From: Candidatus Woesearchaeota archaeon
Lineage (GTDB): Archaea > Nanobdellota > Nanobdellia > Woesearchaeales > SM23-78
Assembly: GCA_016930415.1 (NCBI GenBank)
Contig: JAFGGS010000016.1
Location: 213,340 to 277,339 of the forward strand
Length of the DNA stretch: 64,000 nt
Reading direction: 5' to 3'
Shown here: positions 1 through 64,000 of the stretch, one piece after another
Layout: the number at the start of each line of letters is the position of its first letter
Numbering within the stretch: position 1 is the first letter of the stretch
The notes under the pieces: generated by a model
Databases searched by the model: none
What the model saw: only the letters and a program-made list of their open reading frames with translations
Told to the model about the DNA's origin: nothing
Position numbers and translations under genes: made by a program

Positions 1-24
1 ATCTTTCACTCCTTGATTCATCAT
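1..24 (-). CDS. 5' end of the next superoperon gene, probably exosome subunit Rrp42
   Basis: Only eight codons are visible (M-M-N-Q-G-V-K-D), running off the left edge. The start is supported by an AAAGGTGAT ribosome-binding site (27-36) a few bases upstream. The second ATG at 21 could equally be used. The identity is inferred from position alone: in archaea Rrp4, Rrp41 and Rrp42 are usually consecutive, and the first two lie directly upstream here, leaving about 67 nt after the rrp41 stop. Confidence 0.5.
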
Positions 25-91
25 CAATCACCTTTTGTTTTTTCTTATTCAATTCATATCCGGAAGAGAAGAAGCGCACGCCCCCTCACTC

Positions 92-793
92 CTACTCCTT
101 GGCAAACCTCTCCTTGAGAGCCGCCCGTTGGATCTTTGCAATGTCCTTAAGGACCGGAGTCACGTCAGAGATACCCTTCAAGAGCTCCTCTTTCGAGACC
201 TTCCCATCCATCTGAAGAAGAGTTATCTCCTCAGTGCTAGGGACCATCGCGACAGGGATGTCAGCGACGTCCACGTCATGGATGTGCTCCTCATCGCCGT
301 TCAAGTCCACACAGACCTGGTGGTCGACTACGCCGGTGCTGACAGCAGCGACCATGTCCTTCATGGTGATACCTGCATCTGCAAGAGCAATCGCGGCTGC
401 GCATATACCTGCGCATCTTGAACCAGCGTCAGTCTCAGTCAGCTCAATGAAGACGTCGACTACCGCGTTAGGGTAATCCTCCAAGTTGACCACTGGCAAC
501 AAGGATTTCTCAGTAACCATGCTGATCTCCTTGCTCCTCCTGCTAGGACCTGGCTTGATCCTGTCAGTCCCGCTGAAAGGCATCATGTTGTAGTTGCACC
601 TAAGGACTCCTTTCTTAGGATCCTGCATATGCTTAGGGTTAAGCTCCCTAGGACCGTAGACAGCAGCATATGCAGCAGTGTCCCCTATCTTGAAAAAAGC
701 GCTTCCATCAGCTTTCTTAATCACGCCTGCCTTGGCAGTGATAGGCCTTGTCTGCGCAAATCCTCTTCCATCCATTCGCTTAGTATATGTCAT
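92..793 (-). CDS. rrp41: Exosome complex exonuclease Rrp41
   Basis: This is the catalytic RNase PH-fold subunit of the archaeal exosome, which with Rrp42 forms the hexameric ring that degrades RNA 3'-5' with phosphate. The protein has the family opening (KRMDGRG), the GPRE and CNYNMMPFSG segments, the SRRSKEIS phosphate-binding stretch and the ETDAGSRCAGICAA core. At about 234 residues it has normal length. I chose the ATG at 793 (MTYTKRMDGRG) because AAGGTGAT sits seven bases before it. An in-frame ATG at 802 would overlap the rrp4 stop codon. The ribosome-binding site is embedded in the end of rrp4, so translation is probably coupled. Confidence 0.96.
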   Translation of the reverse strand: MTYTKRMDGRGFAQTRPITAKAGVIKKADGSAFFKIGDTAAYAAVYGPRELNPKHMQDPKKGVLRCNYNMMPFSGTDRIKPGPSRRSKEISMVTEKSLLPVVNLEDYPNAVVDVFIELTETDAGSRCAGICAAAIALADAGITMKDMVAAVSTGVVDHQVCVDLNGDEEHIHDVDVADIPVAMVPSTEEITLLQMDGKVSKEELLKGISDVTPVLKDIAKIQRAALKERFAKE

Positions 794-801
794 TTCAATC
801 A

Positions 802-1761
802 TCACCTTCTATTGAATCTTCTATCGCCGCCGCCTCTGCTTCCGCCGCCATAGCCAGCGCCAGCGCCGAATCTTCGGCCGCCGCTCCTTGGAGGACCTCT
901 TGGCCTGGAACCCCTGTCACCATAGCCACCGTGATCCCCACGGTCGCCTCGGTCTCCGCGATCCCCTCTGTCATGACCATAACCTTCCTGGCCTGAACCA
1001 TCTTCTTGGAACTCACGACCCTCACCTTCAGGAGCAGAGTCATCAACCTCGACAAGCTCGACAGTCTTGCCGGTCTTCTCCTCAAGGAAAGACTTGACCT
1101 TCTCAGTGAGCCCTGAGATGTGGCTCTTCTCCTCGATCAGGTGGAGCGCGCTGACCGCGATGATCTCCATCTCCGGCTCTCCATTGATCCAGACGATGCC
1201 GTTCTGACCCACAGTGATCTTGCAACCAGTGGCGTTCTTGATCATAGAGACCATGGAACCCCTCTTGCCGATTATCCTGGGGATCTTATGGGTGTTCACG
1301 AAGACAATCCTGCCGCCCTTAAGCCTCTGAAGGCCAGGACCCTTACAGCTGACGTCAACCAGGTTCTGGCTCGTCACGTTCGTGATCTTGCAAACCAGGT
1401 AATCATCAAGCTCAAAGAACCTTGTAAGGTCGTCTCCCTTTTCAATGTAGCTAAAAGACGCGTCCTTAAGCGGGAGGACTGCAGTGTATGGGCTGTGTAT
1501 CTCCACCCTCCAGCCGCTCATCAAGATGTCAATCACCCGTCCGATTATGACATCATTCCTCTTAGGAAGATACCTGCCTGACAAGGGAACAGTCTTCATG
1601 ACCTTTCCTTCCATCGTCAAGAGACCCAACCTGTTCGCGAGTATCTTATCATTCAACCTGTAAGTGCCGTTGCCCGGAAGGAAACTCATGCCTTGAGCCA
1701 ATACTTCACCAGGGACAACCACTTCCTTGTCCTGTACAAACAATTTCTCTTCATCTGACAT
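802..1761 (-). CDS. rrp4: Exosome RNA-binding subunit Rrp4 with an RG-rich C-terminal tail
   Basis: Rrp4 forms the RNA-binding cap on the exosome ring. Visible parts are an N-terminal domain (PGEVLAQG, residues about 16-60), an S1 domain (about 65-140, with GRVIDILMSGWRVEI) and a KH domain (about 155-210, with the IPRIIGKRGSMV loop). The family usually ends near residue 235. Here roughly 75 residues follow: an acidic linker, then repeated DRG units and an RGG-type stretch ending GGGSRGGGDRRFNRR. Such tails bind RNA or proteins in other systems; a role here is inference. The gene overlaps the start region of rrp41 and has a GGAG site 10 nt before its ATG. Confidence 0.95.
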   Translation of the reverse strand: MSDEEKLFVQDKEVVVPGEVLAQGMSFLPGNGTYRLNDKILANRLGLLTMEGKVMKTVPLSGRYLPKRNDVIIGRVIDILMSGWRVEIHSPYTAVLPLKDASFSYIEKGDDLTRFFELDDYLVCKITNVTSQNLVDVSCKGPGLQRLKGGRIVFVNTHKIPRIIGKRGSMVSMIKNATGCKITVGQNGIVWINGEPEMEIIAVSALHLIEEKSHISGLTEKVKSFLEEKTGKTVELVEVDDSAPEGEGREFQEDGSGQEGYGHDRGDRGDRGDRGDHGGYGDRGSRPRGPPRSGGRRFGAGAGYGGGSRGGGDRRFNRR

Positions 1762-1791
1762 TATACATCAACTCCTGTTTTTCCGTTGTTT

Positions 1792-1838
1792 TTTTTACGT
1801 GTTTACGTTCTTACTGTCGTTTTTACGTGTTTTACGTT
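1792..1838. repeat. ACGT-rich imperfect direct repeat in the SBDS-rrp4 spacer
   Basis: Two near-identical 18-19 bp units (TTTTTACGTGTTTACGTT, 1792-1809, and the same with one extra T, 1820-1838) lie in the 143-nt gap between the SBDS stop and the rrp4 start. The rest of the gap shows nothing else. It may be an internal promoter or protein-binding site of the superoperon, but no TATA box is clear. Confidence 0.5.
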
Positions 1839-1904
1839 GTTTTCTGCGTCGCGCCAAATCAGTGTCATAGCGCGGCAACATAATCCAATCAACTCAATCA
1901 AATC

Positions 1905-2618
1905 TCATCTCTTCTTCTCTACCGAAGCCTCAACATCCCCATGAGTCGCGCTCTTGAGCTCATCAAGGAAGCCAGGAACAGCCCCTGCGGCAAGCTCGAC
2001 CTTTGCGCTAAGCGCCCCATCCCCGAGCCAAGCCTCTTCGACGATGCTGCTCCTGCTCGCGACAAAGCCATAAAGCTTCGGGGCGTAAGCAGCAGGTATC
2101 CTCAAGGTCACGCTCTTGCGCTCGAGAGTCAAGGAGATGACAGACCTAAGCTTGGCCACGACTCCCTCCAATTGATCCTCGACCGGCTTGAAGATATCAA
2201 CATGGACATTTGCATGGATCATCGCAGACTGGAGCCTCTTAGGATCCAAAGGAAGCCCTGTATTGGCGTCAGCAGCCTGCTTCGCGATGAGAGCTATCAG
2301 CTGATCCTTCTTCTCAGACCTGAGCTTGTTCTTGTACTCATCATTGAAATGAAGCTCGCCCTCCTTGATGATCCTGGAAGCCACCTCGAACTCATCAGAG
2401 GTCTCGAATACCTCGCTCATGAGCTCCTTGCTTGCAAGCTCTCCGGACTGCACGCTCTTATAGACGTGAGGAGCCATCAATGCGCTGTTGATATCAGCTT
2501 CTCCATGCCTGTGCTTGACCGCGTTCTCCGGCTCGATGACTATCTCGAACTCGTGGCCGTGCATGCTCATCCTGGCCACGCTGTGAGTCGCTTTCTCCTT
2601 GTCGAATGTCTGGCGCAT
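1905..2618 (-). CDS. sbds: SBDS-family ribosome maturation protein (Sdo1)
   Basis: The SBDS protein acts in late maturation of the large ribosomal subunit; in eukaryotes it works with EFL1 to release eIF6. The 237-residue length is typical. The N-terminal FYSH domain (about 1-90) contains the V-A-R-M and EFEIVIEPE segments, followed by a helical middle domain (about 95-165, with NTGLPLDPKRLQSAM) and a ferredoxin-like C-terminal domain (about 170-237). GAGGTGAT lies 7 nt before the ATG. It sits 31 nt after psmA in the conserved archaeal order. Confidence 0.95.
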   Translation of the reverse strand: MRQTFDKEKATHSVARMSMHGHEFEIVIEPENAVKHRHGEADINSALMAPHVYKSVQSGELASKELMSEVFETSDEFEVASRIIKEGELHFNDEYKNKLRSEKKDQLIALIAKQAADANTGLPLDPKRLQSAMIHANVHVDIFKPVEDQLEGVVAKLRSVISLTLERKSVTLRIPAAYAPKLYGFVASRSSIVEEAWLGDGALSAKVELAAGAVPGFLDELKSATHGDVEASVEKKR

Positions 2619-2649
2619 ATCAAAATCACCTCTTAGGTTTTCTTGCCGA

Positions 2650-3369
2650 TCAGGCCTGGATTATCTTCTTGAGCTTATCCCTGCCAAGCTTCACCATCTT
2701 CTTATCCTTCTCATCCACGTACGCAGCGTCTATCCTCTCGACGTTGAAGTTGCTATCGAGGACCTTCTTGAGAGCCTTGATGCAGAGCTTCAAGCCCTCC
2801 TCAAGAGTCATTCCGTCCTTGTACTCCTTCTGGAGAACCTCTTCTATCTCAGGCTCACCCTCTCCGATCACGCTGGCCTTATACTGGTAGAAGATGCCGG
2901 TAGGATCAGTCTCAAATAGCTTCTTCCCACTCTCATCAACGCCCGCTATCAGCAAGCTCACGCCAAAAGGCCTAAGACCGCCGCTTTGGGTGCACATCTG
3001 CTTGATGTCGCAGATGCCCTTGACGATCGCGAGTGTGTCCACTGGAGAGTCATAGACCACCTTGTTCTGCTGTGCCTTGACCTGCGCCTGCTCTACAAGA
3101 ACGCGGGCGTCGCTTATTATGCCGGCAGCAGTGGCGATTATGTGATCATCAACCTGGAATATCTTCTCTATAGCCTCAGGCACGACCAGCTTGTCTACAA
3201 TCCTCTTGTCAGTCACGAGAAGGACCCCGTCCTTGTAAACCAGGCCAATCGCGGTGTTGCCGAGCCTCACAGTCTTCTTGGCGTACTCCACCTGAAGAAG
3301 CCTGCCGTCAGGACTAAACATTGTAATCGCCCTGTCATAACCCATCATTTGGTGCTGAATCGGTTGCAT
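2650..3369 (-). CDS. psmA: 20S proteasome alpha subunit
   Basis: This subunit forms the outer rings of the archaeal 20S proteasome and gates substrate entry. The N-terminus shows the alpha-subunit signature (GYDRAITMFSPDGRLLQVEYA, of which YDRAITMFSPDGR and LQVEYA are diagnostic), followed by GNTAIGL, the DKR segment, and the RPFGVSLLIAG and DPTGIF motifs. The 239-residue length is normal. A GGAGGATGG site precedes the ATG. The beta subunit is not in the window. Its position between Pop5 and SBDS matches the known archaeal superoperon. Confidence 0.97.
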   Translation of the reverse strand: MQPIQHQMMGYDRAITMFSPDGRLLQVEYAKKTVRLGNTAIGLVYKDGVLLVTDKRIVDKLVVPEAIEKIFQVDDHIIATAAGIISDARVLVEQAQVKAQQNKVVYDSPVDTLAIVKGICDIKQMCTQSGGLRPFGVSLLIAGVDESGKKLFETDPTGIFYQYKASVIGEGEPEIEEVLQKEYKDGMTLEEGLKLCIKALKKVLDSNFNVERIDAAYVDEKDKKMVKLGRDKLKKIIQA

Positions 3370-3464
3370 TTTTTCCCATCCTCCGAACTTTTCTTCTCCT
3401 AATCCCTAAATCCCTATTTTTCCAAATCTAAACTTAAACTTGATGAACATCAAGACAAAAAAAT

Positions 3465-3881
3465 CTATTCCCCCACCATCGCGGCTGCGCGATGGACCAT
3501 GCCACTCACTGCAAGAGTCCGTATCATTACCCTTATCCCTTCAAGCTGCTTAAGCATGACAAAGCAGGTCCTGATAAAGTCTACGAATGCACGATCAACC
3601 CTCAGAAGCCCTCGCTGGAGACCAGGATTGTACTTCACCCGAAGAATCCCTGCCTTCGAGGAGTGGAATACTCCTAAGAGCTCGTTTATCCTAATGATAA
3701 GCTGCCTGTCAGCATCCTTGCCCAAAGGCTTCTCGCTCACGATCTCAAAGGCAATGTATCGCTTCTTCTCGCGCATGCTTGGCTTCAAGGCATTTACCTT
3801 AGGCCTGGGCTTAGAAGCTTTAATGCTTTTCTGAGAAAGCCCTCTTGGATCATTCCTTTTCATGTAGGTCTTAGTTACCAT
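3465..3881 (-). CDS. rnp2: RNase P protein component Pop5 (Rnp2)
   Basis: Pop5 pairs with Rpp30 to support the catalytic domain of RNase P RNA in tRNA 5'-end processing. The core has the RYIAFEIVSE strand, the helix IIRINELLGVFHSSKAGILRV split over residues 63-84, then GLLRV and IRTLAVSGMVHRA. The 138-residue protein carries a basic N-terminal segment of about 35 residues. It is the first gene of the superoperon, with about 95 nt between its start and psmA's stop and a leader of roughly 90 nt from the promoter at 3995-4002. Its partner Rpp21 is at 59795-60118. Confidence 0.9.
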   Translation of the reverse strand: MVTKTYMKRNDPRGLSQKSIKASKPRPKVNALKPSMREKKRYIAFEIVSEKPLGKDADRQLIIRINELLGVFHSSKAGILRVKYNPGLQRGLLRVDRAFVDFIRTCFVMLKQLEGIRVMIRTLAVSGMVHRAAAMVGE

Positions 3882-3980
3882 TGAACCGTTTCCGAGAAAA
3901 AACGCAGATCAATATTCAAACAATTTTGATTTTGTAATCGAACGGCCCCGCACGCGCTCTTTCTCTCTGTCAAGAGGGAT

Positions 3981-4015
3981 AAAAACAGCACCAATTTATA
4001 AAGATTGCTGTTTTT
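3981..4015 (-). promoter_or_regulatory. Superoperon promoter: TATA box inside a perfect 10-bp inverted repeat
   Basis: The TATA box TTTATAAA (3995-4002) lies in a 15-nt spacer between AAAAACAGCA (3981-3990) and its exact reverse complement TGCTGTTTTT (4006-4015). The box is itself palindromic, but the only gene start downstream on either side at a fitting distance is rnp2 on the minus strand. A symmetric dimeric repressor binding here would block TBP. The rest of the 227-nt gap (3882-4108) shows no gene. A hairpin terminator is the alternative reading. Confidence 0.6.
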
Positions 4016-4108
4016 CTATTACTCAAGCCGCCCTTGAAAGGAAGAAAAGAAGCGTAAGAAAAGGGAAGCGCAGTCTAAGAGGCAAGCAGCACATCAGAAC
4101 GGCAAGGA

Positions 4109-5443
4109 TCACGCCTTGAGAATTCCCTCGATCTTCTTCAGCATCGCATCCAGTTTCTCCTTAGAATCAGCCTCGATCCTCAGCCTGACCACTGGCTCAG
4201 TATTGCTCTTCCGAAGGTTGAACCACCAGTCATCGTAACTGACAAATACACCATCCAGCTCCAAGCTCTTGCCATCCTTGAAAGCGTCTGCGACGCGGCT
4301 TAGGACCTCATCAGCGTCCTTGACGTGATAGTTCATCTCCGGAGTCGTGAAGTACTTCTGGAAAGACTTGGCCAGCTCAGAGAGCTTCTTTCCCTCAACG
4401 ACCATGGCCTTAAGCCCCTTAAGCGCGGCGTAGAGTCCGTCATCTATTGCATAGTGATCCTGGAACATCATGTGGCCTGAGAGCTCGGCCGCAAAGACTC
4501 CCCCCTCATTCTTAAGCTTCTCCTTGTAGAAGGGATTGCCTACGCGCATCATCACAGGAGTGCCCCTATTAGCCCCGATGACCTCCTTCACTACCTTGCT
4601 GAAACGCAGGTCGTAGTACACTCTCTTGTCAACCCGCCCGTTAAGCTCGTGAGGCACCAGGATCGAAGTCAAGATATCAGCGAAGACCACATCTCCCTTC
4701 TCATCAATTAGAAGCGAACGATCAGCATCTCCATCAAAGAAAACACCACAGTCAGCCTTCTCTTCGATCACAGCAGCCCTAAGCTGCTCAAGATTATGCT
4801 CCTCAGCAGGATTCGCCTGGTGATGAGGAGTGTTGAAGTTCACCTCCTCATTCAAGAACCTGAAATCAAGCCCAAGGCTCTCAAAGACAGGCCTTGCAGT
4901 TATCGCCCCCATGCCGTTTGCGCAATCGACAATGATCTTCAAGCCCTTGACCTTCTCGAAGTGCTCCACTATCTCAGAAACATAGTCCTTCAGCACGTCC
5001 AACGTCACTTTTCTGCCGCGGCCCTGCTTCCAAGGCTTGATTCCAGAAGGATCCTCGACTAGTTTCTTCACAAGATCAAGCTCGCCTGGGCTTGAGAACT
5101 GGATCGCGTCCCTGACAAGCTTCAAGGCATTGTACTCCTTAGGGTTGTGAGACGCAGTAATCATGATCCCTCCAGGGAAATTCTTTGCAGCGACAGCGTA
5201 ATTAAGAAGAGGAGTGGTACAAAGGCCAAGGTCGTACACGTCGATACCAAGCTCCATCAAGGCTTCCACCACACTAGCATAGAGCGAGGGGCTGCTCTCC
5301 CGGCCGTCCCTGCCGATCACGAGCTTATCAGCCTTCAGGTAGAAGGCAAAGGCCTTGGCTGTCAACGAGGCCACTTCTTCATTGATATCAGAAGGGTATA
5401 CTCCTCTCACATCGTACGATTTGAATGCTTTAAGGCTCACCAT
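4109..5443 (-). CDS. Phosphomannomutase/phosphoglucomutase
   Basis: An alpha-D-phosphohexomutase that interconverts hexose 1- and 6-phosphates, supplying nucleotide sugars for glycans. Diagnostic parts are the phosphoserine loop (ITASHNPKEYN, about residue 96-106), the Mg-binding loop (FFDGDADRSLL, about 236-246), the sugar-specificity segment around GGVFAAELSGH, and the phosphate-binding C-terminal domain with RKSNTEPVVRLRIEA. The 444-residue length is normal. The ATG at 5443 lies about 30 nt after a TATA box (TTTTATATA, 5469-5477), which fits leaderless transcription. Substrate preference cannot be read from the sequence. The surface protein further along is rich in glycosylation sequons and could be a downstream user. 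Confidence 0.9.
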   Translation of the reverse strand: MVSLKAFKSYDVRGVYPSDINEEVASLTAKAFAFYLKADKLVIGRDGRESSPSLYASVVEALMELGIDVYDLGLCTTPLLNYAVAAKNFPGGIMITASHNPKEYNALKLVRDAIQFSSPGELDLVKKLVEDPSGIKPWKQGRGRKVTLDVLKDYVSEIVEHFEKVKGLKIIVDCANGMGAITARPVFESLGLDFRFLNEEVNFNTPHHQANPAEEHNLEQLRAAVIEEKADCGVFFDGDADRSLLIDEKGDVVFADILTSILVPHELNGRVDKRVYYDLRFSKVVKEVIGANRGTPVMMRVGNPFYKEKLKNEGGVFAAELSGHMMFQDHYAIDDGLYAALKGLKAMVVEGKKLSELAKSFQKYFTTPEMNYHVKDADEVLSRVADAFKDGKSLELDGVFVSYDDWWFNLRKSNTEPVVRLRIEADSKEKLDAMLKKIEGILKA

Positions 5444-5473
5444 CAAGAAGATAACGCGCAGAACATAGTATAT

Positions 5474-5517
5474 AAAAGTTATGATTCAACAATGTAAAAG
5501 TTATGATTCAACAATGT
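5474..5517. repeat. Perfect tandem duplication of 22 bp
   Basis: Two identical 22-bp units lie head to tail (5474-5495 and 5496-5517), each containing TTATGATTCAACAATG. The first unit overlaps the TATA box of the phosphomannomutase promoter, so copy number could influence that promoter. Confidence 0.85.
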
Positions 5518-5568
5518 GAAAAATACGAAAGAAAAAAAGCCGGGAAAAATTTCTAGAGATAACCAGCC

Positions 5569-5604
5569 GATGATTCAGCCGATGATTCAGCCGATAATCC
5601 AACC
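5569..5604. repeat. 12-bp tandem repeat after the L11 stop codon
   Basis: GATGATTCAGCC occurs twice exactly (5569-5580, 5581-5592) and a third, diverged copy (GATAATCCAACC, 5593-5604) follows. The block begins four bases past the L11 stop codon. GATTCA is shared with the nearby 22-bp repeat, so the two arrays may have a common slippage history. Confidence 0.8.
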
Positions 5605-5607
5605 AGC

Positions 5608-6342
5608 TTATTTCTTGGCAGGAGCGCCCTTAGCACCGCCAGCACCGCCCTTCTCTGCAGGTAAGACTTCCTTGATGATGAGGTCAGGGATCTCCAGCTC
5701 TTCCAGGCGCTTCCTGATGATCTTAGGCTCCTTGCCCTCCATCTCTTTCAGGACTGCCTTGGCCTTAGCAGTATACTCATCACGTTTCTTTGCGATCTCT
5801 TCCTGCATGCGCTTCTTCTCAACAGCCAAAGTCTTAATCTCTTCAGCAGTAAGCTCTGTCTTTCCAGAAGCGATCTCTGCATCGAACTTGCCAGCCTCAA
5901 CAGCCTTCATGGCATCCTTCGCGTGCATCTCCTCGACCATGATACCCATAGAGTTACAGGTGCCTATGACCTCCTTGACTCTCTGCTTGACATCCTTCCC
6001 CTTAAGAGCGTCTTCCTTCATCTTAGCGATCTTCAAGACCTGCTCGATCTTCAAGTCAGCGACGTGATCCAATGGATTGCCTGAACCCTTGTCGACCCCA
6101 GCCTCCTTCTTGATGAGCTCAGCAGCCGGAGGAGTGCCTATGGTTATCTCGAACTCCTTAGTATCAGTATCAATAATGACCTTTACAGGGACCTGCATCC
6201 CCTTGAAAGACTCGGTCTTCTTGTTAATCTCAGCAACGACCTTACCGATATTCACGCCCTTAGGACCCAACGCAGGACCAAGAGGAGGCGCAGCTGTCGC
6301 TTTACCGCCTTCAACAAGTGACTCAACAACATCTTTAGCCAT
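5608..6342 (-). CDS. rpl11: 50S ribosomal protein L11 (uL11) with a long C-terminal extension
   Basis: L11 binds the GTPase-associated centre of the large rRNA. The N-terminal domain is canonical (LVEGGKA, PPLGPALGPKGVNIG) and the C-terminal RNA-binding domain ends around GTCNSMGIMVE. Archaeal L11 usually has about 160 residues; this one has 244, with some 85 extra residues forming a highly charged helical segment and a GGAGGAKGAPAKK tail. The ATG at 6342 gives the standard MAKDVVE start. A TATA box (TTTATAAA, 6369-6376) lies about 30 nt upstream. An in-frame ATG at 6351 is possible. Confidence 0.95.
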   Translation of the reverse strand: MAKDVVESLVEGGKATAAPPLGPALGPKGVNIGKVVAEINKKTESFKGMQVPVKVIIDTDTKEFEITIGTPPAAELIKKEAGVDKGSGNPLDHVADLKIEQVLKIAKMKEDALKGKDVKQRVKEVIGTCNSMGIMVEEMHAKDAMKAVEAGKFDAEIASGKTELTAEEIKTLAVEKKRMQEEIAKKRDEYTAKAKAVLKEMEGKEPKIIRKRLEELEIPDLIIKEVLPAEKGGAGGAKGAPAKK

Positions 6343-6368
6343 GATAACCATCACGAAAATTGGAGGGG

Positions 6369-6376
6369 TTTATAAA
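6369..6376 (-). promoter_or_regulatory. TATA box of rpl11
   Basis: TTTATAAA centred about 30 nt upstream of the L11 start. The predicted transcription start falls between the ATGs at 6351 and 6342, so the mRNA would be leaderless or nearly so. Confidence 0.6.
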
Positions 6377-6473
6377 TGTTACTGTCAGGAATTCTCCAGA
6401 TAGCCGCTCCAGAAAACTTTAAAAACAAGCTAGTTAAAGAGAATGAAAGGAAAAGAAGAGAAAAAGAGGAAGA

Positions 6474-6821
6474 ATGACGCACGAGCCCACCAACAAGGAA
6501 CTCTATGATGAGATGCAGGACTTAAAGAAGCTAGTCAGGCATGTCCTGGACGTCCTCCTAGAGATAAGGACTCTTGAAGAGGAGATCAAGCTCTTCGAAG
6601 GAAGACAAGCGCAAGACGAGGACAAGATAGCGAGGGCAGTCAAGAAGAAGAGATTCACGTCAGTCTTTGAGTGGAAGAACGCGATCTGGGACCGCTGCCC
6701 GAACAAGAAAGAAGAGGTCGGAGCAAAGACAGTCTCCTTCAGGTGCACGCTCCTCAAAGGCCCCTGCATGTTCGAGAAGTGCCCCAGGAACTTTGCAGAC
6801 GACGACCCCTACAACCCGTGA
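6474..6821 (+). CDS. Small coiled-coil protein with a C-terminal four-cysteine cluster
   Basis: Not recognised. Residues 1-65 are strongly charged with a heptad-like leucine pattern, predicting a coiled coil. The C-terminal 45 residues carry four cysteines (C-x~20-C-x6-C-x4-C, in RCPNKK, FRCTLLKGPC and EKCPRNF), suggesting a zinc- or metal-binding knuckle. GAGGAAG precedes the ATG and a TTTAAAAA box lies at about 6416-6423. It is a single gene on the plus strand opposite L11. A coiled coil plus zinc knuckle would fit a nucleic-acid-binding adaptor, but that is inference. Confidence 0.75.
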   Translation: MTHEPTNKELYDEMQDLKKLVRHVLDVLLEIRTLEEEIKLFEGRQAQDEDKIARAVKKKRFTSVFEWKNAIWDRCPNKKEEVGAKTVSFRCTLLKGPCMFEKCPRNFADDDPYNP

Positions 6822-6933
6822 GATAATCCCTTACAAGGCCATGATCAAGCAACAAGCATTCTCTAAAGAAAACACTTATAAACACTCTTGAGTTCTAGTT
6901 GAGCAGCATAAACGCCCAGAAAATGTACCTATC

Positions 6934-7037
6934 GCGGGGGTGCCAGAGTCTGGAAAATGGGCAGGACTTAAGCACTAGAGACAGTGAAGATATCCTGTGG
7001 CTTAGTGCCTACCGGGGTTCAAATCCTCGCCCCCGCA
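6934..7037 (+). tRNA. tRNA-Leu (anticodon UAA) with an intron of about 19 nt
   Basis: The acceptor stem is GCGGGGG (6934-6940) with CCCCCGC (7030-7036) and discriminator A. D stem CCA/TGG, anticodon stem CAGGA (6962-6966) with TCCTG (6993-6997), long variable arm GGC-TTAGT-GCC typical of Leu, and T arm CGGGG-TTCAAAT-CCTCG. The anticodon loop is 26 nt rather than 7. With anticodon TAA at 6969-6971 and the usual position after base 37, the intron is about 6973-6991. It contains a CACT/AGTG hairpin, and CTT/AAG pairing gives a bulge-helix-bulge-like splice substrate. No CCA is encoded. A TATA box (TTATAAAC) lies near 6874. Confidence 0.92.
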
Positions 7038-7097
7038 GATTCTTCCCATCTTCTTTTACAAAAGATTTTTAATGCACACAACATCTTCTATTAAGCC

Positions 7098-8279
7098 ATG
7101 GCAATGGAGAACCTGCTCATACGATTCCTAGTCCTCATCACCATACTGTTCTTCCTGCCAAAATTCATAAACAAGTTCTACAAGGTGCCATATCCGCTCA
7201 CAGAGATATTCCTGGGGATAATGCTCGGATTATTGGTGCCTAATTTCTTCTACCTCGACGACATGACCAACATCCTCGCGACGCTCGGCATAATAACCCT
7301 TTTTGTCTCAGCAGGCATAGAAGTCGATATTCCTTTCATCACCAAGAACAAGTCCTTCTTCATAGGCAACCTGGCAAGGCACGTGCTCTTGTTCGCAATC
7401 GTAGGCCTTGGCTTTAGCATAGCATTCAAGATGCCGATGCACGAATCCCTGCTGGTCTCGATCGCGCTTACGACGCCTTCGGCAAGCTACATCCTCTCAG
7501 CGCTCAACCACGCGAGCAGGAAAGACAAGATATGGGTGTCCAACAAGGCCATTGCAGGAGAGGTCATCGCACTCATATTATTGATAATACTGCTCAAGAT
7601 AGAGAATCCTCCAGAGCTGCTCCTCACGATCGCGATACTCGCAGTGCTCATATTCGCGCTTCCCTACCTGTTCAAAGTGTTCTTCAAGAGGGTGTTTAGC
7701 GAGCTCGCAGGAACAGAGTTCTCATTCATATTCGTGATAGCGCTGATATCCGCTTACCTGACAGAATACTTAGGAGTCCACTTCCTGATAGGAGCATTCA
7801 TCGCAGGATTCATATCCCGCAGGTTCGTAACGCAGATCGTGAAGGATAAGGATTACAGGCACTTGACCCAGAAGAAGGGAGACGCCATAATAGAGAGCTT
7901 CGGATTCTTCGCGTCCACGTTCATCCCATTCTACTTCTTCTCAATAGGCCTGAAGATCGAATTAAACCTCCTGACATATTACAACGTAGGGATGGCGATT
8001 GGGCTTGCAATAGTCGTGTCCGCGGTCAAGATAATAACAATTGCGATACACAGGAAGGTAAGCATGAAAGAGAGCTTCCTGGACGGCATGAGGATGGGCG
8101 CCATGCTCCTGCCGACGCTCGTCTTCACGTTCGTGATAGCAACGCTCCTTCGAAGGATGGCGATGATAGATGATTCCTTGTTCGCGATACTGATGTTCTA
8201 CGGCATATTCACGTCCATAATGGGACTCCTCCTGCCAAAGCTCATAATACACTGGATGGAGAAGAAGAGCAAGCACTAG
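7098..8279 (+). CDS. CPA2-family cation:proton antiporter (Kef/NapA type)
   Basis: A polytopic membrane protein of 393 residues with about 11-13 hydrophobic segments. The N-terminal third matches the Na/H exchanger fold: PLTEIFLGIMLGLLVPN, then the TLGIITLFVSAGIEVD segment with the acidic residue typical of CPA2 members, and a later LTTPSASYILSAL and HFLIGAFIAGF. It likely exchanges Na or K for protons. The ion cannot be told from sequence. There is no cytoplasmic TrkA (RCK) domain, unlike KefB/C. The ATG lies about 28 nt after an ATTTTTAA promoter element, so the mRNA is probably leaderless. Confidence 0.88.
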   Translation: MAMENLLIRFLVLITILFFLPKFINKFYKVPYPLTEIFLGIMLGLLVPNFFYLDDMTNILATLGIITLFVSAGIEVDIPFITKNKSFFIGNLARHVLLFAIVGLGFSIAFKMPMHESLLVSIALTTPSASYILSALNHASRKDKIWVSNKAIAGEVIALILLIILLKIENPPELLLTIAILAVLIFALPYLFKVFFKRVFSELAGTEFSFIFVIALISAYLTEYLGVHFLIGAFIAGFISRRFVTQIVKDKDYRHLTQKKGDAIIESFGFFASTFIPFYFFSIGLKIELNLLTYYNVGMAIGLAIVVSAVKIITIAIHRKVSMKESFLDGMRMGAMLLPTLVFTFVIATLLRRMAMIDDSLFAILMFYGIFTSIMGLLLPKLIIHWMEKKSKH

Positions 8280-8364
8280 ATGACTGCAGGACAATCTCAT
8301 TCTGATGAGTTTTTTATGCTAAACAAAAGATTTATATAACATTTATCCACTTGGAAGTGGTCTC

Positions 8365-9288
8365 ATGGATGATATTCTCAACCATATAAGAAACAGGAAA
8401 AATCTTGCAGACAGGGTTAGGCTTCTCAATCCAGACCAACTCGATCTAGAACTAGGAGTATACAACACGATAATCGCAGTGGAGGCCATAAGACACCAAA
8501 GGATGATGGCGGACGCAGAAGATGAGTCAAGAGAATACTTGCTTGATGAGAGAAAGAGAACTGATGAGAGGGACCAAAAAATAATGCTTTCGACATTGGA
8601 CGAGGCATTCCCCCAAGGACAAGATCCAGATCCCGGCAGAGTAGTGCCTATGACTAGAGGCATGATGGAACAGTTCTTGAGAGCAGGATACGCCAACAAT
8701 CCCCTTCCAGAACTAGAAATAGAGCTTCAGACCCGAAAAAATCAGACATACAAAGAGATAAAGAGACACGCGAAGAGATACGGGCATCTCCCGACGTTCA
8801 TAATAATCCTAAATTACCTGCCTGAAATCCACGCAAAGCACATCAAGAAAGGGACCGGAATCTTCGAAAACGGATTCTACTATGAAGGCGAGGATAGGCG
8901 TATCCGCAACTGCATAGGCAGGCCATTCCTCAAACCAACAGAATGGATGCTTGACGAGCTTTATAGCATATCCCTTGAAGACAGCGCAGTCACAGTCAAC
9001 AGTCAAGGGCTCATCTCAGGGACCAACGCAGAAATAGATGACCAGGCAAATGAAAACAATACTGATGAAGACAAGCGCTCATTAAACGAGAGGATAGGTC
9101 TTCTGGCCGGCGGAAACACGCGCCAACACGCAGCTTATGAAGGATCAGGACTCATGAAAGGAACAATAATATATACGCTTGGCGAATCAGGGTATATCCG
9201 CAGATTCTGCGAGAAAGAACTCACCCAATCATCACACGCTGGAGAAGAGCATAATCTGATGCTAAGATACCTTGAGGCACGGCCTTAG
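8365..9288 (+). CDS. Diadenylate cyclase (DacZ/DisA_N)-like protein with altered active-site motifs
   Basis: Residues about 130-285 resemble the DAC domain that makes cyclic di-AMP. Before the core, KRYGHLPTFIIIL parallels the strand leading into the family fold. LEDSAVTVNSQGLIS (204-218) corresponds to the DGA motif region, and GGNTRQHAAYEG (249-260) followed by SGYIRRF (275-281) corresponds to the G-x-RHR/RHHAA motif and the strand after it. DGA reads DSA, and RHR reads RQH, so activity is uncertain. The first 125 residues are helical, acidic and unrecognised. ATG at 8365 follows a GATTTATATAAC promoter by about 30 nt. The assignment rests on motif reading by eye. Confidence 0.6.
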   Translation: MDDILNHIRNRKNLADRVRLLNPDQLDLELGVYNTIIAVEAIRHQRMMADAEDESREYLLDERKRTDERDQKIMLSTLDEAFPQGQDPDPGRVVPMTRGMMEQFLRAGYANNPLPELEIELQTRKNQTYKEIKRHAKRYGHLPTFIIILNYLPEIHAKHIKKGTGIFENGFYYEGEDRRIRNCIGRPFLKPTEWMLDELYSISLEDSAVTVNSQGLISGTNAEIDDQANENNTDEDKRSLNERIGLLAGGNTRQHAAYEGSGLMKGTIIYTLGESGYIRRFCEKELTQSSHAGEEHNLMLRYLEARP

Positions 9289-9382
9289 AGCCGCAGGCCA
9301 GGAACAATCAAGACAAGCCACGAATCTATCAAGCAATAGGCATCCAAAACACATAAATACTAGTTCTTGACCACATAACTGC

Positions 9383-9739
9383 ATGAATGGGGAAAACATC
9401 GAGGAGATCAATAATCCTAAGGATCAGACCATAACTGTCAAGACGACTAGCGTCCTTCTTAGCAGGATGGTAAAGGGCAGCAAGGATGATGATTTCAAGA
9501 CTGCTATATTCAGGTTCTTCAGCAGGAACAACCCCCATCTTCAGGAAGGCTTCCCTAACAAGATCATCCAGTACACCAACACCGAGAAGGTCAGGATCAT
9601 GGGCCTCAACGTCTCATACTACCTTGAGGGGAACGATATCGTAATCAACGACCTGGAAGAGGTCACCTTAAGCCATGAGGGCACCAAGATATTCCTGACT
9701 GCAAAGCAAAAGTCAGTCCAAAGAAGGCAGCAGGGATAG
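9383..9739 (+). CDS. Unrecognised 118-residue protein
   Basis: No family recognised. The middle (residues 40-95) alternates short strands and could form a small beta-sheet domain. The C-terminus (AKQKSVQRRQQG) is basic. No membrane segment or cysteine pattern is seen. A CATAAATAC element 24-32 nt before the ATG suggests leaderless expression. An in-frame ATG two codons on (MGENIEE would need a different frame) does not compete. It is isolated, between the DAC-like gene and a convergent gene ending at 9756. Confidence 0.65.
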   Translation: MNGENIEEINNPKDQTITVKTTSVLLSRMVKGSKDDDFKTAIFRFFSRNNPHLQEGFPNKIIQYTNTEKVRIMGLNVSYYLEGNDIVINDLEEVTLSHEGTKIFLTAKQKSVQRRQQG

Positions 9740-9755
9740 ACATCCGCGCTCTTAG

Positions 9756-10217
9756 TCAGCGCCTCTTCTTTCCAGTCACGCGCTTGACGAGCTTAGCGCA
9801 TTCCAGCCTATATCTAGATATCATCTTCCCAAGGATGGCACCATATTTCTTGCGGTCATCTTCGACCTCTTCCTCGATTTTTTCCCAGATCTCTTGGAGC
9901 TGCGCCCGGTAAGCAGCTTTCTTCTTATCCCAAAGCTCATCATGCTTCTTCTTGATTGCTGCTGAGGAGTCGGCTCTGGACTGGGACTCCAATATCCTGG
10001 AGTACTCTGACTTGTAGCGCTCAAGCAATGCCTCAAGCGACTTGGTGTATTGGTCACGCTCAAGCGGGATGTGCTCCCTGTCCTTGATGATAGCAGCGGA
10101 GAATGACTCGTCAAGCTTCTCCTTCTCCTCAGAGAACCAGGCCTCCAGCTCTTCCTCGTCTGCAAAACCCTTGACAAACCCAAACATCATCCTAAAAGAC
10201 CTCTTGCTTGGCAGCAT
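9756..10217 (-). CDS. Unrecognised coiled-coil protein
   Basis: A highly charged helical protein of about 153 residues, rich in E, K and R, without cysteine clusters or signal sequence apart from one C near the end, finishing in VKRVTGKKRR. Long helices from residue 20 to 140 predict a coiled coil. The ATG at 10217 gives MLPSKRSFRMMFGF. The paired ATGs at 10196/10193 (MMFGFVKGF) are also plausible. It is divergent from pth2 across a palindromic TATA element. Function unknown. Confidence 0.7.
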   Translation of the reverse strand: MLPSKRSFRMMFGFVKGFADEEELEAWFSEEKEKLDESFSAAIIKDREHIPLERDQYTKSLEALLERYKSEYSRILESQSRADSSAAIKKKHDELWDKKKAAYRAQLQEIWEKIEEEVEDDRKKYGAILGKMISRYRLECAKLVKRVTGKKRR

Positions 10218-10264
10218 AGCCAAGACAAAGCCGCAGCTCTCAGCCCATCCTCATCTCATCCAGC

Positions 10265-10276
10265 ATATTTAAATAT
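10265..10276. promoter_or_regulatory. Palindromic TATA element serving divergent genes
   Basis: ATATTTAAATAT is a perfect 12-bp palindrome centred 31 nt before the pth2 ATG (plus) and about 53 nt before the coiled-coil gene start (minus). Either strand can read it as a TATA box, so it may drive both genes. Confidence 0.55.
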
Positions 10277-10301
10277 TACTAAGAATGCAACAACAGGCAA
10301 G

Positions 10302-10646
10302 ATGGCATACAAGCAGGCAATACTTATCAGGAACGACCTAAAGCTTCCGAAGGGCAAGATGGCAGCCCAGGCCAGTCACGCAAGCGTGGAAGCAGTCCTA
10401 AGAAGCGACAAGGACAAAGTCAAGGCTTGGAGAAGCGAGGGAATGGCCAAGATAGCCTTAAAGATAGAGAGCGAAAAAGAGCTCTACCGCCACTTGCAGG
10501 AAGCAAAGGACTTAGGCCTCACGACCTCTACGATCACAGACGCAGGGAAGACAGTCGTCGCGCCAGGCACGGTAACCTGCGGGGCAATAGGCCCGGATGA
10601 GGAAGGAGAGATCGACAAGGTCATCTCGGAACTAAAGCTCATGTGA
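10302..10646 (+). CDS. pth2: Peptidyl-tRNA hydrolase 2
   Basis: Pth2 releases peptides from stalled peptidyl-tRNAs; it is the archaeal/eukaryotic type, unrelated to bacterial Pth. The 114-residue protein has the complete signature: LIRNDLKLPKGKMAAQASHAS near the N-terminus (LPKGKMAAQ and HAS being catalytic), W-R-S-E-G-M-AKIALK, then the DAGKT and GPGT-like (APGTVTCGAIGP) segments. Leaderless or short-leader start 31 nt after the palindromic TATA element. It precedes lysS by 116 nt, which has its own promoter. Confidence 0.96.
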   Translation: MAYKQAILIRNDLKLPKGKMAAQASHASVEAVLRSDKDKVKAWRSEGMAKIALKIESEKELYRHLQEAKDLGLTTSTITDAGKTVVAPGTVTCGAIGPDEEGEIDKVISELKLM

Positions 10647-10762
10647 ATGCAAACTTCTGACTGGCTTAGGATGCAGTATCAAGATTCAAGCGCCTTGAGA
10701 GCAAATATTTCGTTCTTGCCACGAAAAGCTTTAAATACCAACCAAGCGTCTTATAACCTAAA

Positions 10763-12241
10763 ATGGACACTGAAGAAAGGATAATGCAGGAACGCAAGGA
10801 GAAAGGAGAAGCATTAAGGAGTGAAGGGACTGAGATATACCCTTACGCATATGACCTAAACGCGACCAGCTCTGAGGTCAGGAAGGTCTTTGAGAAGCTA
10901 AAGCCTGAAGAGCATGAGAGCATGCGAAACAGCGTGAAGGTCGCAGGCAGGCTGATGACTGTCAGGCTCATGGGAAAGGCTAGCTTTGCAACCATCCAGG
11001 ACGAGGATGGAAGGCTTCAGCTCTACTTCAAGCAGGACAACCTAGGCGTTGAGAACTACAAGATGTTCAAGCAGCTAGACCTGGGGGATTTCGTAGGCGT
11101 CGAAGGAAGCGTTTTCAAGACAAAGACTGGCGAAGTCACTATAGAAGTCAAGTCATTCAAGCTCCTATGCAAGTCGCTTCGGACTCTTCCTGAGAAGTAT
11201 CACGGCCTGAAGGATCCTGAGATAAGGCATCGGAAGAGATACCTGGACCTGATCGCGAATCCAGAGGTCAAGAAGACCTTTGCTCAAAGGTCAAAAGCCA
11301 TCAGGGAAGTGAGGAGCTACCTGAACGAACAAGGCTACCTGGAAGTTGAGACTCCAGTCCTCCAGCCGCAGTACGGCGGGGCGGCTGCCAGGCCTTTTGT
11401 CACGAAGCACAACGCACTCAACATGGACTTATACCTTCGGATCAGTCCGGAAATGTACCTGAAGAGGCTGCTCATAGGCGGCTTCACCAAGGTCTATGAC
11501 ATAAACAAGAACTTCAGGAACGAAGGGATAGACTTCGACCATAACCCAGAGTTCACGATGATAGAATGGTACGAAGCATACTCTGACTACAACCGCATGA
11601 TGGACATGTGCGAGGAGATGATAAAGAGGGTCGCGCTCAAGGTGTATGGCAAGCAGAAGTTCAGCTTCAAGGACATGGAGGTGGACTTGTCAGGCACGTG
11701 GGAGAGGATTCCTATGACAGAGGCCCTTAAGAAGTACGGCAAGGTGGACGTCGAGAAGATGAATGACCAGGACCTCTTGAAGCTCGCCATAGAGCACGAG
11801 TTTGACTCACGGGAGAGGACCAGGGGCCATCTAATCAACTTTCTCTTTGAGAAACTCGTAGAGGACAGCCTGGTGCAGCCAACGTTCATAATGGACCATC
11901 CGGTCGAGGTCTCGCCACTCACCAAGAAGCATCGGTCAAAGCCAGGATTCGTCGAGAGGGCAGAGCTCTTCATGGCTAAGTCTGAGTTCGCAAACATATA
12001 CTCTGAGCTGAACGATCCTGTGGAGCAGAGAACTAGGCTCGAGGAACAGGAGACCCAGCGAGAAAAGGACGAAGAGAATAACTATCCGATGGATGAGGAC
12101 TTCTGTGAAGCCCTGGAATACGGCATGCCGCCAGCAGGCGGGATCGGCGTAGGCATCGACAGGCTGATCATGGTCTTGTCAGAGAATCCTAACATCAGAG
12201 AGGTCATATTATTCCCCACGCTGAGGCCCGAGAACAAATGA
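10763..12241 (+). CDS. lysS: Lysyl-tRNA synthetase, class II
   Basis: Charges tRNA-Lys. The N-terminal OB-fold anticodon-binding domain (about 60-165: VAGRLMTVRLMGKASFATIQD) precedes the class II core with motif 2 (FRNEGIDFDHNPEFTMIEWYEAY) read in two parts and motif 3 (GGIGVGIDRLIM). FVTKHNALNMDLYLRISPEMYLKRL is the LysRS-specific stretch, given here only by its ends. Length 492 is normal. Many archaea use the unrelated class I LysRS instead. ATG lies about 29 nt after a CTTTAAATACC promoter. Its TGA overlaps the next gene's ATG (ATGA at 12238), so the rimB-like gene is coupled. Confidence 0.96.
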   Translation: MDTEERIMQERKEKGEALRSEGTEIYPYAYDLNATSSEVRKVFEKLKPEEHESMRNSVKVAGRLMTVRLMGKASFATIQDEDGRLQLYFKQDNLGVENYKMFKQLDLGDFVGVEGSVFKTKTGEVTIEVKSFKLLCKSLRTLPEKYHGLKDPEIRHRKRYLDLIANPEVKKTFAQRSKAIREVRSYLNEQGYLEVETPVLQPQYGGAAARPFVTKHNALNMDLYLRISPEMYLKRLLIGGFTKVYDINKNFRNEGIDFDHNPEFTMIEWYEAYSDYNRMMDMCEEMIKRVALKVYGKQKFSFKDMEVDLSGTWERIPMTEALKKYGKVDVEKMNDQDLLKLAIEHEFDSRERTRGHLINFLFEKLVEDSLVQPTFIMDHPVEVSPLTKKHRSKPGFVERAELFMAKSEFANIYSELNDPVEQRTRLEEQETQREKDEENNYPMDEDFCEALEYGMPPAGGIGVGIDRLIMVLSENPNIREVILFPTLRPENK

Positions 12242-12627
12242 CGCCTGAAGAGTACGAGCACATAAAAGAGAGGACCATCGTGGGCCTTACAGAGAAGATA
12301 ATAGTCGTAGGGCAGAGCGAGACCAAGGAGCTCATCGCAAGGATCGACACCGGAGCCACTAAGAGCAGCATCGACCTGACGCTCGCGACAAGGCTCGGCC
12401 TTGGGCCGGTAGTCGACTCAAAACTGGTCAAGAGCGCTCACGGCGTGAAGCTTCGGCCGGTCGTCCAGTCAGAGATCGAGATCGGAGGCAAGAAGATACT
12501 CGCCAAGTTCACGCTCGCTGACAGGGGCCACATGAGATACCTGGTGCTCATCGGGCAGAACATATTGAAGAAGGACTTCCTGGTGGACCCTGGGACCAGG
12601 GCTGACTCTGCCAAGAAGCTCTTATAG
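12238..12627 (+). CDS. RimB-type aspartyl/ATP-dependent zinc protease family protein
   Basis: A retropepsin-like fold of 129 residues. ARIDTGATKSSID (about residues 36-48) carries the D-T-G-A active-site signature, and the matching flap and second-lobe segments are KFTLADRG and YLVLIGQNIL. These fit the DUF785 family often annotated as ATP-dependent zinc protease or RimB, whose genes commonly neighbour rimK-type ligases, as here 74 nt downstream. It may tailor or regulate the peptide/protein modification made by the ligase. Start overlaps the lysS stop by ATGA. Confidence 0.8.
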   Translation: MTPEEYEHIKERTIVGLTEKIIVVGQSETKELIARIDTGATKSSIDLTLATRLGLGPVVDSKLVKSAHGVKLRPVVQSEIEIGGKKILAKFTLADRGHMRYLVLIGQNILKKDFLVDPGTRADSAKKLL

Positions 12628-12700
12628 ATGCCGCAGACAAGAACCGGCATTCACATCGATAAGCGTTGGAAGATGACAGGACAATAAACAGGACGATATC

Positions 12701-13789
12701 ATGAAACTGAGAGCAGCAATCATAAGCCTTGGAAGCAGGAGCAGTGACTGGACTGCTGACGCCATGAAGAAATACTTTGAGGAAGTCGACCATCTGGACA
12801 TAAGGAAGATAGACATCAAGATCTCAGGCAATGAAGAAGAGATAATATACGACGGCAAGCCGCTCAAGGAGTATGACTGCATCTACGCAAAGGGTTCTTT
12901 CCGGTTCGCCCAGCTTCTCAAGTCGCTCACGTGCATCCTAGAGAGAAGGTGCTACATGCCATTGTCCTCTGACTCCTTCACTGTAGCGCATGACAAGCTC
13001 TTGACCAACCTTGAGCTTCAGAGAAACAAAATCCCCATGCCAAAGACGTTCATAACAGCGACCATAGCGGCTGCCAAGAAGGTACTTGAGAAAGCCAAGT
13101 ATCCCGTAGTCATGAAATTCCCTCAAGGGACGGGCGGCAAGGGAGTCTTGTTTGCAGACAGCTACTCGAGCGCATCCTCGCTGCTCGACGCGCTGGAGGC
13201 TCTTAGGCAACCATTCCTGCTCCAGGAGTATATCGAGACTGGCGGCAAGGACTTGAGGATAATAGTCGTGGGAGACCAAGTCGTGGCGAGCATGAAGCGG
13301 AAGGCCGCGCTTGGAGAGGCCAGGGCTAACTTCCATTCAGGCGGAGAGGGAGAGCCTGTTGAGCTGGATATCACGACAAAACAGATCGCGATTGAGGTGG
13401 CGAGGTCCATAAGGGCTGATATCTGCGCAGTCGACATCCTGCCAAGCCCTAAGGGACCGCTGGTGATAGAGGCCAACATAAGCCCGGGCCTTCAGCTAAT
13501 AACCAAGATCACCAAGATAGACATCCCAGACATAATCGCGAGATACCTTTATGACAAGACCTTGGATTGGAAGAAGAAGAAGCATGCAAACCATGCGACC
13601 GAGATACTGGATGATCTCGAGATCCCTCACACCCAGGAGAAGTCCATAATCACCAACCTTACGTTCCGGGGCGGCAACATAATCCTTCCTCCTGTCATCA
13701 GCAGGCTCACTAGCTTCCAGCCGAGCGACTCTTTCGAGATAAAGACTGAGAAGGACAAGGTCACCATTTCTAAGATGAAGATCAGCTAG
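12701..13789 (+). CDS. RimK-family ATP-grasp ligase with an extra C-terminal domain
   Basis: RimK-type enzymes add glutamate or other amino acids to a carboxylate using ATP. The ATP-grasp part spans about 100-285: HDKLLTNLELQRNKIPMP, the lid PQGTGGKGV, LLQEYIETGGKDLRIIVVG and the metal-binding end LVIEANISPG. The last 60 residues (from about ILDDLEIPH) are not part of the minimal enzyme. FRGGNIILPPVI and the short strands after it look like an AbrB/SpoVT-type swapped hairpin, which could bind DNA or dimerise. The substrate is unknown. Only a weak ribosome-binding site is visible. Confidence 0.85.
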   Translation: MKLRAAIISLGSRSSDWTADAMKKYFEEVDHLDIRKIDIKISGNEEEIIYDGKPLKEYDCIYAKGSFRFAQLLKSLTCILERRCYMPLSSDSFTVAHDKLLTNLELQRNKIPMPKTFITATIAAAKKVLEKAKYPVVMKFPQGTGGKGVLFADSYSSASSLLDALEALRQPFLLQEYIETGGKDLRIIVVGDQVVASMKRKAALGEARANFHSGGEGEPVELDITTKQIAIEVARSIRADICAVDILPSPKGPLVIEANISPGLQLITKITKIDIPDIIARYLYDKTLDWKKKKHANHATEILDDLEIPHTQEKSIITNLTFRGGNIILPPVISRLTSFQPSDSFEIKTEKDKVTISKMKIS

Positions 13790-13894
13790 GCAGGGATTGA
13801 AGGCTTCGCAGATCCATGACTGTTCTTATATCAATCAGGTTATCCGAGGCTGAAGTTATCTGTCTAGAAGAATCAGAAAAGACATCAAAGGATA

Positions 13895-14164
13895 TCAAAG
13901 AAGGCTTTTTAGCTTGTGGATGTAGCCTGCGGCTTCCTGGCCTTTCTTGGTCAGGGTCAGGACTTTCAGGCGGCCCTGCTTCTCGAAGGCGACCAGGCCT
14001 GACTTCTCCATCTCCTGCAGTATCTTTACGACGTGGCTGTAGGTGCAGTCGACTTGTTTTGCAAGATTAGAAGCGTAGACGTCAGAGGTTTTGTTGAAGA
14101 GATAGACGAGCATCATCGCGGGTTTTTCCCGGAAAAAGACGTTGAATATCTTTTTTTGTTTCAT
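13895..14164 (-). CDS. Winged-helix (MarR-like) transcriptional regulator
   Basis: A single-domain regulator of 89 residues: helix 1 around PAMMLVYLFN, the helix-turn-helix in SNLAKQVDCTYSHVVKILQEME, and a wing in LVAFEKQGRLKVLTLTKKG. AGAGGTG lies six bases before the ATG. It is read divergently from the aCPSF-type nuclease gene, and a perfect inverted repeat (14278-14301) lies between them, a likely operator. It shares no stop overlap with rimK, which ends 105 nt away; that convergent gap holds nothing else recognisable. Confidence 0.85.
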   Translation of the reverse strand: MKQKKIFNVFFREKPAMMLVYLFNKTSDVYASNLAKQVDCTYSHVVKILQEMEKSGLVAFEKQGRLKVLTLTKKGQEAAGYIHKLKSLL

Positions 14165-14277
14165 GCATGCACCTCTCGGATGCTTTCATGACCAAAAAAG
14201 GAACTTTTTTGCTTCATCATCCACCCCTAAATCACTCATTTCTGTTTTTCTTGGATTAAAAAGATTTGTTTATTCTA

Positions 14278-14301
14278 AAATAACCATTACGAAGGTTATT
14301 T
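14278..14301. promoter_or_regulatory. Perfect inverted repeat between divergent regulator and nuclease genes
   Basis: AAATAACC (14278-14285) and GGTTATTT (14294-14301) are exact complements around an 8-nt spacer, giving a symmetric 24-bp site. A TATTTATATAG promoter-like element abuts it on the right. The site suits a dimeric winged-helix repressor such as the one encoded at 13895-14164. The rest of the 265-nt gap holds a second TATA-like box (ATATTTAAATAG, about 14369-14380) for the nuclease. Confidence 0.55.
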
Positions 14302-14429
14302 CTATTTATATAGTTTTCCATTCATACAATTCGAGAAAACAATGAATCCAAAAGGCACAAAATACAGAATATTTAAATAGTTTTTCATTTGTAAGAAAAC
14401 CAGGCAAAAACAAGAAAAACAGTGAAAAA

Positions 14430-15710
14430 ATGAGATTAATCTTCCATGGAGCAGCAAAAGAAGTAGGCAGGAGCTGCATAGAGCTCAAGACCAAAGGCGA
14501 CAGGATCATTCTCGACGCAGGGATAAAATTCAAGGAACACGGCTTCGAATACCCTGAGAAAGTGCTGAACCTGCCGGACATAGACGGACTCTTCATAAGC
14601 CACGCCCACCTAGACCACACCGGAGCGCTACCCATGTTCGAGCACAACAACATCACGTGCCCGATATTCTGCACCAAGCTCACGTACGAGCTCACAAAGA
14701 TACTCCTCAAGGACTCCTACAAGATAGCGAGGATCAGGAACCTGCACCCAGCATACGAGAAGATAGACCTGAAGAAAGTCGCGAAGGCAGTGAGGTTCAT
14801 ACGCTACGACCAGAGCTACAAGCACAGGGACATCAGATTCACGTTCAGGAACGCAGGGCACATCCCCGGAAGCGCGATGATGGAGATAGAAGCCGAAGGA
14901 AAGAGACTGCTATACACAGGAGACATAAAGATAAAGCCAACAGAACTAATGAAAGGAGCATACACCGCGTACAACAACGTCGACACCATGATAATAGAGT
15001 CGACCTACGGCAACCGCGTACTCCCCGACAAAGAAGATCTCAAGAAGAGATTCCTGGACCGGGTGGAAGCAGTCGTAAAAGACAGAGGCTCAGTGCTAAT
15101 ACCAGTATTCTCCCTGGGAAGAGCCCAGCTGATACTAATGATCCTCGCAGAGAGAAGATTCAATGTGCCAGTCTATTACGAAGGCATGTGCCACAAGATG
15201 AACAGCAAGATGCTGAAAGTCTCAGACGACCCCTACATCCGCAACCGCAAAAGGCTTGAGAAGATGCTCCACAAAGGAGCGACCCACATAAGCAGCCCGA
15301 GAAGGAGGCAATACGCGCTCCAGAAACCAGGGATATTCGTAACCACCAGCGGCATGCTGCAAGGAGGCCCAGTCCTATCATACATAAAAGAGCTCTGGCA
15401 CAGCCCAAAGAACACGATCATGCTCACAGGATTCCAATGCAAGAGGACGAACGGCCGCCACCTCTACGAGGAAGGATTCGTATACATCGACGGCTGGAAG
15501 ACCTACGTCAAATGCGCGGTCGAGAAATTCGACTTCTCAGGACACGCAGACCAGAACGAGCTTCAGGAATTCATCAGGCAAGTAAACCCCAAGAACCTCA
15601 TAATCCAGCACGGAGACGCAGAAGAAGTAGAGACCCTGAAAGCCTGGGCTGAAAAGAACACGAAAGCAAGAGTGTACGCGCCAAGGGTAGGCGACGAAAT
15701 AGAAGTCTGA
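14430..15710 (+). CDS. Metallo-beta-lactamase/beta-CASP ribonuclease (aCPSF/RNase J type)
   Basis: An RNA endonuclease or 5'-3' exonuclease related to CPSF73. Motif 2 is SHAHLDHTGALP (residues about 55-66), later motifs include GHIPGSAMMEIE, the LYTGDIK metal ligand, and beta-CASP motifs A-C (VDTMIIESTYGN, GSVLIPVFSLGRAQ, FVTTSGMLQGG), then FDFSGHADQNEL and LIIQHGD. There are no KH domains at the N-terminus, so it resembles aCPSF2 or archaeal RNase J rather than aCPSF1. Length 426. A leader of about 30-50 nt follows an ATATTTAAATAG promoter, with AGTGA near the ATG. Confidence 0.92.
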   Translation: MRLIFHGAAKEVGRSCIELKTKGDRIILDAGIKFKEHGFEYPEKVLNLPDIDGLFISHAHLDHTGALPMFEHNNITCPIFCTKLTYELTKILLKDSYKIARIRNLHPAYEKIDLKKVAKAVRFIRYDQSYKHRDIRFTFRNAGHIPGSAMMEIEAEGKRLLYTGDIKIKPTELMKGAYTAYNNVDTMIIESTYGNRVLPDKEDLKKRFLDRVEAVVKDRGSVLIPVFSLGRAQLILMILAERRFNVPVYYEGMCHKMNSKMLKVSDDPYIRNRKRLEKMLHKGATHISSPRRRQYALQKPGIFVTTSGMLQGGPVLSYIKELWHSPKNTIMLTGFQCKRTNGRHLYEEGFVYIDGWKTYVKCAVEKFDFSGHADQNELQEFIRQVNPKNLIIQHGDAEEVETLKAWAEKNTKARVYAPRVGDEIEV

Positions 15711-15843
15711 AAAACATAAAAGCTTAAATAATCTCCTTCACTACCAAGAAGGATGGTTTCCATAAGCTGGTGGGCTCTTCTTTCTTTTGAATACTATTGT
15801 CGCGTAGGAGAAAAAAAACGTCCAAAGATTCTCGGAAGAGGTC

Positions 15844-16260
15844 ATGGTGGGCACAGAATATGGTAGGATGATCCCCAGATATCTCGAGAGGCTTGAGAGG
15901 CCAGAGACACCTCATATCATCAGGAGAGAGGGAATCATAGATGAAGTAACTTCAGAATATGTAATGTTGACAGAGTCAGCAGAAGACCTGCCAACATTCA
16001 CGATCCCGCTTCCATTTGATATGAGAGAAGGCAACCCGAAGACGATTGAGACTATAGAACAAGCAACCCCAGAGATTAAGCTGCTCGCATCAAGAGAACA
16101 CCCACTCAGGGTATATCATAGGGAAAAAGTCGTGGGAGTTTACACGAGAGGCCCTTCTTTCCAGCCAAGAAGCATTGAGATGAGAGAAATCGAGAGGCTA
16201 GCAGATATAGCAAGGAACCTGGCAACAAGCACCAGGGTAATCTCAAGCTATAACCCTTAA
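15844..16260 (+). CDS. Unrecognised 138-residue protein
   Basis: No family recognised. The protein is soluble, acidic in the first half and predicted to be mostly strands (residues 25-110), with a C-terminal helix rich in R and E. GAGGT lies just before the ATG with unusually short spacing. Its TAA shares bases with the stop of the convergent decarboxylase gene (TTAA, 16257-16260). The upstream gap from 15711 has a possible TTAAATAA element at about 15724 and nothing else. Confidence 0.7.
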   Translation: MVGTEYGRMIPRYLERLERPETPHIIRREGIIDEVTSEYVMLTESAEDLPTFTIPLPFDMREGNPKTIETIEQATPEIKLLASREHPLRVYHREKVVGVYTRGPSFQPRSIEMREIERLADIARNLATSTRVISSYNP

Positions 16261-17285
16261 TCCACAATAACGGTCTCTATCTTGTTCAGTTCGCAGAATT
16301 CAGTGTGGAAGTTATAGGCGCCGGCGTTTAGGAAGACTATCTTATCCCCCACCTTGAACTCTTTCTCTGGCGGGAAATAGACCCTGTACCTGAACAAGTC
16401 TGTTGAGCAAGGGGTAATCCCTTTTAAGACATATGCCTTGCCAGTCTCAGACTCGCCCTCCACAAGCAGCTTGACAGGGACGATGAGCGTGTCAGGGCTG
16501 GCGTTATATACTGATGCATCGACAACAATAGTGCTCCCATGGATGCCTACAATCTCAGTCTCAAGCCTTATCGAAGGGCCAGAGATGTACCTGCCAGGCT
16601 CAATCATCAGCTCGACGCCTTTGCCTGAGAGCCAGTCCTTGAGCTCAGTTATCTTCTTGATGACTGAAGGGACTACCTTGTCCGTTATGTTCTTGTACAT
16701 GACTGGCAGCCCGCCGCCGATGTCAACGCAGCCTATCACCTTGAAAACGTCTTCATCTATCAGCTCTGAGAGCTCCCTGACCAAGTCCCATTCGCTCACG
16801 TTCTGGGTCTTCCGATGCACGTGCACCCCCAACATAGATATATTCTTGTTATCTTTCAAGACCTTAAGCTCTGAATTCACAGCACCAGAGTCCATGCCAA
16901 AGACATAGTACTTCTCAGTCTTGATAGTGTTCTCCTTGAGCTTCATTCGCAGGAGCAGCTCGATCTTATGATCATGCTCTTCAATGTATCTTAGCAACAA
17001 GTCAAGGTCTTCCTTGTTCTCCACGACGAACTTGTCGACACCCTGCGCCAAGAGATCCTTCAGAAGCGGTTCGCGCAGGGCCTGAGCCAAGAACCAGACC
17101 CGCTTCTTATCCTTTATCAGCTTCAGCTCGTTTATGAAATGCACGCTGAACATGCATCCAGTCTCCTTCTCGAGAAGCTGTCCGACAATCGGGTTGGTCT
17201 TGAAGCTGTAGCTTATCATTCCAAGAGACCTTATGCTGTCGTATTGCTCCAGCACCCTTGACTTCGATAACAGGAACCTCGCCAT
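16257..17285 (-). CDS. Fold-III PLP-dependent amino-acid decarboxylase (ornithine/diamine type)
   Basis: Belongs to the ornithine/diaminopimelate/carboxynorspermidine decarboxylase family. Residues seen: the PLP-lysine region ISYSFKTNP (about 24-32), VHVHRKTQN, the phosphate-binding VDIGGGLP, EPGRYISGP, and the active-site Cys-x-x-Asp in PCSTDLF (about 290). The 342-residue length is close to the short carboxynorspermidine-type enzymes. Its ATG lies in the tail of the deoxyhypusine synthase gene (GGGAGATTAAGATG), so the two are coupled. It probably makes a polyamine or its precursor, the substrate source for hypusine. Exact substrate uncertain. Confidence 0.82.
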   Translation of the reverse strand: MARFLLSKSRVLEQYDSIRSLGMISYSFKTNPIVGQLLEKETGCMFSVHFINELKLIKDKKRVWFLAQALREPLLKDLLAQGVDKFVVENKEDLDLLLRYIEEHDHKIELLLRMKLKENTIKTEKYYVFGMDSGAVNSELKVLKDNKNISMLGVHVHRKTQNVSEWDLVRELSELIDEDVFKVIGCVDIGGGLPVMYKNITDKVVPSVIKKITELKDWLSGKGVELMIEPGRYISGPSIRLETEIVGIHGSTIVVDASVYNASPDTLIVPVKLLVEGESETGKAYVLKGITPCSTDLFRYRVYFPPEKEFKVGDKIVFLNAGAYNFHTEFCELNKIETVIVD

Positions 17286-17286
17286 C

Positions 17287-18240
17287 TTAATCTCCCAAGA
17301 ACCCCTCTGCTTTCAAGGTCTCCATCGCCTTTATCATCACGAGCGGGAACATGACGCTGACGTCTCCTATGACTGTGCTCGCGTCTGCATCATCCTTGAT
17401 CTTGCCCCAGCTCTTAGCCTCTCTTGTCGTGGCTCCGCTCATGCTGCCAGAGGCCTGGCTTGCAGTGGTGAGATACACAGCATACTCTGCACCTCCATTG
17501 AGCAGGGTTGCGAGGATCGCGTGGTGCTTTGATATGCTTCCGCCAAGCGCGATGACCCCTTTGGCCTCGTCCGGCGTAGTGGTGAAGAGTATGTTCTTGA
17601 AATCCTGCACGACGTCAACCACGAAATCAGGATGCTTCTGCTGAAAGAGGTATAAGTGGAACCCGAACGAGCCATCTGTTATCGCAGGGCAGAATATCGG
17701 AACACCTTTCTTTGTTGCCTGGCAGAGGATTGAGTCCTCACACCCCTCATTTCCTTCAAGTATCAGCCCGATCTCCCTGAACATTTCAGAAGGAGCCCAT
17801 CGCTTCTTTTTCTCATATAGCTTCATAAGCATAGGGTTTATCAAGTCCTCAAACTTCATATAGCTCTCGTTCGAGACGAATATGTTACCGACCCGGTTTA
17901 TCCCCTTCTCATGGAGCTCAACATCATCAGCCTGGAAAGAGCCTATCCTGAATCGCTCTCCGCTCGCTTTCATGATGTCTTCTTCTATCCCGCCGACAGT
18001 GGTCACGACGATGTCTGCCATGCCAAGCCTTATCACCTGGGCGAAGAATCCCCGAAGGCCGCTAGTCACCATGTTGCTCGTGAAGCTTAGGAATATCTTA
18101 GCGCCAGCCTTCTTCATGCGGACGACAGCGCCCGCGGCTTTCGAGAGCTCGATGCTCTGGAAGCCTACTTGGCCTAAGTCCTCTACGAACTCGCTTACAC
18201 TCATCCCTTCTTTCCATTTGAAATCCTTTATGTAATGCAT
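17287..18240 (-). CDS. dys: Deoxyhypusine synthase
   Basis: Transfers the aminobutyl group of spermidine to a lysine of initiation factor aIF5A. The family core is clear: FLSFTSNMVTSGLRG, DIVVTTVGGIEED, the NAD/spermidine segments FCPAITDGSFG and VIALGGSISKHH, and the C-terminal YAVYLTTASQASGSMSGATTREA region (cited by its two halves), followed by WGKI. An in-frame extension upstream exists, but the ATG at 18240 has GAGGTGG eight bases before it and gives the family start. 317 residues. Operon with a decarboxylase, consistent with polyamine supply. Confidence 0.95.
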   Translation of the reverse strand: MHYIKDFKWKEGMSVSEFVEDLGQVGFQSIELSKAAGAVVRMKKAGAKIFLSFTSNMVTSGLRGFFAQVIRLGMADIVVTTVGGIEEDIMKASGERFRIGSFQADDVELHEKGINRVGNIFVSNESYMKFEDLINPMLMKLYEKKKRWAPSEMFREIGLILEGNEGCEDSILCQATKKGVPIFCPAITDGSFGFHLYLFQQKHPDFVVDVVQDFKNILFTTTPDEAKGVIALGGSISKHHAILATLLNGGAEYAVYLTTASQASGSMSGATTREAKSWGKIKDDADASTVIGDVSVMFPLVMIKAMETLKAEGFLGD

Positions 18241-18305
18241 GTAAAAACCACCTCTTGAAGCACAGCTTGCAGCAGAATTTGCCACGCTGAAAATAAAATG
18301 CGTAT

Positions 18306-18323
18306 CTGGTTTAGCTGGTTTAG
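18306..18323. repeat. Tandem 9-bp repeat in the divergent promoter region
   Basis: CTGGTTTAG occurs twice head to tail in the 237-nt gap between deoxyhypusine synthase and the lipase-like gene. A TATA-like CATTTTATTTTC (minus, about 18290-18300) and CTTTTTAAAATC (plus, about 18457-18468) are the likely promoters. No gene lies in the gap. Confidence 0.45.
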
Positions 18324-18477
18324 CGTGATAGAACACTGAGTAGAATAGAACGTCTATGCATTTGCTTTGACAGTGTTATCGCGCATCATTGCCCCTTCAG
18401 GATGACGAATTCGTTTAAAAAGGTTGCGGAAAGATCCAGGCAGCAGCGTATGGGAATCTTTTTAAAATCCCTTCCTA

Positions 18478-21264
18478 ATGATATTGCTCGTGACCAAGAA
18501 AGAGATGAAAGAAGACAAGGATTGGAAGGGGGAGAAGGGGGAGAAATCCGGCAAAGAGAGCATCCTCCAGTATGAGAAGCCTGAGAGGATAGACTTAGTC
18601 CTTGAGGGAATCAGCGGACCTAACGAGGCAGGCCTGAAGGAAAAGGAGAAAAAAAACAAGGGAGATGACGCTGATGAGAAAGCCCATAAGCCGAAGTGGA
18701 GATCTCTTACTGTAAAAATCCTTACAGGGCTCGCAGCAGCAGCCATCCTTGCAGCAATAATATTCATCCTCTTCTCAAAAGTCATAATAACCATTGATGA
18801 CGAGCTCACGCTCAGGATAACACCTCTGCAGCAGGAATCCAGCGTCAGGAACGGCGAGAGCGTGACGATAATATTCAACCTCAAGAACGACAACCTATGG
18901 CAGTGCGACGCCACCTGCAAGTTCGCGTTCATCGACCTTAGGAACAATACTAGGATATATTCAGGGCAGGAGGTGCTGCGTCATGGTCAAGAAGTCGAGA
19001 AGAGCATAGAGATAAAAGCACCCAATAGGGGAAGCGGACAGATATTATACTCTTTCGAGGCTGAGTGCAACAACATAAAGAGCGTGATATGCCTGACCGC
19101 AGAGGAGAAGAGGCTTAGCAGGGCCATAGCGCTAGTGTCATATGACCTGCCGGAAGAAGATAAGACTATAAGAGACGAAGCCAAGCCGAAAATCGAGCTC
19201 TTGTTGTCAAGGACAACCGCTGCAAACGAGGTGCTTGAGTACGAGAAAGCAATCCTTGAAGTCCTACCGGAAGGAGTCTTGGAAAGCGATGAGATAAGCT
19301 ATCTCTATGACAGGAAGAAAAGCGATGTTGAGAGGATCTCTCTTGAGACTGAAAGACTGAAGCAGCTTTGGATAGTCGAGGATTACAAAGGAATCGGGTC
19401 CGGGCCGCTAGACCAAGACGCCTACGATATCGATATCATACTGACTACGCTCGAGGAGCTGAAGAAGGACTCTCTTGACCTGATAGGCCTGCGCAACAAG
19501 AACATAGACTTGCTCCTTCAGGTCAAACAATCGCAGAGGCTTCTTCGGGAGATGAAATCATACTTCCTGGAAGAGTCTACCCCTGAGAACGAGCGCTTGT
19601 ACGAGCGCCTCCTGAACTCCTCTGACGCAATCCATAACCAGTATCTCTTCACAACCAGGAACACCTCTCACTCAGAGGCAAAAACAGCAACTGAGTTGAA
19701 TCAAAGCGTGCTAGAGCTGGAGAGTGTAAGAGCGACGTATCAGGATGTCAAGGCAGAGCTCTACGCCTTGTTCTTCAGCTCAAGGCACAAACTGATCCTT
19801 AAAGGTGAAAACGTCACGAACACAACAATAGACGACCCTGACTGCGACCTCCTGAAATCATATGCTTACAGGATTGAGCTTGCAAACGCAGAAGCGAATA
19901 AGAAACAAGGCACGTTCCTGGTGGAGGAACTGCCTCCTGAACCTGCAGGAGGGGACGCAGGATCAGGGAATGAGACTGAAAACTCAACAACTGACGACAA
20001 AGCCACGCCAGAGCTGGTAGCTGAAGCAGAGCTGTTCCTGGAAATCCAGGGAATCGATGACGCGAAGAAAGAGATCAGGCAAAACGTGATCGACAACAAG
20101 GCAGTCGTGCTCGAGAAGCTTGATAAGAAGATCCCGAACGCCACGAAACCAGCAGAACCCATGGAGGCCGCGCTTAGCCTCGCCCTCATCAACAACAAAG
20201 AGAATCTTCTGTTCATATCCAATAACTGCGGGCAACCTGGGCAGACAGCGCCGTCAGAGGGAATAAACGCAATAGATCATCTCGCGCTCATCGACCTTGA
20301 TGAACTGGAGAGCCTGAGAATCACGACGCCTCAGATGCCTTCTGCAACTGCAAACGAGTCAGAGGCAGGCGGCAACGAGGCCACGTCAGCAACAACGCTC
20401 GAGGATAATCCCAGCAAGTGCTGCGTGTATGGGAACTGCTCTCCTTGCTGCGACGAGCCGGCCTGTAAGGAAGAGGATTACCCGATTCTCCTGATTCACG
20501 GGCACGCTTTCAACAAGGACAGCCATCCGGACAGCGTCCTTAATGTCTTCAACAACTTCGAGAGGAGGATAACTAACGATGGACTGCTTTCCTTTGGAAG
20601 GCTTGACATGAAGGCAGAACAGGAACAAAACATGACAGGTGAGTGGGGGCGGGCCAGGATGCCTGTCGTGATTAAGGCCAGCTACTACTTCATAACATAT
20701 TACAGCCTAGGGGATTATACTGTGGGGATTAAGTCCGAGGAGAGCATCGAGAACTACGCGATCAGGCTAAAGGAGATTATCGCTCTCGTGAAGCAGATGA
20801 CTGGAAAAGACAAGGTCAATATAGTCGCCCACTCGATGGGTGGACTGGTCGCGAGGGAGTATGTAAGCCTTTTTGGCGGTGGCGATGTCCAGAAGCTGAT
20901 CACAGTTAACACGCCTCATCATGGCGTAGAGGGCAGGGTCAAGGAGTGGTGCACTTTCCTTGGTTCTCGGAAGGAGTGTGAAGAGCTCGGGGAAGGAAGC
21001 ATCTTTCTCAGCAGGCTCAATTCCAAGGAGCTGCCTGCAAATATCCAGGCCTACTCTATAAGGAGCACTGGCTGCCTGATGGAGGGTGACAAAACTGGCG
21101 ATGGGGTAGTCACTAATGAGAGCGGAATCCTTGAAGGCGCTTCTAACTTCGAGATGCCAGGAGACTGTATGGACGCGTTCAAGTCAGATCTGCATGTCAG
21201 GGCGATGGATCCTGATGTGTTCCCTGACATGTATGCCTTGATAATAGGCCTTCTTAAATCATGA
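18478..21264 (+). CDS. Membrane-anchored lipase/PGAP1-like alpha/beta hydrolase
   Basis: A 928-residue protein with a charged cytoplasmic N-terminus (1-80), one transmembrane helix (about 81-105), a large extracellular helical and strand region with many N-x-S/T sequons, a six-cysteine patch around residues 640-660 (KCCVYGNCSPCCDEPAC), and an alpha/beta-hydrolase domain from about 665. That domain has the oxyanion segment ILLIHGHAFN, the nucleophile elbow AHSMGG (Ser786) and a candidate His near the end in SDLHVRAM. It should hydrolyse an ester or amide outside the cell. The start is uncertain: GTG at 18490 or ATG at 18505 fit the TATA position better. Confidence 0.8.
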   Translation: MILLVTKKEMKEDKDWKGEKGEKSGKESILQYEKPERIDLVLEGISGPNEAGLKEKEKKNKGDDADEKAHKPKWRSLTVKILTGLAAAAILAAIIFILFSKVIITIDDELTLRITPLQQESSVRNGESVTIIFNLKNDNLWQCDATCKFAFIDLRNNTRIYSGQEVLRHGQEVEKSIEIKAPNRGSGQILYSFEAECNNIKSVICLTAEEKRLSRAIALVSYDLPEEDKTIRDEAKPKIELLLSRTTAANEVLEYEKAILEVLPEGVLESDEISYLYDRKKSDVERISLETERLKQLWIVEDYKGIGSGPLDQDAYDIDIILTTLEELKKDSLDLIGLRNKNIDLLLQVKQSQRLLREMKSYFLEESTPENERLYERLLNSSDAIHNQYLFTTRNTSHSEAKTATELNQSVLELESVRATYQDVKAELYALFFSSRHKLILKGENVTNTTIDDPDCDLLKSYAYRIELANAEANKKQGTFLVEELPPEPAGGDAGSGNETENSTTDDKATPELVAEAELFLEIQGIDDAKKEIRQNVIDNKAVVLEKLDKKIPNATKPAEPMEAALSLALINNKENLLFISNNCGQPGQTAPSEGINAIDHLALIDLDELESLRITTPQMPSATANESEAGGNEATSATTLEDNPSKCCVYGNCSPCCDEPACKEEDYPILLIHGHAFNKDSHPDSVLNVFNNFERRITNDGLLSFGRLDMKAEQEQNMTGEWGRARMPVVIKASYYFITYYSLGDYTVGIKSEESIENYAIRLKEIIALVKQMTGKDKVNIVAHSMGGLVAREYVSLFGGGDVQKLITVNTPHHGVEGRVKEWCTFLGSRKECEELGEGSIFLSRLNSKELPANIQAYSIRSTGCLMEGDKTGDGVVTNESGILEGASNFEMPGDCMDAFKSDLHVRAMDPDVFPDMYALIIGLLKS

Positions 21265-21372
21265 AGGTAGATGAATTTAAAAATTAAACGAAAGATTTAT
21301 TAATCAAGCCATATTTTTGATAGACAAATAAGCAATTAATAAGAAATGACAATCCAAAACAGGTGATTCTAG

Positions 21373-22014
21373 ATGCAAAACATGAAAAAAAAGATAATAG
21401 TGGCTCCAGTAGGAGACTACATGGAAGACTTATTCGTAGGGATAAGGGAATTCCCGACCGAGAAAGTCATACTCCTAGCGCCCAAAGACAGGATGAAAGA
21501 AGCAGAAGAGACAAAGAAGAGCCTAGACAAGTTCAAGGTCCCAACCGAAATAAAGCAGATAGACGGCTTCATATGGGAAGAGATATTCAAGGAAGTAGCC
21601 AACATAAAGAAGATAGAAGGAGGAGACGTCCTAATAAACGTGTCGACAGGAGATAGGGAGAGCAGATGCGCAGCGACAAGCGCGGCGTTTGTGAACGGCC
21701 TTAAAGCATTCGCGATAAAAGACAACGAGCCAATGATGCTGCCTGTACTCAAGTTCTCATACTACACTCTCCTCACCAACAAGAAGATGGGAATACTAAA
21801 GACGCTATTCACGAAGAAGGACTGCTGCGCAAGCCTCGAAGACCTAAGCAAGCAGACTAAGATGAGCCTTCCACTCATCTCATACCACATAAACGGCACG
21901 CTCAAAAGCGAAGGCTTAAAGCAGATGGGACTAGTCGAGACAAGAGAAGAGAAAGGAAAGATAAGGATAAACCTATCCTTCCTAGGACGAATGATAGTTA
22001 AGGGGTATGTCTAA
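21373..22014 (+). CDS. CARF-like sensor fused to a winged-helix DNA-binding domain
   Basis: Residues about 6-120 form a Rossmann-like domain of the CARF type: KIIVAPVGDY at the start and the ligand-loop LINVSTGDRESRCAATSAA at about 87-105 (compare the N-x-T/S-G-G/D loop of CARF proteins). Residues about 135-205 are a winged helix (LSKQTKMSLPLISYHINGTLKSEG in two halves, then LVETREEKGKIRI). This matches Csa3-like or DUF6293-like archaeal regulators that sense a small nucleotide. AGGTGAT precedes the ATG and a CGAAAGATTTATTAA promoter lies at 21284-21299. No CRISPR genes are near. It overlaps the following protease gene by 8 nt. Confidence 0.72.
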   Translation: MQNMKKKIIVAPVGDYMEDLFVGIREFPTEKVILLAPKDRMKEAEETKKSLDKFKVPTEIKQIDGFIWEEIFKEVANIKKIEGGDVLINVSTGDRESRCAATSAAFVNGLKAFAIKDNEPMMLPVLKFSYYTLLTNKKMGILKTLFTKKDCCASLEDLSKQTKMSLPLISYHINGTLKSEGLKQMGLVETREEKGKIRINLSFLGRMIVKGYV

Positions 22015-22612
22015 GATGCTATTCTCAGTTGCGGAGATAATCGACATAGTCATAATGACAGGAGCGATAGGATTCATATTCAAAGACGTCTTCAAGAGAA
22101 GGCCGAAAGTGGAGGTCCTGCTCCCGAAAAGCTATGATCCGCTCTCACAATACAACAGCAGGTTCAACTGGAACGACTTCTGGTTCGCAGTGGCAGTCGT
22201 CGGCCCAAGCGTGATACTCCACGAATTCGGCCACAAGTTCTTCGCCATAGCCAACGGCATGAGCGCAGAGTTCCACGCAGCATACACCTGGCTGATAATA
22301 GGCCTGATCCTGAAGCTCCTAAGCTTCGGATTCATATTCTTCGTACCAGCCTACGTCTCAATATCAGGAGGGACCGCCCTCCAGATGGCAGGAGCGGCGT
22401 TCGCAGGACCAGCAGTCAATCTCATACTATGGCTAGGCGCATCAGCGATCCTGAAGCACAACCAGCAGAACAGGAGATTCAAGGGAGACCTGTTCCACTT
22501 AACGTTCCTGACAAGTAGGATAAACATGTTCCTGTTCATATTCAACATGCTGCCGATACCAGGCTTCGACGGGTGGAACTTCCTGACATACCTATCCAAG
22601 GCGATATTCTAG
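22007..22612 (+). CDS. Site-2-protease-like membrane zinc metalloprotease (M50)
   Basis: Polytopic membrane protein of 201 residues. HEFGH (72-76) supplies the HExxH zinc site inside a hydrophobic segment, and NMLPIPGFDGWNF near residue 180 is the third-ligand N-x-x-P-x-x-x-x-D-G motif of M50 proteases. There is no PDZ or CBS domain. Such proteases release membrane-tethered regulators. The gene starts inside the CARF-regulator gene (GGGGT before ATG), so both are co-translated. The target is unknown; the neighbouring coiled-coil and lipase proteins are possible clients by location only. Confidence 0.88.
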   Translation: MSKMLFSVAEIIDIVIMTGAIGFIFKDVFKRRPKVEVLLPKSYDPLSQYNSRFNWNDFWFAVAVVGPSVILHEFGHKFFAIANGMSAEFHAAYTWLIIGLILKLLSFGFIFFVPAYVSISGGTALQMAGAAFAGPAVNLILWLGASAILKHNQQNRRFKGDLFHLTFLTSRINMFLFIFNMLPIPGFDGWNFLTYLSKAIF

Positions 22613-22721
22613 ATCAGGAACTGACAAGGAAAGACAAGGAAAATATCAGAAAGACCTGGAAAGCGAGCTGTTTTCCAAAAATGTTATAAACAAAAAAACC
22701 AACCCCCACCAAGGCGAGGAA

Positions 22722-23957
22722 ATGGGACTATTCGATTTTTTAAAGAGGAAAACCCTTGAAGAGATACACTTCTCAGAGCTGGAAGACTGGCTAGAAGACC
22801 ACCTCACCAAGAAGAAGCTTGACGAGAAGATCAAAGCCGCAAAGCAAGACATAGAGAAGATACTGGAGAGATGCGAGGATAGACTCGAGCACCTGGGAGA
22901 AGCCAGTTTGATGAACGATAAGATCCCTGAGAAAGAGAAGCAGATAATGGAAGGCCACAGAAAAAGCTACATCCAGAAGATAAAGAGATTCCTAAACGAT
23001 ATAGACGTCCCTGACGACGCGGCCCAGACAGGATACTACCACGCCAAGTTCTCAGAGAAACTAAATAGCTTAAGCGAAGAGACAGCTAAGAACCACGCAG
23101 TCCTTCAACACTTCTTCGGCCAAGAAGTGTCAAAGATCATAAGGGACATAAAGAACGTCGAGCAAAGCCTCTCAAAGCTCCAATCAGACATCCAGAAAGA
23201 GGGAGTAGACCTCATAAAAGAGGCCAAGATAAAGCTCAAGCAATACCACGAAGACCGGATGAGGAAAGACCGACTCGAGACAGAGAAAGAAAGCCAGAGC
23301 CAGATCCTGGACAATCTCAAGAGGAAGAAAGAGAAGCTAGAATCAAGAATCGGCGAGCTGAAGAAGAGCAAAGAATACCTTGAGTTCAAGGATTTCCTGG
23401 ATAAGAAGAAGAGCATAGAAGATGAGGTCTCAAGGATAGAAACTGAGCTTGCAGCAGCATTTGCAGAACTGCAAAGGCCTCTTAAGAAATACACCCACAA
23501 CACATCGCACGAGAAGCTCGTGGACAAGTACTCATCAGACCCTGCAGGCGCTCTAAAAGAGGACGAGACGCTACTGATACATAAAGTCATAGAGAAGATG
23601 GGCGCAGAACTCCACCTGCTGGAGCTAAAGGAGAAGCAGCTTGAGAAGACCAAAGAACTAATGGAGAAGTTCACAAAATCATTCCTGAGTGAGAAGAGAC
23701 ACGAACTCTCAGGGCTAAAAGAGATGAACCGCGACCTCGCAAGCCAGATCAACAGGAGCGTCGTAGCGCTCAACATATCAGAGAACGAGAACTGGAAGCG
23801 ATCCATCGAGAATAAGATGGAGGAGTGCGAGAGGGAGATACAAGCCACCACCCAGGAGATCGAAGACATAAACCTAGCGTATCAGAAGCAGAAAGTGAAG
23901 GAGAAAGCCAAGGAGATACACCCGCACCTCAGAATACACGACGAGGAAGACGAGTGA
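22722..23957 (+). CDS. Long coiled-coil protein of unknown function
   Basis: A 411-residue, almost entirely helical protein rich in E, K and L with heptad periodicity from about residue 130 to 400. The first 60 residues (MGLFDFLKRKTLEE) could form a small docking domain. There are no transmembrane segments and no Walker motifs, so it is not an intact SMC or Rad50. GAGG precedes the ATG and a TGTTATAAAC promoter lies at 22682-22691. The Nip7-like gene follows after 32 nt, probably in one transcript. Confidence 0.8.
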   Translation: MGLFDFLKRKTLEEIHFSELEDWLEDHLTKKKLDEKIKAAKQDIEKILERCEDRLEHLGEASLMNDKIPEKEKQIMEGHRKSYIQKIKRFLNDIDVPDDAAQTGYYHAKFSEKLNSLSEETAKNHAVLQHFFGQEVSKIIRDIKNVEQSLSKLQSDIQKEGVDLIKEAKIKLKQYHEDRMRKDRLETEKESQSQILDNLKRKKEKLESRIGELKKSKEYLEFKDFLDKKKSIEDEVSRIETELAAAFAELQRPLKKYTHNTSHEKLVDKYSSDPAGALKEDETLLIHKVIEKMGAELHLLELKEKQLEKTKELMEKFTKSFLSEKRHELSGLKEMNRDLASQINRSVVALNISENENWKRSIENKMEECEREIQATTQEIEDINLAYQKQKVKEKAKEIHPHLRIHDEEDE

Positions 23958-23989
23958 ACAAAACCTAAGATGACTGGCACGGAAAGAAC

Positions 23990-24454
23990 ATGAAGAAGCT
24001 AATCTCTTTCATAAAAGAATTCACAAAGAAAGACGTCCCTGAACTCTCAGGAGTAGAGAGGATAGGAAGGCAATACTTCCTTATGAACAAGGAACTCAAG
24101 CAGGCAAGAGATGAACTAGGAAAGATGACTCCGTTCTCAGCAGGCTTGTCATTCGGAAGCCTGGAAGGAAACAAATTCAAGCCAGGATTCCCGCTCCTGG
24201 ACCTGATCGCAAGATACACAGACAGGATCGCAGTAGCAGACTCCAAAGGAGAGATCATGTTCTTATACCACAACAGCATAACAGCAGACAACCTGCTGAC
24301 ACAAAAGCAAGAGCCTGAGAGCGGACTCCTGCTCGTCGAGAACGAACGAGGGGAAGTGCTCGGATACGGCGAAGCCAAGAAGGACCGCCAAGGCAAGAAG
24401 ATAATAAAGAACATCCTGGACAGGAGCGACTTCCTCAAGAGAGAGAAAAGATAA
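23990..24454 (+). CDS. Nip7-like pre-PUA/PUA domain protein
   Basis: Resembles Nip7, a 60S ribosome-biogenesis and RNA-binding factor. The pre-PUA part (about 25-80) shows GRQYFLMNKEL and FKPGFPLLDLIA, in the places of the Nip7 segments Y-Y-V and F-R-L-H-V-T-A-L-D-Y-L-A. The PUA part (about 83-150) shows FLYHNSI, GLLLVENERGEVLGYGEAK and RSDFLKRE, matching the F-L-Y-G-N, V-Y-S-M-x-x-x-P-L-G-F-G and A-D-I-G-E-Y-x-R positions recalled for Nip7. Divergent but co-linear over its whole 154 residues. A T-tract at 24483-24488 may terminate the transcript. Confidence 0.7.
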   Translation: MKKLISFIKEFTKKDVPELSGVERIGRQYFLMNKELKQARDELGKMTPFSAGLSFGSLEGNKFKPGFPLLDLIARYTDRIAVADSKGEIMFLYHNSITADNLLTQKQEPESGLLLVENERGEVLGYGEAKKDRQGKKIIKNILDRSDFLKREKR

Positions 24455-24529
24455 CAGGGAGCGTTCATCAAGACAGATAATATTTTTTCGAAAAGGCACC
24501 CCATCAGATTATCGCATAGCATCAGGACT

Positions 24530-25057
24530 CTATAAGCATCCTCTGACTGCAGAACCAAAAGCGTGCTCTGCAGAGGAATATGCAACTGACAAGAATCTCC
24601 CCTTAAGCCTCTGGACCAGGCTTGCGCTTCGCTCCAAAGCCAGGAGATCAGCGCCTGAGACAAGACTAATCCTGTTCTTACCAGCGTATTGCTTAGCGCA
24701 CCTCGTGAATCCGCTGTCAGTCACCATCAACGGGACTGTTCGTAGGCCATTATAGTTCACAAGCTTAATGTGGAACTCCGTCACCTCCTCCAAACCCACC
24801 AGGGAGTCACTCGAATAGTGGGCCTTGCACTCAAGCACGTAGACCTGAAGACTTGATATTCTCATAAGTACCAGATCGTACTCTCGCTTGGTCGCAGGGT
24901 CTGAGATAAAATCATAATTCCTCATCCAATGGTTCTTCTTCATCCGGACGTAGCCATTCCCAAGGAAAGCATCGAGCACCCTTCTCTCGAACGATCTTCC
25001 AAGATCAGTTGATGAAATGCTGATGAGCCCGACGGTCTTGCGTTCTTTGCCTTTCAT
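24530..25057 (-). CDS. PD-(D/E)XK (Mrr-like) nuclease-fold protein
   Basis: A 175-residue protein with the restriction-endonuclease core: E24 in the first helix (DLGRSFERRVL), D61 in REYDLVLM and E76-C-K78 in YVLECKAHYS, followed by the expected helix and a strand (PLMVTDSGF) of the fold. It could cut or bind DNA; homologous domains occur in type IV restriction enzymes and repair nucleases. Its ATG overlaps the stop of the glycine-zipper gene (ATGA, 25054-25057), so the two proteins are made together. No methyltransferase is nearby, which argues against a classical restriction-modification pair. Confidence 0.75.
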   Translation of the reverse strand: MKGKERKTVGLISISSTDLGRSFERRVLDAFLGNGYVRMKKNHWMRNYDFISDPATKREYDLVLMRISSLQVYVLECKAHYSSDSLVGLEEVTEFHIKLVNYNGLRTVPLMVTDSGFTRCAKQYAGKNRISLVSGADLLALERSASLVQRLKGRFLSVAYSSAEHAFGSAVRGCL

Positions 25058-25422
25058 GCAGGTTCACCCATAGTCTCAGATCCTGCGCGTTCTCGCCTTG
25101 CCTTTTCAGCGTCTTTAATCTCAATGTTTCGGCCTAGGTAGCTCCCTAGAAGAGAGCCTGAAACCCCTCCTGCAACTGCAACAGAAAGCGTGGACACAAG
25201 CTTCTCTTTCAAAGTGTAGTCCCGCTCGTGGTTCGCTATCTTCTCCCCGATATAATAACCAAGAAGGCCTCCGCCGGTCGCGCCAAGACCCGCGCCTATC
25301 ATTCCCGGACGCTTATTCTCAGGCACGCCCTTCCTTTCAAGGTAACTGTCTATTCTCCTCTCCGCATACGCAAGGACGGCTCCGCCTCCCAGCGCGTGCT
25401 TCACAAACTCCCATGGTCTCAT
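25054..25422 (-). CDS. Glycine-zipper membrane-associated protein
   Basis: Small protein of 122 residues with two glycine-rich hydrophobic stretches, GMIGAGLGATGGGLLGYYIG (about 40-59) and LSVAVAGGVSGSLLGSYLG (about 80-99), of the glycine-zipper type that packs helices in membranes or oligomers. The ends are charged. An AGGGGGTG site lies about 9 nt before the ATG. It overlaps the nuclease gene by ATGA. The pairing of a membrane-type zipper protein with a nuclease-fold protein recalls two-component defence modules, but no closer evidence is seen. Confidence 0.7.
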   Translation of the reverse strand: MRPWEFVKHALGGGAVLAYAERRIDSYLERKGVPENKRPGMIGAGLGATGGGLLGYYIGEKIANHERDYTLKEKLVSTLSVAVAGGVSGSLLGSYLGRNIEIKDAEKARRERAGSETMGEPA

Positions 25423-25511
25423 CTAACAAAACACCCCCTGCAAGTCTTAAAGAATATCCAGCTACGGAAATGACTCTCGATTAAATGACTATCAAAGTGA
25501 CTATCAAAACC

Positions 25512-26477
25512 TTAGTCTCCAATAATCGCTATAGCGGCGCCTCTGCGAAGCATCCCGCTGCGCACGTATTTGATAATCTTATCCCTAGGAAACCTCGGGC
25601 AACCCTCGCTCTTGCGCTGGCCCAGGTATTCTGTCTCGTTCGTGGTGTGAGCCCCAAGAGATGACCTCCCGCCAGGATCATAAACCCCATTCTTATCCCA
25701 GGATCCCGCGTTAAACCTCGCAAAATAAGGACCATATACTCCTTGGGCTCCGTTATGAATCCAGTTCGTGCTGTTCTCAACAGACACTACGCTAAAGACG
25801 CCGTTAGGAGTCCTCATGTCTCCCTCCCGCTCCTTATCACCAGGATTCAATCCTGTAGATACTATAGTCTCATCAACAAGCTCCATCTTGACGCGATATA
25901 CCCTCGCCTTCTGCTCGTCCTTGTCAACCACAAAAAGATACTCAGAACCGCTCCCAATCCCCCTGAAGAAATCATCATCCTTGGATTCAAGCACGCTTTC
26001 AAGAGACGCTCGACCTCTTCTTGCAGAAGGATTCTTCAAGGAGTCCTCTCTTGAAACAACTACAAGGTCAGAAGCAGGCTCAGGCTCGTAACTCGTCTTC
26101 TGACAAGGGTCGGGCGCAATCATTCCTGAGCGGCCCGCTGAAGGCATATCAAGCTCTGGCGCAACATATGATCTTCCAGAGTAAGACGTAGTGATAGCCA
26201 TCAGGAGGGCGGCAGAGAAGACTCCGGCCTGTCTAACGACTCTCTTGAAGGCGCTTCTCGAAGCATTCCTACGCACAGCAGCAGTGTTGACTGGAACCCT
26301 CAGCCCAGGCCTGGAGCGATCATAACTTCCGGCAGGCGAAAGATGCTGCTTTGAAAAGCAATCAGGGTCTGCAAGCTTAGCAAGCCATAGTTCAGGAATC
26401 ATACCAGGCATCGCATCAGCACCAACCAGACCCCTCACAGGATAATCCACCTGGCGCACTGGATATTTTCCATCCAT
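25512..26477 (-). CDS. L,D-transpeptidase (YkuD) domain protein, apparently catalytic
   Basis: A 321-residue protein. After a cytoplasmic N-terminus and one hydrophobic helix (about 83-98, FSAALLMAITTSY), a YkuD domain occupies about 175-321: a strand YLFVVDKDEQKARVY, then GDMRTPNGVFSV, HTTNETEYLG (His about 277) and the catalytic SEGCPRFPRDKI (Cys about 293), in place of the usual S-H-G-C-I-R-x-x-x-x-D. Such enzymes cross-link peptidoglycan in bacteria; an archaeon should have none, so the substrate is open. The ATG at 26477 overlaps the upstream stop (TGATG). An in-frame TTG further up is less likely. Confidence 0.78.
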   Translation of the reverse strand: MDGKYPVRQVDYPVRGLVGADAMPGMIPELWLAKLADPDCFSKQHLSPAGSYDRSRPGLRVPVNTAAVRRNASRSAFKRVVRQAGVFSAALLMAITTSYSGRSYVAPELDMPSAGRSGMIAPDPCQKTSYEPEPASDLVVVSREDSLKNPSARRGRASLESVLESKDDDFFRGIGSGSEYLFVVDKDEQKARVYRVKMELVDETIVSTGLNPGDKEREGDMRTPNGVFSVVSVENSTNWIHNGAQGVYGPYFARFNAGSWDKNGVYDPGGRSSLGAHTTNETEYLGQRKSEGCPRFPRDKIIKYVRSGMLRRGAAIAIIGD

Positions 26478-27535
26478 CAGCCAAGCACCCAAGTATAGTC
26501 TGCCAACACTCCAGACTTGCCCTTGACTATCACAAGCCCAGGAGTATCTGAAGCGCCTGAAGATGCAAGGCGTCTCTCAAGATTCCTGTAGTCAGAGGCA
26601 GAGAGGATGAACCCACCATTTGACACATCAACGCCTTGCTTGATAGCCCGGTTGATATCAGGGTCTAAACTGCCAGTGATGTATATCCCGCTTCCCATCT
26701 CCTCAGGAAGATGCAGTTCTATGTAGCCAGCAGTGTATTTCGGGTTCCAGTTCCTGAAGTTCTGAGTACCCAAGAAGATGCCATCTGAAGGGCTTGCCTT
26801 GTCACCCTCACTAGCCTTAGGCGCCTGGTTGACTCCAGTAGTGCACTTATAGCTTGCAGCCCTCGAGAAAGCGCTCCCATCTGACTTGAGAAGATCAAGC
26901 GTGTTAGCTTCCTTATCAATCAAGACAGCATAAGAGAATTCTCCTGCAGCACCTGACAAATATGATTCTAACGTTCCAGAAGACTGACGTACGCTAGGCA
27001 TTGACCGATCCGGCTGGCCTCCTGGTTGCCGGCTTAGGTTATTGACCTGATCCTCAAGAGCACCAATCCTACCATTATAGAACTGCTTCTTCTCCTGCTC
27101 CAAAGCAGCTATAGTCTTTTGCTTATCAGCCAGAGAGATTTCAAGCTCAAGCCCTCTCTTCTCAGCTTCAATCCGCGCATGGTTTGAATAAGCATTCGCA
27201 ATCTCTACAAAAGAATTCTTTGTCCATGAAGCAGCATCATATACTCCGCGGGAAATAACTTCAACACTTGCCTTCACATGTTCGTAAGTCCACTGCGGAG
27301 CCCTAACACCTGCGGCGGTCAAGACAAGCACTCCACCAAAAGCAGTCGCCCTCATAGTCTTTCCAAAACCAGGAGGATTCTTGAACCCACCCAGTATTAA
27401 GGATCCAGTCTTCTTGGCAACGCTATACACTGCTCTACCGCCATACCAAGCGCCCACGAGCACAGTAGCTCCTGCGCCAGCAGCGCCTATAGCACTCCAC
27501 TTCGCTCCAGTCTTGATTGCTCCTCCGATGCTCAT
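26477..27535 (-). CDS. Degenerate L,D-transpeptidase-like membrane protein
   Basis: A 352-residue protein with hydrophobic N-terminal segments (about 10-45 and 60-80), a coiled-coil stretch (about 115-165), and a C-terminal YkuD-like domain from about 190: YAVLIDKEANTLDLLKS, DKASPSDGIFLGT, GIYITGS and VSNGGFILSASDYRNL. The last aligns with the S-H-G-C-I-R-L-S-x-x-D active-site stretch, but the Cys is Gly (about 308) and His is Asn, so the domain is probably inactive. Start at 27535 is set by AGGAGG seven bases upstream. It is translationally coupled to the catalytic partner (TGATG). Confidence 0.7.
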   Translation of the reverse strand: MSIGGAIKTGAKWSAIGAAGAGATVLVGAWYGGRAVYSVAKKTGSLILGGFKNPPGFGKTMRATAFGGVLVLTAAGVRAPQWTYEHVKASVEVISRGVYDAASWTKNSFVEIANAYSNHARIEAEKRGLELEISLADKQKTIAALEQEKKQFYNGRIGALEDQVNNLSRQPGGQPDRSMPSVRQSSGTLESYLSGAAGEFSYAVLIDKEANTLDLLKSDGSAFSRAASYKCTTGVNQAPKASEGDKASPSDGIFLGTQNFRNWNPKYTAGYIELHLPEEMGSGIYITGSLDPDINRAIKQGVDVSNGGFILSASDYRNLERRLASSGASDTPGLVIVKGKSGVLADYTWVLG

Positions 27536-27720
27536 CTTATCGCCTCCTTGAGATTCCATAAAACCTTTCCATGGTTCTTGATGAAAAAGACTGGCGTCGG
27601 TGTTTAAAATAAGCTCTCGAAAGGATTTCGTAGAATAAACGGGAAAACCGAAAGAATCAATGAATCAGTCAGAATCAGGGGTTATGAAGAAAAGAGAAAC
27701 AGGAAGAACAAGAAGCAAAG

Positions 27721-28164
27721 TCACGCCCTGGAAGCGATAGGCATCTCCTCAGTCTTGACAGGAGCGACGACGTCATGATGCTCGATCGCTGACAACCCAT
27801 AATCATCAAGCACATCTAAGAAAGCATAGAATTCCTTCATGCCAGGGAAGATTACGTCAACCATGAAGTCATAATCATTTATCTTCATGATGGAATTCAC
27901 AGATGGATGGGCCTCCAGGAAGGAGAGAAGCTCGTCACGCCTCCCGGATTTCAAGAAAATGAAGCTCCTGTAATTAAAACCCAGCTGCTTATAGTCGATA
28001 ATGGAGGAATGTTTCCTGACAACACCACCTCTGGCAAGCTTGACATAGTTATCATAAACAGTGGTTATCGGAAGCCCGTGCTCTCGCGCTATCTCGCTAA
28101 AGCCGGCTCGACCATTCCGCCTAAGGGTCCCTATTATCTTCAAATGATTAGCTCTGATCTTCAT
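27721..28164 (-). CDS. Lrp/AsnC-family transcriptional regulator
   Basis: N-terminal helix-turn-helix (residues 1-50, GFSEIAREHGLPITTVYDNYVKL in parts) and a C-terminal alpha/beta ligand-binding (RAM) domain (about 65-135, with FIFLKSGRRDELLSFL and INDYDFMVDVIFPGM). 147 residues is normal. ATG lies about 26 nt after a CTTTATTAAAC promoter, so translation is leaderless. The gap upstream to the divergent small coiled-coil gene contains both promoters. The effector is unknown. It is a different subfamily from the Lrp at 30494, with lower sequence similarity by eye. Confidence 0.88.
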   Translation of the reverse strand: MKIRANHLKIIGTLRRNGRAGFSEIAREHGLPITTVYDNYVKLARGGVVRKHSSIIDYKQLGFNYRSFIFLKSGRRDELLSFLEAHPSVNSIMKINDYDFMVDVIFPGMKEFYAFLDVLDDYGLSAIEHHDVVAPVKTEEMPIASRA

Positions 28165-28304
28165 CCAGCAAGTAATTATTTGAAGTGTTTAATAAAGCCT
28201 TCCAAGCAAAAGACGAAAGAATTCCCGGCGATTCCTGTTTGGCAGGCTTTTTTGATAAAATATAAAAATATCAATAGCAAGAAAACATCAAAAGAAGCAT
28301 TAAG

Positions 28305-28556
28305 ATGGCACATAAGGATAAAATAGAGGAAAAAGAAGAGGAGAAGAAAGAAACGAAGTCTGAAAAAAAGGAAAGAGATTATGAGCCCGAACACCCGGTC
28401 CACGTACTAAAGGAGAAGATAAAGTACCTGGAAGAAGAGCTCGTGAGAAAAGACGAGGCAATCCAGCAGCTCAAGAAGAACAATGATCTGCTGTTCAAGA
28501 CAGCCGTAAAGAATTCTGAGAGCAAAGTCGACCAGCTAAAAGCAGAGAAACAATAA
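28305..28556 (+). CDS. Small charged coiled-coil protein
   Basis: An 83-residue protein: a K/E-rich N-terminal stretch (1-25) followed by a heptad-like segment from residue 33 to 75 (HVLKEKIKYLEEELVRKDEA). No cysteines, no membrane segment, no recognised family. An AAATATAAAAATA promoter lies at about 28258-28270, giving a leader of about 15-20 nt. The sequence is simple in composition, but the single clean reading frame with promoter argues that it is a gene. Confidence 0.65.
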   Translation: MAHKDKIEEKEEEKKETKSEKKERDYEPEHPVHVLKEKIKYLEEELVRKDEAIQQLKKNNDLLFKTAVKNSESKVDQLKAEKQ

Positions 28557-28607
28557 AGAAGAGCAAAGAATTTCTAGATACCTATAATAAGACCAACAAT
28601 ATGAGTC

Positions 28608-29660
28608 TTATAGCAGGTCAACTCCCTTATCCTTCCACTCGCCATGCATGTCGTCAGGCCAGACGCTGGCCTGCACTTCTCCAATATGAGCCTTGTGTAG
28701 CAGAAGCATGCAAAGCCTTGACTGACCAATCCCGCCGCCAATGCTAAGGGGCAGTTCCTTGCTTAAGACCTTGCTATGGAAGTCGAGTTCTCGCCTGCTA
28801 GAGAGACCCATATGATCAAGCTGCTTCTCAAGAGCAGACTCATCAACCCTTATGCCCATGCTTGAAAGCTCCAATGATTTCTGCCTGACAGCATCCCACA
28901 CGACTATGTCACCGTTAAGGCCAGGCTTTCCGAGCTCGCTGTGGGTCGACCAATCATCGTAATCAGCCGCCCGCAAGTCATGAGGCTCGCCAGACTTGAG
29001 AGGATGACCAATACCTATTATGAAGACAGCGCCAAGCGCCCTTGCAATGGCGTGCTCGCGCTCCCTAGGCGAGAGATCAGGATACTTCTCTTCAAGCTCC
29101 TCAGTATGCACGAAATGAATCTTGCTGGGAAGCCTCGGCTCAAGAGAGGGAAAGCGCTCTGCAAGCATGGCCTCTGCATCCAGCAGGGACGAGTATATCC
29201 TGCTCACGACGTCCTTTAGGAAAGAGAGCGTCCGATCCTCCCTGGATATCACAATCTCCCAATCCCACTGGTCGACAGCGACGCTGTGGATCTCGCTAAC
29301 ATCCTCATCCTTCCTTATGGCATGCATGTCAGTGACTACACCGGAATGGAGCTTGAAGCCATACCTCCCAAGGGTGTAGCGCTTCCACTTCGCAAGGCTA
29401 TGCACCACCTCCACATCCTTGTCAGAGAACTTAGTCTTGAAGTTTACAGGCTTCTGGGTGCCTGCAAGGTCGTCCTGCAATCCAGTCCCGACCATCAGGA
29501 ACTTGGGAGCCACCACCTTCACCAGGTTGAGGCGTTCTGAGAGCGCCTTCTCAAAAGAGTCCCTTGCGACGCCGATCGCGAGCTGCGTCTCCAAGAAAGA
29601 CAGCTTTGGTCTGTATCTTGACTCTGATTCCTGCAATTTTTCTTTTGAATCTGGTTTCAT
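28608..29660 (-). CDS. asnA: Aspartate-ammonia ligase (asparagine synthetase A)
   Basis: Makes asparagine from aspartate and ammonia with ATP, using a class II synthetase-like core related to AspRS/AsnRS. Family segments: FLETQLAIGVARDSF, VGTGLQDDLAGTQKPVNF, LHSGVVTDMHAIRKDE, HSVAVDQWDWE, ADYDDWSTHS, NGDIVVWD and the motif-3 end LSIGGGIGQSRLCMLLL. About 350 residues, slightly longer than the E. coli enzyme. Start at 29660 (MKPDSKEKL) has GGAGGG ten bases upstream; an in-frame GTG at 29678 overlaps that site. The archaeal relatives include the AS-AR proteins. Confidence 0.94.
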   Translation of the reverse strand: MKPDSKEKLQESESRYRPKLSFLETQLAIGVARDSFEKALSERLNLVKVVAPKFLMVGTGLQDDLAGTQKPVNFKTKFSDKDVEVVHSLAKWKRYTLGRYGFKLHSGVVTDMHAIRKDEDVSEIHSVAVDQWDWEIVISREDRTLSFLKDVVSRIYSSLLDAEAMLAERFPSLEPRLPSKIHFVHTEELEEKYPDLSPREREHAIARALGAVFIIGIGHPLKSGEPHDLRAADYDDWSTHSELGKPGLNGDIVVWDAVRQKSLELSSMGIRVDESALEKQLDHMGLSSRRELDFHSKVLSKELPLSIGGGIGQSRLCMLLLHKAHIGEVQASVWPDDMHGEWKDKGVDLL

Positions 29661-29741
29661 CCTCACATATCCCTCCACATAAGTTCCAACATAATAATTT
29701 TCAGTCTAATCTGAATCTAATCTAGATTTAAGTTTTAAGTC

Positions 29742-30389
29742 TCAATAGGCATATCTTGGCTCAGAAAGGGCTACCACTGAGTCCCCGAATCTCTCAGATA
29801 GGATAGCATGGATCCCGCCATAAGGCAGGTGCATGGATGTCTTCCTGGCCTCTTTTGTTCCTCCTCCTACAGATATGTCAACTAACTTATCATCCAGCTC
29901 AGGAAATTTTAATACAAAGAAGCGATCGATTCGCCCTGCGCCTTCTGGTCGTACTAGGTCATGACTTGGAAAGGGCGTGCATGTGCCGTGGGACATCCCT
30001 CTTGGCACTCCATTTAGCTTATATCGTCCGGGTTGACCTGTCTGCGCCTCAGTCTTGGCAGCGTATGAGGTCAGGATTGCTTCAACATCCACAAGCCTTC
30101 CAGTCTCAGGAGTTATGACGCAGACATAATGCTTATCCCCAGCATCTATGCTGCTGAAATAAAGCGCCTTCACCACCCTTGAGCGGTCCCAGTCCCAACC
30201 ATAGGAAGACAAGAGCTCAGCTTTCTCGTCACAGGTCCGAGTCTCGATGGGATGGCCTAGCAACTTGACAGGAATCTGCCTTGTAGCCGCGACTTCTGAC
30301 ACGTATCCTTGGTTCCTATGAAGCCTGAAGGGAGGCTCTGTCGGTTCAAGGCGCTCTTCTTCACCTAAAAAAAATCCGTCCAATGACAT
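29742..30389 (-). CDS. Possible YbaK/ProX-type aminoacyl-tRNA deacylase
   Basis: 215 residues. The central region has the order of features of the tRNA-editing (YbaK) fold: DRSRVVKALYFSS (compare the V-V-K-T-L strand), HYVCVITPETGRLVDVEAI, GMSHGTCTPFPS (compare the G-x-x-x-P-F-G loop), then LDDKLVDISVGGGTKEARKTSMHL as the strand and glycine loop before the last helix (given in parts: KLVDISVGGG, TSMHLPYGGIHAIL). Similarity is read by eye and is weak. Leaderless start about 30 nt after GGTATATTAAT. It lies between AsnA and ThrRS genes, which fits an editing role but proves nothing. Confidence 0.4.
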   Translation of the reverse strand: MSLDGFFLGEEERLEPTEPPFRLHRNQGYVSEVAATRQIPVKLLGHPIETRTCDEKAELLSSYGWDWDRSRVVKALYFSSIDAGDKHYVCVITPETGRLVDVEAILTSYAAKTEAQTGQPGRYKLNGVPRGMSHGTCTPFPSHDLVRPEGAGRIDRFFVLKFPELDDKLVDISVGGGTKEARKTSMHLPYGGIHAILSERFGDSVVALSEPRYAY

Positions 30390-30459
30390 GAGAACAAGAA
30401 GCCAAGCTTCATTAATATACCTATCTCATAAAAAGCTGAAAAAACTGCAAAAAATCGCA

Positions 30460-30491
30460 AAGTTTATATACTAATTGGAACAAATGTTCCA
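30460..30491 (+). promoter_or_regulatory. Lrp-gene promoter with a palindromic operator
   Basis: AGTTTATATACTAA (about 30458-30471) is the TATA element. TGGAACA (30476-30482) and TGTTCCA (30485-30491) form an inverted repeat with 2-nt spacer lying between the TATA box and the leaderless ATG at 30494. The palindrome covers the predicted transcription start, the usual place for autorepression by Lrp proteins. Confidence 0.65.
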
Positions 30492-30493
30492 TC

Positions 30494-30949
30494 ATGAGAG
30501 GTTTATTGGATAAGAAAGATCATCATATCCTGGAGATACTCAAAGACCACGGGGAATACACGACGAGGCAGATAGCCAAGAAGACGCTCCTGCCGATAAC
30601 AACAGTCCACAACAGAGTCAGGAAGCTAAAAGAAGAAGGGTTCATCAAGAGATACACCATAATACCAGACTACGCAAAGCTAGAGAAGAACTTCGTCGCT
30701 TACATCCTGGCATCCGTAGACATAAGCCTGCTCAAATCCAAGAAGAAAAGCCAATACGACGTGGTAGACGACCTGAAGAGATTTGAGTTCGTGGAGCGCG
30801 TCGACATAGTTGCCGGCGGCACCGACCTAGTCGTGATCGTGAGAGTGAAGGACGTGGACGAGTTCGACAAGTGCCTCCTCACCAAGCTCCAGCTCGTCGA
30901 AGGCGTTGAGAAGACCCAATCGCTGATAGTCATACACAGCAAGCACTAA
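30494..30949 (+). CDS. Lrp/AsnC-family transcriptional regulator
   Basis: 151 residues: helix-turn-helix in residues 8-45 (YTTRQIAKKTLLPITTVHNR), linker strand KRYTIIPDYAKL, and the RAM ligand domain from about 60 (FVAYILASVDIS ... ERVDIVAGGTDLVVIVRVKDVDEFD in parts). The DIVAGGTDLVV segment is the typical effector-binding turn. ATG is 29 nt after the TATA box and directly after a palindromic operator, so the gene probably controls itself. No operon partner. Confidence 0.92.
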   Translation: MRGLLDKKDHHILEILKDHGEYTTRQIAKKTLLPITTVHNRVRKLKEEGFIKRYTIIPDYAKLEKNFVAYILASVDISLLKSKKKSQYDVVDDLKRFEFVERVDIVAGGTDLVVIVRVKDVDEFDKCLLTKLQLVEGVEKTQSLIVIHSKH

Positions 30950-31051
30950 CCCGTTACGCTGAGCCAGTCATCAGATATATCATTCTTGAGAACCAGGCTT
31001 TTTAAGGGCCAGCGAAAAATATAAAAACCACCCCCTCAAGGGGAAAGACTA

Positions 31052-31549
31052 ATGTACACAGAAGACGAAGAGATGGAAGAGACCCAAGGAGTCTACGGAG
31101 ACGAAGGCAGGGAGAGCCTCATAAGGGACGACGAGATAAGCCCTGAAGAGGAAGCCTTCATGAGCGGCTACGACGAGGAAGAGACCAAGAAGAAGAAAGA
31201 CGACGAAGAAGATCCTTATGAAAAGGCGTTCGACGAGGCCGAATCTGAAAACAAAGGCAGAAGAAAAGGGAAAGCAAAGAAAGCCCTGAAAGTCTCCAAG
31301 ACCCCAAAGAAAGTTTCAAAGAAGCCAAAACCAAAGAAGAAACCGACGGCCAAGAAGAAAAAGGCTGTAAAACCCAAGAAAGTGGCAAAAGCGGCGAAGA
31401 TGACAAGCAAGAAACCCGCAAAGAAAGCAAAGCCAAAGCCTGCAAAGAAGAAAACAGCGCCCAAGCCAAAGAAAGCCACTAAAAAAACAGCCAAGAAGAA
31501 GGCATTCAAGAACAAGAAAGGCTTCTTAAGAAGACTATTCTCACGCTAG
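31052..31549 (+). CDS. Acidic N-terminus/lysine-rich tail protein (histone H1-like)
   Basis: 165 residues of two-faced composition. Residues 1-68 are acidic (EDEEMEETQG, DDEISPEEEA, KKKDDEEDP), residues 69-165 are repeats of K, A and P (KKPKPKKKPTAKKKK, KKPAKKAKPKPAKKK), ending KGFLRRLFSR. The tail resembles histone H1 and bacterial H1-like proteins and should bind DNA or RNA. The acidic half could mask it. ATG lies about 30 nt after AAATATAAAAAC; CCCC-TCAA-GGGG sits between. Low-complexity sequence means homology by composition would be misleading. Confidence 0.75.
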   Translation: MYTEDEEMEETQGVYGDEGRESLIRDDEISPEEEAFMSGYDEEETKKKKDDEEDPYEKAFDEAESENKGRRKGKAKKALKVSKTPKKVSKKPKPKKKPTAKKKKAVKPKKVAKAAKMTSKKPAKKAKPKPAKKKTAPKPKKATKKTAKKKAFKNKKGFLRRLFSR

Positions 31550-31708
31550 GTCAGAAAAACCATCACCAGACTACCACTAAAAAGGGGAGAGTAAGACGAC
31601 CCGTCGGCATAAGCACAGCTATTTCTAAGAGACCTAGCCACCCAACGGAGGCAAGAAAGGATAAAAACAAGAAAAACAGAGGAGAGAGAATACTGTCCAC
31701 AAAAAATA

Positions 31709-33622
31709 TCAAGACAAAGTCTTGTCCTTGATCTCCTGCAAGGCCGAAGCGATGAACGAATCCACCTTGACAGAGCCCTTGACCTCATTGTTCCTGGTCC
31801 TCACGTTGACAGAACCATCCTCGAACTCATTGTCACCGACAACCAGGATGTAGTTCACCTTGTCAAGCTGGGCGTTCCTGACCTTCTTGTTGATGCTCTC
31901 ACTCCTCTCATCAACCTCGACGCGGATGCCGACAGCCTTCATCTTGGCAGCGACGTCTTGGGCATAAGACAAGTGGCGGTCGCTGATAGGCAGCAAACGG
32001 ACCTGGACAGGGCTGAGCCAGAGTGGGAACTTGCCGGCATAATGCTCTATCAAGACTCCAAAGAAACGCTCAAGAGAGCCGTATATGACTCTGTGGATCA
32101 TTACAGGCCTGTGCTTCTGACCGTCCTTCCCCTCGTAAGTCAAGTCAAACCTCTCAGGCATGGACATGTCAAGCTGGATCGTGCCGCACTGCCAAGTCCT
32201 ACCAAGAGCGTCCTTGATGTGAAGGTCAATCTTCGGGCCGTAGAACGCGCCGTCCCCAGGATTGATCTTGTACTCCCTGCCGGAAGCGTCAAGAGCCTCC
32301 TTGAGGCCGTTAGTCGCAGTCTCCCACTGCGCGTCAGTACCGACAGTATCCTTCTCAGGCCTAGTCGAAAGCTCAAGGTGATAACCAAGACCGAACAAGG
32401 TATAGAACTTATCCGCCAGGTTGAGCACACCAAGAATCTCGTCCTTAATCTGCTCCTCAGTCATGAAGATGTGAGCGTCATCCTGATGAAAGCACCTAAC
32501 CCTGAAAAGTCCATTGAGGACGCCAGAGAGCTCATGCCTATGGACAAGTCCGATCTCGCCGACCCTCAAAGGGAACTCCCTATAAGAGTGAAGCTTCTCT
32601 TTGTAGAGAAGGAAGCCGCCAGGGCAATTCATGGGCTTGATAGCAAAGTCCTGCTCATCAATCTTAAGGGTGTACATGTTCTGGCGATAATTCATCCAAT
32701 GACCAGACGTCGTCCACAAAGCCCTGTTAAGCATTATAGGAGTCTTTACCTCGACATAACCCGCCTTAGCATGTTCTTCCCTCCAGAAATCAAGCAAGGT
32801 ATTCCATATCATCATGCCCTTATGATGAAGGAAAGGAAATCCAGGACCCTCTGGATGGATAGAGAACAAGTCCATCTCCTTAGCGATCTTCACATGATTC
32901 CTCTTCTCAGCCTCAGCAAGCCTCGCCAAGTAGTCAGCTAGCATCTTCTTGTCAGGGAAGCTGGTGCCGTAGACCCTTGCGAGCATCTTGTTCTTCGAGT
33001 CTCCACGCCAGTAAGCGCCTGCTAGCTTCATAAGCTTTATTGCGCCTATCTTTCCGCTGCTTGGCACGTGCGGCCCCCTGCACAGGTCCTCGAACTCAGA
33101 AAGCTTGTAAGTGGATATCTGCTCTCCCTCAGGAAGGTCTCTTATGAGCTCTAGCTTGTAGGGCTCGTCCTTGAACTTTTCAAGGGCTTCTTTCTTAGAG
33201 ACAACGCTCCTCTCAAAGGGCAGCTTGTCATGGAGTATCTTCTTGATCTCCTCCTCGACTTTGGGAAAATCCTCCTCCTTGATGTCAAGATTGTCGAAGT
33301 CATAGTAGAATCCGTCCTCCACAGCAGGGCCTATGGTGACCTTGCACTTAGGGAACAACCGCTTGATGGCAAGGGCCATGACGTGGCTGCTAGAATGCCT
33401 CAAGACCTCAAGACCTTCAGGAGTATCAAAGGTCATGATATCAAAGTGAGCGTTCTCAGTGATCTGTCTTGACAAGTCTGCCGGCTTGTCGCCAAGCCTC
33501 ACAGCCACAACCTTCTGTTCGTCCCTCTTGAAATGATCCTTCACGACGTCCAGGGCAGACACTCCCTTATCATAGCTCTTCGAGTGGCCATCCTTAAACG
33601 TCAGCTTTATCTTATCAACCAT
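31709..33622 (-). CDS. thrS: Threonyl-tRNA synthetase, bacterial type
   Basis: 637 residues in the order TGS domain (1-62), N2 editing domain (about 65-225, with the zinc-site HSSSHVMALA and CRGPHVPSSG), class II catalytic core (about 240-535: PMNCPGG with the zinc Cys, RHELSGVLNGLFRVR, GSLERFFGVLIEHY) and anticodon-binding domain (about 540-637: PISDRHLSYA, VDERSESINKKVR). Most archaea have ThrRS with a DTD-like editing domain; this is the bacterial/eukaryotic form with N2, suggesting old horizontal transfer. A TTTTAAATAC promoter at about 33703-33713 implies a leader of some 60 nt. Confidence 0.97.
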   Translation of the reverse strand: MVDKIKLTFKDGHSKSYDKGVSALDVVKDHFKRDEQKVVAVRLGDKPADLSRQITENAHFDIMTFDTPEGLEVLRHSSSHVMALAIKRLFPKCKVTIGPAVEDGFYYDFDNLDIKEEDFPKVEEEIKKILHDKLPFERSVVSKKEALEKFKDEPYKLELIRDLPEGEQISTYKLSEFEDLCRGPHVPSSGKIGAIKLMKLAGAYWRGDSKNKMLARVYGTSFPDKKMLADYLARLAEAEKRNHVKIAKEMDLFSIHPEGPGFPFLHHKGMMIWNTLLDFWREEHAKAGYVEVKTPIMLNRALWTTSGHWMNYRQNMYTLKIDEQDFAIKPMNCPGGFLLYKEKLHSYREFPLRVGEIGLVHRHELSGVLNGLFRVRCFHQDDAHIFMTEEQIKDEILGVLNLADKFYTLFGLGYHLELSTRPEKDTVGTDAQWETATNGLKEALDASGREYKINPGDGAFYGPKIDLHIKDALGRTWQCGTIQLDMSMPERFDLTYEGKDGQKHRPVMIHRVIYGSLERFFGVLIEHYAGKFPLWLSPVQVRLLPISDRHLSYAQDVAAKMKAVGIRVEVDERSESINKKVRNAQLDKVNYILVVGDNEFEDGSVNVRTRNNEVKGSVKVDSFIASALQEIKDKTLS

Positions 33623-33802
33623 AATATATCAACACCCTCAACAAAAGCGCATATAGACGCATTAAACTGCTCTAAATCCTATAAGGAGGAAGTAGCGAGA
33701 GGGCTGTATTTAAAAGTTTTGGAAAAAGGGATGAAAAAGCTGCAGGGATTAATCACCCTAACGCGATAACCTGAAGAACTCCAAAAAAAGAGACTTGAAA
33801 AC

Positions 33803-34000
33803 TCACTTCCGGCCAGCAGTGTACTGGTAGGTGTTCCTCTTTCCCGTGTTGCGGTACTTGATTAGGTTAGTCTTCCTCAGCTTCTTCAAGGACATGGTCA
33901 CTGATCCTATGCTCACTTTAAGCTTGTCAGAAATCTCCCGGGACGTGAACCACTTGCCCTTATTCTTGCATAAAAAATCATAAACCTCTTGCTGACCCAT
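33803..34000 (-). CDS. Small winged-helix DNA-binding protein
   Basis: 65 residues forming one winged helix: VYDFLCKNKGKWFTSREISDKL, then the recognition region VSIGSVTMSLKKLRKTN and a wing LIKYRNTGKRNTYQY. GGGGTGGAT precedes the ATG at 34000, which I prefer over an in-frame upstream non-ATG start. A TTATATACTTATA promoter lies at about 34034-34047. Probable small transcription factor of unknown target. The 180-nt gap to thrS holds only the thrS promoter. Confidence 0.82.
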   Translation of the reverse strand: MGQQEVYDFLCKNKGKWFTSREISDKLKVSIGSVTMSLKKLRKTNLIKYRNTGKRNTYQYTAGRK

Positions 34001-34106
34001 ATCCACCCCTCCTAAATACACACCTTTTCAGGCTATAAGTATATAAGCTTTTCCTTTTCAAGCAGGGCAGCCAAGCACGAGAACCAGGCAAAGGCCAGGA
34101 TTGACC

Positions 34107-34382
34107 TCACCAGAGTATGATCGCTAGCAGGACCATTATGAAGCCGGCAGCCTCCCCGCCCCAGCCAGTCCACTCCCACTTGTCAAGGCTCTTGAAGTAC
34201 TTCTGGGTCTTATCCCAGCAATCCTGCATGATCTCGGGGAAGTGGTCGATGAAGTACTTCGTGTTCTCAGGCAAGTCCTGAAGCCACTTGACCAGATTGT
34301 CAGACCAGACCTGGAACTTCCCAGGAAGCTCAGCAAACCAAGTCTTCATATCCTCTAAGAGCCTGTTGAAGTCGAAATCCAT
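34107..34382 (-). CDS. Small tryptophan-rich tail-anchored membrane protein
   Basis: 91 residues. Residues 5-70 form amphipathic helices with six tryptophans and several paired aromatic positions (DNLVKWLQDLPENTKYF), and the C-terminus is a transmembrane helix (AGFIMVLLAIILW). Not recognised. Leaderless: the ATG at 34382 is about 28 nt after CATTTAAATAC, a promoter that overlaps the 3' end of the upstream gene. It could be a tail-anchored protein with its soluble part inside the cell. Confidence 0.7.
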   Translation of the reverse strand: MDFDFNRLLEDMKTWFAELPGKFQVWSDNLVKWLQDLPENTKYFIDHFPEIMQDCWDKTQKYFKSLDKWEWTGWGGEAAGFIMVLLAIILW

Positions 34383-34409
34383 CAAGAAGAATTCTGGAGA
34401 GGATAGTAT

Positions 34410-34961
34410 TTAAATGTTTTGGAATGAATGAGCGTTGCCATGAAAGTCAGAAAGATATCCATCAAGCAAGCCACGCATCCCCTGATCGACCCGTTGCTCA
34501 GAGAATAGCGCCGTTTCTAGACCTGAAAGAAGCCCGCAACCAGCAGCACCCAAATCATAAGGCTTCATAGTGACAATAGCTCGCTCTATGGGAAGAATCA
34601 TTCCCGGGATAATCCCTTTGTGGCAAAAGGAACCATACATACGGTCGCCTTGACTTGGTTGAGCAGTCTCAAAACTCTTGAATATGGCTTTCACCACTTC
34701 ATCAAAGCGCTTGTCAGGCACAAGCTTTGCCGCAAGATTATCTTCCCTTCCCCTAATGAAGTCCCTGTGAAATTTAGAGATCGTGAGTGCATCCCTCATA
34801 GGAGTCGCTCCTGTAAAACTATAAGTCCAAAGGAGCATGTTTGTTCTCTTTCCTCGTATAGGCCTGCCTTTGACATCCAGAAGATTTGGCTTCACGTCAA
34901 CAACGTAGTCCACAGGCCCCTGCTCGTATGCAGTAAGCTCCATTGCCTTTACGGTATCCAT
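34410..34961 (-). CDS. Unrecognised 183-residue protein
   Basis: No family recognised. Mixed alpha/beta composition, one conserved-looking cluster DRMYGSFCHKGIIPGM followed by LPIERAIVTMKPYDLGAAGCGLLSG in parts, no membrane segment. ATG at 34961 is about 29 nt after ATTTAAATAC (34986-34996); an in-frame TTG at 34973 is less likely. It is followed by the small tail-anchored gene whose promoter overlaps its end, so the two are not necessarily one transcript. Confidence 0.7.
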   Translation of the reverse strand: MDTVKAMELTAYEQGPVDYVVDVKPNLLDVKGRPIRGKRTNMLLWTYSFTGATPMRDALTISKFHRDFIRGREDNLAAKLVPDKRFDEVVKAIFKSFETAQPSQGDRMYGSFCHKGIIPGMILPIERAIVTMKPYDLGAAGCGLLSGLETALFSEQRVDQGMRGLLDGYLSDFHGNAHSFQNI

Positions 34962-35145
34962 GATGCATGGCAAATCACACTTCCGTATTTAAATCTTTTG
35001 AATGACAACCACCCATAAGTGAAGACAACAATGGTCTGAACTATTTTGAGATGGGAAAATTTTTTAGGTTTAAAGAGCAGTTTTTTAAATGATGAGAGAG
35101 TCACAAAAGACAATAGACATAACAATTCCATAAGAGGCAACCAAG

Positions 35146-36603
35146 ATGTCAGAGAAGATATCAGAGAGCAGCATTCAAGTAAGGAAAGTGAACGACTACA
35201 TGTTCGAGATCCCGAAGAGCGGGAAGATGAACGTGCCAGTCTGGGTATTCGCAGACGACAAGCTCATGAAGAAGATGCAGGAAGACAAATGCCTCCAGCA
35301 AGGAGTCAACGTAGCGCAGCTTCCAGGCATATACAAGGCAAGCATTATGATGCCGGACGCACACCAAGGATACGGCTTTAGCATAGGAGGAGTCGCGGCG
35401 ATCGACGCAGATACCGGATGCATAAGCCCGGGCGGGATCGGCTTTGACATCAACTGCGGAGTGCGCCTTCTAACTACGCCGCTCACAAGAGAAGAAGTCG
35501 AACCCAGGATCAAGGAGCTGCTAGATGCGCTCTTCAAGAACGTGCCAAGCGGAGTCGGAAGCGAGAGCTTCATACGATTGAGCGACCAGGAACTCGACGA
35601 CGTCCTGACTAAGGGAGCTGCGTGGGCAGTCGAGAAAGGATTCGGCACGCAAGAAGACCTTGACCGCTGCGAGGAAGGAGGATGCATGAAGGAAGCAGAC
35701 GCCTCGAAGGTGAGCAAGCGAGCCAAGGCCAGGGGCAGGGAGCAGCTAGGGACACTTGGAGCGGGAAACCACTTCCTCGAAGTCCAGGTCGTCGACAAGA
35801 TATACGAGAAGCACGTCGCAGAGGTCTTCGGGATCACGAAAGAAGGGCAGATAGTCGTCATGATACACTGCGGCTCACGAGGACTCGGACACCAAGTATG
35901 CTCAGACTATTTGAGACAAATGGAAGAGGCAGACCCTGAGCTTGCAAAGAGCCTTCCAGAGAAAGATCTGATATATGCCCGCGCAGGCACCACGCTCGCA
36001 AAAGACTATCTTGGAGCGATGGCCGCGTCAGCGAACTTCGCATGGGCGAACAGGCACATCATAGCTCACCAGGTAAGGAAGTCGTTCAACCAAGTCTTCG
36101 GCACATCTCTTGAAGAGATGAAGCCAGTCTACGATGTCGCGCATAACATCGCAAAGGTAGAAGAACACATGATAGACGGCGAGAAGAAGAAGGTCTACGT
36201 CCACAGGAAAGGCGCGACTAGGAGCTTCCCTGCAGGAAGCGACCAGATCCCAGAAGCTTATCGGGAAGTCGGCCAACCAGTACTAATACCGGGAAGCATG
36301 GGAACCTCAAGCTACGTACTCGTAGGCACCAAGGATGCGCTCGAGAACACCTTCGGAAGCACAGCTCACGGCGCAGGCAGGGTCATGAGCAGGACCGCTG
36401 CGATACGCCAGTTCAGAAGCGACGAAGTCACAGAGAAGCTGGAGAAGCAGAGGATCCACATAAAGGCGGCCAGCAGGAAAGGAATAGTCGAAGAAGCGCC
36501 CGAGGTGTACAAGGACATAGATAACGTCGTCAAGGTCAGCCACGAGGCAGGCATAGGAAACCTCGTCGTGAAGGTCAAGCCGCTAGGAGTGGTGAAGGGA
36601 TAA
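35146..36603 (+). CDS. rtcB: RNA-splicing ligase RtcB
   Basis: GTP- and Mn-dependent ligase joining 2',3'-cyclic-phosphate and 5'-OH RNA ends; in archaea it joins spliced tRNA exons, such as those of the intron-containing tRNA-Leu in this window. Diagnostic segments: MMPDAHQGYGFSIGGVAA (in parts), GGIGFDINCGVRLL with the metal Cys, LGAGNHFLEVQ, IHCGSRGLGHQV, and the C-terminal GTSSYVLVG with HGAGRVMSR carrying the guanylated His. 485 residues, no intein. No archease gene is adjacent. Confidence 0.97.
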   Translation: MSEKISESSIQVRKVNDYMFEIPKSGKMNVPVWVFADDKLMKKMQEDKCLQQGVNVAQLPGIYKASIMMPDAHQGYGFSIGGVAAIDADTGCISPGGIGFDINCGVRLLTTPLTREEVEPRIKELLDALFKNVPSGVGSESFIRLSDQELDDVLTKGAAWAVEKGFGTQEDLDRCEEGGCMKEADASKVSKRAKARGREQLGTLGAGNHFLEVQVVDKIYEKHVAEVFGITKEGQIVVMIHCGSRGLGHQVCSDYLRQMEEADPELAKSLPEKDLIYARAGTTLAKDYLGAMAASANFAWANRHIIAHQVRKSFNQVFGTSLEEMKPVYDVAHNIAKVEEHMIDGEKKKVYVHRKGATRSFPAGSDQIPEAYREVGQPVLIPGSMGTSSYVLVGTKDALENTFGSTAHGAGRVMSRTAAIRQFRSDEVTEKLEKQRIHIKAASRKGIVEEAPEVYKDIDNVVKVSHEAGIGNLVVKVKPLGVVKG

Positions 36604-36646
36604 CAGAAAGACAACATTAATATAATATTTCAAACCTTTCTCAAGC

Positions 36647-37492
36647 ATGAACGGTTATTTGAAGATAATACTTGCGACTTTCTTGTTCTCGATTAGCCCA
36701 CCAATAGTGAAAGTCATCTCTCTTGATGCAATCTCGATTATATGGGCCATGAATCTCACAGGAGTCTTGGTCCTGACAATAAGAGCAATTGTTCATGGCA
36801 GGTCAAAGGAGGTGTTTGACTTCAAGGGGAACTTTGGAGTCGTGCTCTTGCTAGGGATTACAACCACTATAAACAACGTCTTCTTCCTGACAGCCGTCAA
36901 GACGACTACCATCGCCAACGCGATGCTAACCCATTACCTGAACCCCATCTTCGTAATCCTATTCGGATACATCCTGCTGCGGGAGAAAGTAACAAAGAGC
37001 ACGATTTTAGCCCTAGTAATGTCTCTTTCAGGTCTCGCAATAATGATGCTCCCGAACGAGTTGACATTCTCAAATGCTCATTTCCTAGGAATAATGCTAG
37101 GCACGGGCTCTGCAGTCTTCCTCGGGCTCGAAGTCGTGTTCAAGAAGATGCTCTCCAAGAGGATGCCAAGCGACATCGTTGTCCTACAATACCTGACAGT
37201 CCCAGTGATCCTGCTCCTGCCATTCGTATCCTACAAGAATCTGTTCTCTCTAGACCCTGCAGGAATATTCGGGATAATCTTCATAGGAACCGCACTAATC
37301 GCCGGAGGAATAACCCTGTTTATCTCCGGCCTCAAGCAGGTAAAAGCCCAAAAAGCAGGAGTGCTCTCCTACATCGAGCCTCTAGGAGCAATCCTGTGGG
37401 GTCTCCTGATACTGAAAGAATGGCTGTCTTTGGAGACCATTATCGGAGGATTGCTCATACTGCTCGGGACATATCTTGTGATAAAGAAATGA
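36647..37492 (+). CDS. EamA/DMT-superfamily transporter
   Basis: 281 residues with about ten transmembrane helices in two EamA repeats (1-135 and 145-281). LTHYLNPIFVILFGYILLREKVT and YIEPLGAILWGLLILKEWLS are the paired P-x-x-x-x-x-x-G-x-x-x-x-x-E segments of the family. Substrate unknown; family members export amino acids, metabolites or nucleotide sugars. Leaderless start 25 nt after TTAATATAATA. Confidence 0.9.
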   Translation: MNGYLKIILATFLFSISPPIVKVISLDAISIIWAMNLTGVLVLTIRAIVHGRSKEVFDFKGNFGVVLLLGITTTINNVFFLTAVKTTTIANAMLTHYLNPIFVILFGYILLREKVTKSTILALVMSLSGLAIMMLPNELTFSNAHFLGIMLGTGSAVFLGLEVVFKKMLSKRMPSDIVVLQYLTVPVILLLPFVSYKNLFSLDPAGIFGIIFIGTALIAGGITLFISGLKQVKAQKAGVLSYIEPLGAILWGLLILKEWLSLETIIGGLLILLGTYLVIKK

Positions 37493-37501
37493 TTTGAAAT
37501 A

Positions 37502-38080
37502 TTATGCCACTCCGTACATCTTCTTGATCTTCGGGAGCATGAGTTCGAGATAATGTTTTCCTGTCTTCGTCCTAAAACAAGGTACGCGCCTCATCTCATA
37601 GGTCCGTATGAATCTCTTCTTCTCCTCTGGGGAGAACGTCGGCTTGGCCCGCTCAGTGTCGATCTGAGAGAGAGCGTCTGCTTCCTGGATCAAAATCTCG
37701 TTCCGGGATGATAGCTGCTCGAGCAAGTCATGGACTGCGACCAGATGAAAAATCTCTTCCTTCTCAGAGTCTGAGAAATCAAAACTCTCCAGCAGCTCCT
37801 TTGCAATCTCAACTCCGTGCTTCATATGGTCATCCTTTGCATCCTTCACAGAGTCATAACTCCCTTTTTTCTCTTTCTTAAGCACTTTCGAGTATCCGAC
37901 GTCATGCAGATAGATTGCAGGTATGAGCACGCGCTCATCTCCATCTTCTCCCTTCAAGAGTTCCTTCATCCAATGCACTGCCGCAAGGGTATGCGGAACA
38001 TCCCAACCAGGCCTCCCGTGCTCAAGTATCTTGAGGACTTCTGCCTTAAGCCTCTCCTCAACCAAAGGGTCTAATCTCAT
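37502..38080 (-). CDS. HD-domain phosphohydrolase-like protein
   Basis: About 192 residues. The metal ligands are seen as HTLAAVHW (first His), LHDVGYSK (HD), MKHGVEIAKELL (His) and VAVHDLLEQ, then a conserved ADALSQID. This resembles small HD hydrolases of unspecified nucleotide substrates. An in-frame extension of 48 codons upstream exists but would overlap the divergent UMP kinase gene; the ATG at 38080 is about 25-30 nt after a CATATAAAC promoter element, so I chose it. Confidence 0.82.
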   Translation of the reverse strand: MRLDPLVEERLKAEVLKILEHGRPGWDVPHTLAAVHWMKELLKGEDGDERVLIPAIYLHDVGYSKVLKKEKKGSYDSVKDAKDDHMKHGVEIAKELLESFDFSDSEKEEIFHLVAVHDLLEQLSSRNEILIQEADALSQIDTERAKPTFSPEEKKRFIRTYEMRRVPCFRTKTGKHYLELMLPKIKKMYGVA

Positions 38081-38202
38081 AAGGGGTGCAAAGCAGTAAT
38101 AGTTTATATGTCTTTGCGTGCAAATCACGGCATCACCACGATTACGCTCCAGCATGAAAACATCAAACTTATAAAGTTCAAAAAGCAGATAAAACGAGTA
38201 GA

Positions 38203-38892
38203 ATGACAAAGAATGCCGAGACAATTGTTATTAGCGTCGGAGGATCCCTCATAGCGCCAAAAGGCCTGGACATAGGCTTTCTTAAAGGGTTCAAGAGCCT
38301 CATAGTAAAACATGTGAAAAGAGGGAAGAGATTCGTAATAATAACAGGCGGCGGACGGACCAGCCGAAACTATCAGGACGCGGCAAGGGCGGTCGGCAAG
38401 CTAAGCGACCTGGACCTCGACTGGCTCGGCATCCACGGGACGAGGATGAACGCCCACCTGTTCAGCACAATATTCAGGGACTATTCTCATTGGAAGTTCA
38501 TCAAGGATCCGACTAAGAGAGCCAGGCTGGATGATCCTGTGATAATAGCAGGCGGCTGGAAGCCAGGATTCTCCACAGACTACGACGCAGTCATCCTCGC
38601 AAGGCAGTTCAAGGCGAAGAAGATAATCAACTTGTCAAACATAGACTATGCGTATGACAAGGACCCGAACAAGCATCCTGACGCCAAGAAGCTCGAGACG
38701 ATATCCTGGAAGAATTTCAGGAAGCTCGTCGGCAACAAGTGGCATCCAGGCCTGAGCGCTCCTTTTGATCCAGTGGCATCAAAGGAATGCGAGAAGGAGG
38801 GCATGACCGTCTACATAGTCAACGGAAAAGATCTGAAGAACGTTGATGACCTGATAAACAAAAAAGAGTTCATCGGCACCACGATAGTCTGA
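38203..38892 (+). CDS. pyrH: UMP kinase-like amino-acid-kinase protein
   Basis: 229 residues of the amino-acid-kinase fold. ISVGGSLIAP near the start and FVIITGGGRTSRNYQDAAR are the phosphate-binding parts; LGIHGTRMNAHL, GGWKPGFSTDYDAVILA, INLSNIDYAYDKDPNKHPDA and SAPFDPVAS follow in the order of archaeal UMP kinase (UMP to UDP). The archaeal enzyme's G-x-x-P-G-x-T/S-T-D-A stretch is altered to PGFSTDYDA. AACTTATAAAG promoter at 38165-38175. Isopentenyl phosphate kinase is the nearest alternative, less likely because the D-W-I/L-G-I-x-x-T-R-x-N-A segment is UMPK-like. Confidence 0.85.
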   Translation: MTKNAETIVISVGGSLIAPKGLDIGFLKGFKSLIVKHVKRGKRFVIITGGGRTSRNYQDAARAVGKLSDLDLDWLGIHGTRMNAHLFSTIFRDYSHWKFIKDPTKRARLDDPVIIAGGWKPGFSTDYDAVILARQFKAKKIINLSNIDYAYDKDPNKHPDAKKLETISWKNFRKLVGNKWHPGLSAPFDPVASKECEKEGMTVYIVNGKDLKNVDDLINKKEFIGTTIV

Positions 38893-38898
38893 CGCCGT

Positions 38899-39576
38899 TC
38901 AACGCACAGAATAGTCTGCTGAGCTCTCGTCAAATACAAGCCACTTCTTGTCAGAGAGCAGGAGGGATATGATCTTCCCCGCAAGCGCGTCAGGAGCGAG
39001 CATCACCTTCTTTTTCTTTTCAAGCGCCGCTTCTTCTACCTGGTGTCGGCCAAGCGACGTGTCTATCGAGCCGGGGCAGAGTATCTTGACGTCGTATTCA
39101 GGATAGGTCTTCGCGAATATCTCTGCGAGTCCGATGTCAGCCTGCTTTGTCAAGGCATATACCCCTGGGTCTTGCGGCAGGCCCAGGGCGTGTCTTGAAC
39201 TCATGACCACGACTGCCGCGCCCTTTCTCAGGAAAGGCTTCGCGCTCTTGAGCACAAGCCAGTAGCCTTTCACGTTAACGTCAAAGAGAAGGTCGTAGTC
39301 CTCCTCGGAAAGGTCAAAAAGACTCCCCCGCCTCATCACCCCGGCGTTGTTTACGAGACAATCGACAAGTCCGATCCTGGAGAAAGCCGCTTGCAGAGAA
39401 GCAGCGTCAGTTACGTCAGCAGAGAGATACTCTATCCCCAGTTCTGGATTTTTGGGCGGGAACTTGTCTATGGAGAGCACATTTGCCCCTTTGATTCGCA
39501 TTAGCCTGCAAAGGGCAGCGCCTATACCATTCGCCCCTCCAGTCACGACAACCTTTTTCCCTTCAAGAGAATCCAT
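38899..39576 (-). CDS. Short-chain dehydrogenase/reductase
   Basis: About 225 residues with Rossmann motif VVVTGGANGIGAAL, the D-V-T-D site (LSADVTDA), NNAGVMRRG, catalytic Ser in VVMSSRHALG, and Y-x-x-x-K in VYALTKQAD, so the catalytic triad is complete. The C-terminus is short and the substrate unknown. GGTGGGG six bases upstream supports the ATG at 39576 (MDSLEGKK); ATG 39582 is in frame. Convergent with pyrH across six bases. Confidence 0.9.
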   Translation of the reverse strand: MDSLEGKKVVVTGGANGIGAALCRLMRIKGANVLSIDKFPPKNPELGIEYLSADVTDAASLQAAFSRIGLVDCLVNNAGVMRRGSLFDLSEEDYDLLFDVNVKGYWLVLKSAKPFLRKGAAVVVMSSRHALGLPQDPGVYALTKQADIGLAEIFAKTYPEYDVKILCPGSIDTSLGRHQVEEAALEKKKKVMLAPDALAGKIISLLLSDKKWLVFDESSADYSVR

Positions 39577-39622
39577 GTGCATCCCCACCAATTTGAAGCA
39601 GTCCTTTGACAGCCCATGATGA

Positions 39623-40261
39623 TCATATCTCGATCAACTTGCCTCGCTTGCCGACATTTATAACTCGCGTCTTGCCTATCTTCTCCTCTAGGCCTTCGGC
39701 CTCGTGGATGTGGCTGCATAACAGTATGTCTGGCTTGAACTTCTCGATGGCCCGCCTCACGCCTGCGCTTCCAGAGAAGCTGCTCATGCGTTCCATCTGC
39801 GATCCCATGGGATGGACGTGCGTCACCATTACTTTCTTGTCAATGCTCTTTATGTCATCGAAACCTTTCTTCAGAAGGTCATAGAGCTCTTTTTCAGAGA
39901 CGAAGTTCGGCCCGACGTTTGCCCCTCCTGCCCCGAATATCCCGACGTGCTTGTATTTGGCACTGTAGCCGTGCAAATTCTTTACGTCGTACATCTTGGC
40001 CAGGAATTCTGTCGTGGCAGCGCTCTCATGGTTCCCAGGGATTATCAGGACGGGAAGATGACGCTTCTTGAAAGGCCCAATTATATTCTCGGTGCTGGTG
40101 TCAAAGAATGTAAGGTCGCCACATAGCACCACCAAGTCGGCTTTCTTGTCATATGCCTCTTTTGCCAGCTTCTCTGCGTGTCGGCTGTCACTGTGGATGT
40201 CTCCTGCGCTGAATATCCTCAGTTTATGCTCTTTCTTCTCAAGCTCCTTCCCTTCCGCCAT
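39623..40261 (-). CDS. Calcineurin-like metallophosphoesterase
   Basis: About 212 residues with all five metal motifs: AGDIHSD, LCGDLTFFD, IPGNHES, VTHVHPMG and CSHIHEAEG. Small archaeal phosphoesterases of this kind (YfcE/Ycf-like, Icc-like) hydrolyse phosphodiesters of unknown identity. ATG at 40261 lies about 30 nt after AAATATAAAAGA (40286-40297), leaderless. SDR gene follows 46 nt later on the same strand. Confidence 0.9.
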   Translation of the reverse strand: MAEGKELEKKEHKLRIFSAGDIHSDSRHAEKLAKEAYDKKADLVVLCGDLTFFDTSTENIIGPFKKRHLPVLIIPGNHESAATTEFLAKMYDVKNLHGYSAKYKHVGIFGAGGANVGPNFVSEKELYDLLKKGFDDIKSIDKKVMVTHVHPMGSQMERMSSFSGSAGVRRAIEKFKPDILLCSHIHEAEGLEEKIGKTRVINVGKRGKLIEI

Positions 40262-40380
40262 GCATCTGACCAATAAGGCCGGTCTTTTATATTTTGCGTT
40301 TACATCCCCAAATCCTATTTTGATGGACGCGGTTTGATTGGAGGGGGAGAATCAGGACCAGGCCAGTTAAGCTATTTAAG

Positions 40381-40394
40381 TGTTTAATTAAACA
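40381..40394. promoter_or_regulatory. Perfect 14-bp palindrome upstream of the recombinase operon
   Basis: TGTTTAATTAAACA is fully symmetric and immediately follows CTATTTAAG (about 40372-40380), which could be a TATA box. It lies in the 400-nt gap between the divergent phosphoesterase and recombinase genes and could be an operator or a recombinase site. Confidence 0.5.
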
Positions 40395-40420
40395 GTGAAG
40401 CTAATGACCCAAAAGCGCAA

Positions 40421-40563
40421 ACAATATACGAAAAACACAACCTTTATATAACAGTTTCTCTTTAACAACAATAAGTAAACTCAAAGAAGCTATTTCAGTA
40501 TACAAAAAGCACAACCTTTATATATTAGTTTCATAATTACAACAAATAGTAAACTCAAAAAAG
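40421..40563 (+). promoter_or_regulatory. Duplicated promoter segment, two imperfect copies with 74-nt period
   Basis: CACAACCTTTATATA occurs at 40436-40450 and 40510-40524. Each copy is followed by AGTTTC, an ACAA stretch and AGTAAACTCAAA, so about 68 nt is duplicated in tandem (40421-40489 and 40496-40563). Each contains a good TATA box (CTTTATATA), giving two potential start sites about 74 nt apart for the recombinase/surface-protein operon. Confidence 0.75.
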
Positions 40564-40569
40564 AAACCA

Positions 40570-40653
40570 GCAGCTTGCAACGCGTGAAAAAGACCCAAAA
40601 AAAACAGTCTTTGAGCGTTCAGCAAAACTGAACAACAAGGATCCGCAAGCTGC
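40570..40653 (+). other. Structured leader: predicted three-way RNA junction before the recombinase gene
   Basis: GCAGCTTGC (40570-40578) pairs exactly with GCAAGCTGC (40645-40653). Inside it lie two independent perfect hairpins, AAAGAC/GTCTTT (40589-40594, 40607-40612) and GTTCAG-CAAAA-CTGAAC (40617-40633). Together they form a closed stem with two arms, ending nine bases before the ATG at 40662, where no ribosome-binding site is visible. Could be a regulatory leader RNA or, as DNA, a recombinase target. Confidence 0.6.
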
Positions 40654-40661
40654 CTTTTCAA

Positions 40662-41660
40662 ATGGCGCCCACCAAGAAACAAGCTAGCGAGAGCTATGCC
40701 CGAACAGAGCAACCAAACCAGACTTCTCTACTCAGCAGAATATCCGAATCCATAAGCAAGAACATAAGAGACCAACTAATATTCACGCTCCTTCTAGAGA
40801 CAGGATGCTCAAGCCAAGAGCTTACCGAGATGAAGCCCAAAGACATCGAGTTTACGACGAATTCTATAAGCATAGGGCAAGGCGCACAGAGGAGAACAGT
40901 CAAGATCTCCAAGACATTGAGTTTGCAGCTAAAATATTTCACAGACAAGAAGAAAGAACGCCTCTTCTCCACAAGGCAAAGCAAAGGACTGACAGCCAGA
41001 CGAGTGATGCAGCTAGCCAAGCAGCACACCAAGGCCTTCATGAGAAGAGAACTGAGCACGCGAGAGATAAGAAAGATATACCTCGGAGCCAAGACCACAG
41101 AAGCCAGCAAAGAAGGAGGAGCAGAGGAACTGAAGAGAGAAGCAGGCCTAAGGTCCCTCAGGACAAAAGAAAGCCTAAGCCAGGAACAAGTAAGGCTGAT
41201 AAGAGGGCGAATAGAGGATGAGCAGCACAAGCTGATATTCGACACCATACTCGAGACGGGCTGCCGCCTAAGCGAGCTCGTGAACATAAAAGCCAAAGAC
41301 CTCGACGTCAAGAAAGACAGCATAAGAATCGGGAAACACACTTCTAAGATAAGCCAAAGATTGAGTTTACAACTAACAGGACTGACAGGGAAAAAACAGC
41401 CAAACAAATTCTTGTTCTCGACAAGGCAAAGCCCGCAGATCTCAGACAAAAGAGTGTTCCAGCTAGTCAGGGATTACGCCAAGAAGGCAGGGATCCAAGG
41501 CGTAAGCCCGCAAATCCTCAGGAACACGAGCATAGCGCAGGCCATGGAAGAGGGAAAAGACGCAAAAGAGATCGAGCAGCAGACAGGAATCAAACATCTA
41601 GACCTGCACCACTACGGCATCTCCATCAGGATGAAAGATGGAGGTGAGGGGCGACGATGA
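40662..41660 (+). CDS. Tandem tyrosine-recombinase-like protein
   Basis: 332 residues containing two copies of a tyrosine-recombinase catalytic-domain core. Copy 1 (about 32-140) has LLLETGCSSQELTEMKPKDIE; copy 2 (about 175-320) has TILETGCRLSELVNIKAKDLD. Both continue with a KISK/SQ-x-LSLQL and LFSTRQS segment. Copy 2 keeps Arg202, Arg287 in SPQILRNTS (usual His replaced by Gln), H-H at 316-317 and Tyr318. Copy 1 has Ser at the first Arg and stops before the His/Tyr part, so only copy 2 could be active. No N-terminal arm-binding domain is evident. Its stop overlaps the surface-protein start by ATGA. Confidence 0.78.
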   Translation: MAPTKKQASESYARTEQPNQTSLLSRISESISKNIRDQLIFTLLLETGCSSQELTEMKPKDIEFTTNSISIGQGAQRRTVKISKTLSLQLKYFTDKKKERLFSTRQSKGLTARRVMQLAKQHTKAFMRRELSTREIRKIYLGAKTTEASKEGGAEELKREAGLRSLRTKESLSQEQVRLIRGRIEDEQHKLIFDTILETGCRLSELVNIKAKDLDVKKDSIRIGKHTSKISQRLSLQLTGLTGKKQPNKFLFSTRQSPQISDKRVFQLVRDYAKKAGIQGVSPQILRNTSIAQAMEEGKDAKEIEQQTGIKHLDLHHYGISIRMKDGGEGRR

Positions 41661-44600
41661 GCATAAGTAAGGACATAACGAAGAGCGAAGCCAAGATGAT
41701 CATGGCAATCCTAGTTTTGGTCCTAACACTAATCTCTATAGTGCCCACGGCCAGCGCAGCCCTCTGGTGGGACACGACCTGGCAATACAGAAAAGACATC
41801 AACATCACAAACGTCGGCAGCACGGCGCTCACGGACTTCCCAGCATACCTGAACATCTCAAAAGAGGCAGGGATGCTCTCCAACTATACCGACCTGAGAT
41901 TCATATACGGAAGCTGTGAAGCCAACGGAAGCACGATATTGCCTTACGAATTAGAGAACTACACCGCGACAACAGCCCACGCATGGGTGCGCATACCATC
42001 CCTCACCACAGGCACAAACATCATATGCATGTACTATGGCAACCCCTCTGCGACGGACAGCCAGAACCGGACGGAAGTATGGAATGCCAACTACGTCGGG
42101 GTGTGGCATATGTCTGAGACAGGAACAGGCATAAGAGCAGATTCAACACAAAACGCCCACAGCGCAACACCGACAAACTATGACGGAGACGAAAAAATAA
42201 CAGGAGCAATAGATGGAGCAGACGACCTGGACGGAGCAGCAACAGCAGGAGACTACCTGCAAACAACCAGTGCAGAATCATTAACAGCAGACAACCTGAC
42301 CTGGGAAGTATGGTTCAAGGCAGACGCAATCGCGATATCACACCTACTATGGGAAGGAGAAGGAGGAGGAAACGGATTCGGAGTAAACGGAGAAATGCAC
42401 ATCTCCATAGGACAATACGCAGGAGCAGTAACAGACCAGATACTATCATTCTTCCTAGGAACAGACGAACCACCAGGAACAGGACAAATGCTATTCATAA
42501 ACATGACATTCAACGACATAACAAACACATACTACGCCGCGTTCGAAGTAGCAAACCTGAGTACCGCGCCCAGCGCAAGAGCATACCTAGACGGAACACT
42601 AATAGGAACAGACACAGGAACGACAGCAGGAGTAAGCAGAAGCGACTGGAACACAAACCTAAGAATAGGAAGACCAGGAACAGACAACAGATACTTCTCA
42701 GGAATGATAGACGAGATAAGAATATCGACCGCCTCAAGAAGCCAAGACTGGATAAACCAAACATACCAAGTGATGTCCAACCAGGCAGACGTGGTGGCTG
42801 CAGGGGCAGAAGAGAACATGACAGGACCGACAATAGAGTTCAACACATCCACAACCGCAGCAGGCATGCACTCTCAGGATTGGATCAGCGCCAACATCAC
42901 GGCCGCATCGCAATACTTCGCCAACATAACAATCAACTTATATAATGGAAGCGAGAGCCAGTTGAACGCCACAACCAGCAGCTCATCACCGTACTACGTG
43001 ACATTTGCAGGCCTAGCAGACGGGACGTATTACCTGAACGCGACGTCCTACGACACCAGGGGATTCTACAACTGGACTGGCACCAGGACAATCATATTGG
43101 ATACGACCAGCCCTTCAAACGAGTATTCCAGCGGCGCTGCGCCAGACGGATCTTCCTTTGCAAGGGACTGGATCTACGCTGACATCTCAGCCTCAGACCA
43201 ATATGAGCAGAACGTGACCTTCAGGCTCTACAACGCGAGCCAGGCAATCAACATAACCACCTTAGGAGCCGGCAACAGGAGCATCAACTGGACAGGACTC
43301 CACACCAACAGCAAGTACTGGTACAACGTAACCGTAACTGACCAGGCAGGGAACTTCAACACTACTGCAACCAGGAACATAACCCTAGACACAGTCAATC
43401 CAGAGATAGATTATGATTCTGAGACAACAAGCGAAGGAGCCCATTCTCAGAGCTGGATCGATGTGTTCCTGACCGCCATAGACAACTTCTTCCAGTCAAT
43501 CCAGACATTCCTCTACAACTCAGCAGGAGGGCTGGTGAATTCCACCAACAGCACCAGCCCGACCGTTTCGGTCAACTACACCTCGCTGAGCGACGGTACG
43601 TACTACCTGAATGCCACTGCGAATGACACTGCAGGTAACAGCAACTGGACTGCCACAAGAACAATCTTGCTGGACACAATCAATCCAAACATCACATTCG
43701 GAGATGGGACTGAGGAGAACGGCTCATTCAGGAGCAGGAGCTGGATATATGTGGACATAAATGCAAGCGACGCGAATGAGGAGAACTTGACCTTCAGATT
43801 ATACAACGCCAGCTTCTCGACACTAAACGCGACCACTCTTGGAGCAGGCAACAGGAGCATCAACTGGACCGGCCTTGACAGCAACATGGAATACTGGTAC
43901 AACGCGACAATAACAGACAGGGCAGGAAACACGAACCAGACAGAAACAAGGAAGATAACGCTAGACTCCACTTCCCCAGGCATAGCCTTCGAGAGCCAGA
44001 CCACCACCGCAGGGTTCAAAGTGCAGAACTGGATCTACGTCAACCTGACAGTGAACGAAACCAACAAGAACAACGTAACAATATCCTTATTCAACGCATC
44101 AGGAAGCATACTCAACTACTCGACAAGCACAAACGCGACTATGCCAGTAAACTTCACAGGACTTCCAGATGGCAAATACTACCTGAACGCGACAGCGAAC
44201 GATACTGCAGGAAACAAGAACAGCACAGAGACAAGAAACATCACACTAGACAGGACAAATCCAAGCATAAATTACAGCACAGGCACTGAGAACAATGGAA
44301 CCTTCTTTGCCAGGAACTGGATATGCGTCAACCTGACCGCGAACGACACGAACGAAGCAAACATCACCTTCAGGCTATACAACTCGACATACGGCCAACT
44401 GAACGCGACAACGCTAGGACCAGGAAACAGGAGCATAAACTGGACAGGATTGGGAGAGGGAACATACAGCTACAACACGACGATTTACGACCTGGCAGGC
44501 TTATCAAACAGCACCACCTCAAGGACCATTAGCCTTGACGGCAGCAATCCAAGCATAAACTACAGTACAGGAACAGAAGACAACAACACATACTTCAACA

Positions 44601-47600
44601 AGAGCTGGATCTACGTCAACTTGACAGCATACGACTTGAATGAGGCAAACGTCACCTTCAGGCTATACAACTCGACATACGGCCAACTGAACGCGACAAC
44701 ACTAGGACCGGGCAACCGGAGCATAAACTGGACGAGCCTGAACAGCAACGCAATATACTGGTACAACGCGACAATAACAGACGCCGTCAACAACCAGAAC
44801 ACGACAGAGACCAGGAAGATAACGCTGGACAGCACGACACCCACCATAAGCTTCGGGGCAGGGACAGAGAACAGCAGCACGTTCTTTGCCAGAGACTGGA
44901 TCTACCTCAACCTCTCAGCAAACGACGCAAACGAGGAGAACATCACATTCACGCTCTACAACTCAACACTCCAGGCAATCAACACCACAACCTTAGGACC
45001 AGGAAACAGGAGCATAAACTTCACAGGATTGATAGAAGGAACATACCACTACAACGCGACCATAAGGGACAAGGTAGGTCTCGCAAAAGCTACTGAAACT
45101 AGGAATATGACGCTGGACGCGACTGATCCGAGCGTGTACTTCAACCCCCAGACTTCTGCAGCAGGATACAACTCCCAAAACTGGATCTCTGCCACAGTGA
45201 CTGCGACAGACAGCAACTTAGATATGATGATAATATACTTGTACAACGCCACTGGGAGCGCGATAAACACCACGACCAACTCAGCATCGCCATTATTCGT
45301 CAACCACACCAGCCTAGCTGACGGGACGTATTACCTTAATGCGACTGCCAACGACACCGCAGGGAACGACAACGCAACAGAAACAAGAACTATAACACTC
45401 GACACCACCAACCCAATCATAAACTTCAGCTCAGGAACAGAATCTGGCGGGGCATTCTTCGCCAGGAACTGGATATATGCCAACACGACAGCATATGACC
45501 TGCACGAGGCGAACGTCACCTTCAGGCTATACAACTCGACATACGACCAACTGAACACGACAACACTAGGACCAGGAAACAGGAGCATAAACTGGACAGG
45601 ACTAAGCGAAGGAGTGTACAGCTACAACACCACCATAACAGACAAAGCAGGCCATCAGAACAGCACAGAGACAAGAAACATCACGCTAGACATCCAGCCT
45701 CCGAGCATGAATTATGAATCTGGAACAGAAGGAAACAACACTTACGTAAACAGGAATTGGATCTCCATCAACGTCTCAGCGACAGACATCAACTTCAACA
45801 CTTTAACAGTATACGCATACAACATCACAGGAATCCTGGTCAACAGCACGACCAGCGGGACGGCGCAGCTATACGTCAACTACACTAGCTTGGCAGATGG
45901 AAAATACCTCCTGAACGCTAGCGCGAATGACTCAGTAGGAAACTCAGGCAGCCTTGGAACCCTAAACGTCATCATAGACACGCAGAGCCCGTCTATAGAT
46001 TACGGCGCCGGCACGGAAAGCGACGGGGAGACAGTGAACGTGACCTGGATATACGCAGATATAATCGCAAGCGACGTGAATGAGGAGAATGTGACATTCA
46101 GGCTATACAACTCGACATACAGCCAACTGAACGAGACCACTCTAGGACCAGGGAACAGGAGCATAAACTGGACAAGCCTCACTCAAGGCACGTACAACTA
46201 CAACGCAACTATAAGAGACAAAGCAGGGAACGAGAACTCTACAGCCACAAGGACTATATCAATAGTCATAGACACGACGCCTCCGAACGTGACGTTCGAG
46301 ACGCCGACCACAAGCTCGGGATTCACGCTTTACGACTGGATTGTCGCTAACGTGAGCGCAGAGGACAACAGCGTGCTAAACATGATATCAATAGGCCTAT
46401 ACAATGCGTCAGGATGGGGGATCAACACCACTAACAGCTCAAGCTCGCCGTTCTTTGCCAACTTCACAGGGCTTTCGGATGGGACATATCTCCTGAATGC
46501 AAGCGCAGTCGATGACGTATTCAACTATAATCACACAGAGACAAGGAGTATCACAGTGGACACGCTGGATCCAACAGTCAGCCTGAGCTCAGGCACAGAG
46601 GACAATGACAGCCTGCTTAGCAGGAACTGGATATATCTTAACATAAGCGCATTCGATCTCAACGAGGCAAACGTCACGTTCAACTTATATAACACCAGCG
46701 GAGGAGGCATAAACAAGACAACGCTAGGACCAGGAAACAGGAGCATAAACTGGACAGGACTAAGCAGCAACGCAGAATACAGGTACAACGCGACCATAAC
46801 AGACAAGGCAGGGCGCAGCAACAGCACCGAAACCAGGACCTTGACCCTGGACGCGTCCCCTGTGAACATAAGCTTCGAGGCAGAAACCACCACGAGCGGG
46901 TCAAAAGCCCAGGACTGGATAGCTGCGAACATAAGCGCGAGCTCCACCAGCCTGGAAATGATAATGATCAGGTTGTACAACTCGACAGGAACACTGGTCA
47001 ACTACACTCAAAGCTCAACTTCACCGCTATTCGCGAACTACACAAGCCTTCAGCCAGATACTTATTTCCTGAACGCGAGCGCAAACGATACGAGAGGGCT
47101 GTGGAACTGGACTGAGACGAGGACTATAAACCTAGGAGGAGTCATGATGATCTCCCTCGAGTCTCCAGCCAACAACAGCGGAGACGAAGACGGCACAGTA
47201 AGCTTCAGATACAGCGTTAACGGAGCAGGCAGCCTCTCGAATTGCAGCCTGATAATGGATGGAGCGATAGACCAGACTGTCGCGGCTCCACCGCAAGGTG
47301 TAAGCCTTAACTTCTCGAAATCAGGATTATCATCAGGAAGCTATAGCTGGAGCGTCAACTGCACAGACGGATTCGGACTGGAAGAGGAGTCAACTACGAG
47401 GAAGCTGGATGTGATACGCCTCGATGGTTTCAGCGGCGACACGACGAACATATCTGGAGTGCAGGACCTGTCAAACATCACGAACTTCACACTCCACAAG
47501 CCAGGAATCAGCAAGATAGTGTTCACGGACGCGGTAAATCTCAGCGGAGGATCATACGTTGCATCAATAGTCACGACTGACTCTGGCTGGGCTAGCGTGA

Positions 47601-48940
47601 ACTCCACAGCCGAACCCAGGCTCAACAGGAACGCGACAATAGAAATATACGGCCTGACGTACGCATACACCCCAATAGTACTTGTCGACGGAACCCCTTG
47701 CCTTGAAGACTGCATTATCAACAGCTACCTTGGAGGGAATCTCTCATTCAACGTCACTCACTTCTCTAACTACACTGCCAAGAGCAATTCCCAGCTTTTG
47801 ATCTGGGACGACACAGACATCGAGAGGATGGAAGTAGGAGAAGTCGTCACGTTCTACGCGAACTTCAGCAACACCACTAACGGAGAGTCGATAAACGGCG
47901 CAGGAGCTGCTTGCGACATAGGCTTCAGCGACACAGGAGTCTCCAGCATGACCTTCAATCCTACGACCAAATTATACACTTACCAGCGGACCTTCACAAT
48001 CGCAGGATACGCGAACTTCAACGTCAGCTGCGACGCGACCACCTTAGGATACGAGGAGCTGACGCTCTTTGACAGTGCGATAATAGCCAATGATTATTAC
48101 GGCCCAAGGAACAACCATAACCAATACTATGTGAGGACCACTGTCAACATCACGGACTCCCCGCCAGAGATACTCAACATCTCCTGCAACGGAGACGAGG
48201 ACATAACTCTCAACGCAGGATCCACGCAGAGGGTGCAGTGCAGCGTGATAATAAGGGACTACAATGGCGGCAACACGATACAATACGTGAACTCGACGTT
48301 CTCATACTTCCTGAACTCATCAGACGACCCTGACGACAACAACATCCACTATACCAACACCAGCTGCACTCATAACAGTACAGACGGATATAATGCCACG
48401 TGGGACTGCGCCTTCGACGTCTGGTACTACGCCAACAACGGCACGTGGAACGTGAACGTGACAGTGACAGATGACTTCCCGTTCATAGTCAGCAGCATTA
48501 GCAACACGACAATCCTCCCGATGTACGCAATAGATGTCACCCCGCTGATAGATTTCGGAGAGATGTACGTGGGAGAAGTATCCTCAAGCTCTGTGCAGGC
48601 AAACATCACCAACTACGGAAACATGGAGATAAACGTGAGCGTGTATGGCTTCGGAGGGGAGAACGAGACCAAAGGAGCCGGCCTTGCAATGATATGCAAC
48701 ACCAGGAATATAACAAGCGACGACGAGAGATACTCTCTTAATCCGGCAGACACCTGGGCTACGATGGCCGCGATAAGCCAGACACCTACACTACTGCCAT
48801 CCCTGACGATGCCTCAGCAAGAGGACGACCTCACCCAGATCATGAACTCGACATACTGGAGGCTGTTCATCAATCCAGTGTCAAACCCAGACGGAATATG
48901 CAACGGAACAGTGATATTCTCAGCAGAATCGCCGATCTAG
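41657..48940 (+). CDS. Giant secreted repeat protein (DUF2341, LamG-like, Ig-like repeats)
   Basis: 2427 residues. A Sec-type signal (hydrophobic MAILVLVLTLISIVPTASA, about 16-34) is followed by a DUF2341 domain (WWDTTWQYRKDINI, about 36-130), a LamG/concanavalin-like domain (about 140-385), fifteen Ig-like repeats of about 96 residues (392-1828), a diverged Ig domain (about 1829-1915) and a C-terminal region of about 500 residues with further beta domains. N-x-S/T sequons occur in almost every repeat, so heavy glycosylation is likely. No C-terminal membrane anchor is visible, so it must be held by other means or released. ATGA overlap links it to the recombinase gene. Probable adhesin or cell-surface layer protein. 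Confidence 0.9.
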   Translation: MSISKDITKSEAKMIMAILVLVLTLISIVPTASAALWWDTTWQYRKDINITNVGSTALTDFPAYLNISKEAGMLSNYTDLRFIYGSCEANGSTILPYELENYTATTAHAWVRIPSLTTGTNIICMYYGNPSATDSQNRTEVWNANYVGVWHMSETGTGIRADSTQNAHSATPTNYDGDEKITGAIDGADDLDGAATAGDYLQTTSAESLTADNLTWEVWFKADAIAISHLLWEGEGGGNGFGVNGEMHISIGQYAGAVTDQILSFFLGTDEPPGTGQMLFINMTFNDITNTYYAAFEVANLSTAPSARAYLDGTLIGTDTGTTAGVSRSDWNTNLRIGRPGTDNRYFSGMIDEIRISTASRSQDWINQTYQVMSNQADVVAAGAEENMTGPTIEFNTSTTAAGMHSQDWISANITAASQYFANITINLYNGSESQLNATTSSSSPYYVTFAGLADGTYYLNATSYDTRGFYNWTGTRTIILDTTSPSNEYSSGAAPDGSSFARDWIYADISASDQYEQNVTFRLYNASQAINITTLGAGNRSINWTGLHTNSKYWYNVTVTDQAGNFNTTATRNITLDTVNPEIDYDSETTSEGAHSQSWIDVFLTAIDNFFQSIQTFLYNSAGGLVNSTNSTSPTVSVNYTSLSDGTYYLNATANDTAGNSNWTATRTILLDTINPNITFGDGTEENGSFRSRSWIYVDINASDANEENLTFRLYNASFSTLNATTLGAGNRSINWTGLDSNMEYWYNATITDRAGNTNQTETRKITLDSTSPGIAFESQTTTAGFKVQNWIYVNLTVNETNKNNVTISLFNASGSILNYSTSTNATMPVNFTGLPDGKYYLNATANDTAGNKNSTETRNITLDRTNPSINYSTGTENNGTFFARNWICVNLTANDTNEANITFRLYNSTYGQLNATTLGPGNRSINWTGLGEGTYSYNTTIYDLAGLSNSTTSRTISLDGSNPSINYSTGTEDNNTYFNKSWIYVNLTAYDLNEANVTFRLYNSTYGQLNATTLGPGNRSINWTSLNSNAIYWYNATITDAVNNQNTTETRKITLDSTTPTISFGAGTENSSTFFARDWIYLNLSANDANEENITFTLYNSTLQAINTTTLGPGNRSINFTGLIEGTYHYNATIRDKVGLAKATETRNMTLDATDPSVYFNPQTSAAGYNSQNWISATVTATDSNLDMMIIYLYNATGSAINTTTNSASPLFVNHTSLADGTYYLNATANDTAGNDNATETRTITLDTTNPIINFSSGTESGGAFFARNWIYANTTAYDLHEANVTFRLYNSTYDQLNTTTLGPGNRSINWTGLSEGVYSYNTTITDKAGHQNSTETRNITLDIQPPSMNYESGTEGNNTYVNRNWISINVSATDINFNTLTVYAYNITGILVNSTTSGTAQLYVNYTSLADGKYLLNASANDSVGNSGSLGTLNVIIDTQSPSIDYGAGTESDGETVNVTWIYADIIASDVNEENVTFRLYNSTYSQLNETTLGPGNRSINWTSLTQGTYNYNATIRDKAGNENSTATRTISIVIDTTPPNVTFETPTTSSGFTLYDWIVANVSAEDNSVLNMISIGLYNASGWGINTTNSSSSPFFANFTGLSDGTYLLNASAVDDVFNYNHTETRSITVDTLDPTVSLSSGTEDNDSLLSRNWIYLNISAFDLNEANVTFNLYNTSGGGINKTTLGPGNRSINWTGLSSNAEYRYNATITDKAGRSNSTETRTLTLDASPVNISFEAETTTSGSKAQDWIAANISASSTSLEMIMIRLYNSTGTLVNYTQSSTSPLFANYTSLQPDTYFLNASANDTRGLWNWTETRTINLGGVMMISLESPANNSGDEDGTVSFRYSVNGAGSLSNCSLIMDGAIDQTVAAPPQGVSLNFSKSGLSSGSYSWSVNCTDGFGLEEESTTRKLDVIRLDGFSGDTTNISGVQDLSNITNFTLHKPGISKIVFTDAVNLSGGSYVASIVTTDSGWASVNSTAEPRLNRNATIEIYGLTYAYTPIVLVDGTPCLEDCIINSYLGGNLSFNVTHFSNYTAKSNSQLLIWDDTDIERMEVGEVVTFYANFSNTTNGESINGAGAACDIGFSDTGVSSMTFNPTTKLYTYQRTFTIAGYANFNVSCDATTLGYEELTLFDSAIIANDYYGPRNNHNQYYVRTTVNITDSPPEILNISCNGDEDITLNAGSTQRVQCSVIIRDYNGGNTIQYVNSTFSYFLNSSDDPDDNNIHYTNTSCTHNSTDGYNATWDCAFDVWYYANNGTWNVNVTVTDDFPFIVSSISNTTILPMYAIDVTPLIDFGEMYVGEVSSSSVQANITNYGNMEINVSVYGFGGENETKGAGLAMICNTRNITSDDERYSLNPADTWATMAAISQTPTLLPSLTMPQQEDDLTQIMNSTYWRLFINPVSNPDGICNGTVIFSAESPI
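42830..47140 (+). repeat. Array of fifteen about 288-nt coding repeats of two alternating types
   Basis: Type A repeats carry a short SSSSP-x-FVNFTGL-x-DGTYYLNATANDTAGN pattern; type B carry TTLGPGNRSINWTGL and YWYNATITDKAGN. In order they read A-B-A-B-A-B-B-B-A-B-A-B-A-B-A. The run of three B units (about 44260-45120) breaks an otherwise strict alternation. Type B units share long stretches of near-identical DNA (for example around 44375, 44665, 45525 and 46095), pointing to recent duplication or gene conversion. Confidence 0.88.
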
Positions 48941-48966
48941 ATATCCAGAAAACAGGCTAAAACAGG

Positions 48967-49545
48967 CTAGCGCGCGTTGATCGACACACCACTATCCTCC
49001 TCGCTCTTCTCTAAGTGCACGATAGTCGAAGGCCTTCCCTTGAGCGGCCCAGTGTAGATTATGAATTCAACTTGCTTCTTTATGTCAGGATTCAGGTCCT
49101 CCAGACAAGTCATGAAATCCTCTCCTGAGCAATTCACGCTAGTTGTGACTATGGGAACCTTCAAGTTTCTCACTACGTCAGAGAACCAATGATTAGGAAT
49201 CCTTATGCCTATCGTGTCCAGGCCAGGGATGACTTTTTCAGAGAAGAAGCGAGTCTTCACCTTGAACAGCAAGGTGAAAGGCCCCGGAAGCTTATCCATC
49301 CAGGGCTTGGCGCGCTCATCAGTCTCGCAGTTCTGATACACCAAGGCCTTGTTCGGGATTATTATGGAGAAAGGCTGATCAGGACGATCCTTAATGCGCC
49401 TCACCCGCTCGACAAGCTCATCGTTCGTAGCATCGCATCCGATCCCGTAGATCGTGTCAGTAGGGTATATGAACACACTCCTCTTGAGCTCCTCGAAGAG
49501 CCTGGGATCGAGCTGCAGCTCTTCCTTGGTCAGTATCCTCACCAT
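48967..49545 (-). CDS. sua5: Sua5/YrdC threonylcarbamoyl-AMP synthase
   Basis: Makes threonylcarbamoyl-AMP for t6A at position 37 of ANN-decoding tRNAs, partner of the KEOPS complex (Bud32 at 61685-62275). Motifs: VFIYPTDTIYGIGCDA, RIKDRPDQPFSIIIP, LPGPFTLLFK, IGIRIPNHWF and VTTSVNCSGED. 192 residues; lacks the C-terminal Sua5 domain, so it is the YrdC-only form. The ATG at 49545 is preferred over an in-frame upstream start that lacks support. Confidence 0.92.
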   Translation of the reverse strand: MVRILTKEELQLDPRLFEELKRSVFIYPTDTIYGIGCDATNDELVERVRRIKDRPDQPFSIIIPNKALVYQNCETDERAKPWMDKLPGPFTLLFKVKTRFFSEKVIPGLDTIGIRIPNHWFSDVVRNLKVPIVTTSVNCSGEDFMTCLEDLNPDIKKQVEFIIYTGPLKGRPSTIVHLEKSEEDSGVSINAR

Positions 49546-49659
49546 TAAAAAAAGTAAACAAGGATTCATTTAAAAAAGTTTAGGATATCAAAGAATCCGC
49601 ATAAGAACCCTGCGCGACCCAGAAAAGAAAAGCATGGCAAACACAGCCTTACCGCGGCC

Positions 49660-50931
49660 TTACTTATCTAACTCTTCCTGCCTTATGTAAAGAGCGCTGT
49701 GAAGCACCTTGATGGCCTGATCCAGGTCTGCTCGCTCAACCTTCTCAGCAAGCCTGATCCTCGCAGACGCCTTGGCAAGGTTAATCAACCCAACCACCAT
49801 CCGAGGGCTTACCTCCATCAGGAAGCGGTCCTCATCCCTCTTAAGGGCAGCCACAAAGGCTTGGACGTCATCAGCAAGCTTCTTGTCAAAGTAGACTTCC
49901 TTCTCAAGCGCGTACCTGACGTACTCCTTAACAAACTCGGCATCACCCTCATAGATGTCATTATCCCGAGCCCCTCTCACTATCTTCTCGCTGATCTTAA
50001 GGAATTCCTTAGCATCCGGCTTTCTCATCAAGAAGATGAGGTGGAAGCGCGAGACGAGCGCGTCATCAAAAGGCATCTGCTGTCGCAAGACCTCCATCGA
50101 TCGCCCTACGAACTTGTCGCCGGCAGGGTTGGCGCTCGCAAAGACCTTGACCCTGGCATCGACTGTCAGGTGATGGTTTCCTTTGTCGTAAGTGATGAAA
50201 CCCTTCTCCATGGCGTTAAGAAGGCCTGCCAAGTCCTGGTTTCTCATCAGGTTCAGCTCGTCTATGCAAGCAACCCCTCCATCTGCCAATGGCAGTATGC
50301 CCTTGACTATCTCCTTTCCAGAGACAGTCAGCGTAAGGCCTGCCTTGCTAGCGCCGCTGCCAAGTCCAAAACTGCTGATGGGAGCCAGGTCAGATATGCT
50401 CCTCAAGATGACGGTCTTGCCGGTTGAAGGGTCTCCAAGCAGGAGGATGTGGACCTTCTCCTTCGCAAATAGCTGCAAGAGTCCTGCAAGCTTGACATGG
50501 TCCCGGCTGATGATATTAGGAGCTATCAAGCCAATAATCTTATCCTTAGCAACAGCCGAGAACTCAGAGAATATCCTCTTCCTGCCGGCATCGACAAGAC
50601 GCTTGTTGTAATAATCCACCTTTGCCTGCACGTAAGCGTCCTGGACGTTAGAGGCAAGGATAGTATACGTCGAAGCCTCCCAGAACTCGTCGCTCGTATC
50701 AAACCCATCTTCTGAGAGGCGAGCCTTGTGCTTCTTGAGCAAGAACTCGACCTCTTCCAGATCCTCATCAGAGAAGTGCTCCTTGATCCCGTCAAGCTTT
50801 AGCGCAACTTCTCTCTTCAAGGGCACGAACCTGACCATGAAACTCTTGAAACGGTAGCTCTCAGGGTCTAAACGTTTGCCAGCAGGCACTTGTTCTTCCA
50901 AATCATCATCATACGATCGACCTTCACGCAT
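49660..50931 (-). CDS. MCM-like AAA+ ATPase lacking the N-terminal MCM domain
   Basis: 423 residues. IIGLIAPNIISRDHVKLAGLL then HILLLGDPSTGKTVIL (Walker A), SGASKAGLTLTVS, GGVACIDELNLMRNQD (Walker B, MCM has I-D-E-F-D-K-M), VDARVKVFASANP (sensor 1), LVSRFHLIFLMRKPD (arginine finger) and a winged-helix-like C-terminus. The first 100 residues are helical and not the OB-fold/zinc domain of MCM, which is normally about 250 residues. It could be a helicase-like remodeler or a divergent MCM. GGAGGT precedes the ATG at 50931 and CTATAAAAAC (about 50971-50980) is a promoter. Confidence 0.8.
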   Translation of the reverse strand: MREGRSYDDDLEEQVPAGKRLDPESYRFKSFMVRFVPLKREVALKLDGIKEHFSDEDLEEVEFLLKKHKARLSEDGFDTSDEFWEASTYTILASNVQDAYVQAKVDYYNKRLVDAGRKRIFSEFSAVAKDKIIGLIAPNIISRDHVKLAGLLQLFAKEKVHILLLGDPSTGKTVILRSISDLAPISSFGLGSGASKAGLTLTVSGKEIVKGILPLADGGVACIDELNLMRNQDLAGLLNAMEKGFITYDKGNHHLTVDARVKVFASANPAGDKFVGRSMEVLRQQMPFDDALVSRFHLIFLMRKPDAKEFLKISEKIVRGARDNDIYEGDAEFVKEYVRYALEKEVYFDKKLADDVQAFVAALKRDEDRFLMEVSPRMVVGLINLAKASARIRLAEKVERADLDQAIKVLHSALYIRQEELDK

Positions 50932-51001
50932 AAGACAACTCAACCTCCAAGCAATAAGAGAAGCAAGGAGTGTTTTTATAGTTAGTGATTTCCAAGACTG
51001 A

Positions 51002-51071
51002 GCACCTCTTAGGCGTCTGATAGAATGAGGCAAGAAAAGAAAAAAATGAAAGAATTTAGAGGTGCGCCTAA
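51002..51071. other. Element with interleaved complementary segments (possible pseudoknot)
   Basis: GCACCTC (51002-51008) complements GAGGTGC (51059-51065), and the directly following TTAGGCG (51009-51015) complements CGCCTAA (51065-51071). The order a-b-a'-b' is that of an H-type pseudoknot with a 43-nt loop, on either strand. It lies between the 46-residue small ORF and the MCM-like gene's promoter. Both stems share one base, so they may be alternatives. Confidence 0.4.
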
Positions 51072-51084
51072 ACAGGGAATATCA

Positions 51085-51225
51085 TCAGAATGAAGTGTCA
51101 TGCAGGTAGCTTTGCAGCTCATCCTCCTCTTCAGGGATGATTATCCTGTGCTGCTTCAGAACCTGAAGCAACCCGTTGTTGTAGCTCATGCTCTCATCTG
51201 GGTAAGATTTTACGTCTGCAGCCAT
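51085..51225 (-). CDS. Small 46-residue protein
   Basis: MAADVKSYPD opens a short acidic protein with a helix GLLQVLKQHRIII and an acidic end PEEEDELQSYLHDTSF. The start has an excellent site (GGAGGTGAT, six bases before ATG). No family recognised. It is the last of two tiny ORFs read leftward from a TATTTAAAT promoter at 51430-51438. Length and motif content are compatible with an antitoxin-like or regulatory peptide, but there is no specific evidence. Confidence 0.6.
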   Translation of the reverse strand: MAADVKSYPDESMSYNNGLLQVLKQHRIIIPEEEDELQSYLHDTSF

Positions 51226-51230
51226 CCGTA

Positions 51231-51365
51231 TCACCTCCAACTTCTAGCCAAGCCGTTTGAACATCCAGGGAACCTTCTTGAAGAGATGCTCCTCCTGGTC
51301 AAGTCCGCCATCTGGTGGAAAAACAAACCTTGGATGAACCTAGTATTCTCATGCAACGGAACCAT
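51231..51365 (-). CDS. Small 44-residue ORF, possibly frameshifted
   Basis: The ATG at 51365 (MVPLHENTRF) has GAGGTGAT eight bases upstream, but the frame ends in an arginine-rich stretch (DLTRRSISSRRFPG) with poor codon choice. The adjacent frame over the last 30 codons reads PPDGGLDQEEHLFKKVPWMF, much more like native protein here, and ends just before the next gene's ribosome-binding site, but has an upstream stop and no start. A one-base frameshift or sequencing error would join the good start to the good frame. Confidence 0.35.
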   Translation of the reverse strand: MVPLHENTRFIQGLFFHQMADLTRRSISSRRFPGCSNGLARSWR

Positions 51366-51451
51366 CAAAATCACCTCGATTTTCTGCGCCAACAAAGGCA
51401 AATCTTATGGCTAGAATAACGCATCCATGATTTAAATACCCTGCGCGGCAG

Positions 51452-51560
51452 TGTCCAGTGGATCTAGTGGGATTATCGACGGTAGAAACTGTTAAAAGTA
51501 TATGTCCAGTGGCATGAAGTGGCAGTGAACCTAGAAGAGCATGCTTCTTCTGTCCAGTAG
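51452..51560. repeat. Three copies of TGTCCAGTRG at about 50-bp spacing
   Basis: TGTCCAGTGG at 51452-51461 and 51503-51512, TGTCCAGTAG at 51551-51560, with variant AGTGG copies between. All point the same way and lie upstream of the promoter of the small ORFs. They may be binding sites of a regulator or of the origin-binding protein. The intervening sequences differ, so this is not a CRISPR. Confidence 0.5.
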
Positions 51561-51567
51561 CCAAGGA

Positions 51568-52419
51568 TCAATTACACGAACCAGTCAGGTTATAGCCATT
51601 TATGCCAAACCTGAAGGCCAAGGTATCATACCCCGCGTCTGCTGAGGCAGGATCTACTATGCTGACAACCCCTTCATCATCACTAAGCCAGGCCAAAGCC
51701 AGCCTTAAGCCTCCCAAGCTAGCGCAAGAATCTGATAGGTCATATGAGTTGTTCACAGAATCACGGAAAACGTCTCTTAGCACGGTCTTTGAGGCCTCGA
51801 AAACACCCTTGAACCCAAGCCTCACGTCCACAGCATAATTTGAGGTGTTGAACGCATAGTTATCCTTTGATAACAAGACAGGATAATCAACCTTGACAAC
51901 TACAGAATTCCCCCTAAAGGAAGTCTGGCAAGAACGACCGACCAAGGACCAGTCACCATCAAAGACAGGCTGGGAGACCGCAAAGCCCTCATCCTCAAGA
52001 GACGCAACGTCAAGGCAGCCGCCAAGGTAAGCGTAGACGTAGTTGCAGATCCGGCTGCCCATCTCCTGCTCAGACAAGGTGTAGAAGCCAGAGGTGTCAA
52101 GGAGCACAGGAACCGCGTCCGGAGGGTATGGCAAGCTAGAAGGGGCTCCGCTCTCCCCAAGATCAGGCAAGGGGCTGACGCTCAAGTAGCCGCCATGGAC
52201 CGCCAGCTGAAGGATTGCAGCAGCGCTCAAGTCACTTATACAAGAGGCGATAGTGTTCCTCACAAGCCCTTCGTTGTAGTCATACGTGACATATCGTTCC
52301 TTGCTCCAGCCCAATAGAAGCTCCCGAACATCAGATGAGACTATCGTCAGCAAGCCGAAGACTATCATGAGAAAAACTCCAGCAACTATGAACAAGGTGG
52401 CCTGCCCTCTTTTTTGCAT
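51568..52419 (-). CDS. Secreted/membrane protein with a pilin-like N-terminus
   Basis: About 283 residues beginning MQKRGQATLFIVAGVFLMIVF: a short basic start followed at once by a hydrophobic helix (about 6-28), the layout of archaeal class III (type IV pilin) signals, common in DPANN genomes. The rest is an extracellular domain with scattered cysteines (SCISD, GSRICNY, GGCLDV, SCQTS, DSCASL, GSCN), probably disulfide-bonded. Function unknown. A CTTTATATAAG promoter lies 26 nt before ATG 52419; ATG 52425 is also in frame. Confidence 0.75.
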   Translation of the reverse strand: MQKRGQATLFIVAGVFLMIVFGLLTIVSSDVRELLLGWSKERYVTYDYNEGLVRNTIASCISDLSAAAILQLAVHGGYLSVSPLPDLGESGAPSSLPYPPDAVPVLLDTSGFYTLSEQEMGSRICNYVYAYLGGCLDVASLEDEGFAVSQPVFDGDWSLVGRSCQTSFRGNSVVVKVDYPVLLSKDNYAFNTSNYAVDVRLGFKGVFEASKTVLRDVFRDSVNNSYDLSDSCASLGGLRLALAWLSDDEGVVSIVDPASADAGYDTLAFRFGINGYNLTGSCN

Positions 52420-52503
52420 TGGCATCAAAACAGGAAGCTGCTTATATAAAGATTTCTCTTATAGGATAGAATCGGATAGAATGGAAAGATAAAGAAAAAA
52501 TTT

Positions 52504-52573
52504 GCCTTCACCGAGTATTAGGTTTTGGGGGGGTGATACATGGTGAAGGCTAGAACTCAGTAATTACTTACTG
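52504..52573. other. Two perfect hairpins between ftsZ and the pilin-like gene
   Basis: GCCTTCACC (52504-52512) and GGTGAAGGC (52542-52550) form a 9-bp stem around a 29-nt loop containing G7. CAGTAA-TTAC-TTACTG (52558-52573) forms a second hairpin. On the minus strand these follow the ftsZ T-tracts. They may stabilise the ftsZ mRNA end or be part of a small RNA. Confidence 0.5.
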
Positions 52574-52579
52574 AACATG

Positions 52580-52604
52580 AAAAAAAAGGTAAAAAAAAGG
52601 AAAA
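52580..52604 (-). terminator. T-tract terminator after ftsZ
   Basis: On the minus strand three oligo-T runs (T4, T8, T8) lie 42-66 nt beyond the ftsZ stop. Archaeal RNA polymerase terminates at such U-rich runs, so this is the likely end of the ftsZ transcript. Confidence 0.6.
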
Positions 52605-52645
52605 CTTTCGCCTTCCTTCCTTTGTTCTATGCCTAACACGCTAGC

Positions 52646-53719
52646 CTAGTTGAAAATCTCTATGCCTAGGTCGTCAGAGAGTTGCTGCCTTGCTTCTGCC
52701 CTCTGCTTTGAGTTGACCTTGCCTAGGATCCATGGGCTCTTGACACCAGTAATTATGGTCATCACGGTTATCTTGCCTTTCATGTCATCTGCGACCCTTG
52801 CGCCCCAGATGACGTTCGCCTCAGTGTCCATGTGCTGGGTGACAAGCTCGCCCACTCTGTTGATTTCATCCAGAGTCATATCTGGCCCGCCGCTTACGTG
52901 GATTATGGCCCCAGTCGCGCCTTCGTAGCTGATATCCAAGAGCGGGTTACTTAGCGCTCCCTGGACTGCTTCCTCGACCCTGTTGTTGGTGTCGCTTGCG
53001 CCGACTCCGATGCTTGCGACTCCTCCCTCAGTCATGATAGCCTTGACGTCTGCATAGTCTAGGTTAACCAGGCTTGGGATTGCAATCGTCTCTACGATTC
53101 CCTTGATCATGGTTGAAACCAGCTCGTTTGCGACTGCGAATGCCTGCTGTACTGGCAGATTGCCCGCGATCTGAACTAGTCTGTTGTTGTCAATAACAAT
53201 TACTGTGTCGCTGGTCCTTCTCAGTTGCTGGAGGCCGAACTCTGCTTTGTCTACCCTCGCCCTCTCTATCTTAAATGGCATGGTGACAGTTCCGATTACT
53301 ATGGCGCCAACGTCTTTTGCGACTTGTGCGACTATAGGGGCTGATCCTGTTCCTGTTCCGCCGCCCATTCCAGCGCAGATGAATACCATGTCAGACTCCT
53401 TCAGGGACTCTTTTATCATGGTGATGCTCTCCTGCGCGGCTTCTGCACCTCTCTCCGGGAATCCACCAGCTCCCAGTCCTCTCGTCACATCCCTTCCTAT
53501 GAGGAACTTTCGGTCGGCTTCTATAATATTCAAGTGTTGCTGGTCGGTGTTGCAAGCTATAATCTCGGCACCCTTGATGCCTTTCTTATACAGCCAGTTG
53601 ACCATGTTATTGCCTGCGCCGCCGCAGCCGATAACCTTGATGTTGGCCTGTTGCACTTCTATCTCTTCATACGCGTTTTGCGCGCTGTTCTTTAATGCGT
53701 TGTTCACGACGAAATCCAT
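52646..53719 (-). CDS. ftsZ: Cell-division protein FtsZ
   Basis: Tubulin-like GTPase that forms the division ring. VIGCGGAGNNMV, CNTDQQHL, the GGGTGTGSAP tubulin signature (about residue 111), TVTMPFKIE and the C-terminal synergy loop NLDYADVKAIM are present. 357 residues; the C-terminal tail is short and ends LSDDLGIEIFN, in place of the bacterial-type terminal peptide. The ATG at 53719 has GGGGGTT upstream; a longer in-frame start has no support. Promoter with TATA ATATATAAATG near 53783-53793 and a 60-nt leader with an inverted repeat. Confidence 0.97.
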   Translation of the reverse strand: MDFVVNNALKNSAQNAYEEIEVQQANIKVIGCGGAGNNMVNWLYKKGIKGAEIIACNTDQQHLNIIEADRKFLIGRDVTRGLGAGGFPERGAEAAQESITMIKESLKESDMVFICAGMGGGTGTGSAPIVAQVAKDVGAIVIGTVTMPFKIERARVDKAEFGLQQLRRTSDTVIVIDNNRLVQIAGNLPVQQAFAVANELVSTMIKGIVETIAIPSLVNLDYADVKAIMTEGGVASIGVGASDTNNRVEEAVQGALSNPLLDISYEGATGAIIHVSGGPDMTLDEINRVGELVTQHMDTEANVIWGARVADDMKGKITVMTIITGVKSPWILGKVNSKQRAEARQQLSDDLGIEIFN

Positions 53720-53751
53720 TTTTTTAACCCCCTTTCTTTGGTTTTTACTGT

Positions 53752-53790
53752 TTCCAATATATATTTTGGAACATAATAACATTTATATAT
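53752..53790 (-). promoter_or_regulatory. ftsZ promoter and leader inverted repeat
   Basis: ATATATAAATG (about 53780-53790) is the TATA region. Between it and the ribosome-binding site lies TTCCAA-(8 nt)-TTGGAA (53752-53771), a symmetric site near the predicted transcription start. It could bind a repressor that times ftsZ expression. The remaining gap to 53995 is AT-rich with no recognisable gene. Confidence 0.5.
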
Positions 53791-53995
53791 CGGAGTACTA
53801 TTTCTCTCCACTAGAAGCCATACACAAACGCCGCCACAAGATCAGTCCGCCAAAACTGATTTTGAACTCGTTTTTCTTTGAATCTGCTTAAAAATTTTAA
53901 GTAACGCCAATTACTCTTTGTTTTTGCCTAAATTTTCTTAGATGAAGTAGTATTTAAATATTTCTGTTGTGCAAAATATATGTTGTTTGGATAAT

Positions 53996-54550
53996 CTAGA
54001 GGTTTGTCGTCGGACGCTCCCAAAGAATAGTCGTTTTCTGAGAGACACCGCCAGTGATTACGAGCCTCGCGAATTCCTGCGAATTCACGATCGTAGGGAT
54101 TATGGTAAAATCATACTTATACTTAATCTCCCCCACCTTCTCGTTGATCACCTTCTTGTCGACCCCAGACCCGATCACTATGACCTCGATCTTGCCCTTC
54201 TGGTCCTCCCCGTGCTGGAGCACAGTCTCAACGCCAGGAGCCAACCTTACAGTCTCCAGGAACTCCTCGACAATCGGCTTCTTCTCCTCAAAGAGATCCG
54301 AGAGGAAGGCCGAACTCTTGGATTTCAAGAGGGAATAGAGCTTAGTCTTCTTAATCAGCGTCTCCTGGACTAGGCCCAAGGCCTTTAGCTTTCGCACGAT
54401 CCTGAAAGTAGTCGCTCCAGACACCCTGGTCTTCTTGGATATCTCGCGCAGATAGAACCGTTCTTCCCCTGAGAACAGGAAGAGTCGCAGGATAGAAAGC
54501 TCCTTCTTGTCCATGAAGTCTTCCAGGATGTTCTTCGAAGGCATCAGCAT
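53996..54550 (-). CDS. Winged-helix regulator with a degenerate nucleotidyltransferase-like domain
   Basis: About 184 residues. Residues 10-75 are a winged helix (RFYLREISKKTRVSGATTFRI, then LVQETLIKKTKLYSLL). Residues about 100-184 (VETVLQHGEDQKGKIEVIVIGSG ... ILWERP) follow the strand order of the minimal nucleotidyltransferase fold, but the G-S and D-x-D catalytic residues are absent. Such HTH-NTase fusions are common in archaea. The ATG at 54550 fits a TTTATATATTGG promoter 24 nt upstream; a longer in-frame start lies upstream of the TATA box and is rejected. Confidence 0.7.
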   Translation of the reverse strand: MLMPSKNILEDFMDKKELSILRLFLFSGEERFYLREISKKTRVSGATTFRIVRKLKALGLVQETLIKKTKLYSLLKSKSSAFLSDLFEEKKPIVEEFLETVRLAPGVETVLQHGEDQKGKIEVIVIGSGVDKKVINEKVGEIKYKYDFTIIPTIVNSQEFARLVITGGVSQKTTILWERPTTNL

Positions 54551-54733
54551 CTTGACTTCTGGAAGAACCAATATATAAATCTTTTCAAAAATGAAAAGGC
54601 GTTTCAAAAACGGAACGATTTATTCTTCGACGGTAAAACAAAGGAAAATCAAGGACAGAACAAGGAATCACAAAACCAGTCCAAAATAAACGAACATCAA
54701 AATGAACATCACCAAACAGAGCAGAACTAGGCC

Positions 54734-56488
54734 TCAGCGCGAGCGCTGGGTAGAAAAGAGTTCCTCAACAAGACCCAAGTCAGACACGTCCTTCAAACCC
54801 TTATCATCCCGCAAACGAATCACCCTAGGAAACCTCAAGGCATAACCGCTGGAATAGCTAGGGCTCTTCTGGACCTCCTCAAAGTTGACTTCCAAGATGA
54901 CACCCGGCTTGACCTGAACCTCACGGCCCTTCTGGTTCAAGATGAGCGGCTTAAGAAGATCAGTGACCTCACCGAAACTCAAGCCCTCCTCAGGCAACTC
55001 CTTGAGACCAGTACCCACCTTGCCGATCTCCAGGAAAATATCTCCGTCACGGCAAGCCAAGACAAGACTAGTAATCCAGCCACTCCTCTTGCCAGTACCC
55101 CACTCGCCGCCGACCACAACCAAGTCCAAGGATTCCATGACAGGCTTGACCTTAACCCCGAAGCCCACACGGCTTCCGGGCTGATAGACACTATCAAGGT
55201 TCTTAGCCATGACACCCTCCTCGCCTGCCGCCAAGGCTTCCTCGTAGAACCCTTGAGCCTCTTCTAAACTACTAGTTACGATCTGCCTTGCCAAGACAAG
55301 CTCCTTGGGCTTTGGCTTGACAATCTTCTCAATCGCCGCCCGACGCTCCTCGTAAGGCACGTTCAACATATCCTTACCCTCCAAGAGCAGGACGTCAAAC
55401 ACATTTACCTCAACCGGAAAGTCCCTAGCCATCTTATCAATGTCATACTTTCGCCTTATGCGCTGGCTAATGGACTGAAAAGGCAAGTACTTACCAGTCT
55501 TAGGATCAAACCCGACAGCCTCTGCATCAAGTATATAGTTATCAGCCTTTATCTGGCTCTTGGCATACTCAACCACTTCTGGGAACTGGCGCGAGACATC
55601 CTCCATGCGCCTAGTATATATAGTGACACCATTACCATGCCGGTGGATCTCAATCCTGAAACCATCATACTTGAACTCGAACGCGGCAGGCTTCCCGACT
55701 CGCTCAAAAGCATCTTCCATGTTCTTGGCCTTCTGGTATAGCATGACGTTTACCGGTCTTCCTGGCTTTAGCTCCAAATCCTCAAATGCCTTCTCACCCT
55801 CTTTCATGACCAGGCGAGCCACCTCTGCAAAGTCAGCCTTCAAGTCAAAAGCGCGCTGGACAGAATCAGTAAGACGCTTGTACTCCGCCCGGTCCTCAGG
55901 TTCAATAGACTTGGCCTCCTCGTCGTAGTGGAGCTTAGCTTCTTTCTCAAAGAAAGCCCAGACAATCGCATCCCTTATGCTGCCATTCCCTACGCCGACC
56001 CGCAGATCCTCCAAGACAGTCCTGACTACGTACCTGGCCTCAAGCGGCTTTGCGCTGCTAAGAAGCTCTGCAATCACCTTTACCTTGTGATCCACAGAAC
56101 CCTGGCCCTCGATCGAAGCCAGGCTCTTTAAGTTATTGAAGACTTTCTCAACAGAGAGTTCACGAGAAAACAAGGTGGCTTGGGTCTTCTTCTCAACCAG
56201 CTTCTCTGCAACCCTGCCAAGGTCGCCGATTGACTTCCACTCGCGCTCTATCCGGTCGCCTGAGATCCCAGTAGCTATCGTTATCGCCTTTATGACGAGG
56301 CGCTCACTCACGCCAAGCTTAGTCTCATCCCACTGAGGCAACACCCTGCCCTGGACCAAGAGAATTATCTTGTCTATATCCTCCTCACCAGTCTTCTTCA
56401 ATAGCTTTGAGAGTATGAAAGTCTTCTCAAGGCGCTTGCTAGTCGACTCGAGCTGCTCGTATATCTCAGCGAGGAGGGAATACTTCAT
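54734..56488 (-). CDS. lig: ATP-dependent DNA ligase
   Basis: Joins Okazaki fragments and repair nicks. 584 residues in the order DNA-binding domain (1-210), adenylation domain with the nucleophile motif FEFKYDGFRIEIH (Lys about 250), TRRMEDVSRQFPEV, LDAEAVGFD, FDVLLLEG, EEGVMAKNLDS and GVKVKPVMESLDLVVVGG, and an OB-fold to the end. The start at 56488 (MKYSLLAEIYE) lies about 27 nt after TTTTTTAAGCC. A small palindrome CAGCGC-GA-GCGCTG (54735-54748) lies at its very 3' end. Confidence 0.96.
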   Translation of the reverse strand: MKYSLLAEIYEQLESTSKRLEKTFILSKLLKKTGEEDIDKIILLVQGRVLPQWDETKLGVSERLVIKAITIATGISGDRIEREWKSIGDLGRVAEKLVEKKTQATLFSRELSVEKVFNNLKSLASIEGQGSVDHKVKVIAELLSSAKPLEARYVVRTVLEDLRVGVGNGSIRDAIVWAFFEKEAKLHYDEEAKSIEPEDRAEYKRLTDSVQRAFDLKADFAEVARLVMKEGEKAFEDLELKPGRPVNVMLYQKAKNMEDAFERVGKPAAFEFKYDGFRIEIHRHGNGVTIYTRRMEDVSRQFPEVVEYAKSQIKADNYILDAEAVGFDPKTGKYLPFQSISQRIRRKYDIDKMARDFPVEVNVFDVLLLEGKDMLNVPYEERRAAIEKIVKPKPKELVLARQIVTSSLEEAQGFYEEALAAGEEGVMAKNLDSVYQPGSRVGFGVKVKPVMESLDLVVVGGEWGTGKRSGWITSLVLACRDGDIFLEIGKVGTGLKELPEEGLSFGEVTDLLKPLILNQKGREVQVKPGVILEVNFEEVQKSPSYSSGYALRFPRVIRLRDDKGLKDVSDLGLVEELFSTQRSR

Positions 56489-56520
56489 AGACACAGACTA
56501 GTGTGCCCGGCTTAAAAAAC

Positions 56521-56560
56521 TTTTTGCATCTCCAACCCAGTTCAGGAGCAGTTGCAAAAA
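56521..56560. promoter_or_regulatory. Nested inverted repeat between DNA ligase and orc1/cdc6
   Basis: TTTTTGCA (56521-56528) and TGCAAAAA (56553-56560) are exact complements; inside, CTCC (56530-56533) and GGAG (56545-56548) form a second pair. The site sits between the two divergent promoters, next to an initiator gene. It could be an Orc1 binding site or part of an origin; none of the published ORB sequences is clearly matched. Confidence 0.45.
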
Positions 56561-56593
56561 CTATATAAAAGAAAGCTCAGCTTCTCAAGAACC

Positions 56594-57658
56594 ATGGGTT
56601 TGTTCGATAACGTGCTTGGCGCAGGCGAGAGCCTTATCAGGAATGAGGACGCGCTGGATTTCGAGTTCCTGCCTAAGGTCTTGCCTTTCAGGGAGAAGGA
56701 GCAGAAAAACATCGCTGAGTGCATGAAGCCGCTCTTCCAAGGGAGGAACGGCAGGAATGCAGTGATGCACGGGCCTCCAGGGGTTGGAAAGACTGCCGCG
56801 GCTCGCCACGTGCTTCGGGAGATCGAGGAGAAGACTGATGAGATCTACCCAATCTACATCAATTGTTGGCAGTGCAATAGCTCTTACCAGGTCATGGTTG
56901 AGATCTGCGACCAGCTAGGCTACAGGCTAGTTCAGAACAAGAAGACAACTGACCTCTACAAGGTCGTGGCCAGCATGATCAACAAGGACGGCAAGAGCGC
57001 TGCCTTCATATTCGACGAGATCGACAAGGCAGAGGAGTACGATTTCTTATATTTCCTATTGAACGATGTCTACAGGAAGAGCCTGGTGCTCATCACCAAC
57101 TTCGACACTTGGATAATCACGCTTGACGAGAGGATAAAATCCAGGCTCACCCCCTTAGTCATCAAGTTCGGGCCTTACACCCAGCACGAGACTCGCGAGA
57201 TCATGAAGCAGAGGATGGGCTACGCGTTTCCAGCAGGGGTGTGGGAGGACGATGCCTTCCAGAAGGTCGCTGACAAGACCTTTGAGCTAAGAGACATCAG
57301 GACAGGCCTGTTCATAATGAGGGAGTCTGCGCTAGTCGCCGAGTCGCAGAGCAGGAAGAAGATAACCGTGACAGACGTTGAGAAAGCGCTTGAGAACCTG
57401 GATGGCTTCTCAGTCAAGAAGAGCACAGAACTAGAGGAAGACTCGAAGTTCATCCTGGACATCGTGAAGGAGAATTCAGGCCAGAAGATAGGGGATTTGT
57501 TCTCAATCTACCAGAAGAAGGGCGGCAAACACACCTACAAGACCTTCCAGCGAAAGATAGCAGACCTAGACCAGAACAGTTTCATCAGCACCAAGAGGCT
57601 TAAGGGCGACGGCGGCAACACCACGATAATCGAGAAGAAGCTCACTGACTTCGATTAG
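56594..57658 (+). CDS. orc1: Orc1/Cdc6 replication initiator
   Basis: 354 residues. AAA+ core: VMHGPPGVGKTAAARHVL (Walker A), YINCWQCNSSYQVMVEI, AFIFDEIDKAEEYDFLYFLL (Walker B in two parts), sensor region LVLITNFDTWI, then a winged-helix domain at the C-terminus (about 275-354). It binds origins and loads MCM in archaea. ATG at 56594 is 30 nt after CTATATAAAAG, leaderless; an upstream in-frame start is before the TATA box. Convergent stop overlap with the PIG-L gene (57655-57658). Confidence 0.95.
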   Translation: MGLFDNVLGAGESLIRNEDALDFEFLPKVLPFREKEQKNIAECMKPLFQGRNGRNAVMHGPPGVGKTAAARHVLREIEEKTDEIYPIYINCWQCNSSYQVMVEICDQLGYRLVQNKKTTDLYKVVASMINKDGKSAAFIFDEIDKAEEYDFLYFLLNDVYRKSLVLITNFDTWIITLDERIKSRLTPLVIKFGPYTQHETREIMKQRMGYAFPAGVWEDDAFQKVADKTFELRDIRTGLFIMRESALVAESQSRKKITVTDVEKALENLDGFSVKKSTELEEDSKFILDIVKENSGQKIGDLFSIYQKKGGKHTYKTFQRKIADLDQNSFISTKRLKGDGGNTTIIEKKLTDFD

Positions 57659-58413
57659 ATCTTAAACAGCCAGTCCTCATCTATCCTTAGAGGCTCTTCT
57701 ACAAGGAATCCTTCTGCATAAGAGACGCCGGCTAGCTGACCCAATGCTCTTCTTGATGAGAGCAATCGCTCCTCAAGTTTTCCCTTGGCGAGGTTCTGCA
57801 CTTGGCTCTTATGGCAGGCCCAGAGCTTCTTGAGGCTGGATGCGGCCTGCGAGACGTCTATTATCAGTGAGGGTTTCGTGTATCTGGGGACCATGAAGTA
57901 GACAATCCTTCTAGCCGCGTGAGCCTCACCCTTGAGTCTTGCATTCTTGAACTTGGCGAAGCGCGCGGCTTTCAGGACTAGGCTTCCGGTCGCTGTGTGA
58001 TCAGGGTGAGAGACTCCGTCAAGGTGGGATGATGAGTTGGTGTGGTAAGGCGCAAAGATGATTCTTGGCCGATACTTCCTGATGACGTGTGCAATCATAT
58101 GGGCGTTCTCTGCATTGTCCTCAACGAAGTTGTCACGAAAGTCCAGGAACTCAAAGTCGATTCCAGCGAGCCTTGCAGCGCTCCCAGTCTCTTTCTCGCG
58201 GATCTCTGGAGTGCCATAAGTGCCTGCCTCGCCTCTGGTCAGGATGATGTTCGCGACCTTGAACTTCTTTGCAAGCAAGAGAAGAGTCCCGCCGGCGCCA
58301 AACTCTGCATCATCAGGGTGGGCTGAGAAGAACAATACGTCATAATCACATCTCCCGCTCGCCTGGCCTTTTCCAGGTTCTTTCTCAGTGAGCGGCTTCT
58401 TAACAGAGACCAT
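57655..58413 (-). CDS. PIG-L/LmbE-family deacetylase
   Basis: 252 residues. FFSAHPDDAEFGAGGT is the zinc-binding HPDDxE motif; TRGEAGTYG, REKETGSAARLAG, FAPYHTNSSSHLDGVSHPDHTATG (in parts, containing the His ligands) and LIIDVSQAASSLKKLWACHKSQ follow. The family removes N-acetyl groups from GlcNAc-type sugars or related compounds. It may belong to a glycan or glycolipid pathway. Leaderless start about 29 nt after AACTTATTAAC. Stops overlap with orc1. Confidence 0.93.
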   Translation of the reverse strand: MVSVKKPLTEKEPGKGQASGRCDYDVLFFSAHPDDAEFGAGGTLLLLAKKFKVANIILTRGEAGTYGTPEIREKETGSAARLAGIDFEFLDFRDNFVEDNAENAHMIAHVIRKYRPRIIFAPYHTNSSSHLDGVSHPDHTATGSLVLKAARFAKFKNARLKGEAHAARRIVYFMVPRYTKPSLIIDVSQAASSLKKLWACHKSQVQNLAKGKLEERLLSSRRALGQLAGVSYAEGFLVEEPLRIDEDWLFKI

Positions 58414-58521
58414 GTTGGGCTGTGGAAAGGTAGCCTTGTTAATAAGTTTTGTTAAAGCCTTAAAAGCGATTTTAATCTTTTACGAATAGATTTATAAAAT
58501 AGATTTCACACCTTTGTCTTG

Positions 58522-59724
58522 ATGGGTGAAAAAATGGCAGGAACAAGCAACAAATCAGACTATAAGGAACTGGCTCTCAAGATGCACGAGGATAATAAGG
58601 GCAAGATCTCAGTGGTCTCTAAGGTATCCTTGAAGACCAAGGATGACCTCTCGATCGCGTACACTCCTGGCGTCGCTGAGCCGTGTGTGCGCATATCCAA
58701 GAATAAGGATGACGTCTACAAGTACACTTCTAAAGGGAACATCGTGGCAGTCGTCTCAGACGGCACCGCCGTGCTTGGCCTGGGAGACATAGGACCTGAA
58801 GCTGCGCTTCCTGTGATGGAGGGAAAGGCAATCCTCTTCAAGGAGTTCGGGGGCGTTGACGCCTTTCCGATTGTACTTGCGACCAAGAAGGTTGATGAGA
58901 TAGTCCAGGCAGTCAAGATGATAGCGCCAGGCTTTGGAGGCATAAACCTAGAGGACATATCCTCACCAAGGTGCTTTGAGGTCGAGGAGAAGCTCAAGAA
59001 AGAGCTCGAAATCCCTGTCTTCCATGACGACCAGCATGGCACCGCGATTGTGGTGCTTGCAGGCCTCACCAATGCGCTCAAGCTCGCAGGCAAGAAGTTC
59101 TCAGACATAAAAGTGGTGTTTAGCGGGGCTGGCGCCGCAGGGATTGCCATAATCAAGCTTCTTCGGACACGCGGCGTGTCACACATCATTGCCACCGACC
59201 GGGCCGGAGCGATATATGAGGGAAGGCTGGAGAACATGAATCCTGAGAAGGAAATGCTTGCCAAGATAACCAACAAGGAGAAACTAAGAGGATCCCTTGG
59301 GGATGTGATCAATGGTGCTGACGTATTCGTAGGCGTTAGCAGCGCAGGCCTCTTGACGGCTGAGATGGTAAAGAGCATGGCGCCTAAAGCTATAATCTTT
59401 GCCATGGCCAACCCGACTCCTGAGATAATGCCTGACGAGGCTAAGGAGGCAGGAGCTTTCATTGTCGCGACCGGAAGGAGCGACTACCCTAATCAAGTTA
59501 ATAATGTTCTCGCGTTCCCAGGTGTCTTTAGGGGGGCGCTTGATGTCCGGGCACGCAATATTAACGAGGAGATGAAGCTTGCAGCGGCAGACGCCATCGC
59601 AGGCATAGTCATTAATCCCTCGCCAGACATGATAATCCCCGGTCCTTTCACATCAGGCCTTGCAGGCAAGGTAGCAGAGGCTGTGAAGAAGGCGGCTGTG
59701 AAGAGCGGAGTGAACCGAATCTGA
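58522..59724 (+). CDS. NAD(P)-dependent malic enzyme
   Basis: Oxidative decarboxylation of malate to pyruvate. 400 residues of the short bacterial/archaeal type: IAYTPGVAEPC, SDGTAVLGLGDIGPEAALPVMEGKAILFKEFG (in parts), GGINLEDISSPRCFEVE, FHDDQHGTAI, NAD site VVFSGAGAAGIAI, and FAMANPTPEI. No phosphotransacetylase domain follows. A GATTTATAAAATAG promoter (58487-58500) predicts the ATG at 58522; ATG 58534 (MAGTSNKS) has GGTGA upstream and is also plausible. Confidence 0.95.
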   Translation: MGEKMAGTSNKSDYKELALKMHEDNKGKISVVSKVSLKTKDDLSIAYTPGVAEPCVRISKNKDDVYKYTSKGNIVAVVSDGTAVLGLGDIGPEAALPVMEGKAILFKEFGGVDAFPIVLATKKVDEIVQAVKMIAPGFGGINLEDISSPRCFEVEEKLKKELEIPVFHDDQHGTAIVVLAGLTNALKLAGKKFSDIKVVFSGAGAAGIAIIKLLRTRGVSHIIATDRAGAIYEGRLENMNPEKEMLAKITNKEKLRGSLGDVINGADVFVGVSSAGLLTAEMVKSMAPKAIIFAMANPTPEIMPDEAKEAGAFIVATGRSDYPNQVNNVLAFPGVFRGALDVRARNINEEMKLAAADAIAGIVINPSPDMIIPGPFTSGLAGKVAEAVKKAAVKSGVNRI

Positions 59725-59794
59725 AACTGTTCATTGTATTCTTTGTTCTTCCCTTGAAAAGATTTATAACTGGCAAGAGCTCTTTTCTGTTATT

Positions 59795-60118
59795 ATGGCG
59801 ACAAGGAAGCATTTCAGGAAGCCTAGCAAGGACCGCAAGGTCGCTCGCGAGAGGATCGATATCTTGTTCTCGCAGGCAGACAAGGCTTTCCCTGAGAGAA
59901 AAGACCTTGCTGACAGGTATGTCTCCTTGGCTCGTAAGATCGCGATGAAGCTCAAGGTCAGGATAAGGCCTGAGCTTAAGAGGCGTTTTTGCAGGCATTG
60001 CTATAAGTATCTTCGGCCTGGCGTGAACCTGCGCGTGCGCACGACCGGGGGCCACGTGACTTATTATTGTCTTGAGTGCAAGAAGTTCATGAGGTTTGTT
60101 TATTCTAAGAAGAAGTGA
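59795..60118 (+). CDS. rnp4: RNase P protein component Rpp21 (Rnp4)
   Basis: Zinc-binding subunit of RNase P that pairs with Rpp29 on the specificity domain. 107 residues: basic helical N-terminus (KPSKDRKVARERIDILFSQA), then RRFCRHCYKYLRPG and YYCLECKKFMRF giving the four zinc cysteines (C-x2-C ... C-x2-C). Leaderless start 31 nt after GATTTATAAC. Partner Pop5 is in the superoperon at the left end. Confidence 0.93.
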   Translation: MATRKHFRKPSKDRKVARERIDILFSQADKAFPERKDLADRYVSLARKIAMKLKVRIRPELKRRFCRHCYKYLRPGVNLRVRTTGGHVTYYCLECKKFMRFVYSKKK

Positions 60119-60208
60119 TTGCATAATATTTGGCGTCGCACTTATCAGATGAGTTGCAGTCTTAAGACTGGCAAGCCACCAGAGAACTACTCACCAATAG
60201 TAACAAAA

Positions 60209-60225
60209 CGAAAGATTTATAAATA
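60209..60225 (+). promoter_or_regulatory. BRE/TATA promoter of the small-protein operon
   Basis: CGAAAGA (60209-60215) directly upstream of TTTATAAATA (60216-60225) has the purine-rich BRE plus TATA layout, 29 nt before the first ATG at 60249. The same CGAAAGATTTAT block precedes the CARF-regulator gene (21284-21295), so it is this genome's strong promoter form. The gap 60119-60208 shows nothing else. Confidence 0.65.
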
Positions 60226-60248
60226 AACACTGAAGAAACAAAGAGAAA

Positions 60249-60461
60249 ATGACAGGATACCAATCAAAAACAGATAACAGAAACACCGCAGTCAGGACAG
60301 TGAGAGGAGAAAGGGAAAGACGGGAATTAACATCCCTAATACCATACGCGCTAGCAGCAACAAGACACGAAAACCCCAGGCACACAACTCCCTCAGAATA
60401 CTATGCTGGAATCAAGCAAGAACAGCAAAAACTCGCCGGCCAGCAAAGACTCAAGCAATAA
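60249..60461 (+). CDS. Small basic protein, first in the lipoprotein operon
   Basis: 70 residues, basic (RTVRGERERRELTSLIPYAL) with a hydrophobic patch ALAA at the middle and a Q/K-rich end (QEQQKLAGQQRLKQ). No family recognised. Leaderless-like start after the BRE/TATA promoter. The next gene begins 30 nt later with a clear ribosome-binding site, so this ORF is the first cistron of an operon of four. Confidence 0.6.
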   Translation: MTGYQSKTDNRNTAVRTVRGERERRELTSLIPYALAATRHENPRHTTPSEYYAGIKQEQQKLAGQQRLKQ

Positions 60462-60491
60462 GATATTCAACAACAAAAAAAGAGGAGAAAA

Positions 60492-61013
60492 ATGAAACGA
60501 CCAAGCACATTCGCAATCGCACTCACAGGACTCGTAGCAATAGTCGGAAGCTCCAGCACAGGATGCAAAGGCGACGGGCTCCCCATAAGCAAGACCGCCC
60601 CGCACCTCAGAGCATACTTGGAGAACAGGTATGGGCAAGGAGAAAACGACCAAGCCAACCAGCGAGGCCAAAGAGACCCGCTCGAACTCACAATCTCAAG
60701 ACAATACCACTCCGACGGCAGGACCGAGCTGCATGAGCTCACCATCCAAACAGACGGAAAACAAGCAATCGGATTAAGGCTGAGGAAATCGCCCGCGCCA
60801 GGAATGTGCGGCACTACATACCGCCTGAGCCCTAACGGAGAAGAAATCACGACCTCAAGAGAAGAACAGACCAACAACAGGTCAGCCTATGGCCCCATAG
60901 CAGGATGCAGATACACCGCGTCAATACCAGCAAGCGAGGGAGAGACCCTAGACGTCCAGAACGGCCTGGCTGGCTTTGCAAGCGACAGCATAGGATCCGC
61001 AACACAATATTAG
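60492..61013 (+). CDS. Putative secreted lipoprotein
   Basis: 173 residues. MKRPSTFAIALTGLVAIVGSSSTGCKG opens with a basic start, a hydrophobic core and a lipobox-like S-T-G-C, so the Cys at about 25 may carry lipid. The rest is a beta-rich extracellular domain with two further cysteine pairs (PGMCGTTY, AGCRYTASI). Not recognised. GAGGAG precedes the ATG. Archaeal lipoproteins of this type are known in haloarchaea and others; for this lineage the signal is inference. Confidence 0.7.
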   Translation: MKRPSTFAIALTGLVAIVGSSSTGCKGDGLPISKTAPHLRAYLENRYGQGENDQANQRGQRDPLELTISRQYHSDGRTELHELTIQTDGKQAIGLRLRKSPAPGMCGTTYRLSPNGEEITTSREEQTNNRSAYGPIAGCRYTASIPASEGETLDVQNGLAGFASDSIGSATQY

Positions 61014-61025
61014 GAGAGAAACTAA

Positions 61026-61166
61026 ATGAAAAACTTCGATTATGATGACGAGGAATGCCTCCTTGACGAGATAAGGCACGAGGACAAGAACAGCCTCAAG
61101 AGCACCCTCAACAAGAAGAAGCTCTCCAAGTGGGAGATGGACGAGGCGCTCCTAGGCGAGATATGA
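61026..61166 (+). CDS. Small acidic 46-residue protein
   Basis: MKNFDYDDEECLLDEIRHED opens a short helical protein with one cysteine and ending KWEMDEALLGEI. AGGAGAG about nine bases before the ATG supports translation. It lies 12 nt after the lipoprotein gene and ends four bases before the next ATG, so it is an operon member. No family recognised. Confidence 0.6.
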   Translation: MKNFDYDDEECLLDEIRHEDKNSLKSTLNKKKLSKWEMDEALLGEI

Positions 61167-61169
61167 AAG

Positions 61170-61628
61170 ATGCCGATAGAGACAACCCTAGACACGACCA
61201 AAGTCGACCTCAGGAGCAACGAAGATCTCCTGTGCAGGGAAGCGATATGCTCTATAATGCAAGCGATAATCGAGGGGGATAAGATACCTTCAGTGCCAGT
61301 CCACCAAGACCCGGACGACCCAGACATATTCTATATATCACACCTAGTGACAGACGACGACTGGAACTTAGTGGGAGGGAACTGCAGGGCATACGCACAC
61401 TGGCTGCTTGGATCACCCCTGCCAGTCAGGATCCAGAACGGAAGCATCGGGAACGATCGCGAACAGATGGTTTCCTTCTCAGAGAAGAGGACGGCAAGCA
61501 ACCCGTACGTATTCCAAAAAGTCAAGGGAGGACGCGCCAAATACCCTAGAAGCCAAGAAGGGATTATGGCCTGCTACGAGCTAGTTGCGGAGCAGAGCAG
61601 TCCCTACAAGCTCGAACAAGCCGCGTAG
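61170..61628 (+). CDS. Unrecognised 152-residue protein, last in the lipoprotein operon
   Basis: Soluble, with an acidic first half (QDPDDPDIFYISHLVTDDDW) and a conserved-looking stretch GGNCRAYAHWLLGSPLPVRIQNG around residue 68-90 (given in parts: GNCRAYAHWLL, SPLPVRIQNG). Four cysteines, no membrane segment. Start four bases after the small acidic gene, GAAAGATG. Function unknown. It could interact with the small acidic protein, as operon neighbours with tight spacing often do. Confidence 0.65.
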   Translation: MPIETTLDTTKVDLRSNEDLLCREAICSIMQAIIEGDKIPSVPVHQDPDDPDIFYISHLVTDDDWNLVGGNCRAYAHWLLGSPLPVRIQNGSIGNDREQMVSFSEKRTASNPYVFQKVKGGRAKYPRSQEGIMACYELVAEQSSPYKLEQAA

Positions 61629-61684
61629 ACATAAGCCCATCCTCCAAAACTGTTAAAAATAGGACCTAATTCTAGCAAGTCAAT

Positions 61685-62275
61685 ATGATAGAGATAGCCC
61701 GCGGAGCAGAGGCAGTCATCTACGAGGATGCCGCTAAGGGAGTCGTCGTCAAGGACCGTGTTCGCAAAGGCTACCGCCACCCCGAGCTTGACGCCGAGCT
61801 TCGAAGCCAGCGCACCAAGCGCGAGGCTAACCTTCTCAAGAAACTCAAGATACCACGCCCGAATCTAGTGGAATCTGACGGTAAGGAAAGGATTGTGATG
61901 GAGAGGATAAAAGGAGAGAAGGTCCGCGAAGCCCTGGACAAGGATCCGAAGCTAGCGAGGAAGATCGGCTCGATCGTCGCGCAGATGCACGACTCGCACG
62001 TCATCCACGGCGACCTCACCACGAGCAACATACTCATAGGCAAGGACGGAAACTTAGTTTTCATAGACTTCGGCCTCTCGTTCCAAAGCCACAAGGTAGA
62101 GGACAAGGCAGTCGACATCCACTTGTTCAAGCAAGCGCTTGAGAGCAAGCACTTCAAGGTCTACGACGAGGCATTGAAGGAGTTCCTAGCAGGCTACAGG
62201 AAAGCAGAGGGTTATGGCGAGATAATGAAGCGGCTCGAGGAAGTGGAGGCGCGCGGAAGGTATAGGAAGGGATGA
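61685..62275 (+). CDS. bud32: KEOPS kinase Bud32
   Basis: Small atypical kinase of the KEOPS complex, which completes t6A on tRNA with Kae1. GAEAVIYEDAAKGVVVKDR (lysine region), KREANLLKKL, IVMERIKGEKV, HGDLTTSNIL (catalytic D) and VFIDFGLSFQS (metal D) are all present in a 196-residue protein of normal size, ending in a basic tail. Not fused to Kae1 here. A TGTTAAAAATAGG promoter lies about 25-35 nt before the ATG. It is followed after four bases by a secreted protease gene. Confidence 0.93.
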   Translation: MIEIARGAEAVIYEDAAKGVVVKDRVRKGYRHPELDAELRSQRTKREANLLKKLKIPRPNLVESDGKERIVMERIKGEKVREALDKDPKLARKIGSIVAQMHDSHVIHGDLTTSNILIGKDGNLVFIDFGLSFQSHKVEDKAVDIHLFKQALESKHFKVYDEALKEFLAGYRKAEGYGEIMKRLEEVEARGRYRKG

Positions 62276-62279
62276 TATC

Positions 62280-64000
62280 ATGAAAGGAAAGCCAAGTCTT
62301 ATCTTTGTATTGTTGCTGGTTGTTTGCGCCTCTTTGGCTGCGCAGCCCGGCAGCGCAAAGACTTACCAGATGACCTTGCTCACAGTAGGCGAGGCAGGGG
62401 ATGATCTCTTCGGAGGCACCGCCAAGGCATATCTCGAGGTCAAGCCAGGGTCAGGAAGGATATTCCTAGACTCGTTCCCGCTCACCAAGCTAGACACGCA
62501 GATAAGCACAAGGTATGCCAATAAGATCGCGTGCGACTACAGGGACCTTGATTGCACAAGATATGATTTCTTCTACACGATAAGGGCAGATTCCACAATC
62601 GTAGGGGGTCCTAGCGCCAGCGCTCCATTGACGATCCTGACAATCGCAGCCCTTGAGAAGCTTGACCTGAAGAACGACACTGTGATGACCGGCACCATCA
62701 ACTCAGGAGGCAGCATAGGTCCTGTCGGCGGCATAAAGCAGAAGGCAAAGGCGGCGCAGGACGCTGGATTCGAGAGGATACTCATACCTAAGTTCTCCAT
62801 AAGCGGCAAGGGCGGCAACGAGTCCAACGCGAGCACGAATCCTATAATAAGGTCCATCCAGATAACGACAACAAACAATAACACGCAGAACAGGAGTGAG
62901 AACAAGAGCATCACCGTGGTGATAAACGATATACTCGTGAACAACACGGAGAGGCCTGAAGCGAACCATACTCCTGAAGAGAATGAAGCGGATGATAGAT
63001 CAGATGAGAAAGCGAGCGATTATGACCTGACTAACCTGACAATAGAGATTGTTGAGGTAAGAAGCCTTGAGGAAGCACTGCCTTATTTCACTGATAAGAT
63101 GAAGGCGAGGGAAGCGCTTGAGATAAGAGTCCCTGACGCATACATCAAGATGATGAAGGAGATATCAGAGAGCCTCTGCAACAAGGCCTATAGACTTAAG
63201 ATGAAGGTCAACTTAAGCGAGAGCGACCGCAACAAGACAGTCGACTTCGAGAGCAAGATAAATGCGAGTCTAGAATCAGGAGACCATTACTCCGCTGCCA
63301 GCTTCTGCTTCAACATGGGCGTTCTCTTGAGAAAAGCGAACATAAACGAGGTGAGCCTGAAGAGACCGGACAGGCTAGAGCTAATAAGAGCCAAGACCCT
63401 CCAGACAGTCGAAGCCCTCGACAATAATCTTGAGAACAGGACGATCTCGACCCTTCCTGAGATGGAGAGCTATATCATCGTCAAGGAGAGGGTTATTGAA
63501 GCCAAGCAGATCCTGAAGGAGATCAAAGGGAACATAACGGCTGACGAGCTCGCCTACGCGATCGAGAGGTATTACAGCGCAGCATACTGGTCCGTGTTCT
63601 TCAAGCTTAAGGGAGAGCCGATAAAGCTCGACCAGGATTTCCTGGAAGAGGCCTGTTACAAGAAGACTTCAGAGGCAGAGGAGAGACTCAACTATGCAGA
63701 CTTATATCTTCCTTCCATATTGAGAGCCACGAGAGAGGACATCGATGAGGCCCAGAAATATGCAAAAGAAGGCAACTACAAGATGTGCCTCTTCAAGGCA
63801 AGCTTTGCAAAGGCAGAGGCGAATCTCCTGCTCTCAAGCCTCTCTATCGAGAAGGAGCAGCTGGGAGACCTTGCCAGCGAGAAGCTCAGCTCTGCCGAGA
63901 GGCTGATTGCAAAAGAGAGCGCGAGGGGCTACTTCCCGATAATGGGCTACAGTTACTTCGAGTATGCAAGCTCCCTCAACGCAAACAACGAGTCGGTGTC
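62280..64000 (+). CDS. Secreted Lon-type (S16) protease, incomplete at the right edge
   Basis: Open to the window end (573 codons). A signal peptide (FVLLLVVCASLAAQPGSA, about 8-26) precedes an S16 protease domain with catalytic Ser112 in GGPSASAPL and Lys153 in GPVGGIKQKAKAA, matching the Lon Ser-Lys dyad, and DAGFERILIP. No AAA+ domain. After a sequon-rich segment (about 190-245) comes a long helical region. Such secreted Lon-like proteins occur in archaea with unknown substrates. GGGATGAT precedes the ATG at 62280, 4 nt after the bud32 stop. Confidence 0.8.
   Translation, partial: MKGKPSLIFVLLLVVCASLAAQPGSAKTYQMTLLTVGEAGDDLFGGTAKAYLEVKPGSGRIFLDSFPLTKLDTQISTRYANKIACDYRDLDCTRYDFFYTIRADSTIVGGPSASAPLTILTIAALEKLDLKNDTVMTGTINSGGSIGPVGGIKQKAKAAQDAGFERILIPKFSISGKGGNESNASTNPIIRSIQITTTNNNTQNRSENKSITVVINDILVNNTERPEANHTPEENEADDRSDEKASDYDLTNLTIEIVEVRSLEEALPYFTDKMKAREALEIRVPDAYIKMMKEISESLCNKAYRLKMKVNLSESDRNKTVDFESKINASLESGDHYSAASFCFNMGVLLRKANINEVSLKRPDRLELIRAKTLQTVEALDNNLENRTISTLPEMESYIIVKERVIEAKQILKEIKGNITADELAYAIERYYSAAYWSVFFKLKGEPIKLDQDFLEEACYKKTSEAEERLNYADLYLPSILRATREDIDEAQKYAKEGNYKMCLFKASFAKAEANLLLSSLSIEKEQLGDLASEKLSSAERLIAKESARGYFPIMGYSYFEYASSLNANNESV

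Follow-up and report, generated by a model that had tools for sequence, protein, structure and literature searches.

The window, a stretch of 64,000 nucleotides from a Candidatus Woesearchaeota archaeon with a small genome, holds at positions 8365..9288 (+) a gene for a protein of 307 aa, with an ATG start and a frame that is open throughout. Its translation contains DSAVTV, TRQHAA and GYIRRF, in the order and at the place where the earlier note had read them. No Pfam family matches the protein at E up to 10, no NCBIfam family, the DacZ equivalog included, does so at E up to 1, and neither PADLOC nor PHROGs returned a match, so that an annotation pipeline would probably label the gene hypothetical. 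We class the protein as DAC-like, rather than as a diadenylate cyclase (DAC), because two motifs that define these enzymes, DGA and RHR, read differently in it.

On the same strand, 85 bases upstream, lies the gene of a CPA2-type monovalent cation:proton antiporter (7098..8279, +), which consists of the transmembrane part only (PF00999, 103.3 bits; 11 hydrophobic segments). It scored 75.6 bits against TIGR00932, below the cut-off of 238.3, and Pfam revealed no RCK domain in it. Exactly these two genes stand between a tRNA-Leu(UAA) with an intron (6934..7037, +; introns-allowed ARAGORN run and Rfam) and a conserved right-flank gene of 118 aa (9383..9739, +), which has homologues in four of six same-genus stretches. 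The left flank is formed by a conserved gene of 115 aa (6474..6821, +; homologues in five of the six). The default run of ARAGORN missed this tRNA. Two sister genomes show that the place taken by the antiporter and the DAC-like gene behind the tRNA is a variable slot: in one (G006) the right-flank homologue follows the same tRNA within 5 bases and the slot is empty, and in the other (G005) a single unrelated gene sits between the tRNA and the right-flank homologue. The other four sister stretches are arranged differently, and no tRNA-Leu was found there.

TATA-like elements precede the ATG of both genes by 37-39 bases, and the two are therefore probably transcribed separately, each from its own promoter. 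For the DAC-like gene this is an archaeal BRE/TATA-like element at 8326..8338 (+), 39 bases before the ATG; a loose BRE/TATA pattern occurs within 60 bases upstream of 10 of the 61 ORFs in the window. GC3 is 0.698 in the antiporter gene and 0.484 in the DAC-like gene; only four of the 48 ORFs, whose mean is 0.616 with an s.d. of 0.070, lie lower. Judging by this difference, the two genes need not have arrived together. Within the genus, the only antiporter homologue is a broken copy elsewhere in G006, and a tblastn search of the antiporter against all collected loci gave no second pairing with a DAC-like gene.

The window protein is a true, very divergent homologue of diadenylate cyclases. A single-sequence search of 352 genomes of the order retrieved four clear relatives (L002-L005; 27-33% identity, E 1e-9 to 5e-15), and its identity to any relative is at most 34%. 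For two of the four, PF02457 gives a weak match (E 0.017 and 0.022). A profile of the window protein and these four relatives (A1, five sequences) matched in 14 of 378 genomes of the class, the protein's own genome included, and it reached the genomes of the f102 group at E of about 1e-15 to 1e-20, four of which (G366, G503, G519 and G556) also exceed the PF02457 cut-off. PF02457 is thus reached above its cut-off through a chain of relatives, the window protein itself staying below the gathering score. Searched against PDB sequences, a wider profile of 20 rows (A4) gave 20 matches, 14 of them DACs, among these all of the first 8 (best E 6.7e-4). In a shuffle control, a profile of 19 relatives without the window protein scored it at 82.2 bits and composition-matched shuffles at no more than 11.5 bits (743 of 1000 scored); when the profile was restricted to the 14 more distant rows, the protein scored 51.9 bits against 10.8 for shuffles (682 of 1000 scored).

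The AlphaFold model of the protein has the alpha/beta fold of a DAC. AlphaFold2 reached a mean pLDDT of 71.5 with a five-row alignment and 83.6 with 20 rows, where most blocks of the DAC core lay at 90-96. With the five-row model, the first 24 rows of a fold search were DACs, row 25 following at E 0.26, and structural alignment placed 40 DAC rows at Z 9.1-11.6 before a drop to 4.5. With the 20-row model, all 50 Foldseek rows among the PDB matches listed were DACs (best E 2.3e-5). The first 40 rows of VIA-align were also all DACs (Z 9.6-12.2, rmsd 3.1-4.8, 129-137 aligned), with the next row at Z 2.8, in a list from which the absence of non-DAC families excludes nothing. One of the DAC rows, 2fb5, carries the title "hypothetical" and is a CdaS homologue according to an excerpt of PMC8573169. 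The homology proposed in the earlier note, which hung on the presence of a DAC fold, thus survives in the fold, the profile chain and the structure matches.

Three parts can be told apart along the chain: conserved N-terminal helices, delimited by alignment (residues 1-46; 8365..8502, +), a helical insertion that is longer than in the closest relatives (residues about 47-139; 8503..8781, +), and the DAC alpha/beta domain (residues about 140-290; 8782..9234, +). The model places helices at residues 2-21, 23-81, 98-109 and 115-139 and the first strand at 145. A GHxP motif stands at residue 140, compared with 73, 79, 93 and 128 in the four closest relatives. The structural alignments with DACs already set in at model residues 13-24, which suggests that the N-terminal helix proper to the DAC domain lies within the first ~45 residues. 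A helical N-terminus of 125 residues, unlike that of DacZ, had been described before; it is indeed helical in the model, and its first ~45 residues appear to belong in part to the DAC domain itself. The remainder up to residue 139, an insertion of variable length, would probably form a coiled coil that serves oligomerisation. In the model the DAC domain ends ~17 residues before the C-terminus and is followed by a single helix. No transmembrane segment was found in the protein (0 hydrophobic segments above threshold).

An alignment of 24 DAC-like domains, which the profiles had retrieved, and 47 canonical ones from DACs of the class was the basis of a maximum-likelihood tree on 96 columns; these are few columns, leaving many forks open, and the midpoint root serves for drawing only. 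The canonical controls came from the 30 best PF02457 loci (27 used, three shorter ones dropped) and from 20 loci hand-picked across genome families, and are thus not a random sample. A branch with support of 97/99 separates 23 DAC-like rows from the 47 canonical rows. One profile match, L026 (G601), groups with the canonical DACs and is left outside the 23, and a member from G203 (L144), which turned up later, is absent from the tree. The DAC-like subfamily so delimited comprises 23 domains from 22 genomes of the class. The window protein groups with L002-L005 and L015 in 100% of 200 bootstrap trees, ungrouped rows not being counted; the fork itself has support of 87/83, and the branch of the window row is long (1.76). 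The separate clade supports the placement of the window protein in a new DAC-like subfamily apart from canonical DACs, as previously suggested. That the motif likeness is chance and the protein no relative of DACs, as the lack of a direct Pfam match might be taken to mean, is contradicted by the fold, the profile chain and the tree and ruled out by the shuffle control together with the fold matches, so that hardly any credence is left for it.

The named members of the subfamily are Nanoarchaeota/Woesearchaeota MAGs, and in a phylum-wide sample the 9 matched genomes (out of 197) all fall within the same class. The distribution is patchy, with members in 11 of 352 genomes of the order. Among the six sister genomes of the genus only G006 has one, at another locus and with the motifs DGA and SRH. 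Members of the subfamily vary in architecture and in motifs. In G146, one protein (L072:6144-7499, -) carries two tandem DAC-like domains, the first with EDGA, CRH and SE and the second with EDGA and no RH, and resembles a single-chain pseudo-dimer. Another member, in G471 (L025, 1030-1752, +), is strongly degenerate, with the D, R and E positions lost, and is a candidate pseudo-cyclase.

The f102 group (L018-L024) belongs to the same 97/99 clade, and its members act as intermediates that link the window protein to PF02457. They keep the canonical motifs (DGA, TRHT, LSEE), unlike the window protein, and have the gene of an Lrp/AsnC-type regulator as neighbour. Under the midpoint root, canonical archaeal DACs of about 280-400 aa lie on the side from which the subfamily branches. 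Like the window protein, DacZ/CdaZ (H. volcanii HVO_1660, M. jannaschii CdaZ) are archaeal and soluble and have a C-terminal DAC domain. The window protein differs from them in lacking the NCBIfam DacZ match, in its altered DGA and RHR, and apparently in its N-terminal part, for which the full-length model gives only helices before residue 145, where PMC6741144 has a PK_C-like alpha/beta N-terminus. The DisA proteins of T. maritima, M. tuberculosis and M. smegmatis share the DAC fold and head the structural matches, with Z up to 12.2, whereas the window protein has no C-terminal linker and HhH region, ends about 17 residues past the DAC domain and has altered motifs. The fold is also common to the bacterial CdaA/DacA, CdaS and CdaM (Z 9.6-11.4), from which the window protein differs by its altered motifs and by having no transmembrane segment. 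In the excerpts of literature searched, little was found on c-di-AMP in DPANN archaea, and no treatment of a DPANN DAC.

At the active site, the 47 canonical rows have D in 47/47, G in 47/47, R or K in 47/47, H in 47/47 and E in 39/47, and the 23 subfamily rows have D in 22, G in 16, R in 21, H in 20 and E in 20. The residue after the H of RHR is free in canonical DACs (K, R, A, L, Q or S), so the motif is in practice R/K-H-any, and the RHH of relatives is no departure. In the window protein the DGA position is D206-S207-A208 (8980..8988, +; E205-D206-S207-A208, within DSAVTV), which retains D and A, and the RHR position is T252-R253-Q254-H255 (9118..9129, +; TRQHAA), with Q in place of H. G273-E274 (9181..9186, +) corresponds to S-E of the canonical SEE/SER motif, with the E kept, and G273-E274-S275-G276-Y277-I278-R279-R280-F281 covers the GYIRRF motif. 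The true departures are therefore G to S (S207) and H to Q (Q254), and D206, R253 and E274 are kept. A reading of RQH as a shifted RH-x with one inserted residue was rejected, as the alignment with the close relatives is gap-free from R253 to S261. The DGA glycine is gone in all six rows of the window protein's clade (N in four, L in one, S in one); H is kept in the other five, and Q is unique to the window protein there. RQ is also found in L064, another row of the subfamily.

Published mutants bear on both positions. In M. tuberculosis DacA, G73A stays active and RHR to AAA is inactive (excerpts of PMC3328451), and CdaS is inactivated by DGA to AAA or by RHR to AAA (a passage of PMC4568413). 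A DisA with natural DRA and RHL variants is described in PMC10086821, in an excerpt that does not state its activity. The excerpts of literature searched held no test of the RHR histidine alone, nor do those of PMC11066881, PMC10167629 and PMC8944544 settle its role. Thus S207 is probably harmless, and Q254 is the real question. The natural motif states of the subfamily (DGA, DNA, DLA and DSA; RHT, RHH, RQH and RQS) form a ready series for studying what c-di-AMP synthesis needs at the active site.

Judged from the residues, it is about an even bet whether the window protein makes c-di-AMP. The case for an active synthase, which would tolerate DSA and RQH and serve the archaeon as its sole DAC in a DacZ-like role, comes to a shade under an even chance. 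D206, R253 and E274 are kept despite an identity to relatives that is so low, the glycine is dispensable in DacA, DRA and RHL occur naturally in a DisA, and no second DAC could be detected in the genome. A search of the protein's own genome (91% complete) with PF02457, which misses the window gene too, gave no match, so the check for a canonical dacZ, which had been proposed earlier, found none, and the family profile matched the window gene alone. Laboratory E. coli, one of the 14 control genomes, falls outside the 11 that have a DAC. The long branch of the window protein speaks against synthesis, as does the change to Q at a position where H is found in 47/47 canonical and 20/23 subfamily rows.

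Somewhat below an even chance stands a pseudo-cyclase, in which catalysis would be lost and the DAC fold kept as a regulator that binds ATP or c-di-AMP, for example as a partner of the antiporter. The H to Q and G to S changes fit such a loss, and so does the RQ of L064. Other subfamily rows are plainly degenerate, namely L025 and, in the G146 tandem protein, the second domain, which has lost R and H; both look cyclase-dead. An antiporter without its own RCK domain, directly adjacent, would offer a partner. In the window protein, however, all binding residues except H are kept, and a sensor of c-di-AMP would have no source in a cell where no other DAC was found (9% of the genome is missing). 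With this subfamily one can ask whether pseudo-cyclases with a DAC fold exist; the literature searched gave no match for a diadenylate cyclase as pseudoenzyme.

The explanation we favour, and hold to be rather probable, is that a divergent protein with a DAC fold, from a DPANN-archaeal subfamily, acts here in nucleotide signalling and tunes cation transport; a role in the nucleotide signalling of ion homeostasis is probable. ATP would be bound at the face of the DAC domain, by analogy with DisA and CdaA, and two subunits may meet head to head, held by the helical N-terminal part. The nucleotide state, whether set by synthesis of c-di-AMP from two ATP or by binding of ATP/c-di-AMP, would then tune cation transport, most likely via the adjacent antiporter. 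The gene order is suggestive of such a link. Moreover, a K+-channel-like gene (Ion_trans_2, 52.2 bits) lies directly upstream of the DAC-like gene of G438, a member of the same clade, on the same strand and at about 215 bases. The dacZ gene of H. volcanii shares an operon with mscS2, an ion-transport gene (PMC6741144, section 3.1). According to a passage of PMC5575661, RCK_C domains mediate the action of c-di-AMP on KtrA and on the cation/proton antiporter CpaA. Against the favoured explanation, no TrkA_C (RCK_C) domain was found in the protein's own genome at E up to 0.001, and the antiporter carries none. c-di-AMP is known to act in osmoregulation, and a location next to genes for cation transport would carry this role over to the present lineage.

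It is a real possibility, short of probable, that the slot carries the DAC-like gene and the antiporter as passengers without relation to each other and that the protein's role is unconnected to cation transport. Sister genomes carry other, unrelated genes between the flank genes, GC3 differs between the two, and most subfamily loci have no cation-transport neighbour: such neighbours occur at 2 of 22 subfamily loci and 2 of 6 in the clade, a pattern that was noticed post hoc, and none was seen at the other loci among the flanks scanned, part of which were Pfam-checked. Against mere co-residence stand the common strand and the exact pair between tRNA and right flank, the independent K+-channel neighbour within the same clade, and the dacZ-mscS2 operon.

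A more specific version of the regulatory reading is unlikely: a DAC fold turned receptor, that is, a cyclase-dead subunit that would bind ATP or c-di-AMP and directly gate the RCK-less CPA2 antiporter. It would belong to the several degenerate forms that a rapidly evolving DPANN subfamily of DACs has produced, among them the single-chain tandem with one intact and one motif-less DAC domain. An archaeon without a DAC of its own might in this way read c-di-AMP from a partner cell. Among known partners of c-di-AMP, the DHHA1 domain has two matches in the protein's own genome and is present in 14 of 14 control genomes, and is therefore uninformative.

A viral or defence gene was also considered for the window protein and rejected, as viral contigs and phage records held no relatives of it, BFVD gave no match at E up to 0.001, and PADLOC and PHROGs were likewise negative.

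The Lrp/AsnC-type regulator was examined as a fixed partner of the subfamily and discarded. Of the 22 subfamily loci, 10 have its gene directly beside the DAC-like one, with the domains checked at three; seven of the ten belong to one genus, and it is absent beside the window gene. Conversely, 3 of its 20 best orthologues (L128, L144 and L146) have a DAC-like neighbour, and a relative of the regulator is present in 201 of 352 genomes. At L080-L086, L072, L077 and L088 its gene is oriented divergently to the DAC-like gene and encodes a protein of ~327 aa, with two HTH stretches around a ligand-binding domain. At L130 (G122), a 42% relative of the K+ channel of G438 (2835-3653) adjoins an orthologue of this regulator.

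The tie to a "CARF-type regulator", through which nucleotide signalling had been suspected in this genome, is not supported: the gene in question lies 12 kb from the DAC-like gene, and nothing connects the two. It is probably the one at 21373-22014 (+), which encodes an HFX_2341_N (PF19810) protein and is directly followed by an M50 peptidase-like gene. Further along the window, 61685-62275 (+) encodes a small protein (196 aa) that resembles ABC1/RIO-type protein kinases and may be a kinase core on its own.

What the first reader, a model, noticed from the sequence alone, without database searches (positions are those of the whole stretch)
25512..27535. Two translationally coupled L,D-transpeptidase-like proteins in an archaeon, one catalytic and one dead
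The sequence shows a YkuD domain with its catalytic Cys (S-E-G-C-P-R) in the downstream gene and a co-linear domain with Gly in that position (S-N-G-G-F-I-L) in the upstream gene, linked by a TGATG overlap. Both have N-terminal hydrophobic helices. L,D-transpeptidases cross-link peptidoglycan, which archaea lack. An active/inactive pair suggests a receptor or scaffold with an enzyme, acting on another surface peptide, on a protein, or on the wall of a bacterial partner.
Basis: partly seen in the sequence, partly recalled or inferred. Interest (0 to 1): 0.82.

Follow-up and report, generated by a model that had tools for sequence, protein, structure and literature searches.

The report
Archaeal active/dead L,D-transpeptidase-like gene pair
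A probable tiny symbiotic archaeon that seems unable to build a bacterial-type wall carries a conserved two-gene unit, one intact bacterial wall-editing enzyme and one permanently broken copy of it, inside an operon where a close relative has other bacterial-wall-type modules, which suggests a surface tool for gripping and editing the wall of a bacterial neighbour.

Summary
Window 26477-25512 (-) encodes a membrane-anchored YkuD protein (Pfam PF03734, 40.8 bits, cut-off 23.4) with catalytic His277 and Cys293. The gene before it (27535-26477), joined by a TGATG overlap, encodes a co-linear YkuD domain with Thr and Gly at those places. This is an old arrangement, not a local accident. Profiles place both in the YkuD family. 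Sixteen archaeal genomes in seven families of the order have a dead copy directly before an active one (one split by contig ends). The dead copies form one clade (support 95/89, catalytic columns removed). All 17 dead copies in the alignment lack both residues; all 20 active ones keep both. The operon also holds AAA+ ATPases, a VWA protein, an Mrr-like nuclease and HTH or LysM proteins. One congener keeps the same operon but has LysM in the dead slot and a polysaccharide deacetylase in the active slot. That swap favours 'wall-binding module plus wall-editing enzyme'. The host genome has no detected Mur ligase but has SLT-type (lytic transglycosylase) matches, so a bacterial neighbour's peptidoglycan is the likeliest target. 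Catalysis, binding and target are inferred. I found no description of such a pair in the searched papers.

The parts
26477..27535 (-). upstream gene: membrane-anchored pseudo-YkuD protein, 352 aa
   Evidence: D-profile 164-165 bits; the window sequence is one of the profile's own rows
27543..27547 (-). GGAGG, likely ribosome-binding site of the upstream gene
   Evidence: sequence
27296..27502 (-). putative membrane hairpin of the upstream protein (approx. residues 12-80), positively charged loop between the helices
   Evidence: read from sequence and alignment with congeners; below the hydropathy threshold in this protein
27026..27184 (-). probable coiled-coil stalk (approx. residues 118-170)
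   Evidence: read from sequence; position conserved in congeners
26501..26929 (-). dead YkuD domain (approx. residues 203-345)
26675..26677 (-). Thr287 in the place of the catalytic His
26612..26614 (-). Gly308 in the place of the catalytic Cys
26475..26479 (-). TGATG stop/start overlap
25512..26477 (-). downstream gene: membrane-anchored YkuD protein with intact catalytic residues, 321 aa
26184..26240 (-). membrane helix, residues 80-98, preceded by a positive flank (+5)
25569..25940 (-). YkuD domain, residues 180-303
25647..25649 (-). catalytic His277
25593..25601 (-). catalytic Cys293 (25599-25601) and Arg295 (25593-25595) of SEGCPR
25054..25422 (-). glycine-zipper membrane protein, conserved operon member in the genus
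24530..25057 (-). Mrr-type restriction-endonuclease-like protein, near the pair in 10 loci of 5 families; overlaps the glycine-zipper gene by 4 bases
27721..28164 (-). AsnC/Lrp-type regulator, conserved beside the locus in the genus

Best explanation
The two genes make a membrane-anchored surface complex of a probable symbiotic archaeon. The downstream protein is a YkuD enzyme whose domain lies outside the cell and uses Cys293 and His277 to cut or transfer the stem peptides of peptidoglycan (L,D-carboxypeptidase or L,D-transpeptidase chemistry). The upstream protein carries a YkuD fold that has lost catalysis and serves as a binding or positioning module on a stalk, holding the same polymer or the enzyme. 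The two are made together by coupled translation. The target is most likely the peptidoglycan of a bacterial neighbour or host, because the archaeon shows no Mur ligase of its own. Shown: family membership, presence or absence of catalytic residues, single clade and conserved pairing of the dead copy, the operon context and the LysM/deacetylase replacement. Inferred: location outside the cell, complex formation, binding role, chemistry and target.
For: YkuD membership: 40.8 bits; dead homologues over the cut-off; profile against profile, 99.0%; both profiles hit solved YkuD enzymes Bd1075 7o21, Csd6 4xzz and Pgp2 6xj6. Catalytic residues: H and C in 20/20 active and 0/17 dead copies. Dead clade 95/89 with motif columns removed. 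Strong active and strong dead profile hits co-occur in 14 of 353 genomes of the order, against 3 active-only and 2 dead-only (odds 779, p 2e-20; relatedness of genomes not corrected; some profile seeds come from these same genomes). Adjacent, same strand, overlap of 1 or 4 bases in 9 of 15 contiguous pairs. Positive flank on the N side of the helix in most proteins where one is detected. Same-genus G006: same operon (AAA 60%, VWA 50%, Mrr 59%, regulator 67% identity; dead-slot N-terminus homologous to G002's, E 1.6e-15), with LysM (21.3 bits) and polysaccharide deacetylase (37.8 bits) in the two slots. LysM/deacetylase again close together in G026 and G102. LysM in a protein beside the pair in G352. 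No Mur ligase but SLT-type matches on two contigs in the own genome.
Against: No biochemical or structural test; single-sequence structure models failed (pLDDT 32 and 37). The window's own dead protein is one of the most divergent of its clade (end branch 1.52) and lacks the C-terminal IEHSxRPL motif of many relatives. The window locus lacks the AAA+/VWA genes of some congeners; a VWA search of the own genome found none. LysM and SLT matches are also common in genomes without the pair, so they are not specific. The LysM score in G006 is only just over its cut-off. LysM and deacetylases can also act on chitin-like or other GlcNAc polymers. HTH domains on some YkuD/LysM partners sit on the same side of the predicted helix as YkuD, which fits neither a simple outside nor a simple inside model.
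Confidence: 0.52

Rival explanations
1. The pair acts on the archaeon's own surface: the active YkuD cross-links or trims peptides of surface proteins or attaches proteins to the cell surface, and the dead copy is its scaffold.
For: Membrane-anchored, stably inherited pair; the genome shows no Mur ligase, so endogenous murein is unlikely; large repeat surface proteins exist (window 41657-48940).
Against: YkuD enzymes act on a D-centre-containing stem peptide in established cases, and no such archaeal substrate is known (own knowledge); the LysM plus deacetylase replacement points to a GlcNAc polymer.
Confidence: 0.18
2. The operon is a nucleic-acid transfer or uptake machine (nuclease, HTH proteins, AAA+ motors) and the YkuD pair locally opens or docks to a bacterial wall for it.
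For: Mrr-like protein near the pair in 10 loci of 5 families, usually single-copy in the genome; AAA+ genes and HTH proteins in the operon.
Against: No recognised transfer or uptake component was found; the Mrr-like protein has no evident export signal and may simply be a cytoplasmic nuclease; HTH domains may be regulatory.
Confidence: 0.15
3. The dead copy is not dead but uses other chemistry: 10 of 17 have Cys in the place of the catalytic His, and many share a C-terminal IEHSxRPL motif.
Against: The Cys is absent in the window's protein (Thr) and six others, and the motif is absent or altered in several; no invariant polar set remains (only G, G, A, I invariant in 9 sequences).
Confidence: 0.07
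4. The upstream gene is a decaying copy or the pair is a bacterial contaminant in the assembly.
For: GC3 of the pair (0.49 and 0.46) is below that of nine other window genes tested (0.56-0.70).
Against: Pair and flanking genes are syntenic in several congeners; both frames are open in seven families; archaeal marker genes flank the pair on the same 395 kb contig.
Confidence: 0.03

Closest known systems
YkuD L,D-transpeptidases (PF03734; B. subtilis YkuD, LdtMt2)
   Same: Domain, His...SxGCxR catalytic signature in the active copy, membrane-anchored.
   Different: Archaeal host without a detected Mur ligase; conserved dead partner; large operon with AAA+, VWA and Mrr-like genes.
LD-carboxypeptidases Csd6 (4xzz), Pgp2 (6xj6) and Bd1075 (7o21)
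   Same: Closest solved relatives by profile for both the active and the dead family; long GDKxxxGDxxTPxG segment.
   Different: No C-terminal NTF2-like domain in the window protein; Arg follows the catalytic Cys (SEGCPR), where Bd1075 and the Aquificaceae relative read RGCVV.
Archaeal peptidoglycan hydrolases and DPANN murein transglycosylases (PMC12352652, PMC8204110, PMC9723730)
   Same: Archaeal genes for enzymes that act on bacterial walls, prominent in Nanoarchaeota/Woesearchaeota.
   Different: Find-searches of the main texts gave no mention of YkuD or transpeptidase where those terms were tried, and no enzyme/pseudo-enzyme pair was seen.
MoxR-type AAA+ / VWA gene pairs
   Same: Adjacent AAA+ and VWA genes in G001, G005 and G006.
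   Different: Here coupled to extracytoplasmic wall-type modules and an Mrr-like gene; absent from the window's own locus.

Membership tests
YkuD / L,D-transpeptidase catalytic domain (PF03734), downstream protein | profile score over the curated cut-off | tested here: met
   40.8 bits against 23.4
YkuD / L,D-transpeptidase catalytic domain (PF03734), downstream protein | catalytic Cys and His, SxGCxR motif | tested here: met
   His277, Cys293, Arg295
YkuD / L,D-transpeptidase catalytic domain (PF03734), downstream protein | 3D fold | tested here: inconclusive
   single-sequence model pLDDT 32
L,D-transpeptidase (activity) | transfer of stem peptides in vitro | not testable with these tools
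   needs biochemistry
YkuD family, upstream protein | profile score over the cut-off | tested here: inconclusive
   the window protein itself has no hit; homologues L023, L024, L030 and L092 pass; D profile aligns with A profile at 99.0%
YkuD family, upstream protein | catalytic Cys and His | tested here: not met
   Gly308 and Thr287; 0 of 17 dead copies keep either residue at those columns
Csd6/Pgp2/Bd1075 LD-carboxypeptidases | YkuD domain followed by an NTF2-like domain (PF24125 in the Aquificaceae relative) | tested here: not met
   the window protein ends 18 residues after the domain; no NTF2 hit, unlike L020
Csd6/Pgp2/Bd1075 LD-carboxypeptidases | carboxypeptidase rather than transpeptidase activity | not testable with these tools
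   needs biochemistry

The most novel reading that the evidence does not exclude
Archaea of this order carry a modular trans-envelope apparatus for gripping and editing the walls of bacterial partners: a cytoplasmic AAA+ (and VWA) drive, a stalked membrane anchor with an exchangeable wall-binding head (dead YkuD or LysM) and a coupled wall-editing enzyme (YkuD or polysaccharide deacetylase), linked with an Mrr-like nuclease and DNA-binding-type proteins, possibly to take up DNA or nutrients.
Probability: 0.3. Interest if true: 0.88.

Novelty: new variant of a known kind. Interest (0 to 1): 0.72.

Why it matters
How tiny symbiotic archaea touch and exploit their partners, and whether some live on bacteria rather than archaea, is an open question. 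A conserved, membrane-anchored pair of a wall-editing enzyme and a catalytically dead sister gives a directly testable molecular handle. It would also be, as far as the searched literature goes, the first described YkuD pseudo-enzyme that is co-inherited with its active partner, and the LysM/deacetylase swap in a congener says what the dead copy is probably for.

Tried and rejected
A two-sequence alignment of the pair was poor. The viral-contig scan with the active profile found no relatives, and the dead profile was too variable to scan. The named-genome scan found only an Aquificaceae Csd6-like protein, so the host could not be named. PHROGs and PADLOC were not used. The idea of a local, recent gene decay was rejected by conservation over seven families and one clade of dead copies. 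Other YkuD genes of the order (f62 and others) were checked: those read have intact catalytic residues and different partners (for example a GH3 gene), so they were treated as a separate group. G004, another congener, could not settle the slot question because its contig ends at the VWA gene.

Full report
What is there. Two genes on the minus strand overlap by one base (TGATG). The upstream gene (27535-26477) encodes a 352-residue protein, with GGAGG just before its ATG; the downstream gene (26477-25512) encodes 321 residues. The downstream protein matches PF03734 (YkuD) at 40.8 bits, above the 23.4 cut-off, over residues 180-303. It holds His277, Cys293 and Arg295 in the expected order. The upstream protein has no Pfam YkuD match of its own, but BLASTP finds the downstream one (E 5e-6 in a two-sequence comparison), and the alignment puts Thr287 and Gly308 at the His and Cys positions.

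The family test. Homologues were gathered from related genomes. Three upstream homologues pass the PF03734 cut-off alone (35.2, 31.8, 41.3 bits), as does one from family f82 (33.8 bits). The active profile (A1) and the dead profile (A2) align over 130 columns at 99.0% probability. Both profiles find the same group of solved enzymes: 7o21 first, with 6xj6/6xj7 and 4xzz. By PMC8938487 these are Bd1075, Pgp2 and Csd6, and Csd6 acts as an L,D-carboxypeptidase with a His160-Gly161-Cys176 triad (PMC4599014).

How old and how constant is the pair. In 353 genomes of the order, strong active and strong dead hits co-occur in 14 genomes, with 3 active-only and 2 dead-only (Fisher p 2e-20, not corrected for relatedness, and part of the profile seeds come from these genomes). 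Two of the active-only genomes (G338, G340) have, in the adjacent upstream position, more degenerate relatives recognised by position and architecture. That makes 16 genomes in seven families. In 15 the two genes are on one contig, dead first, same strand; 9 of these overlap by 1 or 4 bases. In G323 the pair is split between contig ends. In an alignment of 50 YkuD domains, all 20 active copies have His and Cys and all 17 dead copies have neither. With those columns removed, the dead copies form one side of a branch (95/89) and the paired active copies another (93/69, one unpaired copy outside). The root is not inferred, and the window's dead copy is a long branch that does not group with its genus mates. 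In a draw over the phylum (371 genomes), hits outside the order were weak and those read were single active-type genes.

Surroundings. In the genus the order is regulator (AsnC type) - dead - active - [AAA+ - VWA in some] - small proteins - glycine zipper - Mrr-like - HTH protein. The window has regulator, pair, glycine zipper and Mrr-like protein. In other families the pair comes with an AAA+ ATPase and coiled-coil proteins (G063, G073, G321), a TM-LysM-HTH protein (G073, G352; LysM 22.9 bits in G352) and again an Mrr-like protein. The Mrr-like family is found in 10 loci from five families, while PF04471 matches are mostly single-copy per genome.

The informative exception. G006, same genus, has no YkuD pair, yet its locus L114 is syntenic: regulator 67%, AAA 60%, VWA 50%, Mrr-like 59%, plus glycine zipper, HTH and flanking gene. 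Its dead-slot protein keeps the hairpin and coiled coil (E 1.6e-15 to G002's) but ends in LysM (21.3 bits, cut-off 20.9). Its active-slot protein is a polysaccharide deacetylase (37.8 bits, cut-off 23.1). In family f21, G102 and G026 also have a hairpin/coiled-coil/LysM gene followed, one gene later, by a deacetylase-type gene (G026's gene is cut by the contig end and is supported by its match to the G006 protein, not by Pfam). The simplest reading is that the dead YkuD fills a binding role like LysM, and that the active slot holds an enzyme for a GlcNAc- and peptide-bearing polymer.

Where it acts. Most proteins with a detected helix have a positive flank on its N side and the YkuD domain after it, which by the positive-inside rule puts YkuD outside (a simple hydropathy scan, not a dedicated predictor). 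The host genome has no Mur_ligase_M match (the genome is 91% complete) but has SLT matches on two contigs. SLT is common in the order, so it shows a general taste for murein-type polymers, not a link with the pair. Published work reports lytic transglycosylases in Woesearchaeota and Pacearchaeota (PMC8204110, PMC9723730; [quoted passage not shown] None of the passages read mentions YkuD. A search for YkuD with archaea gave 15 papers, none on this subject by title and abstract.

Host. The window holds exosome Rrp4, proteasome alpha, Rpp14/Pop5, deoxyhypusine synthase and FtsZ, so it is archaeal.

Mechanism, step by step. Shown: family, residues, pairing, single clade of dead copies, operon and replacement. 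Inferred: coupled synthesis, complex, outside location, peptidoglycan as substrate, bacterial neighbour as its source. Whether the chemistry is carboxypeptidase or transpeptidase cannot be told: the nearest solved relatives are carboxypeptidases, but the window protein has no NTF2-like domain and has Arg after the Cys. Open: HTH domains that lie on the same predicted side as YkuD or LysM in G075, G320 and G352, and the role of the Mrr-like protein.

Noticed in passing
L102:3107-5413 and L105:4615-6635 (family f62 genomes): An active YkuD gene directly follows (L105: 4-base overlap) a glycoside hydrolase family 3 gene (46.5 and 64.7 bits), a second archaeal pairing of YkuD with a carbohydrate-active enzyme.
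   Followed up: partly
L156:871-3167 and L157:4832-7935 (family f21 genomes): Hairpin/coiled-coil LysM gene followed, one gene later, by a polysaccharide-deacetylase-type gene, as in the G006 locus.
   Followed up: partly
L161:3312-4751 (G016): Membrane-anchored SLT plus LysM protein (60.5 and 44.3 bits) next to an AsnC-type regulator.
   Followed up: no
L026:676-2145, L028:1258-2313, L092:2122-5133: YkuD proteins with a C-terminal HTH-like region (resolvase/Clr5-like in L026); in two of them no second membrane helix lies between, so the side of the membrane is unclear.
   Followed up: partly
window 25512-27535: GC3 of the pair (0.49, 0.46) is lower than in nine other window genes tested (0.56-0.70).
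   Followed up: no
window 41657-48940: 2427-residue surface protein with Big_13 repeats and an N-terminal DUF2341 domain.
   Followed up: no
L097:7865-9292 and L098:3938-4915: Active YkuD copies of family f54 carry an insertion between the HG(N) and SHGC motifs.
   Followed up: no
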